This document shows positions 1 through 37,615 of a DNA stretch of 37,615 nucleotides, piece by piece. Below the pieces are notes generated by a model. That model was given only the letters and a program-made list of their open reading frames with translations. It was not told the origin of the DNA and searched no databases. The number at the start of each line of letters is the position of its first letter. The stretch's first letter is position 1. The position numbers and the translations under genes were made by a program. The DNA is from Syntrophobacter sp. SbD2 (GTDB lineage: Bacteria > Desulfobacterota > Binatia > UBA9968): assembly GCA_945889495.1 (NCBI GenBank), contig CAMDBU010000048.1, positions 1 through 37,615 of the forward strand, given 5' to 3'.

Positions 1-288
1 ACGCACACACTTGGCCTATACCGAACGCCAGCTAAGAAGCAGGGGTTCCGCTACGGTCCGATTTCTACCTTGGAGGCTGCTACCAACAAACCGACCTGAC
101 ATTTTCGCCTTGCCGTTAACATGACAGATTGACGTTGCTACGACAGGAAAATCTTGTAAGTGGGATCCTACAGCCAAGGATTTGATCAAAGCGCCGTTGA
201 CGCCCGCCGATCTGTCTGCAGCACTCAAACGGCCTGCGCAGATCGATCCGGCTGTGAATTACGAAATCGGCAAGTGGGCGGAAAACTT
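1..288. other. window edge, no confident gene
   Basis: No start-to-stop gene can be supported here. Two short plus-strand open stretches look mildly protein-like: one from the window edge to a stop at 97-99, and one from 125 to a stop at 308-310 that runs into the tRNA gene. The second has a plausible amino acid mix (a PLTPADLSAAL segment) but no start codon after the stop at 122-124. They may be the eroded end of a gene that starts outside the window, or chance. Confidence 0.3.
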
Positions 289-374
289 TGGTGCCGGAGG
301 CGGGACTTGAACCCGCACAGGGTTACCCCTACCGGATTTTGAGTCCGGCGCGTCTGCCATTCCACCACTCCGGC
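289..374 (-). tRNA. tRNA-Leu (anticodon CAA)
   Basis: Read on the minus strand, the sequence folds as a class II tRNA. It has a perfect 7-bp acceptor stem (GCCGGAG with CTCCGGC), discriminator A and an encoded CCA end at 289-291. The anticodon loop is CTCAAAA, giving anticodon CAA for UUG codons. The T arm contains GGTTCAAGTCC, and there is a long variable arm typical of leucine tRNAs. At 86 nt with CCA the length fits tRNA-Leu. Confidence 0.95.
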
Positions 375-464
375 GTGAGGAGCAATGCGGAGCCATATTG
401 ATAACGGACAGTTGAATCGGTTTCAAGAGCTACGCGAGCGCGGGCTTTTGGGAGTCGGATTTTG

Positions 465-561
465 CTCCCGCAAAGGCGCAGAGGCGCGAAGGTCGGAGAA
501 GAAAGTTAAAGGTTTTTACAATCGTTTTCCGAACTTTGCGAGTTTTGCGCCTTTGCGGGAG
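465..561. repeat. dispersed inverted repeat, copy 1 (CGCAAAGGCGC type)
   Basis: Two arms of about 35 bp (465-499 and 527-561) are inverted copies of each other. The outer 16 bases, CTCCCGCAAAGGCGCA, are identical and the inner part is imperfect, ending in a GTCGGAGA / TTCGGAA element. The loop is about 27 nt. It lies about 15 bp beyond the radA stop codon. A second element with the same core lies at 14851-14960, also just downstream of a minus-strand gene, so it is a dispersed element that could act as a transcript end. Confidence 0.75.
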
Positions 562-576
562 AAATTCCGAGTTACC

Positions 577-1938
577 CTAGAAGAGCAGTTTCCAGCAATC
601 TTGGATGGAGCTGACGGCGGCGAGTTTGGGGTAATTGATATGTTTGAGCTGGGCGACGTTGCTGGCTGGCAGGATGCAGCGTTCGAAGCCCAGTTTGCCG
701 GCTTCCTTGACCCTGGTTTCGGCCTGGGCGATGCCGCGCACTTCGCCGGCCAAGCCGACTTCGCCGAAGAAAACCGTTTTCGGGTCGAGGGCGGCTTCGC
801 GGCTGCTCGACGCGATGGCGGCGATGACGCCCAAATCCACCGCCGGCTCGTCGACATGGACGCCGCCGGCGACGTTGACAAAGATATCTTGGTCAAACAA
901 CTTGGCGCCCATTTTTTTTTCTAGCACGGCGACCAGGAGGGCGACGCGGTTGTGGTCGACGCCGATGGTGGTGCGCCGGGGCACGGCGAGAAACGAGCGG
1001 CAGACCAGCGCCTGCAATTCCACTAAAATCGGCCGGGTGCCTTCGATGCTGCACACCACGGCGGAGCCGGGCACTTGCAGCGGCCGTTCCATCAAAAATA
1101 TTTCCGACGGATTGCTGACCTCGGCGAGGCCGGCTTCTTTCATTTCAAAGACGCCGATCTCGTTGGTCGAGCCGAAGCGGTTTTTCACCGCGCGCAGGAT
1201 TCTAAAACTATGGCCGCGCTCGCCTTCGAAGTAGAGCACGGTGTCGACCATATGTTCGAGCAATCGCGGCCCGGCGATGGCGCCGTCCTTGGTGACATGG
1301 CCAATTAGGAATGTCGTCAAGCCGGTTTTTTTCGCCAGCACGATGATCGAGCCGGAGGTCTCGCGCACTTGAGCGATGCTGCCCGGTGCCGATGGGATGG
1401 TCGAGGTAAACATGGTCTGCACGGAATCGATCACCAGCAGGCCGGGCTTGATCTTTTTCACATGTTCGAGAATGCGCTCCAGCGAAGTTTCGCTGAGCAC
1501 CAGCAGCTTGGGCGAATCGACGCCCAAGCGTTCGGCGCGCATTTTGATTTGCCGCTGGGATTCCTCGCCGGAAACGTAGAGGCAGGTGAGGCCCCTCTGG
1601 CTCACCGCGGCGACGGCTTGGAGCAGCAGCGTCGACTTGCCGATGCCGGGGTCGCCGCCGATTAAGATCACCGAGCCCGGCACCAGGCCGCCGCCGAGCA
1701 CGCGGTCGAACTCGCCGATGCCCGACTGCACCCGGCCTTCCTCCGCCATGTCGATGTCGCCGATGGAGGTCGGCTCCTCGCGGCTGCCCAGGCTCAACTC
1801 GCCCCGGGCCGAGGTGGTTTTCTCGAAGTGCTCCTCGGCGTAGGTGTTCCACTGATTGCAGTCGGGACATTTGCCCAGCCACTTGGGCGATTGGCTGCCG
1901 CAATTTTGACAGGCGAAGACGGACTTAGCTTTGGCCAT
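577..1938 (-). CDS. radA: DNA repair protein RadA (Sms)
   Basis: RadA is a cytosolic RecA-like ATPase that promotes branch migration of recombination intermediates. The 453-residue product has the usual family length and order. An N-terminal four-cysteine zinc finger is present (C10, C13, C24, C27). The Walker A motif GGDPGIGKST lies around residues 94-103, and the RadA-specific KNRFG motif is at 252-256. The C-terminal third is the Lon-protease-like domain, ending in a DLGVIAAI...FFGEVGLAGEVR segment. The ATG at 1938 places the zinc finger at the expected distance from the N-terminus. The downstream inverted repeat may terminate the transcript. Upstream on the same strand is a broken DUF1016 gene, so radA is probably transcribed on its own or with that remnant. 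Confidence 0.97.
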   Translation of the reverse strand: MAKAKSVFACQNCGSQSPKWLGKCPDCNQWNTYAEEHFEKTTSARGELSLGSREEPTSIGDIDMAEEGRVQSGIGEFDRVLGGGLVPGSVILIGGDPGIGKSTLLLQAVAAVSQRGLTCLYVSGEESQRQIKMRAERLGVDSPKLLVLSETSLERILEHVKKIKPGLLVIDSVQTMFTSTIPSAPGSIAQVRETSGSIIVLAKKTGLTTFLIGHVTKDGAIAGPRLLEHMVDTVLYFEGERGHSFRILRAVKNRFGSTNEIGVFEMKEAGLAEVSNPSEIFLMERPLQVPGSAVVCSIEGTRPILVELQALVCRSFLAVPRRTTIGVDHNRVALLVAVLEKKMGAKLFDQDIFVNVAGGVHVDEPAVDLGVIAAIASSSREAALDPKTVFFGEVGLAGEVRGIAQAETRVKEAGKLGFERCILPASNVAQLKHINYPKLAAVSSIQDCWKLLF

Positions 1939-2727
1939 GGTGGTTACTCATATCATAGTGCTTTGGCATGTCGTTTATGATTTGCGTGTCTTGGGCAACA
2001 ATTGCGGGTTCTGCTGGGTCAGCTGTTCACGGGCATGGGCAATCGCGTCATGGAGCTTTCGCTGGAGGAGTTTGCGCGGTAAGATCTTCGTCCAATAGGA
2101 GGCGACGCGGATGCCACTTTTCTCAAGCTCTAGCAGTTCGATTTGCTCGTGCTTCTTTCCCGCGCAGAGTATCAGACCGATGGGAGATTCCTCGCCGGGT
2201 TTTTGCTCGTATTTCGCCAGCCAGCGCAAATAGAGCTCCATCTGCCCCTTGTCGCCGGGCTGGAAGTCGCGCAATTTCAATTCGATGGCTACCAGCCGGT
2301 GCAGCCCGCGGTGGTAAAACAACAGGTCGATGTAGAAATCGTCGCTGTCCACCTGGATGCGTTTCTGCCGCGCGACAAACGTAAAGCCGACACCCATCTC
2401 CAGAATGAAGTTCTCCATCTCGCGCATGATCGCGTCTTCGATATCCTTTTTCGATGTAGCGGTCCTTCAGACCGAGGAAATCTAGGAAATAGGGATCGCG
2501 AAAAACCAGGTCGGGGGTGAGTTTGTCCTCGGCGCGCAGAGCACTGAGTTCGTGACGGATCAGCTCTTTAGGTTTCTTCGACAACGCCGTGCGCTCGAAG
2601 AGCATGCCGGCGATCTTCTTTTCGAGCGTGCGCGTGCTCCAGCGCTCGATCCGGCACATCTCGGCGTAGAAGTCGCGCTTCAAAGAGTCGTCGAGGTAGG
2701 CGATTCGCTTGAAGTGCGTCCAGCCCA

Positions 2728-2752
2728 ATTGTCTCCGCAGTGCGGAGACAAT
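2728..2752. repeat. in-gene 25-bp perfect palindrome (P1)
   Basis: A 12-bp arm ATTGTCTCCGCA, one central G, and the exact inverse arm. It lies inside the DUF1016 reading frame, starts on a codon boundary and encodes IVSALRRQL. Its arms recur at 2836-2860. Confidence 0.9.
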
Positions 2753-2835
2753 CTTCGCATCCGGAAACACCTCCGCGAAGCGTACCATGTGGCGTAAGGA
2801 TTTCTCGTCAAACCCCCGGCCAAATTCCTTTTCCA

Positions 2836-2860
2836 ATTGTCTCCCCAACGCGGAGACAAT
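2836..2860. repeat. in-gene 25-bp near-perfect palindrome (P2)
   Basis: The same architecture as the element at 2728-2752, with 10 of 12 arm positions paired (outer arm ATTGTCTCC). It encodes IVSALGRQL on the minus strand, in the same codon phase. The two elements are 108 bp (36 codons) apart. Confidence 0.85.
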
Positions 2861-3251
2861 TCGCCCACCGTACTCGGCCCGTTTCTCCTTTAGGATATCT
2901 TTCCGGATACGATTGCCGATGCGCCAATATAGCAGGACCAGAGCGGAGTTGACCTGCCGGGCGACATCTTGCCGCGCTTCGGCGATCAACTGCCGGAGCT
3001 CGCCCAACAATGCCTTAGATGGAGTAGGGGCCATTTCACGACTCACAATCGGACGCTTTATTTACCTGGTCAGGTATCGTTCCCACCATGAGGAATTGCC
3101 GATCGATAGGGTCCGGGATGATAAACATGAGTTATTCGCGTGGAGAGAATTTGCGCCGATACTACGTGAGAGGCCAACCCTTTGACAAGCGATTGGATCG
3201 CCACCCGGCAGTTGCCTAATGATCCTATCCCTGCAATAAAATTACCTTGTC

Positions 3252-4433
3252 ATGGCTGTCGACTTTATATCGCAGGAGCTTGCGGCATTGCGCGCCGCCG
3301 GCCTCTATCGCCAGCTGCGCTCGGTGCAGGGGGACCAGGGGCCGACGCTCAGGCTCGACGGGCGAGAGGTGATTAATTTTTCCTCGAACAACTATCTGGG
3401 CCTTGCCAACCATCCGGCGCTGGCGGCGGCGGCGAAGAGCGCTATCGATCGCTACGGCTGCGGTTCGGGGGCGTCGCGGCTGATTTCCGGCAACATGACA
3501 CTGCATGAAGAATTGGAAGCGAAGCTGGCGCGGTTCAAAAACACCGAAGCGGCGTTGGTGTTCAACTCCGGCTTTCAGGCCAACATCGGTCTGCTGGCGA
3601 CTTTGGCGGGCGAGGGCGACGCGATTCTCAGCGATGCGCTCAATCACGCCAGCATCATCGACGGTTGCCGCTTGTCCAAGGCCAAGACTTCAGTTTACGC
3701 CCACTGCGATCTAGATTCACTTGAAACTGCGTTGCGCCAAGCGGCCGCGGCGCGTCGTCGTTTGATCGTTACGGAAACCATCTTCAGTATGGACGGCGAT
3801 GAGGCGCCGCTGGGCGAGATCGTCGAACTGGCCGAGAAGTACGACGCCATGGTGATGGTCGATGAAGCCCATGGCACCGGCGTCTTCGGCGCCAACGGCG
3901 CCGGTGTGGTCGCTAAATTGGGTTTGGCGTCGCGGGTGGCGATTCAGATGGGCACCCTGGGCAAGGCGTTGGGTGGTTTCGGCGCCTATGTCGCCGGCAG
4001 CCGCGGTTTATGCGATTTGCTGATCAACCGCTGTCGCAGTTTCATTTTCACCACATCGCTGCCACCGGCGGTGATGGCGATGGCGCTGGCGGCAATTGAA
4101 TTGGTCCAAAGCGAGCCGCAACGGCGCGCCGCGCTGCAACGAAATTGCCAGCGGCTCAAACAAGGATTGCGCGGGCTCGGCTTCGAGTTGGGCGAGAGCG
4201 AGAGTCCGATCTTGCCGTTGATCGTCGGCGACGCGGCGCGCTGTATGGTTTTGTCAGCGGCGCTGCTCGAACGCGGCGTCTTCGCCCAAGGCATCCGCCC
4301 GCCGACGGTGCCGGTGGGCACTTCGCGTTTGCGCATCACCTCGATGGCGACCCATTCTAATGATCAGATCCACCGGGCATTGAACGTATTCGAGGAAGTG
4401 AAACGCCAATGGCTACCTACCACGACAAGTTAA
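3252..4433 (+). CDS. bioF: 8-amino-7-oxononanoate synthase
   Basis: BioF is a PLP enzyme that condenses pimeloyl-ACP (or -CoA) with L-alanine to give KAPA, the first ring-forming step of biotin synthesis. The 393-residue product shows the alpha-oxoamine synthase signature: NFSSNNYLGL near residue 42, GSGASRLISG near 71, H132 in the NHAS motif that stacks on PLP, VDEAHGTG at 203-210, and the PLP lysine K238 in GTLGKALGGFG. No good Shine-Dalgarno precedes ATG 3252. The end overlaps the bioA start by 25 bp, which indicates one operon. The 205 bp upstream hold no gene and only a weak promoter-like TTGCCT / TAAAAT pair. Confidence 0.95.
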   Translation: MAVDFISQELAALRAAGLYRQLRSVQGDQGPTLRLDGREVINFSSNNYLGLANHPALAAAAKSAIDRYGCGSGASRLISGNMTLHEELEAKLARFKNTEAALVFNSGFQANIGLLATLAGEGDAILSDALNHASIIDGCRLSKAKTSVYAHCDLDSLETALRQAAAARRRLIVTETIFSMDGDEAPLGEIVELAEKYDAMVMVDEAHGTGVFGANGAGVVAKLGLASRVAIQMGTLGKALGGFGAYVAGSRGLCDLLINRCRSFIFTTSLPPAVMAMALAAIELVQSEPQRRAALQRNCQRLKQGLRGLGFELGESESPILPLIVGDAARCMVLSAALLERGVFAQGIRPPTVPVGTSRLRITSMATHSNDQIHRALNVFEEVKRQWLPTTTS

Positions 4434-5767
4434 AACAGCTCGACCATACTTATCTCTGGCATCCGTTCACCCAAATGCAGGAATGGATGGGCGAGGAGCC
4501 GGTGATCATCAGCCGCGGCGATGGCCATTATTTGGTCGACGATCATGGGCGCAAGTATTTGGACGGCGTGTCTTCGCTCTGGTGCAATGTCCATGGCCAC
4601 CGCAAGAAAGAACTGGACGACGCGCTCAAGGAGCAAATTGATCGCCTGGCCCATTCGACCTTTCTCGGCCTAAGCCACGTACCGGGAATCAATCTGGCGC
4701 AGCAGTTGATCGAGATTGCGCCCAAGGGATTGCAACGGGTTTTCTACTCCGACAGCGGCGCCACCGCGGTGGAGATCGCCATGAAGATGGCGGTGCAATA
4801 CTGGCAGCTCAAGGGCGATAGCCAGCGAACTCAGATCGCTAGTTTGGCGGAGTCCTATCACGGCGACACCGTGGGCTCCATGAGCTTGGGTTTTTCCGAG
4901 ACCTTTCATCGATTTCACAAAAGTTTGTTGTTTCCAGTGCTGCGCCTCAGGCCTCCCCATCTGTTTCGCTACTACCAGGGCATGAGCGAAGCCGAGGCGC
5001 TGGCCGCGGCGATTCAAGACGCCAGGGAAAAACTCGCCGAGCATGGCTCGACGCTGGCGGCGCTGGTGATGGAACCGCTCATGCAGGGCGCGGCGGGCAT
5101 GTGGGCGCAGCCGGTTGAGTATTTACGGGCGATGAGCGAGCTTTGCCGCAGCCATGGTATTCTATTCATACTTGACGAAGTCGCCACCGGCTTTGGCCGC
5201 ACCGGCAAGATGTTTGCCTGCGATCACGCCGGGGTGACGCCGGATATTCTCTGCGTCGCCAAGGGCATTACCGGCGGCTACTTGCCACTGGCGGCGACGC
5301 TGACGACCGAAGAAGTCTTCGCGGCGTTTCTCGGCGAGTACCAAGAGTTCAAAACTTTCTTTCACGGCCATACCTATACCGGCAACCCGCTCGGCTGCGC
5401 GGTGGCGATCGCCAATCTCGAACTATTCGTCAAAGAAAATATCGTTGAAAACATGCAGCCGCGCATCGCCGCGCTGCGCCAGCGGTTGCATGACGAGTTC
5501 CTGCCGCTTGGCCATGTCAGCGATATTCGCCAGTGGGGCTACATGATCGGCATAGAATTGGTTGACGACAAGGCGGGGCGCAAGAGTTATCCGGCGGCCA
5601 AGCGCATCGGCCATCAAGTGATCCTCGAAGCGCGCAAGCGCAGCGTGATGATCCGGCCACTGGGCGATGTGATCGTGCTCATGCCGCCGTTGAGCATCGC
5701 CGACAGTGAGCTGACCACGCTCCTCGATGTGGTCCACGACTGCATCGTCACGGTGACGGGAAATTAA
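4409..5767 (+). CDS. bioA: adenosylmethionine-8-amino-7-oxononanoate aminotransferase
   Basis: BioA transfers an amino group from S-adenosylmethionine to KAPA to form 7,8-diaminopelargonate. It is a 452-residue class III PLP aminotransferase. Diagnostic pieces are LWHPFTQM near residue 16, SSLWCNVHGH near 55, SDSGATAVE near 114, LDEVATGFGRTG at 255-266 with the PLP-binding aspartate, and the Schiff-base lysine K285 in VAKGITGG. The start lies inside the bioF end, preceded by GAGGAAG. The stop codon abuts the bioD start directly, so translation is probably coupled along the operon. Confidence 0.96.
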   Translation: MATYHDKLKQLDHTYLWHPFTQMQEWMGEEPVIISRGDGHYLVDDHGRKYLDGVSSLWCNVHGHRKKELDDALKEQIDRLAHSTFLGLSHVPGINLAQQLIEIAPKGLQRVFYSDSGATAVEIAMKMAVQYWQLKGDSQRTQIASLAESYHGDTVGSMSLGFSETFHRFHKSLLFPVLRLRPPHLFRYYQGMSEAEALAAAIQDAREKLAEHGSTLAALVMEPLMQGAAGMWAQPVEYLRAMSELCRSHGILFILDEVATGFGRTGKMFACDHAGVTPDILCVAKGITGGYLPLAATLTTEEVFAAFLGEYQEFKTFFHGHTYTGNPLGCAVAIANLELFVKENIVENMQPRIAALRQRLHDEFLPLGHVSDIRQWGYMIGIELVDDKAGRKSYPAAKRIGHQVILEARKRSVMIRPLGDVIVLMPPLSIADSELTTLLDVVHDCIVTVTGN

Positions 5768-6472
5768 ATGGGCCAGGCGATTTTTATCACCGGCACCGAC
5801 ACCGGCGTGGGCAAGACTTTTTTTAGCTCAGGCTTGGCGCGCTTGTTGAAATCCCGCGGCTACAGCGTCGGCGTCATGAAGCCGGCCGAGACCGGCTGCG
5901 CAACCCGCGATGGCGCGTTATATCCAGAGGACGCATGGCGTTTGCGAGAGGCGTCCGAGTGCGCGGAACCGATCGAAAAAATCTGTCCCTATCGTTTGCC
6001 CGAGCCGTTGGCGCCGAGTATCGCTGCCGAGCGTGCCGGGGTGAAGATCGACATCGATCATTTGCTAGCGGTCTTCGCCGCCATCAAGGCCGCTCATGAC
6101 ATCACCTTGGTCGAGGGCGCCGGCGGCTTGATGGTGCCGCTGTTGCCGAGCTACACGTTTGCCGACTTCGCCCGGGTGGCGAAGTTACCGGTGATCGTCG
6201 TGGCGGCCAACAAGCTGGGCGTGATCAATCATCTGCTGCTGACGCTGGAGCATGCCAGCTGCCAGGGCTTGACGTTACTGGGTTACGCTCTCAATCGACT
6301 GTCCGACGAACCGTCGCTGGCCGCCGAAACCAATCGCGAAGTACTATCGGGATTGACCGGTGTCGCATGTTTGGGTGAGCTGCCGTTTCTTTCCGCCGGC
6401 GCGCCGACCGCTGAACTATTCGAGACCGAGATCGATCTGCGAACCATTGAGTTATGGATAGGATCAAAATGA
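5768..6472 (+). CDS. bioD: dethiobiotin synthetase
   Basis: BioD closes the ureido ring of dethiobiotin from diaminopelargonate, CO2 and ATP. The 234-residue protein begins with the P-loop GTDTGVGKT (residues 9-17). It also has MKPAETGC, the substrate-binding motif of the family, and VEGAGGLMVPL around residue 115. The ATG follows the bioA TAA with no gap, and its own TGA overlaps the next ATG as ATGA. Neither bioB nor bioC is in the window, so the pathway is completed elsewhere. Confidence 0.95.
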   Translation: MGQAIFITGTDTGVGKTFFSSGLARLLKSRGYSVGVMKPAETGCATRDGALYPEDAWRLREASECAEPIEKICPYRLPEPLAPSIAAERAGVKIDIDHLLAVFAAIKAAHDITLVEGAGGLMVPLLPSYTFADFARVAKLPVIVVAANKLGVINHLLLTLEHASCQGLTLLGYALNRLSDEPSLAAETNREVLSGLTGVACLGELPFLSAGAPTAELFETEIDLRTIELWIGSK

Positions 6473-7428
6473 ATCGACGATTACCCATTCTTCTCTTTGC
6501 CGCGGTGGCGCTGTTCGCGGCGCCGCTCTTGGCGGCCGACAAAGTGATCATTTCCTACAGCAGCCGGAGCTACGCGTTTCTGCCGGCGCAGATCGCCGTG
6601 GCTAAAGGATTCTTCAAAGACGAAAATCTCGAACCGCTGCTGATTCAAATGCGCAGCCAAGTGACGGTGCCGGCGCTACTCAGCGGCGAGGTCCATTACA
6701 CGCTGAGCTTCGGCAACATCATCGGCGGCGCCATGACCGGCCTGCCGTTCAAGATTCTCGCCGTGTTGACCGACAAGCCACTGCACAGCATCGTCGCCCG
6801 GCCGGAGATCAAAACCATCGCCGATATGCGCGGCAAACGGATGGGCTCCCAGCGCATCGGTGGCTCGGATCACTTGGCGGCGGAGGCGATTTTCCAGGCC
6901 AAGGGCATCGATGTCAAAGATGTACAGTTTATCACTCTCGGCGGCGACGAACCGGTGCGCACCGAGATGCTGCGCAAAGGATTGGTCGACGCGATTTGCA
7001 CCGTGCCGCCGGGACCGGTGCGTCTGGCGCGGGAGGGCTACAACGTTCTCGGCGGACCCAAAGACTTGAAGATCGGCAGCCCGATCTCCGCCGTCGCGGT
7101 GACCGACGGGCGTTTGAAGAGCCACCGGGAGGAAACCAAAAAAGTTCTGCGCGCGGTCTTGCGCGGCCTGCGTGCCATGCATGAGCGGCGCGACGACACG
7201 CTGGTGATTATGAGCAAGTGGTTGGGGCAAAGCGCGGAGGTGGCGCGGGATTCCTACGACTCGATCCTGCCGTCCTTCAGCCTCGACGGCGGCACCGTCG
7301 ATAAGACCTACGAGTTCGCCATCGAGTCGCGCAAGGCGACGGTGCGCACCGACAAGCCAGTGCCCCTCGCTCAAGTGCGCGATCTGTCTTTGCTCCGCGA
7401 GGTGCAGAAAGAATTGCGGCTACCGTAA
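6469..7428 (+). CDS. ABC-type substrate-binding protein (NMT1/TauA-like)
   Basis: A 319-residue periplasmic binding protein. From ATG 6469 the N-terminus is a clean signal peptide: MNRRL, a hydrophobic core, cleavage near LLAADK. A start at 6454 would add five residues, but ATG 6469 overlaps the bioD stop as ATGA and is preceded by AGGATC, so it is preferred. The body has the NMT1/THI5-like pattern: SYAFLPAQIAVAKGFFKDENL, a LLSGEVHYTL segment, then DMRGKRMGSQRIGGSDH. No permease or ATPase gene is nearby, so it is an orphan binding protein. Its coupling to the biotin genes suggests a ligand related to biotin or its precursors, but the sequence does not name the ligand. Confidence 0.85.
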   Translation: MNRRLPILLFAAVALFAAPLLAADKVIISYSSRSYAFLPAQIAVAKGFFKDENLEPLLIQMRSQVTVPALLSGEVHYTLSFGNIIGGAMTGLPFKILAVLTDKPLHSIVARPEIKTIADMRGKRMGSQRIGGSDHLAAEAIFQAKGIDVKDVQFITLGGDEPVRTEMLRKGLVDAICTVPPGPVRLAREGYNVLGGPKDLKIGSPISAVAVTDGRLKSHREETKKVLRAVLRGLRAMHERRDDTLVIMSKWLGQSAEVARDSYDSILPSFSLDGGTVDKTYEFAIESRKATVRTDKPVPLAQVRDLSLLREVQKELRLP

Positions 7429-7569
7429 TACGAGCAGCCAACTTTTCCCGTTAGTGGGCGAATTTTTACACCCCATTCGCGCGACCGATCTGGAATTAAT
7501 CGGCCCATTTGCTATTGGGTGCTGGAGTTGGTCATAACATTGGCAGAAAACTTCGGAAGGAGAGATGCG

Positions 7570-8025
7570 ATGATGGTGAAGAAATTTCTAACCCTGACGG
7601 CGGTCGCGGGTGGGCTCGTCTGGTTGAGCGCCTCTGGCGCCATGGCGCAGAACGAGATCGAGGGACGGCAAAAACTGATGAAAGGTTTTAGCGCCGCGAC
7701 CAAGGAAGTGAAGGCGGCGGTGGAGAAGAAAGACTACGCGACGGTGGCCGTCAAAGTAAAAGACATCGCTGATAGCTTGGACATGGCCGCTTTCGCGAAA
7801 AATTGGCCCCATAACAGCACCGACGCCAAGTCCAGGGCCAAACCGGAAGTATGGCAGAAGTGGAACGACTTCATGCTGACGGCCTGGGATGGACAGCAAC
7901 GTGCGTTATCCCTGGTGGACGCGGCCAAATCCAAAAACGACGCTAAAGTGGCGGAGGCCTATAAAGCTTTCGGTCCGGTCTGCGTGGACTGCCACAAGTC
8001 ATTTCGAGCTGAAGCGACGAAATAA
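7570..8025 (+). CDS. exported cytochrome c'-like haem protein
   Basis: A 151-residue protein with a signal peptide (MMVKKFLTLTAVAGG..., cleavage near AMAQ), a four-helix type of composition and one haem motif, CVDCH, close to the C-terminus (KAFGPVCVDCHKSFR). C-terminal placement of CXXCH and the total length fit class II cytochromes (cytochrome c' / c556). These are periplasmic and act in electron transfer or NO/redox handling. The start at 7570 is chosen because AAGGAG ends about 8 bp upstream; an in-frame codon at 7519 lies before the ribosome site. It is a single-gene unit closed by a strong hairpin. Confidence 0.85.
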   Translation: MMVKKFLTLTAVAGGLVWLSASGAMAQNEIEGRQKLMKGFSAATKEVKAAVEKKDYATVAVKVKDIADSLDMAAFAKNWPHNSTDAKSRAKPEVWQKWNDFMLTAWDGQQRALSLVDAAKSKNDAKVAEAYKAFGPVCVDCHKSFRAEATK

Positions 8026-8048
8026 CTAGTTTTGAGATTTTTTTCATC

Positions 8049-8086
8049 AAGGCGCTTGCGGCAAGAACCGCAGGCGCCTTTTTTTT
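8049..8086 (+). terminator. intrinsic terminator after the cytochrome gene
   Basis: A 13-bp stem (AAGGCGCTTGCGG with CCGCAGGCGCCTT, one G-U-type mismatch) surrounds a 6-nt loop and is followed by an eight-T run. It lies 23 bp after the cytochrome stop codon. Confidence 0.92.
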
Positions 8087-8208
8087 GACTGGCTTCAAAT
8101 TGAAACATAAGGGATGAGCGATCGGTCTCGGGGGCGAGTGTTAACCACACCCAGGTAGAGATGATGATTGCATACTTGCACTTGCGCGCCGCAAATTCGT
8201 GCGCAGGT

Positions 8209-9006
8209 TCAGGAGTTCGGCGATTCTCTGATCAATTGGCTGGTGAACTGGCGGGTAAACTCTACTAACTCTCCGGCAGCGAGATCGGAGATCACCCATA
8301 GCCGCATGCCGTCCAGTTGCCACTGGACGAGATTATAGCCATTAGCATTCGATTGACTCGGTGCGCGGTTGGCTTGGCCGGGGTTGGGCCAAACGAAAAG
8401 ATTGATGACATGCTTTCGACGCCCGAAGACGATAACCGGTACAGTGCGGCCATCGACAAAATCCAAGCGTCCACCTTGCAAGTCAAAACCCTGCGCGGAC
8501 AGATCGATGACCGGTGGGGCAAAGTTCAATTTGCCATGGAACCAAGGCTTGACGGTGTGACGATCCGCCGAGGCGACATCGAACGGTTGTTGACTCAAGG
8601 TCGAGCGGATATGGCTCGACAAAATCGCCTTGGCCAACTCCGTCTCGGCGTTCTTTCCCGCGAAGTACCAGAGCGCCGCTCCCGCCAGCAGCAGAACCAT
8701 CAATGCCGCGCCGCCGGCGGGCAGCCATCCTGAGAAAAAATTTCGTCTCTGCGCCTGGCTGGCGTATCCCATGGCTGGCGCCGGCGCGGTGGCCGACCTG
8801 ACTCGATCGACCAGCGCGGTTTTGGCGCCATAGTAATGGGCCTGCTGTTTGACCTTGGCGGACAACGCGGCCAGCGCCGCCACTTCGCGGGCGCAGTCGG
8901 CGCATTGGCGCAGATGTTTCTCCACCGCCAAGCTTTCGCTGACGCTCAGTTCGTTGTCGAGATATGCCGAAGCGAGCTCTCTCGATGGCTGGCAATCGTC
9001 GGTCAT
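8209..9006 (-). CDS. zinc-binding transmembrane anti-sigma factor
   Basis: A 265-residue single-pass membrane protein. The cytosolic N-terminus has the ZAS zinc motif H-x3-C-x2-C (H31, C35, C38) within SVSESLAVEKHLRQCADC, as in RsrA/RsiW/ChrR-type anti-sigma factors that bind and silence ECF sigma factors. A membrane span lies at about 96-116, followed by a 150-residue outer domain (VPVIVFGRRKHVINLFVWP, LVQWQLDGMRLWVISDL). ATG 9006 overlaps the sigma stop codon as ATGA and puts the zinc motif at the usual distance; an upstream in-frame codon at 9027 is less likely. The overlap implies coupled synthesis with the sigma factor. Confidence 0.9.
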   Translation of the reverse strand: MTDDCQPSRELASAYLDNELSVSESLAVEKHLRQCADCAREVAALAALSAKVKQQAHYYGAKTALVDRVRSATAPAPAMGYASQAQRRNFFSGWLPAGGAALMVLLLAGAALWYFAGKNAETELAKAILSSHIRSTLSQQPFDVASADRHTVKPWFHGKLNFAPPVIDLSAQGFDLQGGRLDFVDGRTVPVIVFGRRKHVINLFVWPNPGQANRAPSQSNANGYNLVQWQLDGMRLWVISDLAAGELVEFTRQFTSQLIRESPNS

Positions 9007-9557
9007 TTGATTTTCTGCTCCGCACACTGCAAGCGCTGCAGTAGCATTTTGCGCCCGCGGGCGATGCGCGACATCACCGTGCCGATGGGAACCCCGGCGA
9101 TCGCCGCGATCTGTTTGTAGGACATATCCTCTAATTCCCGCAGGATGATCGCCTCGCGAAATTCTTCTGGCAAGCTGGCGATCGCCGCGTTCAACCGCGC
9201 CGCGTCGTCGAGCCGCGTCAATAAGACTTCGGGATCGGTGGAATTTATTCCCGCGGCGCCGGAGCTATCTTCGACGCCGGCCGAATACTGGGCTTCGTCA
9301 AATTCACCGACGTTGCCGGTGGCATTTTTCGTCCGTAGCCAGCTGTAACAACGATTTCTGACGATGGTGAGCAGCCAGGCGCGGCAATCGCCGCCGCGAA
9401 AGCCTGCGAAAAAGCGAAAAGCGCGCAAATAGGCATCCTGGACGATGTCCTCGGCGTCGTGATCGTCGTGCACTAGCCAGCGGGCCAAATTATGGGCGGC
9501 GGAAAGATGCGGCAACGCCGCTTCCTGAAACCGTTTGTCCTTGTCGTCCTGATTCAC
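9003..9557 (-). CDS. ECF-family RNA polymerase sigma factor
   Basis: A 184-residue sigma factor with only regions 2 and 4. Region 2 is HNLARWLVHDDHDAEDIVQD...FRGGDCRAWLLTIVRNRCYSWLR. Region 4 is LPEEFREAIILRELEDMSYKQIAAIAG followed by the recognition helix VPIGTVMSRIARGR. The start is GTG 9557. It is cotranscribed with the overlapping anti-sigma gene and faces the metallophosphoesterase/cupredoxin pair. The two divergent promoter elements match each other, so it probably activates its own operon and the facing one. Confidence 0.95.
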   Translation of the reverse strand: MNQDDKDKRFQEAALPHLSAAHNLARWLVHDDHDAEDIVQDAYLRAFRFFAGFRGGDCRAWLLTIVRNRCYSWLRTKNATGNVGEFDEAQYSAGVEDSSGAAGINSTDPEVLLTRLDDAARLNAAIASLPEEFREAIILRELEDMSYKQIAAIAGVPIGTVMSRIARGRKMLLQRLQCAEQKIK

Positions 9558-9585
9558 GGCGCCTCGAAGACTAACCCATTGTATT

Positions 9586-9613
9586 AAGACCCGGCAACAG
9601 CCGAGTTTATTCC
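9586..9613 (-). promoter_or_regulatory. predicted ECF promoter of the sigma/anti-sigma operon
   Basis: On the minus strand, GGAATAAAC (9605-9613), 14 bases, then GTCTT (9586-9590). It lies about 29 bp before the sigma GTG start. Both boxes and the spacer length are identical in the facing promoter at 9699-9726. Confidence 0.75.
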
Positions 9614-9698
9614 CATCGCTTCGGCGATACTCTTATCGCGCTTCGACCCAGTTCGATAGCCGGTGCAATCGACGAACAAAAACTTCTCACCGCTTTCA

Positions 9699-9726
9699 GG
9701 AATAAACTTTGGCGCTCAGGAGTCTT
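9699..9726 (+). promoter_or_regulatory. predicted ECF promoter of the metallophosphoesterase operon
   Basis: GGAATAAAC (9699-9707), 14 bases, then GTCTT (9722-9726). It is 40 bp upstream of the ATG at 9767. The spacer differs from that of the opposite promoter, so the match is not a simple duplication. Confidence 0.75.
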
Positions 9727-9766
9727 GCAGGCATTAACGCGGCTTATTCCAGAGGAGATTGTAGTT

Positions 9767-10657
9767 ATGACCATGATCGATCGACGGGATTTTTTGAAAC
9801 TGGCCGGGCTGGCTGGGGTGACATTTGTCGCGGGGACCGGTTGCGCGGCGACCGGCATGGGTTCGTCATCGGATGAATTTCACTTTGTCCAGTTGTCCGA
9901 CACCCATTGGGGCTTTACTGGTGACGCGGCCAATCCCGATGCCGCGGGCACGTTGCAAAAGGCGGTGGCGGCGGTCAACAGCCTCGTCGAACAGCCGGAC
10001 TTCGTAGTCTTCACCGGCGACCTGACCCATAACACCGACGACCCAAAAGAGCGGCGCCGCCGGCTGGCGCAGTTCAAAGAGATCGTCAGCCAACTCAAAG
10101 TCAAAAATGTGCGCTTCATGCCCGGCGAGCATGACGGTTCGCTCGACAAGAGCGCGGCCTACCAGGAACTGTTTGGCGCGACCCATTACACCTTCAACCA
10201 CAAGGGGGTTCACTTCATCGCCCTCGACAATGTCTCAGACCCAAGGGGGCGGCTCGGGGAGGAGCAGCTTCAATGGTTGCAAGCGGATGTGAAGCAACAA
10301 AAAACCGACACGCAGATTATCGTGCTGACCCATCGCCCGTTATTCGATCTCTATCCGCAGTGGGATTGGGCCACTGGCGATGGCAAGCAGGCGGTGGATA
10401 TTCTTTTGCAACATCCCAAGGTGTCGGTGTTCTACGGGCACATTCATCAGGAACATCATTTCAAGACCGGCCATATCGACCATCACGCGTCGAAGTCGTT
10501 GATCTTCGCCCTGCCCGCGCCGGGTTCGGTGCCGAAACGGGCCGCGATCAATTGGAATCCCGCCATGCCCTACGACGGCCTTGGGTTTCGCGAAGTCGAA
10601 TTCGACAAGAGCTACGCCAATATTGAAATCAAAGAATACCCGGTCAAGCGAGGTTGA
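9767..10657 (+). CDS. Tat-exported calcineurin-like metallophosphoesterase
   Basis: A 296-residue protein. The N-terminus carries a twin-arginine signal, DRRDFLKLAGLAGVTFVAG. The five blocks of the calcineurin-like metal centre follow in order: LSDTHWGF (D-x-H), FTGDLTHN (GD), PGEHDG (in place of GNHD, so one metal ligand Asn is Glu), LTHRPLF, and YGHIHQEH (GH-x-H). It should act outside the inner membrane on a phosphoester that the sequence does not reveal. The start at 9767 is chosen for AGAGGAG 9 bp upstream and because it places the twin arginine near the N-terminus. The stop overlaps the cupredoxin start. Confidence 0.9.
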   Translation: MTMIDRRDFLKLAGLAGVTFVAGTGCAATGMGSSSDEFHFVQLSDTHWGFTGDAANPDAAGTLQKAVAAVNSLVEQPDFVVFTGDLTHNTDDPKERRRRLAQFKEIVSQLKVKNVRFMPGEHDGSLDKSAAYQELFGATHYTFNHKGVHFIALDNVSDPRGRLGEEQLQWLQADVKQQKTDTQIIVLTHRPLFDLYPQWDWATGDGKQAVDILLQHPKVSVFYGHIHQEHHFKTGHIDHHASKSLIFALPAPGSVPKRAAINWNPAMPYDGLGFREVEFDKSYANIEIKEYPVKRG

Positions 10658-11034
10658 TGATGCTGCGGATGATTTTAGCCTACTGCGTGACCACGGCGGT
10701 GCTCGCCATCTTTGTCTACATGGGACTGACCGAGTATAGCCTGCGCGCCGCCGAGTCGGGCGAGCGGGTGATCAAAATCACCGCCCATAAGTTTGACTAC
10801 ACGCCCAATGAGATCCGTTTGAAGAAAGACGAGACGGTGGTTTTGGAATTCACCTCCAGCGACGTCGACCATGGCTTCAACGTGCCTGAACTTGGGTTGC
10901 GCGCTGACGTTTTACCCGGCAAGACAACGCGGATACGTTTTACCGCACTCAAAGCGGGCAAGTTTGAAGTTCATTGCGACAATTTCTGCGGTGTGAACCA
11001 TGAGGAGATGGGCGGCATGGTGGTCGTGGAATAG
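10657..11034 (+). CDS. membrane-anchored cupredoxin with CuA-like site
   Basis: A 125-residue protein with one N-terminal membrane anchor or uncleaved signal (about 5-25) and a cupredoxin fold related to cytochrome oxidase subunit II. All CuA-type ligands are visible: H72 in VDHGF, then C107-x3-C111-x3-H115-x2-M118 in CDNFCGVNHEEM. The backbone-ligand position between the cysteines is Asn instead of the Glu of COX2. No oxidase subunit I or haem genes are adjacent, so it is probably a free electron carrier or copper-binding protein. ATG 10657 overlaps the previous stop (TGATG); ATG 10660 is equally possible. It is coexpressed with the phosphoesterase. Confidence 0.85.
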   Translation: MMLRMILAYCVTTAVLAIFVYMGLTEYSLRAAESGERVIKITAHKFDYTPNEIRLKKDETVVLEFTSSDVDHGFNVPELGLRADVLPGKTTRIRFTALKAGKFEVHCDNFCGVNHEEMGGMVVVE

Positions 11035-11098
11035 CCGTTAGCCGATGCTCAACCCGCCAATTCGCCGGCCGATAATCCAAGGGTGAAGAGGTTGGCGG

Positions 11099-12352
11099 TT
11101 AGTTGTCTTTCCCGAAACTACGCAGTCTCGGCATGCCGACCCAATAACCCAACGTCAGTAATGTGCCGACGGCGCAGCCGAACAGCAGTGATCCGGGCGC
11201 GCCGATGAGCGCGGCCATGAAGCCGACTTCAGTGGCGCCGACGCTGTTGGCGCCCTGGGAGAACATGTGAAACACCGCGAAGGCGCGGCCGCGCACCGCT
11301 TGCGGCGTGAGCAGGTGAAAGGAAGTCTGGCGCATCACCGCTTGCAACGAATTCGCTAATCCCATGGCGCCGAGAAAAAGCAGCGACAGCCAGAAGTTCG
11401 TCGATAAAGCGAAGACGCCGAGCGCCAGGGCGTATCCGAGAAAAGACCAGAGCGCGAGCATGCCTTTGCTTTTGACATCGCTGGTGACCAGCAGGGTAAG
11501 CGTGCCGATGATCCCGCCCACCGCAGGCGCCGAGGATAACATGCCGAAGCCGGCCGGGCCGACGAACAAAATATCCTTGGCGAACACCGGCAGGAGCGGC
11601 CGGTAGTAGCCGACACCGACGATGACGAAGTCGAGCAGCACCATGGCCAACACCACCGGCTCGGAGAAAAGAAACTTCACGCCGCCGAGCAGGCTTTTCA
11701 ATTCGAGTTTTTCCCGCGTCGGATCGGCGCTGGCGGGGATTACCAATGCCAGGATGGCGAAGACCGCGGGTAGATAGAAAAGCGCATTGAATAGATAGGC
11801 GTTGCCGGTGCTCATCCAGGCGAGACTGAGTCCGCCGAGCATGGGGCCGATGAAGTGCGAACCTTGCGAAATGGCGGAATTGAGCGACACGGCGTTGGTC
11901 AGGTGGCTGCGCGGCACCAGGTAGGAGATCAACGACATGCGCGTCGGATTGAGTACAATGTTGAGCGCCGAGGTGATCGCCGTGGCGGTTTGGATATGCC
12001 AGACCTGAATCAGGCCGGTGAGCGTGAGCAGGCCGAGGATCGCCGCGACTAGTAGATTGCCCACGGTGGTCAGTAGAATCAATTTTTTGCGGTCGACAAA
12101 GTCGGCCAAAGTGCCGCCGAACAGTCCCAAGGCGAAGATCGGCACGCCTTGAGCGACGCCGGTGAGGCCCAACTGAAACGCCGAGCCGGAAATCTCGTAG
12201 ACCTGGTAAAAATTCTGCGTCTGGCGCATCTGCTGCGCCGTGGTGGCGCACAGCGAAAGCAAAAATAGCCAGCGGTAATCGGGGATGCTGAGCGACGCCC
12301 AGGGCGATAGCCGCGGCGCCGGTTCGTTGGATGGTGTCGATGGGTCAGACAT
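11099..12352 (-). CDS. MFS transporter (MFS_3 / EntS-like)
   Basis: A 417-residue integral membrane protein with about 12 hydrophobic spans. It has the loop 2-3 signature GLFGGTLADFVDRKKLILLT, the MFS motif A equivalent. The pattern FQLGLTGVAQGVPIFALGLFGG and the later LVPRSHLTNAVSLNSAISQGSHFIGPMLGG are typical of the MFS_3 (enterobactin-exporter-like) drug/siderophore exporter group. The substrate cannot be told. It lies 23 bp downstream of larC on the same strand and may be cotranscribed. Its stop codon faces the cupredoxin gene with a 64-bp convergent gap and no clear terminator. Confidence 0.88.
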   Translation of the reverse strand: MSDPSTPSNEPAPRLSPWASLSIPDYRWLFLLSLCATTAQQMRQTQNFYQVYEISGSAFQLGLTGVAQGVPIFALGLFGGTLADFVDRKKLILLTTVGNLLVAAILGLLTLTGLIQVWHIQTATAITSALNIVLNPTRMSLISYLVPRSHLTNAVSLNSAISQGSHFIGPMLGGLSLAWMSTGNAYLFNALFYLPAVFAILALVIPASADPTREKLELKSLLGGVKFLFSEPVVLAMVLLDFVIVGVGYYRPLLPVFAKDILFVGPAGFGMLSSAPAVGGIIGTLTLLVTSDVKSKGMLALWSFLGYALALGVFALSTNFWLSLLFLGAMGLANSLQAVMRQTSFHLLTPQAVRGRAFAVFHMFSQGANSVGATEVGFMAALIGAPGSLLFGCAVGTLLTLGYWVGMPRLRSFGKDN

Positions 12353-12375
12353 GATGTCGGCTCAAGCGGTCGCCG

Positions 12376-13536
12376 CTACTTGAGCTGTCTGATCACTTCG
12401 TCGTGAATGGCTTTGAGCGTGGTGCGCTTGGCGAGCGCGAGGCGCTTCAAATCGTCGTATTCCGGCGTGGCGCGCTGGCGGCCGTCCGGCTGGATGACGC
12501 TTTTCACCGTTACTTCGCCATAGCGGGTTTTAACTTTTCTCGATGTTCTACTTAATAGGATGCGACCCACCGGATAGTAGCGCACGCCGATGGTGCTGGT
12601 CTCCTGCAAAATCACCGCGGCTAGAGCGTCGCGCTGGGCGATGTCGCAAATCACCGTGAGCAAGGTCGCCGGGCGATTTTTTTTCATCTGCACCGGCGCG
12701 AGAAAGACATCGCGGGCGCCGGCGGCGAACAAGCGCTCCATGACATAATCGAAATGCTGTGGGTTCATATCGTCGATGTTGGTTTCCATGACCAGCATCT
12801 CTTGATGTTGCAAGTTGGCGGCGCTGTCGCCGACGGACAAGCGAAAAAGATTGGGGCGGGTGGGAAACTCTTTTTGTCCGGTGCCGTAGCCGATCTTGTC
12901 GATCGTCATGCTCGGTTGATCGCCGAAGCCTCGCCCCAAGGTTTTTACGATCGCCGCGCCGGTGGGCGTGACGGTTTCGCTCTCAATATTGACGCCGAAG
13001 CTCGGCAACCCTTTCAATATCTCCAGCGTCGCCGGCCCAGGAACGGGCAACGGCCCATGCTGGGAGCGGGTGACGCCGTGGCCCAACGGAATTCTGGAAA
13101 AATGTAGTTGGTCGATCCCCAATGCCTCGACGCCGACCGCCGCGGCGACGATGTCGACGATGGAATCGGTGGCGCCGACCTCGTGAAAATGGACGTTGTC
13201 GACGGCGACGCCATGGATCTTCGCTTCGGCTTGGGCGAGCTGGCTGAAGATTTCGACGCTGGTGTCTTTTACCGAAGTACTTAGCTTGCTGCGTTGAAGC
13301 AAGTTGCGGATCTGTTGCCAGGAGCGTGGCGCTTCCTGGCGTGGGCAGATGACTTGAAACTGCGTGGCGCGAACCGCATGGACTTCCTTCTTCGCTGTCT
13401 TAATTTCGAACTTCAACGTCGGAATCTTTTTCAGCTCCGCCTTGAGCTGTCCGAGCGGCAGGCCAAGATCGAGCAGTGCGGCGACAAACATGTCGCCGCT
13501 GATACCGCCGATGAGTTCTCCGTAGGCTAATCGCAT
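12376..13536 (-). CDS. larC: nickel-insertion protein LarC (nickel-pincer cofactor chelatase)
   Basis: LarC uses CTP to insert nickel into pyridinium-bisthiocarboxylate mononucleotide, the last step of nickel-pincer cofactor synthesis for LarA-type racemases. The 386-residue product matches the DUF111 family: GGISGDMFVAALLDLGL at the N-terminus, VHFHEVGATDSIVDIVAAAVG near residue 120, a TPTGAAIVKTL segment, then METNIDDMNPQHFDYVMERLFAAGA. It is one uninterrupted frame, unlike the larC1/larC2 split of some lactobacilli. LarA, LarB and LarE genes are not in the window. Confidence 0.93.
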   Translation of the reverse strand: MRLAYGELIGGISGDMFVAALLDLGLPLGQLKAELKKIPTLKFEIKTAKKEVHAVRATQFQVICPRQEAPRSWQQIRNLLQRSKLSTSVKDTSVEIFSQLAQAEAKIHGVAVDNVHFHEVGATDSIVDIVAAAVGVEALGIDQLHFSRIPLGHGVTRSQHGPLPVPGPATLEILKGLPSFGVNIESETVTPTGAAIVKTLGRGFGDQPSMTIDKIGYGTGQKEFPTRPNLFRLSVGDSAANLQHQEMLVMETNIDDMNPQHFDYVMERLFAAGARDVFLAPVQMKKNRPATLLTVICDIAQRDALAAVILQETSTIGVRYYPVGRILLSRTSRKVKTRYGEVTVKSVIQPDGRQRATPEYDDLKRLALAKRTTLKAIHDEVIRQLK

Positions 13537-13537
13537 G

Positions 13538-13610
13538 TCGTGCTCGTGGTTCGTGCTCGTGGCTCGTGCTCGGTTTCCGGACGAACACGATCACGAGTCA
13601 CGAACACGAT
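13538..13610. repeat. GTGCTCGTG-type inverted repeat, copy 1
   Basis: The gap between larC and the hydrolase gene is almost wholly filled by an imperfect inverted repeat. Tandem CGTGCTCGTGG units (13538-13571) face CGAACACGATCACGAGTCACGAACACGA (13582-13609). A related element lies at 29029-29112 between nuoK and nuoL. Confidence 0.7.
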
Positions 13611-13612
13611 CC

Positions 13613-14824
13613 TTACCAATCCCGGCGCGTTTCCTTGCCGCTGGTGTCGATGCGGATAATCTCCGACTTGAACGGTTTGCCGAGCAAGGTGTCGATCAGC
13701 CAGTTGATCACCAGCGGGCGGGCTTTGGGATTTCTGATCGAGTGGCGCTCGCCTTCGAAGACGTAGAGCAGTTTCGGCGCCGGCGCTTCGCCCATTAACT
13801 TGTAAACGAACTTCATGTCACAGTGCTCGTCGTCCTCGCCGGCGACCACCATGTAGGGGCAAGTGATTTTCGCCGTGACCCCTTCCAGCGACAAGGTTTT
13901 GCAAAATTCGTCAAAAGCCGCTTCATCGTCGTAGCCGGCCATGTACATGTAGTTCAACTTAAACGTCGGCGACGACATGTTGAAGATCGCGAACTGGCCG
14001 GGCTCCATGCAGACGCCGCTGACGGCGCAGGCTTTGAAGCGCTTCTCCGCCGCCACCACGCGGGGCGCCCAGTAGGAGCCCATGCTGGAAGCCATGACGC
14101 CTAAACGGTCGGCGTCGATCTCGGGCCGGGTGACCAAATAGTCGGCGACTAGCTTGCCGACATCTTCGACGTTCGACGCGGTGCACTTGATGCCGCCTTC
14201 TCTGGTCTCGCCATGGCCGGGGCAGTCGACGGATAAAAGCGCGAAACCGCGCTCGATGAACGGATCGCCGCTCGCCGGGTGATCTTCTTTGACGCCGTCC
14301 ATGCCGGGGATGTACATGACGCAGGGAACCTTTTCGCCGGCCTTGCGGCCGGGCGGCAGGTGCAGGAGCGCTTGGACTTTCTTGCCGTCGTAGAGTAGCT
14401 CGACGCGCTCAATCGGCCGTCCCGCGTATGCGATAAACTTGTCGTAGCAAGCGCGCTTGCGTTCCTGCCAATGGATGCGCTCGCGGTTGGCGTCTTCGTA
14501 GACCGCCCACATGGCGTTGGTGTAGAAACAGGACGCGATGTAGTAGTGGTCGCGCGCTTCGGTCGATTTGCCCGCGGCTTCCGCCAGCCGCCCTTGCTCC
14601 TCACGGCGCGCCGCCGCCTGGGAAAACTCGCGTGGGATGTCGACGAACTTTTTGATCCGGCTGCACAGCTCGGTCAAATCTTTTTCCACCGTCGGGCCGC
14701 AGTTGCGAATGATCTTGCCGGTGCGCCCCTGGTCCCAATCGATGCCGCGGCTTTGAATCACCTGGTCCAAGATCCAGCGCTGCTCGCGCCAGCGTTTCAT
14801 TTTTCGTTCGGTTTCGATGCGCAT
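13613..14824 (-). CDS. alpha/beta hydrolase, FrsA / dihydroxypseudooxynicotine hydrolase-like
   Basis: A 403-residue serine hydrolase with a helical N-terminal cap domain (about 1-135). The alpha/beta core includes VPCVMYIPGMDGVKEDH (oxyanion side), LLSVDCPGHGE, the nucleophile elbow ASSMG with S247, the acid in VVAGEDDEHCD and the histidine in FEGERHSI. This layout fits the C-C bond hydrolase / FrsA-like group that includes 2,6-dihydroxypseudooxynicotine hydrolase. The real substrate is unknown. It sits between the two repeat families and upstream of larC, with no overlap to suggest a common pathway. Confidence 0.82.
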   Translation of the reverse strand: MRIETERKMKRWREQRWILDQVIQSRGIDWDQGRTGKIIRNCGPTVEKDLTELCSRIKKFVDIPREFSQAAARREEQGRLAEAAGKSTEARDHYYIASCFYTNAMWAVYEDANRERIHWQERKRACYDKFIAYAGRPIERVELLYDGKKVQALLHLPPGRKAGEKVPCVMYIPGMDGVKEDHPASGDPFIERGFALLSVDCPGHGETREGGIKCTASNVEDVGKLVADYLVTRPEIDADRLGVMASSMGSYWAPRVVAAEKRFKACAVSGVCMEPGQFAIFNMSSPTFKLNYMYMAGYDDEAAFDEFCKTLSLEGVTAKITCPYMVVAGEDDEHCDMKFVYKLMGEAPAPKLLYVFEGERHSIRNPKARPLVINWLIDTLLGKPFKSEIIRIDTSGKETRRDW

Positions 14825-14850
14825 GGTTCAACCTAATCTTTTCGGAATTT

Positions 14851-14960
14851 CTCTCGCAAAGGCGCAAAGACGCCAAGGTCGGGAAATGATATTAGAAACA
14901 GTCTGCGAATAATTTTACTTTTCTTCTCCGAACTTTGCGTGCTTTGCGTCTTTGCGAGAG
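14851..14960. repeat. dispersed inverted repeat, copy 2 (CGCAAAGGCGC type)
   Basis: Arms at 14851-14881 (CTCTCGCAAAGGCGCAAAGA...) and 14925-14960 are imperfect inverses. The core and the inner GGTCGG / TCTCCGAA element are shared with the repeat at 465-561. It begins about 18 bp beyond the stop codon of the substrate-binding protein gene, the same position relative to a gene as copy 1. Confidence 0.75.
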
Positions 14961-14978
14961 CCAATTCTTTATTCTCTC

Positions 14979-15998
14979 TCATTTGGCCCGGACGAAGCGG
15001 TCGTCGACGAATTTGCGCAAATCCATATTCTTCAGCTGCGGCGTGGTTTCCAACAGGCTGTCGCGCACGGCTTCGAGACCCTTTATTCCCGGATAAGGCG
15101 GGTTGGAGATCGCCGCTTCGTATTCTTTGTAGCCACCTTCGAGGATGCGGTCGTCGGCGCGCAGGTATTTTCTCAAGATTCGCAGCGCGGCGCGGCTGTC
15201 TTCCTTATACACTTTGGCGCCGTCGGTGAGCGACGCCATGTAGGCGCGGACGATCTCGGGTTGGCTTTGCACGAAGGAGCGTTTGGCGGCGATGCCGGAG
15301 AAAGTAAATTCGCGGCCGAGATCGGGAATGTGCAATAGCGGCTTGTAGCCGAGATCGCGCGCCGCCGTGGATGTCGGCGGCGACAGAACGCCTGCCTGCA
15401 CCGCGCCGGCGCGCATGGCGGCGAGGATTTCGGGAATGCCGCCGAGTGCGACCATGGTCACATCTTTAGGACTGACGCCAAACTGTTCCAGCGCCGCGCG
15501 CACGGCGAGATCGCTGGCCGAGCCGATGCGCGTGATGCCGATCTTTTTGCCTTTGAGTTCAGTTCCCTTGTTGATGCTGGAATCGGCGAGCAAAGTAAAA
15601 ACCATCTGATGCGTCGTCGTTCCGACCCAGACAAAATCCGCGCCCTGCGACCAAGCCGTCAACATCGGCGCCGGCGACAAATGACCGAATTGAATCTCAC
15701 CAGCCAAGATCGCCTGCACCGCCGTCGACCCGCCGCGAATGTAGATCAAATTCGAATCCAAGCCATGTTTTCTAAAATGACCGTCTTCGTGCGTCAGCCA
15801 AAGCGTGCCGATGCCGGCGGAGAGCGCGCTGTAGGCGGTGCGGATGGGAGTTGGTTTCGACTGAGCGTCAACCTCGGCGCCAATGAGCGAAAGCTTCAAC
15901 AGGCAAATTACAAAACTAAACCCGCGAAGGGGTGAGAGATGCAGCGGCGAGAAATGTTTTCTTGGATTCATTTTGGGCAAGGCGCCGGCTGTCTTCAT
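14979..15998 (-). CDS. ABC-type substrate-binding protein (NMT1/THI5-like)
   Basis: A 339-residue exported binding protein. The N-terminal hydrophobic stretch FSFVICLLKLSLIGAEVDAQ is a signal peptide with cleavage near VDAQ. The first part is long and basic, so a start at ATG 15971 rather than 15998 is possible; neither has a clear ribosome site. The mature part shows the family order: YSALSAGIGTLWLTHEDGHFRKHGL, VQAILAGEIQFGHLSPAP, ELKGKKIGITRIGSASD, and a GGIPEILAAMRAGAVQAGVLSPP segment. No permease or ATPase is adjacent. It is the second orphan of this type in the window, and the ligand is unknown. Confidence 0.85.
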   Translation of the reverse strand: MKTAGALPKMNPRKHFSPLHLSPLRGFSFVICLLKLSLIGAEVDAQSKPTPIRTAYSALSAGIGTLWLTHEDGHFRKHGLDSNLIYIRGGSTAVQAILAGEIQFGHLSPAPMLTAWSQGADFVWVGTTTHQMVFTLLADSSINKGTELKGKKIGITRIGSASDLAVRAALEQFGVSPKDVTMVALGGIPEILAAMRAGAVQAGVLSPPTSTAARDLGYKPLLHIPDLGREFTFSGIAAKRSFVQSQPEIVRAYMASLTDGAKVYKEDSRAALRILRKYLRADDRILEGGYKEYEAAISNPPYPGIKGLEAVRDSLLETTPQLKNMDLRKFVDDRFVRAK

Positions 15999-16397
15999 GC
16001 CGTGCCGTAAACGTGCTCGACTGTAGACAATATGATAAGGCTTGGCAACTACGAATGCCTCTGCTTGTCAGGTCACTGCTGATTCCAGTAGAGTAACAGT
16101 AATGTTAGCTACGATTCCGTGCCTTGTGAGGAAACGGCGGCTCATGGAAACTAGCCGCGGTGGAAAGTATCCGTCAATCTATTTTGCCCACCTCAGAAAC
16201 CAAACGCCGTATGGCCAACTGCCGCGATGTTCTTGTCGGCAAGCTGCCGCGGTCGACCGACTAGGTCGCACGCATCATGCTAGCGCCGAGTTACAAATTC
16301 ATAGACGACCTCTCGGCGGCAACCGAAGCGTTTCCACCGATGAACTAGTCAAATACCGATTTAGGCGGACTGATGAATTGCACTGAGGAGATCATCT
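15999..16397. other. 399-bp gap, left edge of the accessory region
   Basis: No convincing gene, RNA or repeat is seen. Open stretches are interrupted and lack ribosome sites. At the right end GAGGAG (16384-16389) is the ribosome site of the next gene. Base composition becomes more AT-rich than in the preceding genes, which marks the start of the island. Confidence 0.4.
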
Positions 16398-17219
16398 ATG
16401 CCCGAACCGTTTCATAAAAGGTTCAATTTAGAAATAGACGTTGGCGAAGCGAGTAGACGATTTGTTGAAAGGGCCAGGACGCTCACGTGGTCGTTACTTA
16501 ACCAACTTTACCGCACAGACCGACGCGACATGAACAGTCTTTTGCAAGCCATAAATTTCTACTTGGGGGAACGTCATCATCCGGTCATGCACGCGTCCGA
16601 CGTGATGAAACAGTGGGATGCTTTCGTCGGCAATAATTTTACTAAGTGCTTGCGTATGACCGAGGCGGTCCTTGCCGGTTTTGTAAACGAGGGATACGAG
16701 AAGGTGACAGTAGTGCAGTTCACAAAAGGCGTGACCGCTGCTGTCGAAAATTGTGAATTTGATCTTGATATTTCCTGGAATGGTGAGAACTTTACACGAA
16801 AAGGCGCAAAGCTTCTGGATGAGAAACTGGTGAACGATCCTCTAGAATGGCTCCGCGATACGAAATTTCAGAATGTGCGAATTCCTTTCGAGAAGGGTTT
16901 GAAGCACTGGATGGAAGCGCAAAAAAATCCACAGCATTATGGTGATGTCATCACAGACGTGTATGAAGCGCTCGAAGCCATGGCGAAATTGGTGAGTGGA
17001 AGAGAGGCCGATCTATCTGCAAATCGGGAAAAATTTGGCGCGGTCATCGGGTTGCCCGAGGCTTATAAGAAGATGCTCAAGGAGTACATCGACTTCGGTT
17101 GCGAGTATCGCCACGCGCCAGAAACTACCAAACCAAGAACGTACCCATCGGATAGAGATACGGAGGCTTTTATTTACATGACGGGAATATTTTTAAGGCG
17201 TGCGATTCAAGCAAAGTAA
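16398..17219 (+). CDS. hypothetical protein, possible HEPN/abortive-infection type
   Basis: A 273-residue soluble protein that I do not recognise with certainty. GAGGAG lies 8 bp before the ATG, so the start is well supported. It has no signal peptide or membrane span. The last third (VYEALEAMAKLVSGREAD ... LKEYIDFGCEYRHAPE ... FIYMTGIFLRRAI) resembles C-terminal helical domains of the HEPN/Abi_C kind, with a conserved-looking RHA near the end. This is a weak memory-based resemblance. Codon use is visibly AT-richer than in the flanking backbone, which suggests horizontal acquisition. The gene lies beside toxin-antitoxin and restriction genes, so a defence role is plausible but unproven. Confidence 0.7.
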   Translation: MPEPFHKRFNLEIDVGEASRRFVERARTLTWSLLNQLYRTDRRDMNSLLQAINFYLGERHHPVMHASDVMKQWDAFVGNNFTKCLRMTEAVLAGFVNEGYEKVTVVQFTKGVTAAVENCEFDLDISWNGENFTRKGAKLLDEKLVNDPLEWLRDTKFQNVRIPFEKGLKHWMEAQKNPQHYGDVITDVYEALEAMAKLVSGREADLSANREKFGAVIGLPEAYKKMLKEYIDFGCEYRHAPETTKPRTYPSDRDTEAFIYMTGIFLRRAIQAK

Positions 17220-17251
17220 AATCGCAATGAAAAATGAAAAGTGAGGCAGCG

Positions 17252-17393
17252 GGGCCTGGCATAACAATCTTACCAATCTTGGATTTTTACGCGAAAGGTG
17301 AACAGGACGCTCGCTTGATGATATAGATGTCGGAAACTCCGATGGCAATTCAGTTGACTGATGCGGAGATCATTAGCCTACTCTCGGAGCCCT
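17252..17393 (+). repeat. island header repeat, copy A
   Basis: First of three diverged copies (others at 18158 and 22613). Shared landmarks in order are CCTGGCATAA, ATCTTGGATTTTTA, CGAAAGGTGAACAGGACGC, ATAGATGTCGGAAA and a small-gene start at ATG 17342. That reading begins MAIQLTDAEIISLLSEP and stops at TAA 17393-17395. Copy A is the shortest and breaks off just after SEP. Confidence 0.8.
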
Positions 17394-17481
17394 AAGGGCA
17401 GATATACGTATTATCGTTGGACGTGGATTAACCGTGTAGGGACCGATCTAAAAGGTATGAAGCGTCCGAATAGGAACGTCT

Positions 17482-17742
17482 ATGCCGACCATTAGCGTAT
17501 TCTATGGCATCGTGATTCAGATGTTTTGGCGAGATCACGCGCCGCCGCACTTCCATGCTTTGTACGCGGAGTATGAAGCGCTGATCGACCTGCGAGATTT
17601 TCGCGTCATCCGGGGCGCTTTGCCGCGCCGGGCGATGGCGTTAGTATTGGAGTGGGCTGCGGATCATCGCGATGAACTGATGGAGGACTGGAGCCTATGC
17701 AGCCGAATGCTAACACCGAAGACAATCGAACCCCTGAAGTAG
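17482..17742 (+). CDS. DUF4160 protein (putative toxin-antitoxin partner)
   Basis: An 86-residue protein with the DUF4160 pattern: MPTISVFYGIVIQMFWRDHAPPHFHALYAEYEA, then DLRDFRVIRGALPRRAMALVLEWAADHRDELMEDW and a C-terminal P-x-TIEPL. DUF4160 genes are commonly paired with DUF2442 genes. The next gene overlaps by 46 bp in another frame, so the two are cotranslated. AGGA lies about 10 bp before the ATG. A toxin-antitoxin role is inferred from family pairing; which partner is toxic is not shown. Confidence 0.85.
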   Translation: MPTISVFYGIVIQMFWRDHAPPHFHALYAEYEALIDLRDFRVIRGALPRRAMALVLEWAADHRDELMEDWSLCSRMLTPKTIEPLK

Positions 17743-18032
17743 AAACGACGATCAGACATGCCGTTTCTTGGCGTGTGACGTCGGTGACCGTGCTTCCCGA
17801 TGTGCGGTTACGGGTGATTTTTGTCGACGGCGCTACGGGCGAAGTGCACATGAAGTCGTTTTTGAGCGATGCGAGTGTCAACGGCACTATCTTCGAACCG
17901 TTACGCGATTCGGCAATATTCGATCAGGCTCAAGTTGTCCTGGGCGCGGTTCAGTGGCCAAATGGCGCCGATCTCGCGCCTGATGCGATGTACGACGCGA
18001 TCCGCGAACGTGGCGTTTGGATCCTTGATTGA
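17697..18032 (+). CDS. DUF2442 protein, partner of DUF4160
   Basis: A 111-residue protein with the DUF2442 core VTSVTVLPDVRLRVIFVDGATGEVHMKSFL, later IFEPLRDSAIFDQAQVVLGAVQWPNGADLAPDAMYDAI. These are typical of the short beta-rich family whose genes follow DUF4160. The overlap with the DUF4160 end supports a two-gene unit. The N-terminal 25 residues are not conserved-looking and may reflect a start somewhat further in. Confidence 0.85.
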   Translation: MQPNANTEDNRTPEVETTIRHAVSWRVTSVTVLPDVRLRVIFVDGATGEVHMKSFLSDASVNGTIFEPLRDSAIFDQAQVVLGAVQWPNGADLAPDAMYDAIRERGVWILD

Positions 18033-18157
18033 ACTTGGTTGACCGGGACAGGCTGAATCGCGCAATTCCGTACTTGTGGGAGGATTGCGCTTTTGAACTA
18101 CCTCCAGGAACTCAGGGGGCTTTACTCTGAGCGGATGCATTGCCATATGTGGGGCGG

Positions 18158-18363
18158 CGAGACCTGGCATAAAAATCCTTCCGATCTTAGATTTTCATAC
18201 CCAATACGAACAGGACTCGCGCTTAAAGATGATGTAGATGCCGGAAAATCCGATGGCAATTCAATTGACTGACGCGGAGATGATTAGACTACTCTCAGAG
18301 CCCAAAGCTCTGCCCTCTGACTATCCATCGCGACTGCACCAAGTCCTAATCGGTGATCTCTAG
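18158..18363 (+). repeat. island header repeat, copy B, with 36-codon ORF
   Basis: Second copy of the header. It carries a short open frame from ATG 18253 to TAG 18361-18363, beginning MAIQLTDAEMIRLLSEPK and ending abruptly after PSDYPSRLHQ. The copy stops matching copy C after SRL. The frame is probably the 5' end of a small gene cut off where the rhuM fragment was joined. Confidence 0.8.
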
Positions 18364-18372
18364 GAAAAACTC

Positions 18373-18608
18373 ATGCTTGATAATTCGCTGCCGCAATCCA
18401 GCACCATTCTCCAACAGACCGAGGATGGCCGGACGCGCATCCAGTGCCGGTTTGAAAACGAAACGATCTGGCTCACGCAAGCGCAGATCGCGGAACTGTT
18501 TCAGAAGGATGTGCGGACAATCAACGAGCATTTGGTGAACATTTTCAACGAGGGTGAGTTGAGCCGGGAGGCAACTATCCGGAAATTCCGGATAGTTCGA
18601 ACCGAGGG
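18373..18608 (+). pseudogene. rhuM N-terminal fragment
   Basis: About 79 codons of a RhuM-family (virulence-associated, restriction-linked) protein. QTEDGRTRIQCRFENETIWLTQAQIAELFQKDVRTINEHL is the helix-turn-helix-like N-terminal domain, followed by NIFNEGELSREATIRKFRIVRTEG. The match ends here; full-length relatives continue with an R-x-V-x-R...YNLD-type region. The frame runs on to 18801, but only because it is reading HsdM sequence out of frame. The start at ATG 18373 has AGGA about 8 bp upstream. The remainder of rhuM was lost by deletion. Confidence 0.82.
18573..18597. repeat. in-gene 25-bp perfect palindrome (P3)
   Basis: Arm AACTATCCGGAA, central A, exact inverse arm, inside the rhuM fragment, encoding TIRKFRIV. 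It has the same 12+1+12 layout as the palindromes in both DUF1016 genes but an unrelated sequence. Confidence 0.9.
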
Positions 18609-18833
18609 CGCGCTTGGTGGGACAGTCGCGTGGAGAACGAGCGGGCCTGGCGCGTATCCATTGAGCAGATCAAGGCAGGCAACTACAATCTCGATCTCAA
18701 GAACCCGCACAACCCCGACAGCGGCCCCGGCGATGTCGACCATTTGCTACCGGAGTACGAAAAGCTGCTTGGGCAAATTGCCGAGACGCGCGGCGCGTTG
18801 AAAGCGCAGTTGCTAGAAGCTCTGACTCGATGA
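18609..18833 (+). pseudogene. hsdM C-terminal fragment
   Basis: About 74 codons that match only the tail of type I methyltransferase subunits: AWWDSRVENERAWRVSIEQI, KAGNYNLDLKNPH, then a coiled LLPEYEKLLGQIAETRGALKAQLLEAL. The catalytic DPPF/NPPY-type domain and the target-binding partner region are absent. The stop codon overlaps the next ATG as ATGA, so this is the authentic end of an hsdM gene that was the first gene of the operon. The 5' part was removed by the same deletion that truncated rhuM. Confidence 0.8.
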
Positions 18834-19984
18834 AAAAGAAACCTGCCGCCACCGAACGAGCCCCCGTCGCCAAGGCCAAGCCCGATAGCCTCGCTCCGCT
18901 CATCGCCGAGGTGCGCAACCTGATCCAATCTGCCCGCCGGGGCGTGTCCTCGGTAATCGATACGTTTCAGGTAATGACCAATTTCGAGATCGGCCGGCGC
19001 ATCGTCGAGCATGAACAGAAGGGCGAGAAGCGGGCGGCCTATGGTGCGGAACTGCTGATCGAACTTTCAGCCCGGCTCACTGAGGAGTTCGGCAAGGGAT
19101 TCTCGCGCTCTAATCTTCAGAACATGCGGACCTTCTTCCTTCTATGGGAAAATAGGGTGCCAAAGATTCGCCAGCAGCCTGCTGGCGAATTGCCGATTAA
19201 GGAGAAATACCAGCAGGCGACTGGCAAATCAGAGATTGCCCAACAGCCTGCTGGGCAATTCAGCAAACCCTTCACCCTCAGTTGGACCCACTACGTCCTG
19301 CTCCTCACCATCAAAGACCCGGACGAACGCAGCTTCTACGAGATCGAAGCCACCAACGAAGGCTGGTCCGTGCCGGAGCTGAAACGCCAGAAAGCCTCCG
19401 CCCTCTACCATCGGCTCGCCCTCAGCCGCGACAAGGCAGGCGTCAAGCGACTTGCGGAAAAAGGCCAGATCATCGCCAAGCCGGAAGATGTCTTGAAGGA
19501 GCCCTACGTGCTGGAGTTTCTCGGACTCGACGAGCAAGCCGGCTACTCCGAGTCCGATCTCGAATCCGCCATCATCAGCCAGATCGAGCGATTCCTGCTC
19601 GAACTCGGTAAAGGCTTCCTCTTCGAGGCCCGCCAGCGGCGCTTCACCTTCGACGAGGATCACTACTTCGTGGACCTTGTCTTCTACAACCGCTTACTCC
19701 GCTGTTACGTACTGGTGGACCTGAAGCTCGACAAGCTCACGCATCAGGACCTCGGCCAGATGCAGATGTACGTTAACTACTTCGACCGCTACGTGAAGCA
19801 GCCGAGCGAGAATCCCACCGTCGGCATCTTGCTGTGCAAGAGAAAGAAGGACGCCATCGTCGAACTCACGCTGCCCAAGGACGCCAATATCCACGCCAAG
19901 GAATACCAGCTCTATCTGCCCTCGAAGGAACTGCTCAAGAAAAAATTACTCGAATGGACCCGCGATCAAGAACCCAAGGCATGA
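18830..19984 (+). CDS. DUF1016/YhcG-type PDDEXK nuclease
   Basis: A 384-residue intact protein. The DUF1016 N-terminal helical domain covers about 20-105 (IDTFQVMTNFEIGRRIVEHEQ, EEFGKGFSRSNLQNMRTFF). A variable glutamine-rich insert follows at 110-145 (QQPAGEL, QQATGK, QQPAGQF), then LSWTHYVLLLTIKDPDERSFYEIEA. The C-terminal PDDEXK domain has HYFVDLVFYNR, VLVDLKLDK (DxK in place of ExK) and LGQMQMYVNYFD. Relatives are often found inside type I restriction operons. Both ends overlap neighbouring genes as ATGA, which embeds the gene firmly in an hsdM-DUF1016-hsdS operon. The nuclease activity and target are inferred from the fold only. Confidence 0.9.
   Translation: MKKKPAATERAPVAKAKPDSLAPLIAEVRNLIQSARRGVSSVIDTFQVMTNFEIGRRIVEHEQKGEKRAAYGAELLIELSARLTEEFGKGFSRSNLQNMRTFFLLWENRVPKIRQQPAGELPIKEKYQQATGKSEIAQQPAGQFSKPFTLSWTHYVLLLTIKDPDERSFYEIEATNEGWSVPELKRQKASALYHRLALSRDKAGVKRLAEKGQIIAKPEDVLKEPYVLEFLGLDEQAGYSESDLESAIISQIERFLLELGKGFLFEARQRRFTFDEDHYFVDLVFYNRLLRCYVLVDLKLDKLTHQDLGQMQMYVNYFDRYVKQPSENPTVGILLCKRKKDAIVELTLPKDANIHAKEYQLYLPSKELLKKKLLEWTRDQEPKA
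19166..19190. repeat. in-gene 25-bp perfect palindrome (P4)
   Basis: Arm ATTCGCCAGCAG, central C, exact inverse arm. It starts on a codon boundary of the DUF1016 gene and encodes IRQQPAGEL. Confidence 0.9.
19235..19259. repeat. in-gene 25-bp near-perfect palindrome (P5)
   Basis: Arm ATTGCCCAACAG, central C, inverse arm with one mismatch. It encodes IAQQPAGQF in the same codon phase as P4. Between P4 and P5, 19205-19229 holds a decayed third element (7 of 12 pairs) encoding YQQATGK. Confidence 0.88.
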
Positions 19985-21472
19985 GGCTGGAGACCTTCTT
20001 TGAAAAATTCGACCAGTTCGCCGACGCGCCGAATGCGGTGGCGAAGATGCGAGAGTTGCTGATTGACGTCGCAGTGAAAGGCAAACTCGTTGCCAACTGT
20101 CCGGCGGAAGCACCGGTTGGAATCAAACTATCCGGGTCTTCAGACGATAACTCATCATTAACTGCCAATTGGCGTTCTGGACTTCTTGGAGACGCTCTCT
20201 CGTTTGAGTATGGTGACAACCTTCCCGCACCGAAGAGAACAGAGTCGGGCGAATATCCAGTTTATGGTTCCAATGGAATCGTTGGGACCCACGATACTTA
20301 TCTCACCAAAGAGCCTGCGATAATTGTTGGGCGTAAGGGTTCGGCCGGCGCGCTTAATATTGCAACTGGCCCTTCTTGGACTACAGATGTTGCCTACTTT
20401 GTTCGTCCTCCAACCGATCTCGATCTTCGATTTACGTACTATTTGTTCGCGTCATTACGCCTCGATGAGCTTGGAAAAGGAATCAAACCTGGCTTGAGCC
20501 GTAAAGAGGCGTATGCGTTACCAATAGTCGTCCCTCGCCGAGCAGAAGCGGATCGTGGCGAAGGTGGATGAGTTGATGACATTGTGTGGTCGGCTAGAGG
20601 CGCAGCAGCAGGAACGGGAGACGCGGCACGCCGCGCTCGCCCGCGCGTCGCTGGCCCGCTTTGCCGACGCGCCCACCCCGGCTAACCTCAACTTCATCTT
20701 CCATAAATCTTACGACGTTGCGCCCGCCGACCTCCGCAAATCCATCCTCAGCCTCGCCGTCCAAGGCAAACTCGTCCCCCAAGACCCCAACGACGAACCG
20801 GCCAACGAACTGCTCGAACGCCTCGCACGCGAACTGACTCCCGAAAAACGTCGCCGCCAACCCGCCCCGCTTTCGCCGCTACCAGTAGAGTCACTGCAAT
20901 ACGAGCTTCCCGACAGTTGGACATGGGCGCGCTTCCGCGACGTGGCCATCATCGCGTCCAATCTTGTGAAGCCCGATGATTTCTTGGACTTCACCCACCT
21001 CGCGCCAGACAACATCGAGAAAGGAAACGGCGTGCTCTTGACGTGTGCGACGGTGCGCGAGGATAAGGTCATCAGTTCAAACCATCGGTTCTATCCGGGG
21101 CAAATCCTCTATTCGAAGATTCGCCCGAACTTGGCCAAGGTTGTTGTCGTTGATTTCGACGGGCTGTGCAGCGCCGACATGTATCCGATTGATGCGCTCA
21201 TCGACTCTCTTTTTCTCCAGCGTTATATGCTGTCAGAATCTTTCCTCGTGCAGGCGGTAAAGACAGACACACGGGTCGCGATGCCGAAGATCAATCAGAT
21301 GGAGCTGAACGCGATTGCTGTTCCCGTCCCACCCCTCGCCGAACAACGCCGGATCGTGGCCAAAGTCGATGAACTGATGGCCTTGGTGGACCAGTTGGAA
21401 ACGCAGCTCGCCACCTCCCGCGCGACCGCGGAGAAACTTTTGGAAGCCATCGTGGCCGAACTCACTGCTTAG
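19981..21472 (+). pseudogene. hsdS: type I restriction specificity subunit HsdS, frameshifted
   Basis: HsdS chooses the DNA target of a type I restriction-modification complex. The first half (19981 to about 20532) holds the N-terminal helix and first target-recognition domain (YPVYGSNGIVGTHDTYL, IIVGRKGSAGALN). The second half holds the first conserved spacer (LAEQKRIVAKVDELM), the second recognition domain (NHRFYPGQILYSKIRPNLAKV) and the last spacer (PPLAEQRRIVAKVDELMALVDQLE). Just before LAEQ, at 20530-20536, one base stands where two proline codons are expected. The frame shifts there and ends at 20571. This fits a 5-nt (or 2-nt) deletion. ATG 19981 overlaps the DUF1016 stop. With hsdM truncated and hsdR absent, the system cannot work as a classical type I enzyme. 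Confidence 0.88.
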
Positions 21473-21481
21473 GGGTGATCT

Positions 21482-22588
21482 ATGCCGAATCCGCCACAGC
21501 CATCCTTCGACCACGAAGCCTCCCTCGAAGAACTCGCAGGTGTGGGCAGAAATCGTCGCTTCGACGAAATTATCGATGACGTGGAGATCGAGGACATTCA
21601 AGTGATCTGCAAGCGTGGTGACGAGGAAATCCCCCTCGCCAAACCGAGCCGCGCGTTCTACTTCGGTGACCGAAACCTCTACGTACAGGAAGCAAAACGC
21701 TTCGACCAAGACGAGAAAGCCCGTATCCTAAGCACCGACCAGTTTCCGCGTAATCTGCCCCGCTTTGAAGAACTCAAGCGCTCGTGCCAGCGCGGATTTG
21801 TCATCCCCTTTGTCGGCGCTGGCATGTCGAAGAGTGCTGGGTGCCCAGAGTGGAAAGACTACCTGCTTGGGCTCTGCGATGATGCTCACCTTGACGTAGC
21901 TATCATGCGTGAACGTCTGGAAATGAATGGCGACTACGAAGGAGTGACGAATGACCTTGTCCAGGCTCTCGGGGAGAATCGTTTCAACCTAGACTTTGAA
22001 CGCGACTTCAAAACACTGGAAAATATCTCTGGCGCAGTAACGCTGCTACCCAGACTCTTCGATAATTGCGCCGTCACCACCAACTTCGACCGAGTTCTCG
22101 AAACGGTTTACACCAGCGAAGGCCGTCCATTTGTCGAGAAAGTGAACGGCCGAGGTCGGGCCAACGCGTTCTTCCGGGCGATTCCCGCCGGTGATCGGTA
22201 CTTGCTAAAGTTGCACGGCAATCTGGATAGCGCCGCGGAGCGTGTACTCAATAAGGCCGAGTACGATGCAGCCTACGGTAACGATGGGAATATTCATTTC
22301 GACTTTCCATTGCCCAAGTTGCTGAAACGGCTGTTTACCAGTTACAGCTTTATGTTTCTGGGTTGCAGCCTGTCTGCAGACCGCACAATCCAAACTTTCA
22401 TGCGCGTTGCCCAACTGGAAGGCCAAGACAATTTGCCACACCACTACGCACTCCTGCCTTGTCCAGCAGACAACGCCAAGCGTGAGGCCATCGATCAGCG
22501 CCTGGCCGATGCCCATATTACGCCGCTCTGGTATCCTGATGGCGAGTATGAGCACGTCGAGCAAATTCTTGAGTTGCTTCTCGAATGA
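21482..22588 (+). CDS. SIR2-like NADase domain protein (defence-associated)
   Basis: A 368-residue protein of the SIR2_2 type found in anti-phage loci, where the domain usually cleaves NAD+. The NAD-binding motif VGAGMS is at 111-116. The catalytic pair is seen as N201 in TTNFD and H245 in LKLHG, and FLGCSLSADR at 292-301 is the terminal motif. Residues 1-95 form an extra charged N-terminal region (RFDEIIDDVEIEDIQVICKR) that I cannot assign. The gene starts 10 bp after hsdS with GGGGTG as ribosome site, so it belongs to the same operon and occupies the place where hsdR might be expected. It is intact although its neighbours are broken. Confidence 0.87.
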   Translation: MPNPPQPSFDHEASLEELAGVGRNRRFDEIIDDVEIEDIQVICKRGDEEIPLAKPSRAFYFGDRNLYVQEAKRFDQDEKARILSTDQFPRNLPRFEELKRSCQRGFVIPFVGAGMSKSAGCPEWKDYLLGLCDDAHLDVAIMRERLEMNGDYEGVTNDLVQALGENRFNLDFERDFKTLENISGAVTLLPRLFDNCAVTTNFDRVLETVYTSEGRPFVEKVNGRGRANAFFRAIPAGDRYLLKLHGNLDSAAERVLNKAEYDAAYGNDGNIHFDFPLPKLLKRLFTSYSFMFLGCSLSADRTIQTFMRVAQLEGQDNLPHHYALLPCPADNAKREAIDQRLADAHITPLWYPDGEYEHVEQILELLLE

Positions 22589-22612
22589 GCGAGTTGAACT
22601 GAATGTGTCAGC

Positions 22613-22882
22613 GAGCCCCAGCATGACAATCGATCAATCTTGGATTTTTATGCGAAAGGTTAACGGGACGCGCGCTTGAAGATATAGACATCGGAAATTC
22701 TGATGGTAATTCAGTGAACTGAAGCGGAGCTTATTACCCTACTCTCAGAGCCCAAAGCTCGGCCCTCCGACTATCCATCGCGATTGCAACTACGGGCTAA
22801 AACCGGCCATAAGGAACGGGGGGCTAGAATTGTTGGTGTATACGATACACGGCATGACACCAATGGAAATCCAAATCGCTGA
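22613..22882 (+). repeat. island header repeat, copy C, with small-gene remnant
   Basis: Third and longest copy. The small-gene reading starts at ATG 22703, has a stop at codon 5 (TGA 22715-22717), then continues in frame as TEAELITLLSEPK, PSDYPSRLQLRAKTGHKER, IVGVYDTRHD to TGA 22880-22882, which abuts the DUF4258 start. It recalls the N-terminus of a small uncharacterised protein family (possibly DUF6978-like, from memory only). Confidence 0.75.
22836..22850. promoter_or_regulatory. possible operator palindrome before the DUF4258/YgiT pair
   Basis: GTGTAT-ACG-ATACAC, a perfect 6-bp inverted repeat with a 3-bp centre, ends 33 bp before the first ATG. Toxin-antitoxin operons are commonly repressed at such sites. 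It also lies inside the remnant of the header small gene, so it could be coincidental. Confidence 0.3.
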
Positions 22883-23203
22883 ATGCGCGACGTTATGAAA
22901 AGTATTTCGGATGTTCAGCGGCAACTTGCCGCGGGTGATTTCGAGTTCAGCCGTCATGCCTTCAAGCGAGCGGTGGAAAGGAATATCAGCGAACAGGAAA
23001 TTCGCGAGGCCGGCGAGAAGGCCGAGGTCATCGAAAATTATCCTGAGGACAAGTACTCGCCGAGCGCGCTGTTGCTAGGGTTCACGGCCGGTGGACGGCC
23101 CCTACACTTTCAGATATCCTTTGATGACGTGCCGTTGGTGAAGATCATAACGATTTATGAACCCGATCCGAATGAATGGATCGATCACCGACATCGGAGG
23201 TGA
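22883..23203 (+). CDS. DUF4258 protein (putative toxin)
   Basis: A 106-residue protein with the DUF4258 pattern: FEFSRHAFKRAVERNISEQEIREAG, VIENYPEDKYSPSALLLGF, then RPLHFQISFDDVPLVKIITIYEPDPNEW. It resembles the RelE/BrnT-like toxin group. The first ATG (22883) abuts the stop of the remnant before it; ATG 22895 (MKSISDV) is an alternative. It is followed 2 bp later by a YgiT-type zinc-finger gene, the usual antitoxin partner. The toxin role is inferred from this pairing. Confidence 0.88.
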   Translation: MRDVMKSISDVQRQLAAGDFEFSRHAFKRAVERNISEQEIREAGEKAEVIENYPEDKYSPSALLLGFTAGGRPLHFQISFDDVPLVKIITIYEPDPNEWIDHRHRR

Positions 23204-23205
23204 CC

Positions 23206-23433
23206 ATGTTTCAGTGCCACGTCTGCGGCGGTAGCGCCGCCAAAAGCGACGTCGTAAGCGAAGTCTTCACATTTGATGGCCGGCGTGTCCTGGTCGAACA
23301 CATTCCCGCGCAAGTATGCGAGCGCTGCGGCGAAGCGACCTTCTCCCGCGAAACTACGGAGAAAATCCGCCGGCTGGTCCATGACGCGCGGCCGGCCAAG
23401 ACTATTCCGCTGGATGTCTTCGCTTTAACCTGA
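23206..23433 (+). CDS. YgiT/MqsA-type zinc finger protein (putative antitoxin)
   Basis: A 75-residue protein with two C-x2-C pairs (CHVCGG near residue 4 and CERCGE near 42) separated by the beta-rich VSEVFTFDGRRVLVEHIPAQ, as in the N-terminal domain of MqsA/YgiT antitoxins. The C-terminus FSRETTEKIRRLVHDA is helical, but there is no HTH_Xre domain, so DNA binding would need another partner. The start at 23206 is set by GGAGG 5 bp upstream; an in-frame ATG at 23176 lies before that site. It is translationally linked to the DUF4258 gene. Confidence 0.88.
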   Translation: MFQCHVCGGSAAKSDVVSEVFTFDGRRVLVEHIPAQVCERCGEATFSRETTEKIRRLVHDARPAKTIPLDVFALT

Positions 23434-23657
23434 CAATAGCTCCAATGGCGATATCAAGCATGGCGGTGGATTTCTCGTCCTGCTTTCTGCCGCGCTTACC
23501 AATTTGAAATCCAACAGATTTCCCCATATCGACGAAACCTTCCGTCTGCATTGGCTAATCGGCGATTCGCGGATCGAGTCCGTTAAAATCGCGCTAATTG
23601 CAGCAATAGTCTGGTGCTGCGCAGTCGAGTTCCTCGTCCCCAAGCGATTCAATCTGG

Positions 23658-23687
23658 TTGAATCTAATAAACAATTGTGGTTATAAA
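23658..23687 (+). promoter_or_regulatory. candidate sigma-70 promoter of the nuo operon
   Basis: TTGAAT (23658-23663), 17 bp, TTATAA (23681-23686), or with 18 bp TATAAA (23682-23687). The predicted transcript start is about 37 bp before nuoA. The rest of the 296-bp gap from 23434 contains no gene that I can support. Confidence 0.5.
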
Positions 23688-23729
23688 GGGTCCGTTATCT
23701 GTCTCTCACAGTAACTACGGAAACTTACG

Positions 23730-24116
23730 ATGTTATTTGATTTCGCTAACGTCCTGGTGTTCACCGCGCTGGGTCTTGGATTCGTCGGCGTCAATCTGTT
23801 GATCGGCAAGTTGTTACGGCCGGCCAATCCGCAGACGCGCAAATTGTCGACCTATGAGTGCGGCGAGCCTTCCACTGGCAGCGCTTGGGTCAACTTCAAT
23901 ATCCGGTTTTATTTGGTAGCATTGGTATTCATCATCTTCGAAGTGGAAATCGCCTTTGTCTTCCCGGTGGCGTCGGTGTTTCGCCGTTGGGTTGAAGGCG
24001 GCGTCGGGCTGTTCGCCCTGGTTGAAGTGCTGCTGTTCGTCGGCATTCTGTTTCTCGGCTTGATTTACGCTTGGGTCAAAGGCGACTTGGATTGGGTGAA
24101 AAAGGTCAAGGCTTAA
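23730..24116 (+). CDS. nuoA: NADH-quinone oxidoreductase subunit A
   Basis: A 128-residue three-span membrane subunit of complex I that helps close the quinone site. [40 protein letters not shown] is the diagnostic TM1-TM2 loop with its Cys and the charged residues of span 2. A weak GGAAA ribosome site precedes the ATG. It is the first gene of an eleven-gene operon. Confidence 0.96.
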
Positions 24117-24141
24117 TCGCTTTGGCCGTCGGAGTCTTCGC

Positions 24142-24648
24142 ATGAAACCGCTAATCAATACCTTGCCCGAGACGGTCTTCACCACCAAAGTAGACGATCT
24201 GCTTAACTGGGGCCGGGCGTCATCGCAGTGGTATATGTTGTTCGGTTTGGCCTGCTGCGCCATCGAGCTCATGCAGACCGGCGGGCCGCGCTCTGATCTC
24301 GACCGCTTCGGCGCGGTGCCGCGGGCGACGCCCAGACAGTCGGACTTGATGATTGTCGCGGGCACGCTGACTTACAAGATGGCCAAGCGCACCAAGCTGC
24401 TCTACGATCAGATGCCCGATCCTAAATATGTTATCTCCATGGGCAGCTGCTCCAACTGCGGCGGACTGTTTCAACTGGCCTATTCGGTTTGCAAAGGCGT
24501 CGACAAAATCGTTCCAGTCGATGTCTACGTGCCGGGCTGTCCACCTCGTCCAGAGGCGCTTACCGAAGGGTTGCTGCGCATTCAAGACAAAATGATGCGC
24601 GAGCGCTGGTTGGTGAAAGCGCCCGAGGCCGAAGGGGCCGAGGCTTAA
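24142..24648 (+). CDS. nuoB: NADH-quinone oxidoreductase subunit B
   Basis: A 168-residue peripheral subunit that binds the terminal iron-sulphur cluster N2, the direct electron donor to quinone. The four ligands are visible: the adjacent C38-C39 ([11 protein letters not shown]), C103 (GSCSNCGG) and C133 (PGCPPRPE). Length and motifs are standard. Gap to nuoA is 25 bp and to nuoC 7 bp. Confidence 0.97.
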
Positions 24649-24655
24649 GACTCCG

Positions 24656-25162
24656 ATGGACGCCAAAGAAACCTACGCTTCGCTGGAAAAACTCTTTCCT
24701 GGAAAGGTCCGCGACTTCAAGGGCGATGTCTTCGAGCCCTACTGTTTCGTCGAGAAAGAAGCGATCGTCGAGATCTGCCGCTTTCTGCGCACGGCGCAGA
24801 GCTTTCGCTTTGAAGTGCTGTCCGATCTGACCGCGCTTGACTGGCCCAAGGAAGAGAAGATTCAGATGGTTTACCATCTGTTTTCCTACGCCCATAACCA
24901 TCAGATCGTTCTCAAAGTCGATCTGCCGCGGGACAATCCGAAAATCGCCACCGTGGAAGAGCAGTGGAAAGTCGCCAATTGGTTCGAGCGCGAAGTTTAC
25001 GACCTGTTTGGCGTGATCTTCGAAGGCCACACCGATTTACGCCGCATCATGCTGCCCGACGACTGGGTCGGCTTCCCGCTGCGCAAGGATTATGTCGAGC
25101 AGGAAGAGTATGACGGCATCAGCACCCAGCGCGCACCGCTGGTGGAAAAGTTGTTGCGATAA
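24656..25162 (+). CDS. nuoC: NADH-quinone oxidoreductase subunit C
   Basis: A 168-residue 30-kDa-type subunit of the Q-module. It carries the family pattern W-K-V-ANWFEREVYDLFGVIFEGHTDLRRIMLPDDWVGFPLRKDY near its C-terminus. It is a separate gene, not fused to nuoD as in Escherichia coli. The ATG at 24656 lies 7 bp after the nuoB stop. Confidence 0.96.
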   Translation: MDAKETYASLEKLFPGKVRDFKGDVFEPYCFVEKEAIVEICRFLRTAQSFRFEVLSDLTALDWPKEEKIQMVYHLFSYAHNHQIVLKVDLPRDNPKIATVEEQWKVANWFEREVYDLFGVIFEGHTDLRRIMLPDDWVGFPLRKDYVEQEEYDGISTQRAPLVEKLLR

Positions 25163-25174
25163 GGTTTTTACCAG

Positions 25175-26311
25175 ATGACCGATTACGCCGCAGATACCGG
25201 TTTCTACGCCGAGGAGATGACCATCAATGTGGGGCCGCAGCATCCCAGCACCCATGGGGTGTTGCGCTTCGTGGTCAAAACCGATGGCGAGATGATCAAT
25301 GAAGCGATCCCCGATGTCGGTTACCTGCACCGCTCCATCGAGAAGATCGGCGAAAAAGTTACTTACCACGGCTATGTGCCCTACACCGACCGGGCCGACT
25401 ATCTGGCCGCCATGTTCGCTAATCAGGCTTTCTGCATGGCGGCGGAAAAGCTCGGCAACACCGAAGTGTCGCGCCGCGGCGAATTTTGCCGGGTGATCGC
25501 CTGCGAGCTCAACCGGCTGGCGAGCCATTTAATCTCCGTCGGCACCTTCGGCCAGGACATCGGTGCCATGACGCCCTTCGTTCATGCCCTGCGCGAGCGC
25601 GAATCGATCAACAACTTGATGGAAGAGATCTGCGGCGCCCGGCTGACCTACAACTATATCCGCATCGGCGGCGTCGGCTACGACATCGTGCCGTCGACCA
25701 TGACCAAGATTGCCGAGTTTCTCGACCACTTCGAGCCCATCGTCGAAGAGTTCAACCGGCTGCTCTCGGGCAACAAGATTTTCATCGAGCGCTTGGCCAA
25801 TGTCGCGGTGGTCAGCAAAGAGGACGCGCTGTCTTACAATCTGGTCGGTCCCAATCTGCGCGGCTCAGGCATCAAGTGGGACATTCGTCGCGATATTCCT
25901 TATTCGGTCTATCCCGAATTGGATTTCGAAGTGCCCGTCGGCACCGCCGAAGTCGGCAGTCTGGGCGATAGTTTCGATCGCTTCTGGGTGCGCATTCGCG
26001 AGATGCAGGAGAGCGTCAAAATCCTGCGCCAGGCCATGACAATGATTCCCAAGGGGCCGGCGATCTCGAAAGTGCCGAGAAAATTCCGTCCGCCAGTGGG
26101 GGAATATTACGCCAGAGTCGAAGCGCCGCGCGGCGACATGGGCTTTTACGTCGTCAGCGACGGCAGCGAGTATCCTTATAGAGTGCGTATTCGCACCGGT
26201 TCCTACACCGCCATGAGCATCATCGACAAACTCAGCAAGGGAATCATGGTGGCGGATTTGATTGCCTTGATCGGCAGTCTCGACGTCGATGCGCCGGAGA
26301 TCGATCGCTAA
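25175..26311 (+). CDS. nuoD: NADH-quinone oxidoreductase subunit D
   Basis: A 378-residue 49-kDa-type subunit related to the large subunit of NiFe hydrogenases; with NuoB it forms the quinone pocket. Seen are [18 protein letters not shown] near the start, [32 protein letters not shown], and the C-terminal DVDAPEIDR ending, typical of the family. The hydrogenase Ni-Fe cysteines are absent, as expected. ATG 25175 follows nuoC by 12 bp. Confidence 0.97.
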
Positions 26312-26320
26312 ATTTTTGAG

Positions 26321-27514
26321 TTGAACATGCAAGCTCTGCTCGACCAAATGATCCAAGAGGGTGCCTTCGCCGGTGTCCCCAAAGAAGTTGTCTACACCAT
26401 CGCCATGGTGCTGACGGCGGTTGTCGTTTTATCCGCCTTCGTGGCACCGCTGGCCGGCGTCACCAGCTGGCTCGAACGGCGGGTGTGGGCGCGCATGCAG
26501 TCGCGCGTCGGTCCCAACCGCGTCGGTCCCCAAGGAATCCTCCAATGGCTTGCCGACGGCATCAAAAATATCATGAAGGAAGACATCATTCCGACGGCGG
26601 CGGATCAGAAGCTGTTTCCGCTGGCGCCCTATGTAGTCTTCATGGGATTTCTTTGCGCCTTCGTGGTGATTCCTTTCGGTGAAAGCTTGATCGTCGCCGA
26701 TCTCAATATCGGCATACTCTATCTGCTCTCGGTGACTTCGCTGGTGGTGGTCGGCATTCTCATGGCTGGCTGGGCTTCGAACAATAAGTGGTCGCTGTTG
26801 GGCGGCATGCGCTCGGCGGCGCAGATCGTCAGTTACGAAATTCCCGCCGGCCTGTCGGTGTTGACCGTGGTATTTCTCGCCGGCACGCTGAGCATGCAAG
26901 GCATCATCAAAGCGCAAGGCTGGAGGCCGTGGGATTGGTTCATGTTCCACAATCCGTTTACTTTTTGCGCCTTTTTTCTGTTCTTCACCGCCGCCTTGGC
27001 GGAAGGCAACCGCACGCCCTTCGATATTCCCGAGGCGGAGTCCGAACTGGTGGCCGGCTACGTCACCGAATATAGCGGCATGCGCTTTCTGTTTTTCTTC
27101 TTCGCCGAGTGGGGCAATCTTTACGTCATCGGCGCGGTCGTGACGACCCTGTTCATGGGCGGCTGGCAGGTGCCGCCAGTCACCGACAATCCAGTGCTCT
27201 TGGGGATTCTGCAGTTCTTGACCTTCTTCTTAAAAGCCTACTTCTGGGTATTCGTGGCCATGTGGATTCGCGCCACCTTGCCGCGGGTACGCGTCGACCA
27301 GCTCATGGGGCTATGCTGGAAGTACATGGTGCCGCTGTCATTTATTTGTTTGCTGGGCACCATCGGCTTCATGTTCATGGACACCAACAGCCGGCGCATC
27401 TTCGGGGCGATCACCCTGGGCTTCGCCATCGCCACCATCATCAATTTTTTCCGCCGGGTCGGTTTTCAGTTTCGCTCCGCTAAACCCGAGGCTTATTGGA
27501 AGCCGCATATTTAG
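26321..27514 (+). CDS. nuoH: NADH-quinone oxidoreductase subunit H
   Basis: A 397-residue membrane subunit with about eight to nine spans that links the Q-module to the proton-pumping arm. The conserved loop ERRVWARMQSRVGPNRVGPQGILQWLADGIKNIMKEDIIP and the charged segment EGNRTPFDIPEAESELVAGYVTEYSGMRF, both lining the quinone tunnel, are present. It follows nuoD directly; the nuoE, nuoF and nuoG genes that usually lie between D and H are missing. Confidence 0.97.
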   Translation: MNMQALLDQMIQEGAFAGVPKEVVYTIAMVLTAVVVLSAFVAPLAGVTSWLERRVWARMQSRVGPNRVGPQGILQWLADGIKNIMKEDIIPTAADQKLFPLAPYVVFMGFLCAFVVIPFGESLIVADLNIGILYLLSVTSLVVVGILMAGWASNNKWSLLGGMRSAAQIVSYEIPAGLSVLTVVFLAGTLSMQGIIKAQGWRPWDWFMFHNPFTFCAFFLFFTAALAEGNRTPFDIPEAESELVAGYVTEYSGMRFLFFFFAEWGNLYVIGAVVTTLFMGGWQVPPVTDNPVLLGILQFLTFFLKAYFWVFVAMWIRATLPRVRVDQLMGLCWKYMVPLSFICLLGTIGFMFMDTNSRRIFGAITLGFAIATIINFFRRVGFQFRSAKPEAYWKPHI

Positions 27515-27527
27515 CTGTTGAGGAATT

Positions 27528-28091
27528 ATGGGCGTTGTTACGAACTATATAAAAGATATTCAGGCGGCGATTACCTCGACCTACGAGGGCATGTCGATTA
27601 CCTTCTCGCATTTAATGCGCCGGCCCATGACGATCCAATATCCGGATAAGATTCCGGTGCCGATTCAAGAGACCTTGCCGCTGCGTTACCGCGGCATCCT
27701 CGAAGTCGATTTGGACATTTGTACCGGCTGCTTGGCCTGTGAGCGCGACTGTCCGATCACCTGCATCACCATCGGCATCGACATGAACAAGGAAACCAAG
27801 CAGCGCTATTTCACCCACTTCGACATCGACGTGTGTAAATGCATGTACTGCGGTCTATGTTCCGAGGCGTGTCCAACGGGCGCGATCCGCCATTCCTCGG
27901 AATTCGAAGGAGCGAGCTACAATCCGGCCGGGCTGGTGCGCCACTTCGCTCCCGAGCCGTCTAATCTCTATAAGCCTAAAAAGGGCGGCGAGACCGAAGA
28001 CAAGTTAATTGCCAAGGTCGATATCGGCTTAAAGTATCTCGACGAATTTGCCACACCGGATGGAGGAGGGGCAGCGGAGGAGAAAGAGTAG
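27528..28091 (+). CDS. nuoI: NADH-quinone oxidoreductase subunit I
   Basis: A 187-residue ferredoxin-like subunit carrying clusters N6a and N6b. Two complete 4Fe-4S motifs are seen: C65-x2-C68-x2-C71-x3-C75 (CTGCLACERDCP) and C105-x2-C108-x2-C111-x3-C115 (CMYCGLCSEACP). A 121-bp gap without an evident terminator follows before nuoJ. Confidence 0.97.
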   Translation: MGVVTNYIKDIQAAITSTYEGMSITFSHLMRRPMTIQYPDKIPVPIQETLPLRYRGILEVDLDICTGCLACERDCPITCITIGIDMNKETKQRYFTHFDIDVCKCMYCGLCSEACPTGAIRHSSEFEGASYNPAGLVRHFAPEPSNLYKPKKGGETEDKLIAKVDIGLKYLDEFATPDGGGAAEEKE

Positions 28092-28212
28092 GCGTCGGGA
28101 GCGGGGCGAGATTTTTTATTTCTCCGTGCAGAGCCCTTGATCCGTTACGTATCTTCCGATAAGTCAGCGAAAACGTCCGCAATTTTCCGCGATCCCCAAA
28201 ATTGAAAAGGCT

Positions 28213-28713
28213 ATGAGTGTGTCAACGGCGGTTTTTAATCTGATTGCGCTGCTGCTTGTCGTGTCGGCGGCCATGGTGGCGTTCTCGCGCAACATTATTT
28301 ACTCGGCCTTTTCCCTCTTGGGCACGTTCATGGGAGTGGCCGGGATTTATATTTTTCTCGGCGCCGACTTCGTCGCCGCGGTGCAGCTGTTGATTTACGT
28401 CGGCGGTATTCTAGTCCTGATCCTGTTCGCCGTCATGTTGACGCACCGGATCACCGATGTGACGATCACCAACCGCGCCGCCGGCCGGATCCCGGCGCTG
28501 ATCGTCGTCGTCGGCTTGGTTTATATGTTGATCCAGACGGTTAGGACCACGCCTTGGGCGGCCGCCAAGCAAGTGACCTTCGCGTCGACCACCGCGACCA
28601 TCGGCGACGCTTTTCTTTATGACTACCTGCTGCCCTTCGAGCTCGCTTCCCTGGTGCTGTTGGCCGCGATGATCGGCGCAGTGGTGCTATCCCGTAAGGA
28701 GATCAAAGAGTAG
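28213..28713 (+). CDS. nuoJ: NADH-quinone oxidoreductase subunit J
   Basis: A 166-residue membrane subunit with five hydrophobic spans. The third span region GADFVAAVQLLIYVGGILVLILFAVML contains the family's pi-bulge and the conserved YVGG. GAAAAGG precedes the ATG. nuoK begins 2 bp after its stop. Confidence 0.96.
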   Translation: MSVSTAVFNLIALLLVVSAAMVAFSRNIIYSAFSLLGTFMGVAGIYIFLGADFVAAVQLLIYVGGILVLILFAVMLTHRITDVTITNRAAGRIPALIVVVGLVYMLIQTVRTTPWAAAKQVTFASTTATIGDAFLYDYLLPFELASLVLLAAMIGAVVLSRKEIKE

Positions 28714-28715
28714 CC

Positions 28716-29027
28716 ATGTCGCCCAACGAGCTCTCCTCGTACTTGACCATCGGCGCGATCCTGTTCGGCCTCGGTTTGTTTACGGTGTTGACCCGGCGCA
28801 ACGCCATCAGCGTCTTGATGGGCGTCGAGCTGATCCTCAACAGTGCCAACATCAACTATGTGGCGTTCTCCCATTTCAGCAGCGGCAATAGCGCCGGACA
28901 GATATACGCGATCTTCGTCATCATGCTGGCGGCAGCGGAAGCGGCGGTGGGCTTGGCGATCGTCTTGGCGATCTTCAAACTGTTCCACACCATCGATGTC
29001 GAAGCGGCGGAGACGATGAAAGACTAG
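28716..29027 (+). CDS. nuoK: NADH-quinone oxidoreductase subunit K
   Basis: A 103-residue three-span subunit, homologous to MrpC/MnhC. GVELILNSANINYVAFS holds the conserved span-2 glutamate of the proton path, and FVIMLAAAEAAVGLAIVLAIF holds the span-3 glutamate. Length is standard. Confidence 0.96.
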   Translation: MSPNELSSYLTIGAILFGLGLFTVLTRRNAISVLMGVELILNSANINYVAFSHFSSGNSAGQIYAIFVIMLAAAEAAVGLAIVLAIFKLFHTIDVEAAETMKD

Positions 29028-29028
29028 G

Positions 29029-29112
29029 GCGTGCTCGTGATTCGTGATCGTGGTCGTCATTCGCCGATGCGCCAATTGATCTTCATGAACACGATGGACG
29101 AGCACGAGCGAC
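29029..29112. repeat. GTGCTCGTG-type inverted repeat, copy 2
   Basis: The 91-bp nuoK-nuoL gap is filled by an imperfect inverted repeat: GCGTGCTCGTGATTCGTGAT on the left, ACGATGGACGAGCACGAGCG on the right. It is related to the element at 13538-13610. The right arm ends 6 bp before the nuoL ATG, so it forms the leader of nuoL and leaves no normal ribosome site there. Confidence 0.7.
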
Positions 29113-29118
29113 CATAAA

Positions 29119-31161
29119 ATGGAAAACCCGATACAAACCGATTTCATACGCTGGATCGTATTCCTGCCGTTGCTGGGCGCCATCGTCAATGGCTTGCTCG
29201 GCGCCAAGATTCAGAAAAGCTTGGGCAAGGGCGCCATCGGCGTGATCGCTTGCGCGCCCGTGATCGTCGCCTTCATCCTCGCCGTCAATGGGTTTCTGAC
29301 CCTCAAAGGGTTACCACCGGAAAAACGTTTCCTGATCGACAACCTCTATCGCTGGATCGACTTGGGCTCGCTCAAGGTCGACATGGCGTTTCTCATCGAT
29401 CCGTTATCTTCGGTGATGATCTTGGTCGTTACCGGCATCGGCGGGCTGATTCATATCTACGCCACCGGCTACATGCATGACGACAAGGCGTTCTGGCGCT
29501 TTTTCGCTTATTTGAATTTATTCACCGCGGCGATGTTGACTCTGGTGCTGGGCGACAGCTTGCTGCTGCTGTTCGTCGGCTGGGAAGGCGTCGGTCTTTG
29601 CTCCTACGCGCTGATCGGTTTTTGGTACCATGACCACGCCAACGCCCGCGCCGGCAACAAGGCGTTCATCGTCAACCGGGTTGGCGACTTCGGTTTCGTC
29701 CTCGGCATGTTTTTGCTTTTCTGGTCGCTGGACGCCCAGGGCCACGCGTCGTTAACTTTCCGCGAGATGGTCAAATGGGCGCCGTCAATTCAGAACATGT
29801 CGCTCTGGGGCTGGCCGGTGGTAACGGTTGCGACGATGTTTCTGTTCGTCGGCGCCACCGGTAAGTCGGCGCAGATTCCGCTGTTTGTCTGGCTGCCTGA
29901 CGCCATGGCCGGACCGACGCCGGTGAGCGCGCTAATCCATGCCGCCACCATGGTCACCGCCGGTGTTTATATGACCGCGCGCATGAACGTGTTTTTCTCC
30001 ATGGCGCCGGCGACTTTGCACTTGATCGCCTGGGTCGGCGTGGCGACAGCAGTGGTCGCCGCGACCATTGCGCTGACCCAGAACGACATCAAAAAAGTCC
30101 TCGCCTATTCCACCGTCAGCCAGTTGGGCTATATGTTCATCGGCGTCGGCGTCGGCGGCTACGCCGCGGCGGTATTCCATCTAATGACCCATGCCTTCTT
30201 CAAAGCCTGCTTGTTCTTGGGCTCCGGCAGCGTGATTCACGCCATGCACCATGAACAGGACATGCGCAAGATGGGCGGCTTGAAACAGTGGATGCCGATC
30301 ACCTTCGCGACGTTCTTCATTTCTGTCCTCGCCATCGCCGGCTTTCCGCCCTTCGCCGGGTTCTTTTCCAAGGATGAAATTCTCTGGCTGGCTTTCACCA
30401 GCGACCATGGCAACAAGGCGGTGTGGTTCTTCGCGCTGTGCGGCGCGGGCATGACGGCTTTCTACATGTTCCGCCAATTGTTCATGACCTTCTATGGCAA
30501 GTGCCGAGCCGATCATCATACCCAGGAACATTTGCATGAATCGCCGGCGGTGATGACCATGCCGCTAGTGGTGTTGGCCATCGGCGCGGTGTTCGTCGGC
30601 TTGATCGGTTTGCCCGGCGTGTTGGGCGGCAGTCAGTTCGCCCACTGGTTGGAGCCGGTGATCGCCGGCCATGGTGAGTCGCACGCCTCCCACGCGCTCG
30701 AATGGGGCTTGATGGCGGTGTCGGTGTCGGTGGCCTCCTTCGGCGTCTTTGTCGCCTACCTGATGTACCGCAAGGAATCCTTGTCACCCGATACCTTCGT
30801 CAATCTCGCCGGCGGCGTGCCCTATCGTTTGTTCAACGCCAAATGGTACTTGGACGAAATCTACCAAGCCGTGCTCGTCGAAGGCACTTTGAAGCTGGCG
30901 CGCTTCTGGTCCGCCTTCGATGCTTACATCGTCGACGGCATCGTCAACGGCGTCGCCGCGGTGGTGCGCTTCGTCTCCTGGTTGAACGGTCTGTTCGATA
31001 CCTACATCATCGACGGCCTGGTCAACGCCTTGGCCAATGTCACTTATTGGGCGGGCAACCGCTTCCGCCGGCTGCAAACTGGCAATATCAACGGGTATCT
31101 CTACGGCATCATCATCGCCATGGCCGCGGCCGTGTATGTAAAGATCCGCTACTGGACCTGA
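29119..31161 (+). CDS. nuoL: NADH-quinone oxidoreductase subunit L
   Basis: A 680-residue antiporter-like proton-pumping subunit at the far end of the membrane arm. Landmarks are GWEGVGLCSYALIGFWY near residue 155, TGKSAQIPLFVWLPDAMAGPTPVSALIHAATMVTAGVYM (proton-path lysine and family signature), KKVLAYSTVSQLGYMF, and the long C-terminal extension corresponding to the lateral helix and final span. Length is in the usual range. Confidence 0.97.
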   Translation: MENPIQTDFIRWIVFLPLLGAIVNGLLGAKIQKSLGKGAIGVIACAPVIVAFILAVNGFLTLKGLPPEKRFLIDNLYRWIDLGSLKVDMAFLIDPLSSVMILVVTGIGGLIHIYATGYMHDDKAFWRFFAYLNLFTAAMLTLVLGDSLLLLFVGWEGVGLCSYALIGFWYHDHANARAGNKAFIVNRVGDFGFVLGMFLLFWSLDAQGHASLTFREMVKWAPSIQNMSLWGWPVVTVATMFLFVGATGKSAQIPLFVWLPDAMAGPTPVSALIHAATMVTAGVYMTARMNVFFSMAPATLHLIAWVGVATAVVAATIALTQNDIKKVLAYSTVSQLGYMFIGVGVGGYAAAVFHLMTHAFFKACLFLGSGSVIHAMHHEQDMRKMGGLKQWMPITFATFFISVLAIAGFPPFAGFFSKDEILWLAFTSDHGNKAVWFFALCGAGMTAFYMFRQLFMTFYGKCRADHHTQEHLHESPAVMTMPLVVLAIGAVFVGLIGLPGVLGGSQFAHWLEPVIAGHGESHASHALEWGLMAVSVSVASFGVFVAYLMYRKESLSPDTFVNLAGGVPYRLFNAKWYLDEIYQAVLVEGTLKLARFWSAFDAYIVDGIVNGVAAVVRFVSWLNGLFDTYIIDGLVNALANVTYWAGNRFRRLQTGNINGYLYGIIIAMAAAVYVKIRYWT

Positions 31162-31183
31162 TTTTCACTGGAGCATAGAGCCG

Positions 31184-32701
31184 ATGCAAAATATTCTCAC
31201 CTACATGACGTTTATTCCGCTGGCCGGCGCGGCGATGATTTTGATGCTGCCCAATAACGCCAAGCTAGTGCGCTGGTTCTCCGCCATCGTCACCGTGCCG
31301 CCGCTCTTGATGGCAGTCTGGTTGTTCAATAACTTCGACCGCACCACGGCAAAGTTCCAGTTCGTCGAGGACTATCATTGGATTCCCGCTTACAACATCA
31401 GCTACACCATGGGCGTCGACGGCCTGAGTATCTCCATGGTGCTGTTAACGGCGCTCTTGAGCTTCATTTGCATTTTCGCTTCCTTCGGCATTGAAAAGGC
31501 GGTCAAGGGTTACTTCGCGCTGTTCCTCATGCTCGATGCCGGAATGATGGGGGTGTTCTGCGCGCTCGACTTTTTTCTCTTCTACGTTTTCTGGGAAGTC
31601 ATGCTGTTGCCGATGTATTTCCTCATCGGCATCTGGGGCGGGCCCCGCCGCGAGTATGCCGCCATCAAGTTTTTCCTCTACACTTTGTTCGGCAGCGTGC
31701 TCATGCTGCTAGCGATCCTGGCGCTCTATTTCACCGTCGAGCCGCATACCTTCGACATGCGCGTCATGATGGCCCATGCCAGCAAGTACAGCACCGCGGT
31801 GCTGCCGATGTGGCCGTTCAACAGCTGGGGTTGGAGCTTCCAGCATGTAATTTGGCTGGCGCTGTTTATCGGCTTCGCGATCAAAATACCTGCCTTTCCC
31901 TTTCATACTTGGTTGCCCGACGCCCATGTCGAAGCTCCGACTGCGATCTCGGTGATTCTTGCCGGCGTGCTCTTAAAGATGGGCACCTACGGCATCCTGC
32001 GCACCAACTTCCCCATGCTGCCGGTGGCCACCGCCGATATGGCTTACTGGTTCTTAGGCGCGCTGGGCGCGTGGAATATTATCTACGGCGCGCTCTGCGC
32101 CATGGCGCAGAAGGATCTGAAAAAACTGGTCGCCTACTCCAGCGTCAGCCATATGGGTTACGTCATGCTCGGCATGGCGAGCTTCACGACTCAGGGGCTC
32201 AACGGCGCGGTGCTCCAGATGTTCAACCATGGCACTATCACCGGCATGATGTTCTTGCTGGTCGGGGTGGTTTACGATCGCGCCCATCATCGCGATATCG
32301 AAGGCTTCGGCGGCCTGGCGGCGATCATGCCGGTCTACACCGGCATCACCGCACTGGCGTTCTTCGCCTCCATGGGACTCCCCGGCCTGTCCGGTTTCAT
32401 TTCGGAAATCTTGGTTCTCCTCGGCACCTGGCAGAAGTATCCGGTGCTGACCATCCTGGGCGCCAGCGGCGTCATTCTCACCGCCGGCTATTTGCTCTGG
32501 ACGATTCAACGCGTCTACTTGGGACCGCCCAATGAAAAATACTTAAATATGGCCGAGATCAACGGCCGCGAGATCTTCACCCTGGTGCCGCTGGGCATCA
32601 TCGTCATCATCGTCGGCATCTATCCCGGCGTGGTGCTTGATATGCTGCGTACGACCTTGGACTCGATCAACGCTATCGTTATTCCGCACCTGCACGGCTA
32701 G
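31184..32701 (+). CDS. nuoM: NADH-quinone oxidoreductase subunit M
   Basis: A 505-residue antiporter-like subunit. FYVFWEVMLLPMYFLIGIWGG contains the conserved span-5 glutamate. KIPAFPFHTWLPDAHVEAPTAISVILAGVLLKMGTYGI is the core signature with the key lysine, and KKLVAYSSVSHMGYVMLG follows. GGAG lies before the ATG. The next gene starts 3 bp after its stop. Confidence 0.97.
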   Translation: MQNILTYMTFIPLAGAAMILMLPNNAKLVRWFSAIVTVPPLLMAVWLFNNFDRTTAKFQFVEDYHWIPAYNISYTMGVDGLSISMVLLTALLSFICIFASFGIEKAVKGYFALFLMLDAGMMGVFCALDFFLFYVFWEVMLLPMYFLIGIWGGPRREYAAIKFFLYTLFGSVLMLLAILALYFTVEPHTFDMRVMMAHASKYSTAVLPMWPFNSWGWSFQHVIWLALFIGFAIKIPAFPFHTWLPDAHVEAPTAISVILAGVLLKMGTYGILRTNFPMLPVATADMAYWFLGALGAWNIIYGALCAMAQKDLKKLVAYSSVSHMGYVMLGMASFTTQGLNGAVLQMFNHGTITGMMFLLVGVVYDRAHHRDIEGFGGLAAIMPVYTGITALAFFASMGLPGLSGFISEILVLLGTWQKYPVLTILGASGVILTAGYLLWTIQRVYLGPPNEKYLNMAEINGREIFTLVPLGIIVIIVGIYPGVVLDMLRTTLDSINAIVIPHLHG

Positions 32702-32704
32702 ACC

Positions 32705-34189
32705 ATGGATCTGAAGAACGTCGCGAGCCTCACCTTCTTTTGTCCGGAGATTATTCTCTCCGTGACGATCCTGCTGATCATCGCGCTCGATCTGATCGCC
32801 CAGAGCCGGCGCTGGCCGGCGGCCTTGGCGCTGATCGGCTGCCTATGCTCGCTGATCGTGTCCTTCGATCTCTATAGCGCCCAGCCCGGTCTGCTGTTTC
32901 ACCGCATGATCGTGCTCGATAATTTCAGCATCTTCTTCAAGGTGTTCTCTTTATCGGCGACCATCCTATGCATTCTCATGTCGATTGGCAGTAACGAGAT
33001 CGATAAGGTGCACGAGGGCGAGTACTACGCGCTGCTGTTGACTTGTACCCTGGGGATGTTTTTCATGGCGTCGTCGAGCAATCTGTTGATGGCCTATCTG
33101 TCCCTGGAAATGGTCAGCCTCGGGTCCTACGTGCTCACCGGCTTTTTGCCCCATAGCCGGCGTTCCAGCGAAGCGGCGCTGAAATATTTGATCTACGGCG
33201 GCGTCGCCTCGGGCACGATGATCTACGGCATGAGCTGGATCTTCGGCATGACCGGCAGCATGGACTATGCGGCGATTCAGTTGGCGCTCAGCCAAGAGGG
33301 GATCAACAAAGCGGCGCTGTTCATCGCGTTTATTTTCATCTTGGCCGGCTTCGGCTACAAGATCGTCTTCTTTCCGTTCCACATGTGGTCGCCGGATGTT
33401 TACCAAGGCGCGCCGACGCCGTTCACCGCTTACCTATCGGTGGCGTCCAACACCGCCGGCTTGGCGATCATGATTCGGTTCTTTTTCCCCGGTATGTCGA
33501 AACTGCTCGCTTCCGGCGACTGGACCGCCACCGCCGGGGTGGAATGGCCGCAGGTGCTGTTGGCCTTGAGCATGCTGACCATGACCATCGGCAATCTCTG
33601 CGCGCTCAACCAGCGCAACGTCAAGCGCATGCTCGCCTACTCGGGCATCGCCCATGCCGGTTACATGATGATGGGCTTGGCGATTCTCAACAACGAAGGG
33701 TTGGCGGCGATTCTTTTCTACGCCGTGGTGTACATGATCATGAATCTAGGCGCGTTCCTGGTGGTCGGCATGGTGTCCAACGTCACCGGCGACGAAGATA
33801 TCGACGACTACCGCGGATTGGCCTGGCGCGGCGCCACCGTGCCGGCGATCTGTCTGGCGATCTTTTTGTTCTCGCTCACCGGCATGCCGCCGTTTGCCGG
33901 CTTCATGGGCAAGTTTTTCCTGTTCTCGGCGGTAGTCAAACAGGGCGGCGCCTTCGCCGTCCTGGCGATCGTCGCCGCGCTCAATAGCGTGGTGTCGCTC
34001 TATTACTACGCGAAGATCGTCAAGACCATGTTTCTCGATTCGCCATTGCCGGAAGACAAGCAAGTCACCATGGCGGCGAACAACTTCACGCTGCTCTTGC
34101 CGCTGACTTTCCTGACCATTCTCTTCGGTGTCTATTTCGGCCCGCTGGTGCAATACACCAACTACTCGCTGCGCTTCTTCATCAAGTAA
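32705..34189 (+). CDS. nuoN: NADH-quinone oxidoreductase subunit N
   Basis: A 494-residue antiporter-like subunit, the last gene of the operon. It has YLSLEMVSLGSYVLTGFLPHSRRSSEAALKYLIYGGVASG, GYKIVFFPFHMWSPDVYQGAPTPFTAYLSVASNTAG and VKRMLAYSGIAHAGYMMMG, all diagnostic for NuoN rather than L or M. The stop faces the DedA gene 20 bp away with no clear terminator between. Confidence 0.97.
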   Translation: MDLKNVASLTFFCPEIILSVTILLIIALDLIAQSRRWPAALALIGCLCSLIVSFDLYSAQPGLLFHRMIVLDNFSIFFKVFSLSATILCILMSIGSNEIDKVHEGEYYALLLTCTLGMFFMASSSNLLMAYLSLEMVSLGSYVLTGFLPHSRRSSEAALKYLIYGGVASGTMIYGMSWIFGMTGSMDYAAIQLALSQEGINKAALFIAFIFILAGFGYKIVFFPFHMWSPDVYQGAPTPFTAYLSVASNTAGLAIMIRFFFPGMSKLLASGDWTATAGVEWPQVLLALSMLTMTIGNLCALNQRNVKRMLAYSGIAHAGYMMMGLAILNNEGLAAILFYAVVYMIMNLGAFLVVGMVSNVTGDEDIDDYRGLAWRGATVPAICLAIFLFSLTGMPPFAGFMGKFFLFSAVVKQGGAFAVLAIVAALNSVVSLYYYAKIVKTMFLDSPLPEDKQVTMAANNFTLLLPLTFLTILFGVYFGPLVQYTNYSLRFFIK

Positions 34190-34208
34190 ATATCGCCGCG
34201 CCGCAGCG

Positions 34209-34859
34209 CTACTTGTTATTGAGGATCTTGCCGTGCACCCGGGCACGCAGCCAGATGATCACGCCCATGATCGCGCAGACCAGCAGCCCCGACATGATTC
34301 CCTCCGCCTTGTCGATGCCTTTGGCGATGCCTTGATAGGTTTCGCCCAGACCCCAGCCGAGATAGGCGAGCAGTAGACAGCGCGGTATGGTGCCGTAGAA
34401 AGTCCACAAGCTAAACTGCTTGAGCGGCAGCCGCAGTAAGCCCGCCGCGGCGGAGATCACCGACAGCGGAAACACCGGCAAGGCACGCAGAAAAAATATC
34501 GTCGTGTTCACCTGGCCGTCGCGGAAGCGCTTTTCCAAGGACTCGACATCTTTCCAGCTAAATCCCAATAACCTCTCCCAGCGGTCGACCATGGGTTTGC
34601 CGCCGTAGTAGCCGATGGCATAGCCGATGTAGGCGCCAAGGGTCGACGCGATGGCGCCGGGCAAAACGATCTGCAATAAGATCGGCGCCAGAGCGGCGAA
34701 GAATGTCAGATCGGCGCTAATCAGTATAAACCCCGCGCCCATGATGATCAGCGGCGATGGGATCGGCACGATCACGGATTCGATGATCACGCCGGCAAAT
34801 ACGCTCCATGCCCCATAGGCGCGGATGGAGTCCATGATCCAACTCATTATTTCGCTCAA
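34209..34859 (-). CDS. DedA-family membrane protein (VTT/SNARE-associated domain)
   Basis: A 216-residue polytopic protein. ESVIVPIPSPLIIMGAGF and GAYIGYAIGYYGGKPMVDRWERLLG, then FFLRALPVFPLSVISAAAGLLRLPLKQFSLWTFYGTIPRCLLLAYLGWGLG are the DedA pattern, including the re-entrant loop region F-x-RALP-x-FP. DedA proteins act in phospholipid flipping and membrane homeostasis. A TTG at 34859 is preferred as start because GGAG lies 8 bp upstream; ATG 34847 and 34835 lack one. The frame stays open far upstream, but that part overlaps the next gene and is not real. Confidence 0.85.
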   Translation of the reverse strand: MSEIMSWIMDSIRAYGAWSVFAGVIIESVIVPIPSPLIIMGAGFILISADLTFFAALAPILLQIVLPGAIASTLGAYIGYAIGYYGGKPMVDRWERLLGFSWKDVESLEKRFRDGQVNTTIFFLRALPVFPLSVISAAAGLLRLPLKQFSLWTFYGTIPRCLLLAYLGWGLGETYQGIAKGIDKAEGIMSGLLVCAIMGVIIWLRARVHGKILNNK

Positions 34860-34942
34860 AGTGATTTCTCCGGGTAAATTTCGCCTATGATACCAGCCCA
34901 GGGTGGCTAATGCCATGTAATTAGCGCGGATGGCCTCGGCGC

Positions 34943-36382
34943 TTAGATGAGCTTGAGCACTGTCAGCACATAAAGGATGGCGAGGATGAAGTAGGCGACG
35001 CAGGAGATCGAGATGAGCACCAGACTTAGGATGCCCGGTTTCGCCGCGCTCGGCAGATGGCGCGGCAGGTAGACATGGTTCAGCAGGATCAGCGCCACCG
35101 AATAGATCACCGTGCCGACGAAACCGATCACCGCGGAGATTAAAATCAACGTGCCGGGCTCGTTCATCTGCACGGTGACGCCGGTGATCACGGTTAGTAG
35201 CAGCAAGAAAAACAAATACCACTTGCGATAGGGTACGCGATGACTTTTGGGGAAAAAGCCGTAAACGCAGTCGGCATGGGTGCGGGCGACGGCGTCGACG
35301 GTGGCCAACCAAGTGTCGGAGAGAAACGCCGCGGCAATGACCAGGAAAAAAATTCTTCCCCAACCACCCCAGCTGGCCTCGAAGAAGCGGCTTTGCACCA
35401 CGGCGATCTCGTAGCCTTGCGGCAACAGCCCCTTGGGAAAGAGCAGTGCGTAAGCGAGCAGACAAGTCAGCAGCGTGGTGATCATGTTGCCGATGACACC
35501 GATGCCGATGTCCCAAAACAGGAAGCGGTGCCAGCCTTTCACATGGGCCAGCCCTTCGTCGTTGCTCGGCAGTGAGCCCGATTCAGGCAGCGCTTCCGAT
35601 TTGCCGGTGATCGGTCCGGTGAGCCGGCCGGCATAGTGAGCCATGCCGGAGCCTTTGTCGCGCAGCCAATAGGAATAAAAAAGCGTCCAGAAGCCGCCCA
35701 GACCGGCGAAGGTAATGGCGGTTAATAATTTAGTCGCGTCGGCGGAGTCCCAAGGACGCGGCATGGGCCACTCGGGAATCACCAAGCCTTTGGCGAACGC
35801 CGGCAGGGCGCGCAGCACCTCGGCATTGGCGCTGGCCCAGATCAGTCCGACCAAGGTAAAAATCGCCACGCCCCACATGAACCCTTCGATCAATTTGTAA
35901 ATCACTTTGCTGAGCAGGATGGCGCTTAGAAACAGCGCCATGGTGGCGTAGGCCCAAAATAACGTCTGCTCGCGCCGGCTCCAGCCGGCGGGAAAGTCGG
36001 TCAGCGCCGCGATCGACGTGCCGCCGGCAACGGCGAAGGCACCGAACCAGAGAAACGACAGCGTCATCAAGATCCACAGGACAAACGCAAAGGTGCGGTT
36101 GAGCCGAATGAAGCCCTGAAAAATGCTTTCGCCGGTGAGCAGCGTGTAACGGCCGATCTCGTAGATGACGGGAAATTGCAGCAGGCAGGCGGGAATCAGC
36201 AAAAACAAAAACGTCAGGCCGTATTTGGCGATGGTATAGGGCCAGAAAATCAGCTCGCCGCTGCCCTGGGCGAGCGCCATGAAGACCACGCCAGGGCCCA
36301 ACGCGCGCAGCATGCCCGGCATGGGCGGCAGCGGCGCCTTTTTGAATGGCGGCAGTCTGCCCCAGGAAGAACCTTCGGTCAT
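34943..36382 (-). CDS. Nramp-related transporter with atypical motifs
   Basis: A 479-residue membrane protein with about 11-12 spans. The start LRALGPGVVFMALAQGSGELIFWPYTIAKYG aligns with the first Nramp span, and LLIPACLLQFPVIYEIGRYTLLTGE with the next conserved region. The metal-binding DPGN of true Nramp proteins is replaced by GSGE, and no MPH motif is visible in the sixth-span region (FAGLGGFWTLFYSYWLRDKG). It probably does not carry Mn/Fe in the usual way; the substrate is unknown. The ATG lies 1 bp after the stop of the upstream CinA-like gene, so the two are cotranscribed. Confidence 0.75.
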   Translation of the reverse strand: MTEGSSWGRLPPFKKAPLPPMPGMLRALGPGVVFMALAQGSGELIFWPYTIAKYGLTFLFLLIPACLLQFPVIYEIGRYTLLTGESIFQGFIRLNRTFAFVLWILMTLSFLWFGAFAVAGGTSIAALTDFPAGWSRREQTLFWAYATMALFLSAILLSKVIYKLIEGFMWGVAIFTLVGLIWASANAEVLRALPAFAKGLVIPEWPMPRPWDSADATKLLTAITFAGLGGFWTLFYSYWLRDKGSGMAHYAGRLTGPITGKSEALPESGSLPSNDEGLAHVKGWHRFLFWDIGIGVIGNMITTLLTCLLAYALLFPKGLLPQGYEIAVVQSRFFEASWGGWGRIFFLVIAAAFLSDTWLATVDAVARTHADCVYGFFPKSHRVPYRKWYLFFLLLLTVITGVTVQMNEPGTLILISAVIGFVGTVIYSVALILLNHVYLPRHLPSAAKPGILSLVLISISCVAYFILAILYVLTVLKLI

Positions 36383-36383
36383 G

Positions 36384-37112
36384 CTAATCGATGCGCTGGA
36401 TGCCGTCTTTAGGGAGCGAGGCGACGAAGGCTTCCAGCGCTTGGGTCAAGTATTGCTGATCCTTCGATTCCAAGGTCACCTTGACCTTGTAGTCGGGCCG
36501 GTCGAGCACCGGATAGGAGCCCAGCATCAGTTGGGGAAACTTCACCAGCAGATCGTTGAGCATGGTGGCGATGATGCCTTCGCCATGGCGCACGTAGACG
36601 TTTTTCAAATAATAGGGCGCGTCGCGAAATTGCTCTTTGATGCTGTGAAAGCGCTCTTGAAGAATTTTCGGAATGCCGGGGAAAACATAAACGTTGCGCA
36701 TCTGCACGATCGGCGCGAAGGGCGCGTCGGCGCATAACAGCGTCGCGCCCTCCGGCACGTTGGCCATGCGCAACCGGGCTTCGTTCAAGTCCGCGCCCAA
36801 GCGCCGGCGCATGCGCGCTTCGATGTCGGGATGGCGGATCACTTTGACGCCGAAGCCCTGGGCGATGCCTTCGATGGTGACATCGTCGTGGGTCGGGCCG
36901 ATGCCGCCGGAAGTAAACACGAAGTCAAAGCGCTCGGAAAACTCGGCGACTTCCTTGCCGATCAGCGGGATCTCGTCCTGAATGGTGGTGATCTCCCGCA
37001 CCTCGACGCCCAACTGGCGCAGCTCGGTGCAGAAAAAATGCGAGTTGATGTCCTGGGTCTTGCCCGACAGGACTTCGTTGCCGATGATAATGATGCCAGC
37101 GGTTTTCGCCAT
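36384..37112 (-). CDS. CinA/MoaB-type molybdopterin-binding domain protein
   Basis: A 242-residue protein consisting of the MoCF-biosynthesis fold found at the N-terminus of CinA: AGIIIIGNEVLSGKTQDINSHFFCTELRQLGVEV, then FVFTSGGIGPTHDDVTIEGIAQ with the GGIGPTHDD nucleotide/pterin loop, and VYVFPGIPKILQERF. The CinA C-terminal amidase (PncC) domain is absent. Short forms occur as stand-alone enzymes, some related to FAD or nucleotide metabolism, so the exact reaction is open. It is translated just ahead of the Nramp-like gene. Confidence 0.88.
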   Translation of the reverse strand: MAKTAGIIIIGNEVLSGKTQDINSHFFCTELRQLGVEVREITTIQDEIPLIGKEVAEFSERFDFVFTSGGIGPTHDDVTIEGIAQGFGVKVIRHPDIEARMRRRLGADLNEARLRMANVPEGATLLCADAPFAPIVQMRNVYVFPGIPKILQERFHSIKEQFRDAPYYLKNVYVRHGEGIIATMLNDLLVKFPQLMLGSYPVLDRPDYKVKVTLESKDQQYLTQALEAFVASLPKDGIQRID

Positions 37113-37147
37113 GGTTTTTGTCTTTTACCGCAATGGGGCGCGGCGCG

Positions 37148-37312
37148 CTAGAGGTCGAATTCGCTACAGCTCATGAAAAAATTACACTTGGGATTGGGGC
37201 AGACGTATTTGCATTTCTGATTGTTGAGTTTGGCACTGCAAATTGGGCAGTAGTCCCACCAGTTACTTTCCGCTTCTTGCGCTGCCCGCGGCACCGCCGG
37301 TCGATCTTCCAA
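37148..37312 (-). CDS. small zinc-ribbon protein
   Basis: A 54-residue protein whose C-terminal half is a zinc ribbon: YCPICSAKL, then KYVCPNPKCNFFMSCSEF, giving C-x2-C and C-x4-C pairs. The start TTG 37312 is chosen for GGGAGG just upstream; TTG 37330 is the only other in-frame choice and there is no ATG. It lies 35 bp before the CinA-like gene on the same strand and may open that operon. Its function is unknown; proteins of this size often act as nucleic-acid or protein-binding accessories. Confidence 0.65.
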   Translation of the reverse strand: MEDRPAVPRAAQEAESNWWDYCPICSAKLNNQKCKYVCPNPKCNFFMSCSEFDL

Positions 37313-37615
37313 TGAGCCTCCCACCGCCAATCGCTAGTCTAGTTATTTTGTAATTGAATTCCGCTTGGCTGACAAGGATTTCTCGCTGAATATTGCGCCG
37401 GCGCAAGTGGACATCGTTAGCACCTGAGAATATAGTTTCAGCTGCCCGTTCGCGCCAAGGATCCCAGCTAACTAGTGCCTGACCGGAAACCCCAATCTCA
37501 GTCTCTGCATCGCCGTAACGGCGCGGGGTTAAGCGGGTTTTGTGGACACGAAGATTGGCGTGAAGTGTAACGGGGAGGGGAGTTTTTTGCCAAGGTGTGG
37601 GGGAAAGAAAGAAAT
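37313..37615. other. window end, no gene seen
   Basis: No open frame, RNA or clear repeat can be supported on either strand. It probably contains the promoter of the minus-strand operon. Short palindromes such as TGCGCCGGCGCA (37394-37405) are present but lack a terminator T-run. Confidence 0.35.

Follow-up and report, generated by a model that had tools for sequence, protein, structure and literature searches.

The region between an ECF sigma factor gene and a divergently oriented metallophosphoesterase gene of Syntrophobacter sp. SbD2 carries the same pair of short sequence boxes twice, once on each strand, raising the question of which regulator reads these two copies and which genes it would control. 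In the window (the whole stretch of DNA analysed here, 37,615 nucleotides in length), the features that bear on this question are as follows, with coordinates given along the window:

8209 to 9027, minus strand: anti-sigma factor gene, 272 aa, with Pfam zf-HC2, a long helix and a C-terminal domain; overlaps the sigma gene
9003 to 9557, minus strand: ECF sigma factor gene, 184 aa, GTG start, with Pfam Sigma70_r2 and Sigma70_r4_2
9223 to 9251, minus strand: third, near-matching site, GGAATAAAT-N15-GTCTT, inside the sigma gene and directed towards the anti-sigma gene
9586 to 9613, minus strand: predicted ECF promoter of the sigma/anti-sigma operon, exact GGAATAAAC-N14-GTCTT, core GGGAATAAA and GGGTCTT, matrix score 21.7 against a threshold of 8.6
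9699 to 9726, plus strand: predicted ECF promoter of the phosphoesterase/cupredoxin operon, exact GGAATAAAC-N14-GTCTT, matrix score 20.6
9767 to 10657, plus strand: metallophosphoesterase gene with a twin-arginine signal, 296 aa, with Pfam Metallophos and NCBIfam TAT_signal_seq
10654 to 11034, plus strand: CuA-type cupredoxin gene, 126 aa, with Pfam Cupredoxin_1 and COX2; 4-base overlap with the phosphoesterase gene

The paired sites and their conservation

The initial annotation described identical boxes and an identical 14-base spacer length on opposite strands, with differing spacers, one copy lying ahead of the ECF sigma gene and the other ahead of the Tat phosphoesterase operon, and the sequence bears this out: the minus-strand copy (9613–9586) reads GGAATAAAC-TCGGCTGTTGCCGG-GTCTT, and the plus-strand copy (9699–9726) reads GGAATAAAC-TTTGGCGCTCAGGA-GTCTT. 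The copies point away from each other with 85 bases separating them, with 28 bases between the minus-strand GTCTT and the sigma GTG at 9557, and 40 bases between the plus-strand GTCTT and the phosphoesterase ATG at 9767, which is preceded by AGAGGAG. Both positions fit promoters ahead of their genes, and both sites have the layout of ECF-type promoters (a GGAA-type −35 and a GT-containing −10 element ~16–17 bases apart, ahead of a gene), with GGAATA and GT 17 bases apart in each. The third site, inside the sigma gene, is probably there by chance, as a similar internal GGAATAAAT-N15-GTCTT site was present in only one of 44 sigma stretches, the window's own. An internal promoter of that kind has been suggested for ecfR6 of S. 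meliloti (PMC6180224; here and below, statements from the literature follow the available portions of the cited articles).

That the motif is conserved in orthologous loci, a point on which the initial annotation had staked its prediction, is evident from a de novo search, from a trained matrix, and from matrices carried across groups of genomes. Each unit head was represented by the 320 bases before and the 30 bases after the matched start. After removal of loci that duplicated one another, and with the window left out, the regions were searched for gapped words of 6 bases, a gap of 14–21, and 4 bases. The commonest word, GGAATA-N15-CGGT, occurred in 39 of 84 regions, whereas each of ten shuffled sets reached no more than 4 or 5; on the opposite strand of these 84 regions the count was 32, as expected given that divergent regions overlap. 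A two-block matrix was trained without the window, with regions of ≤120 bases (L056) and the CUP region of L061 dropped and regions of L136 (two) and L137 (one) added, and with its threshold of 8.6 passed by 2% of shuffled regions (highest shuffle 16.8). Sites above threshold were found in 79 of 87 unit-head regions, of which the 85 from outside the window had also served for training, and in 2 of 134 coding-stretch controls of the module. Trained on the beta set, the matrix recovered 18/21 class regions, 10/13 others, and both window regions; trained on the class set, 47/51 beta regions, 9/13 others, and again both window regions; and trained on the nine sites of the remaining set, 43/51 beta regions, only 13/21 class regions, and both in the window.

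The consensus from these sites is GGGAATAAA, 17 bases from GGAATA to GT, and CGGT(C 0.50, A 0.40, T 0.09)T; of the 79 accepted sites, 75 have a gap of exactly 17 and four a gap of 16. Relatives conserve GGGAATAAA and CGGT[C/A]T, the distance from GGAATA to GT being 17 bases, which corrects the box limits first proposed: the ninth base (C) of the first box lies outside the conserved part, being C in 0.23 of sites. As that C is not conserved in relatives, the identity of the two window copies at this base is probably chance.

Where the sigma and phosphoesterase units each have their own head, both sites were found in 29 of 31 loci, and the −10 triplet (GTC, GTA or GTT) agrees between the paired sites in 22 of these 29, with 11.6 expected from the table margins; shared descent contributes to this agreement, and the locus counts given here are inflated by it, related loci being treated as independent. 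In the one-piece operons (L033, L034, L039, L041, L042, and L089) a site precedes the first gene, pointing along the genes. No site was found in 8 of the 87 head regions (L038, L043, L054, L055, L057, the MPE region of L046, L093, and the MPE region of L097); the L046 MPE, L093 and L097 MPE regions lack it despite a sigma gene close by, with L093 having a good site 501 bases upstream.

The genes behind the sites also recur together, with the ECF sigma factor, zinc-finger anti-sigma factor, Tat metallophosphoesterase, and CuA-type cupredoxin all present in 36 of 55 non-duplicate loci, window included, several of the 19 incomplete loci being short stretches or loci retrieved only for their sigma gene. 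Genes in this comparison are defined by blast matches, and gene starts are therefore approximate. The complete loci are divergent as in the window (27), or have the order phosphoesterase-cupredoxin-sigma-antisigma (5) or sigma-antisigma-phosphoesterase-cupredoxin (4), and the motif precedes the first gene in all three gene orders. The full set of four is present in named genomes of beta- and deltaproteobacteria or myxobacteria, and Gemmatirosa has three of the genes; the scan for the phosphoesterase yielded 11 named loci. The phosphoesterase was found at E ≤ 1e-40 in 15 of 148 genomes of SbD2's class, SbD2 included, and at E ≤ 1e-80 in 22 of 399 genomes belonging to the order of the Rhodoferax MAG G152 (which holds L037). 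In a sample of 395 genomes of the phylum, where scoring covered up to 8 candidates in each, SbD2 alone had the sigma factor at E ≤ 1e-35. From the phylum and class counts, the module is patchy and no core feature of the group.

No further conserved neighbour family was clear in most of the 15 stretches compared (14 loci and part of the window), and the larger extra neighbour clusters resemble shadow frames of these four genes. Several loci show variations around the module: a second cupredoxin-like frame was noted by eye near it in three deltaproteobacterial loci (L040:3714-4148, L041:3096-3518, and L042:3320-3694), and sister sigma/anti-sigma pairs with the same promoter type have a neighbour that by eye is beta-propeller-like in place of the phosphoesterase (L006:2669-3492 and L007:2109-3422). 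On a Rhizobium leguminosarum plasmid, the match to the sigma gene falls into two pieces that lie in different frames (L137:4424-4929), its main part being 47% identical; the promoter motif is present upstream.

Which sigma factor probably reads the sites

We consider it very probable that both sites are divergent promoters read by RNA polymerase with the stress-type ECF sigma factor encoded at 9003–9557 on the minus strand, driving both operons. The prediction of the sigma factor's target in the initial annotation finds its support in the conservation described above and in loci where sigma and phosphoesterase genes lie apart. Eleven phosphoesterase loci have no close sigma homologue in their stretch, with matches weaker than 1e-25 ignored here and in the motif comparison; six have the site and five do not. 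In five of those with the site, a close sigma homologue lies elsewhere in the genome (5/5: L040/G155, L053/G145, L058/G103, L060/G091, and L064/G085), the sixth, L045, being a plasmid record that was set aside from this count. Four genomes without the site have no sigma match at E ≤ 1e-25 (G153, G047, G054, and G144), and the remaining locus without it, L043/G158, has one 38% sigma match at 2.7e-26. The site is thus found in 5/5 genomes with the sigma gene elsewhere, compared with 0/4 without a close sigma gene (0/5 including the doubtful L043/G158), as counted in draft genomes. At L055 and L057 the site is missing even with a distant ECF gene close by (33% and 30% identity, respectively); both loci are counted as lacking the sigma gene because these matches are weaker than 1e-25. 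Across these genome sequences, the promoter site follows the presence of the sigma gene.

The sites may instead be real promoters read by another ECF sigma factor of the cell, or by several, which we regard as improbable. The SbD2 genome has seven matches to the window sigma factor at E ≤ 0.001, and cross-activation of promoters has been described among the S. meliloti ECF26 sigma factors (PMC6180224, PMC10880074). Upstream of more distant ECF genes a partly similar site is sometimes found: from 45 loci given, 44 were scanned (L152 being too short), and 6 of 34 weaker ECF relatives (<120 bits) have a site above the threshold, in every case with GTT as the −10 element, so that the site is not wholly specific. 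However, the other 28 have no site, with several carrying GGGAACTT...GTTTTA upstream instead, compared with 7 of 10 ECF genes above 120 bits passing the threshold (only 4/7 new loci, as L139, L143, and L144 are the same places as L061, L059, and L063). Furthermore, G047, G054, and G144 lack the site despite 21 to 38 first-look ECF candidates, none a close homologue, and in two of the three a distant ECF gene lies near the phosphoesterase gene (L055 and L057).

It is slightly less probable still that the two copies are not promoters but inverted operators bound by a DNA-binding regulator distinct from the sigma factor. The window copies face apart across their 85 bases, as operators can; however, the one-piece operons bear a single front copy pointing along the genes, the gap hardly varies among the accepted sites (17 in all but the four with 16), the presence of the site tracks that of the sigma gene from genome to genome, and the same boxes occur in mapped sigma-dependent promoters of S. 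meliloti (PMC6180224). A chance repeat is scarcely credible, with two matches to GGAATAAAC-N12..17-GTCTT in the window against a mean of 0.01 over 100 shuffles, none of which held two, and with the motif conserved in other loci.

With the sigma factor of this locus as the preferred reader of both promoters, the extent of its regulon becomes of interest. The full-genome query proposed in the initial annotation returns two exact GGAATAAAC-N14-GTCTT sites in the 5.64 Mb draft genome of SbD2, both at this locus, and the reversed pattern gives no matches in the whole genome. The relaxed pattern GGAATA-N16..18-GTCTT has six sites, three at this locus; the three elsewhere (L047, L048, and L050) were rejected as targets as they lie inside mechanical open frames. 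GGAATA-N17-GTMT has seven sites, two at this locus, with one of the other five being the L050 site and the remaining four lying on contigs C76, C116, C192, and C210. Among the exact and the GGAATA-N16..18-GTCTT matches, no convincing further target was found, and the regulon therefore looks local. The predicted regulon is probably the two operons of this locus, although weak or unusual sites may exist elsewhere. In two other genomes, close divergent GGAATA-N17-GTCT pairs lie away from the module (G565:C17:6312-6401 and G822:C20:78049-78127), perhaps belonging to another sigma circuit.

The encoded proteins and the proposed circuit

The sigma factor has Pfam PF04542 and PF08281 within 184 residues, i.e. 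Sigma70 regions 2 and 4 only, and scores 93.8 bits against TIGR02937 (cut-off 42.9). Its best NCBIfam model is NF009185/PRK12533 at 225.7 bits, which falls below the curated cut-off of 248, so that NCBI would not name it PRK12533. The same model is best for six of seven other ECF proteins scanned, the exception being RpoE6, where one of the six (L137) matches over 39 residues only, its given frame breaking off; the Caballeronia protein of L136 alone among the seven exceeds the cut-off (271.4).

The anti-sigma factor contains the zinc-binding class I motif Hx3Cx2C as HLRQCADC, and this motif is present in at least 29 of 43 homologous anti-sigma stretches, a lower bound since some stretches start past this part. 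The predicted structure (mean pLDDT 81, pTM 0.57) has a single long helix at residues 105–144, which is taken as the membrane segment. Residues 8–83 of the model align to ChrR (Z 8.0, rmsd 7.8), residues 11–84 to RsiW (Z 6.6, rmsd 5.8), and residues 144–270 to C-terminal MucB/RseB (Z 8.3–8.6, rmsd 3.4–3.9, 95–98 residues). RseB and MucB are separate proteins, whereas the similar fold predicted here would sit inside the anti-sigma factor itself. This likeness is a lead only, as the C-terminal part has a different protein, TM1622 (1vr8, Z 9.1), as its top structural match, Foldseek by itself found nothing for the anti-sigma model below E 0.001, and a Z of ~8 can reflect a common arrangement; the second-look fold listing, with Z of 8 to 9, bears on the families listed there. 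On the strength of this model, the membrane anti-sigma factor may sense a periplasmic signal. A cytochrome c' gene (7519–8025, plus strand) faces the anti-sigma gene, and among the compared loci matched the window's own copies only.

Calcineurin-like phosphoesterases usually carry a GNHD motif with a metal-binding Asn. The window phosphoesterase has GEHD in place of this canonical motif; in the family comparison, 42 of 50 have GEHD (41 by script, and L038 by eye) and seven GEND, the last, L079, being a fragment. L105 has a TAA within its phosphoesterase match. The predicted phosphoesterase structure (mean pLDDT 70) is nearest to GpdQ (3d03, Foldseek E 9.1e-11) and Rv0805 (2hyo, E 1.4e-9), the latter also matching weakly by sequence (E 2.8e-4); the window protein is ~20% identical to these enzymes and differs in carrying a Tat signal. 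The closest solved relatives of the cupredoxin are the CuA domains of cytochrome oxidase subunit II, and the CuA ligand set Cx3Cx3Hx2M is present as CDNFCGVNHEEM, and in 41 of 45 cupredoxin stretches, window included, where two of the four misses (L040 and L064) come from truncated stretches and two (L095 and L097) from stretches that are not cut short. A single reading frame of a Fibrobacteres MAG (L038:4989-6173) encodes a fusion of the phosphoesterase with the CuA cupredoxin, suggesting that these proteins act together; this genome has no close sigma homologue, and the fused gene has no promoter motif.

In the proposed circuit, the minus-strand promoter would drive the sigma gene and the membrane anti-sigma gene, giving positive autoregulation with the inhibitor made alongside, and the plus-strand promoter would drive the genes of the metallophosphoesterase, exported by the Tat route, and of the CuA-type cupredoxin. 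In the resting state, the sigma factor would be kept at the membrane by the zinc-finger anti-sigma factor until a periplasmic signal, through the anti-sigma C-terminal domain, released it, and the freed sigma factor would switch on both operons. More tentatively, the locus may be the control and effector unit of an undescribed, patchy periplasmic stress system, with ChrR/RsiW-like sigma-holding and RseB/MucB-like sensor domains in one membrane protein, and a dedicated sigma factor controlling a CuA protein and, working together with it, a Tat phosphoesterase whose metal site is altered (GE[H/N]D); we consider this whole picture possible but rather doubtful.

The target of the sigma factor is predictable because the arrangement recurs in distantly related bacteria. 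The pair of repeats thereby yields a prediction, with a consensus, of which sigma factor reads which promoters, and the regulon is probably one conserved four-gene unit. The promoter and sigma factor could serve as a reporter for the signal of this uncharacterised phosphoesterase/copper-protein system.

Comparison with ECF26 circuits

The kind of circuit proposed here is well known. The published ECF26 promoter consensus has GGAATA as the −35 and GT as the −10 element, with which the sites of the window and its relatives agree, and the promoter listed for the S. meliloti SMc01418-rpoE1 operon contains GGAATAAAT-N14-GTCTT, so that the mapped RpoE1 promoter has the same 9-14-5 layout as the window sites (PMC6180224). 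Sulfite-oxidation promoters have GGAAT and CGTC as −35 and −10 elements (PMC6527743), and autoregulation, a small regulon, a sulfite dehydrogenase, and pseudoazurin have been described for the S. meliloti circuit (PMC3511301). The promoter is thus of a known type, and the proposed circuit would work in the manner of ECF26 circuits. The anti-sigma gene behind the sigma gene, with one predicted transmembrane segment and a predicted periplasmic C-terminus, is likewise in the ECF26 style, traits that are not unique to ECF26.

At the level of the proteins, the one ECF26 sigma factor compared was RpoE6 of pSymA; the closest promoter is that of RpoE1. The frame was taken as RpoE6 because the promoter letters of a published table (GCCGGAATAACACAGG...) adjoin it (PMC6180224). 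RpoE6 is 33% identical to the window sigma factor, with PRK12511 and PRK12546 as its best NCBIfam models compared with PRK12533 for the window family, and the window anti-sigma factor has no match at E ≤ 1 in the pSymA stretch with rpoE6 and its neighbours. ECF26 is not mentioned in PMC8103513 and PMC7406223. No paper on a unit of an ECF sigma factor, a metallophosphoesterase, and a cupredoxin (or oxidase subunit II) was found among the open-access papers searched, a set without most subscription papers and the ECF classification supplements, and the only match there on an ECF sigma factor, a metallophosphoesterase, and a regulon, as far as its available text goes, concerns Bacteroides.

The cargo also differs. 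The ECF26 sigma factor RpoE4 of Sinorhizobium meliloti controls a sulfite oxidase, a cytochrome c, and pseudoazurin, which is exported redox cargo (PMC6180224, PMC3511301), whereas the cargo of the window locus is a metallophosphoesterase and a CuA-type protein, unlike that of the S. meliloti ECF26 systems.
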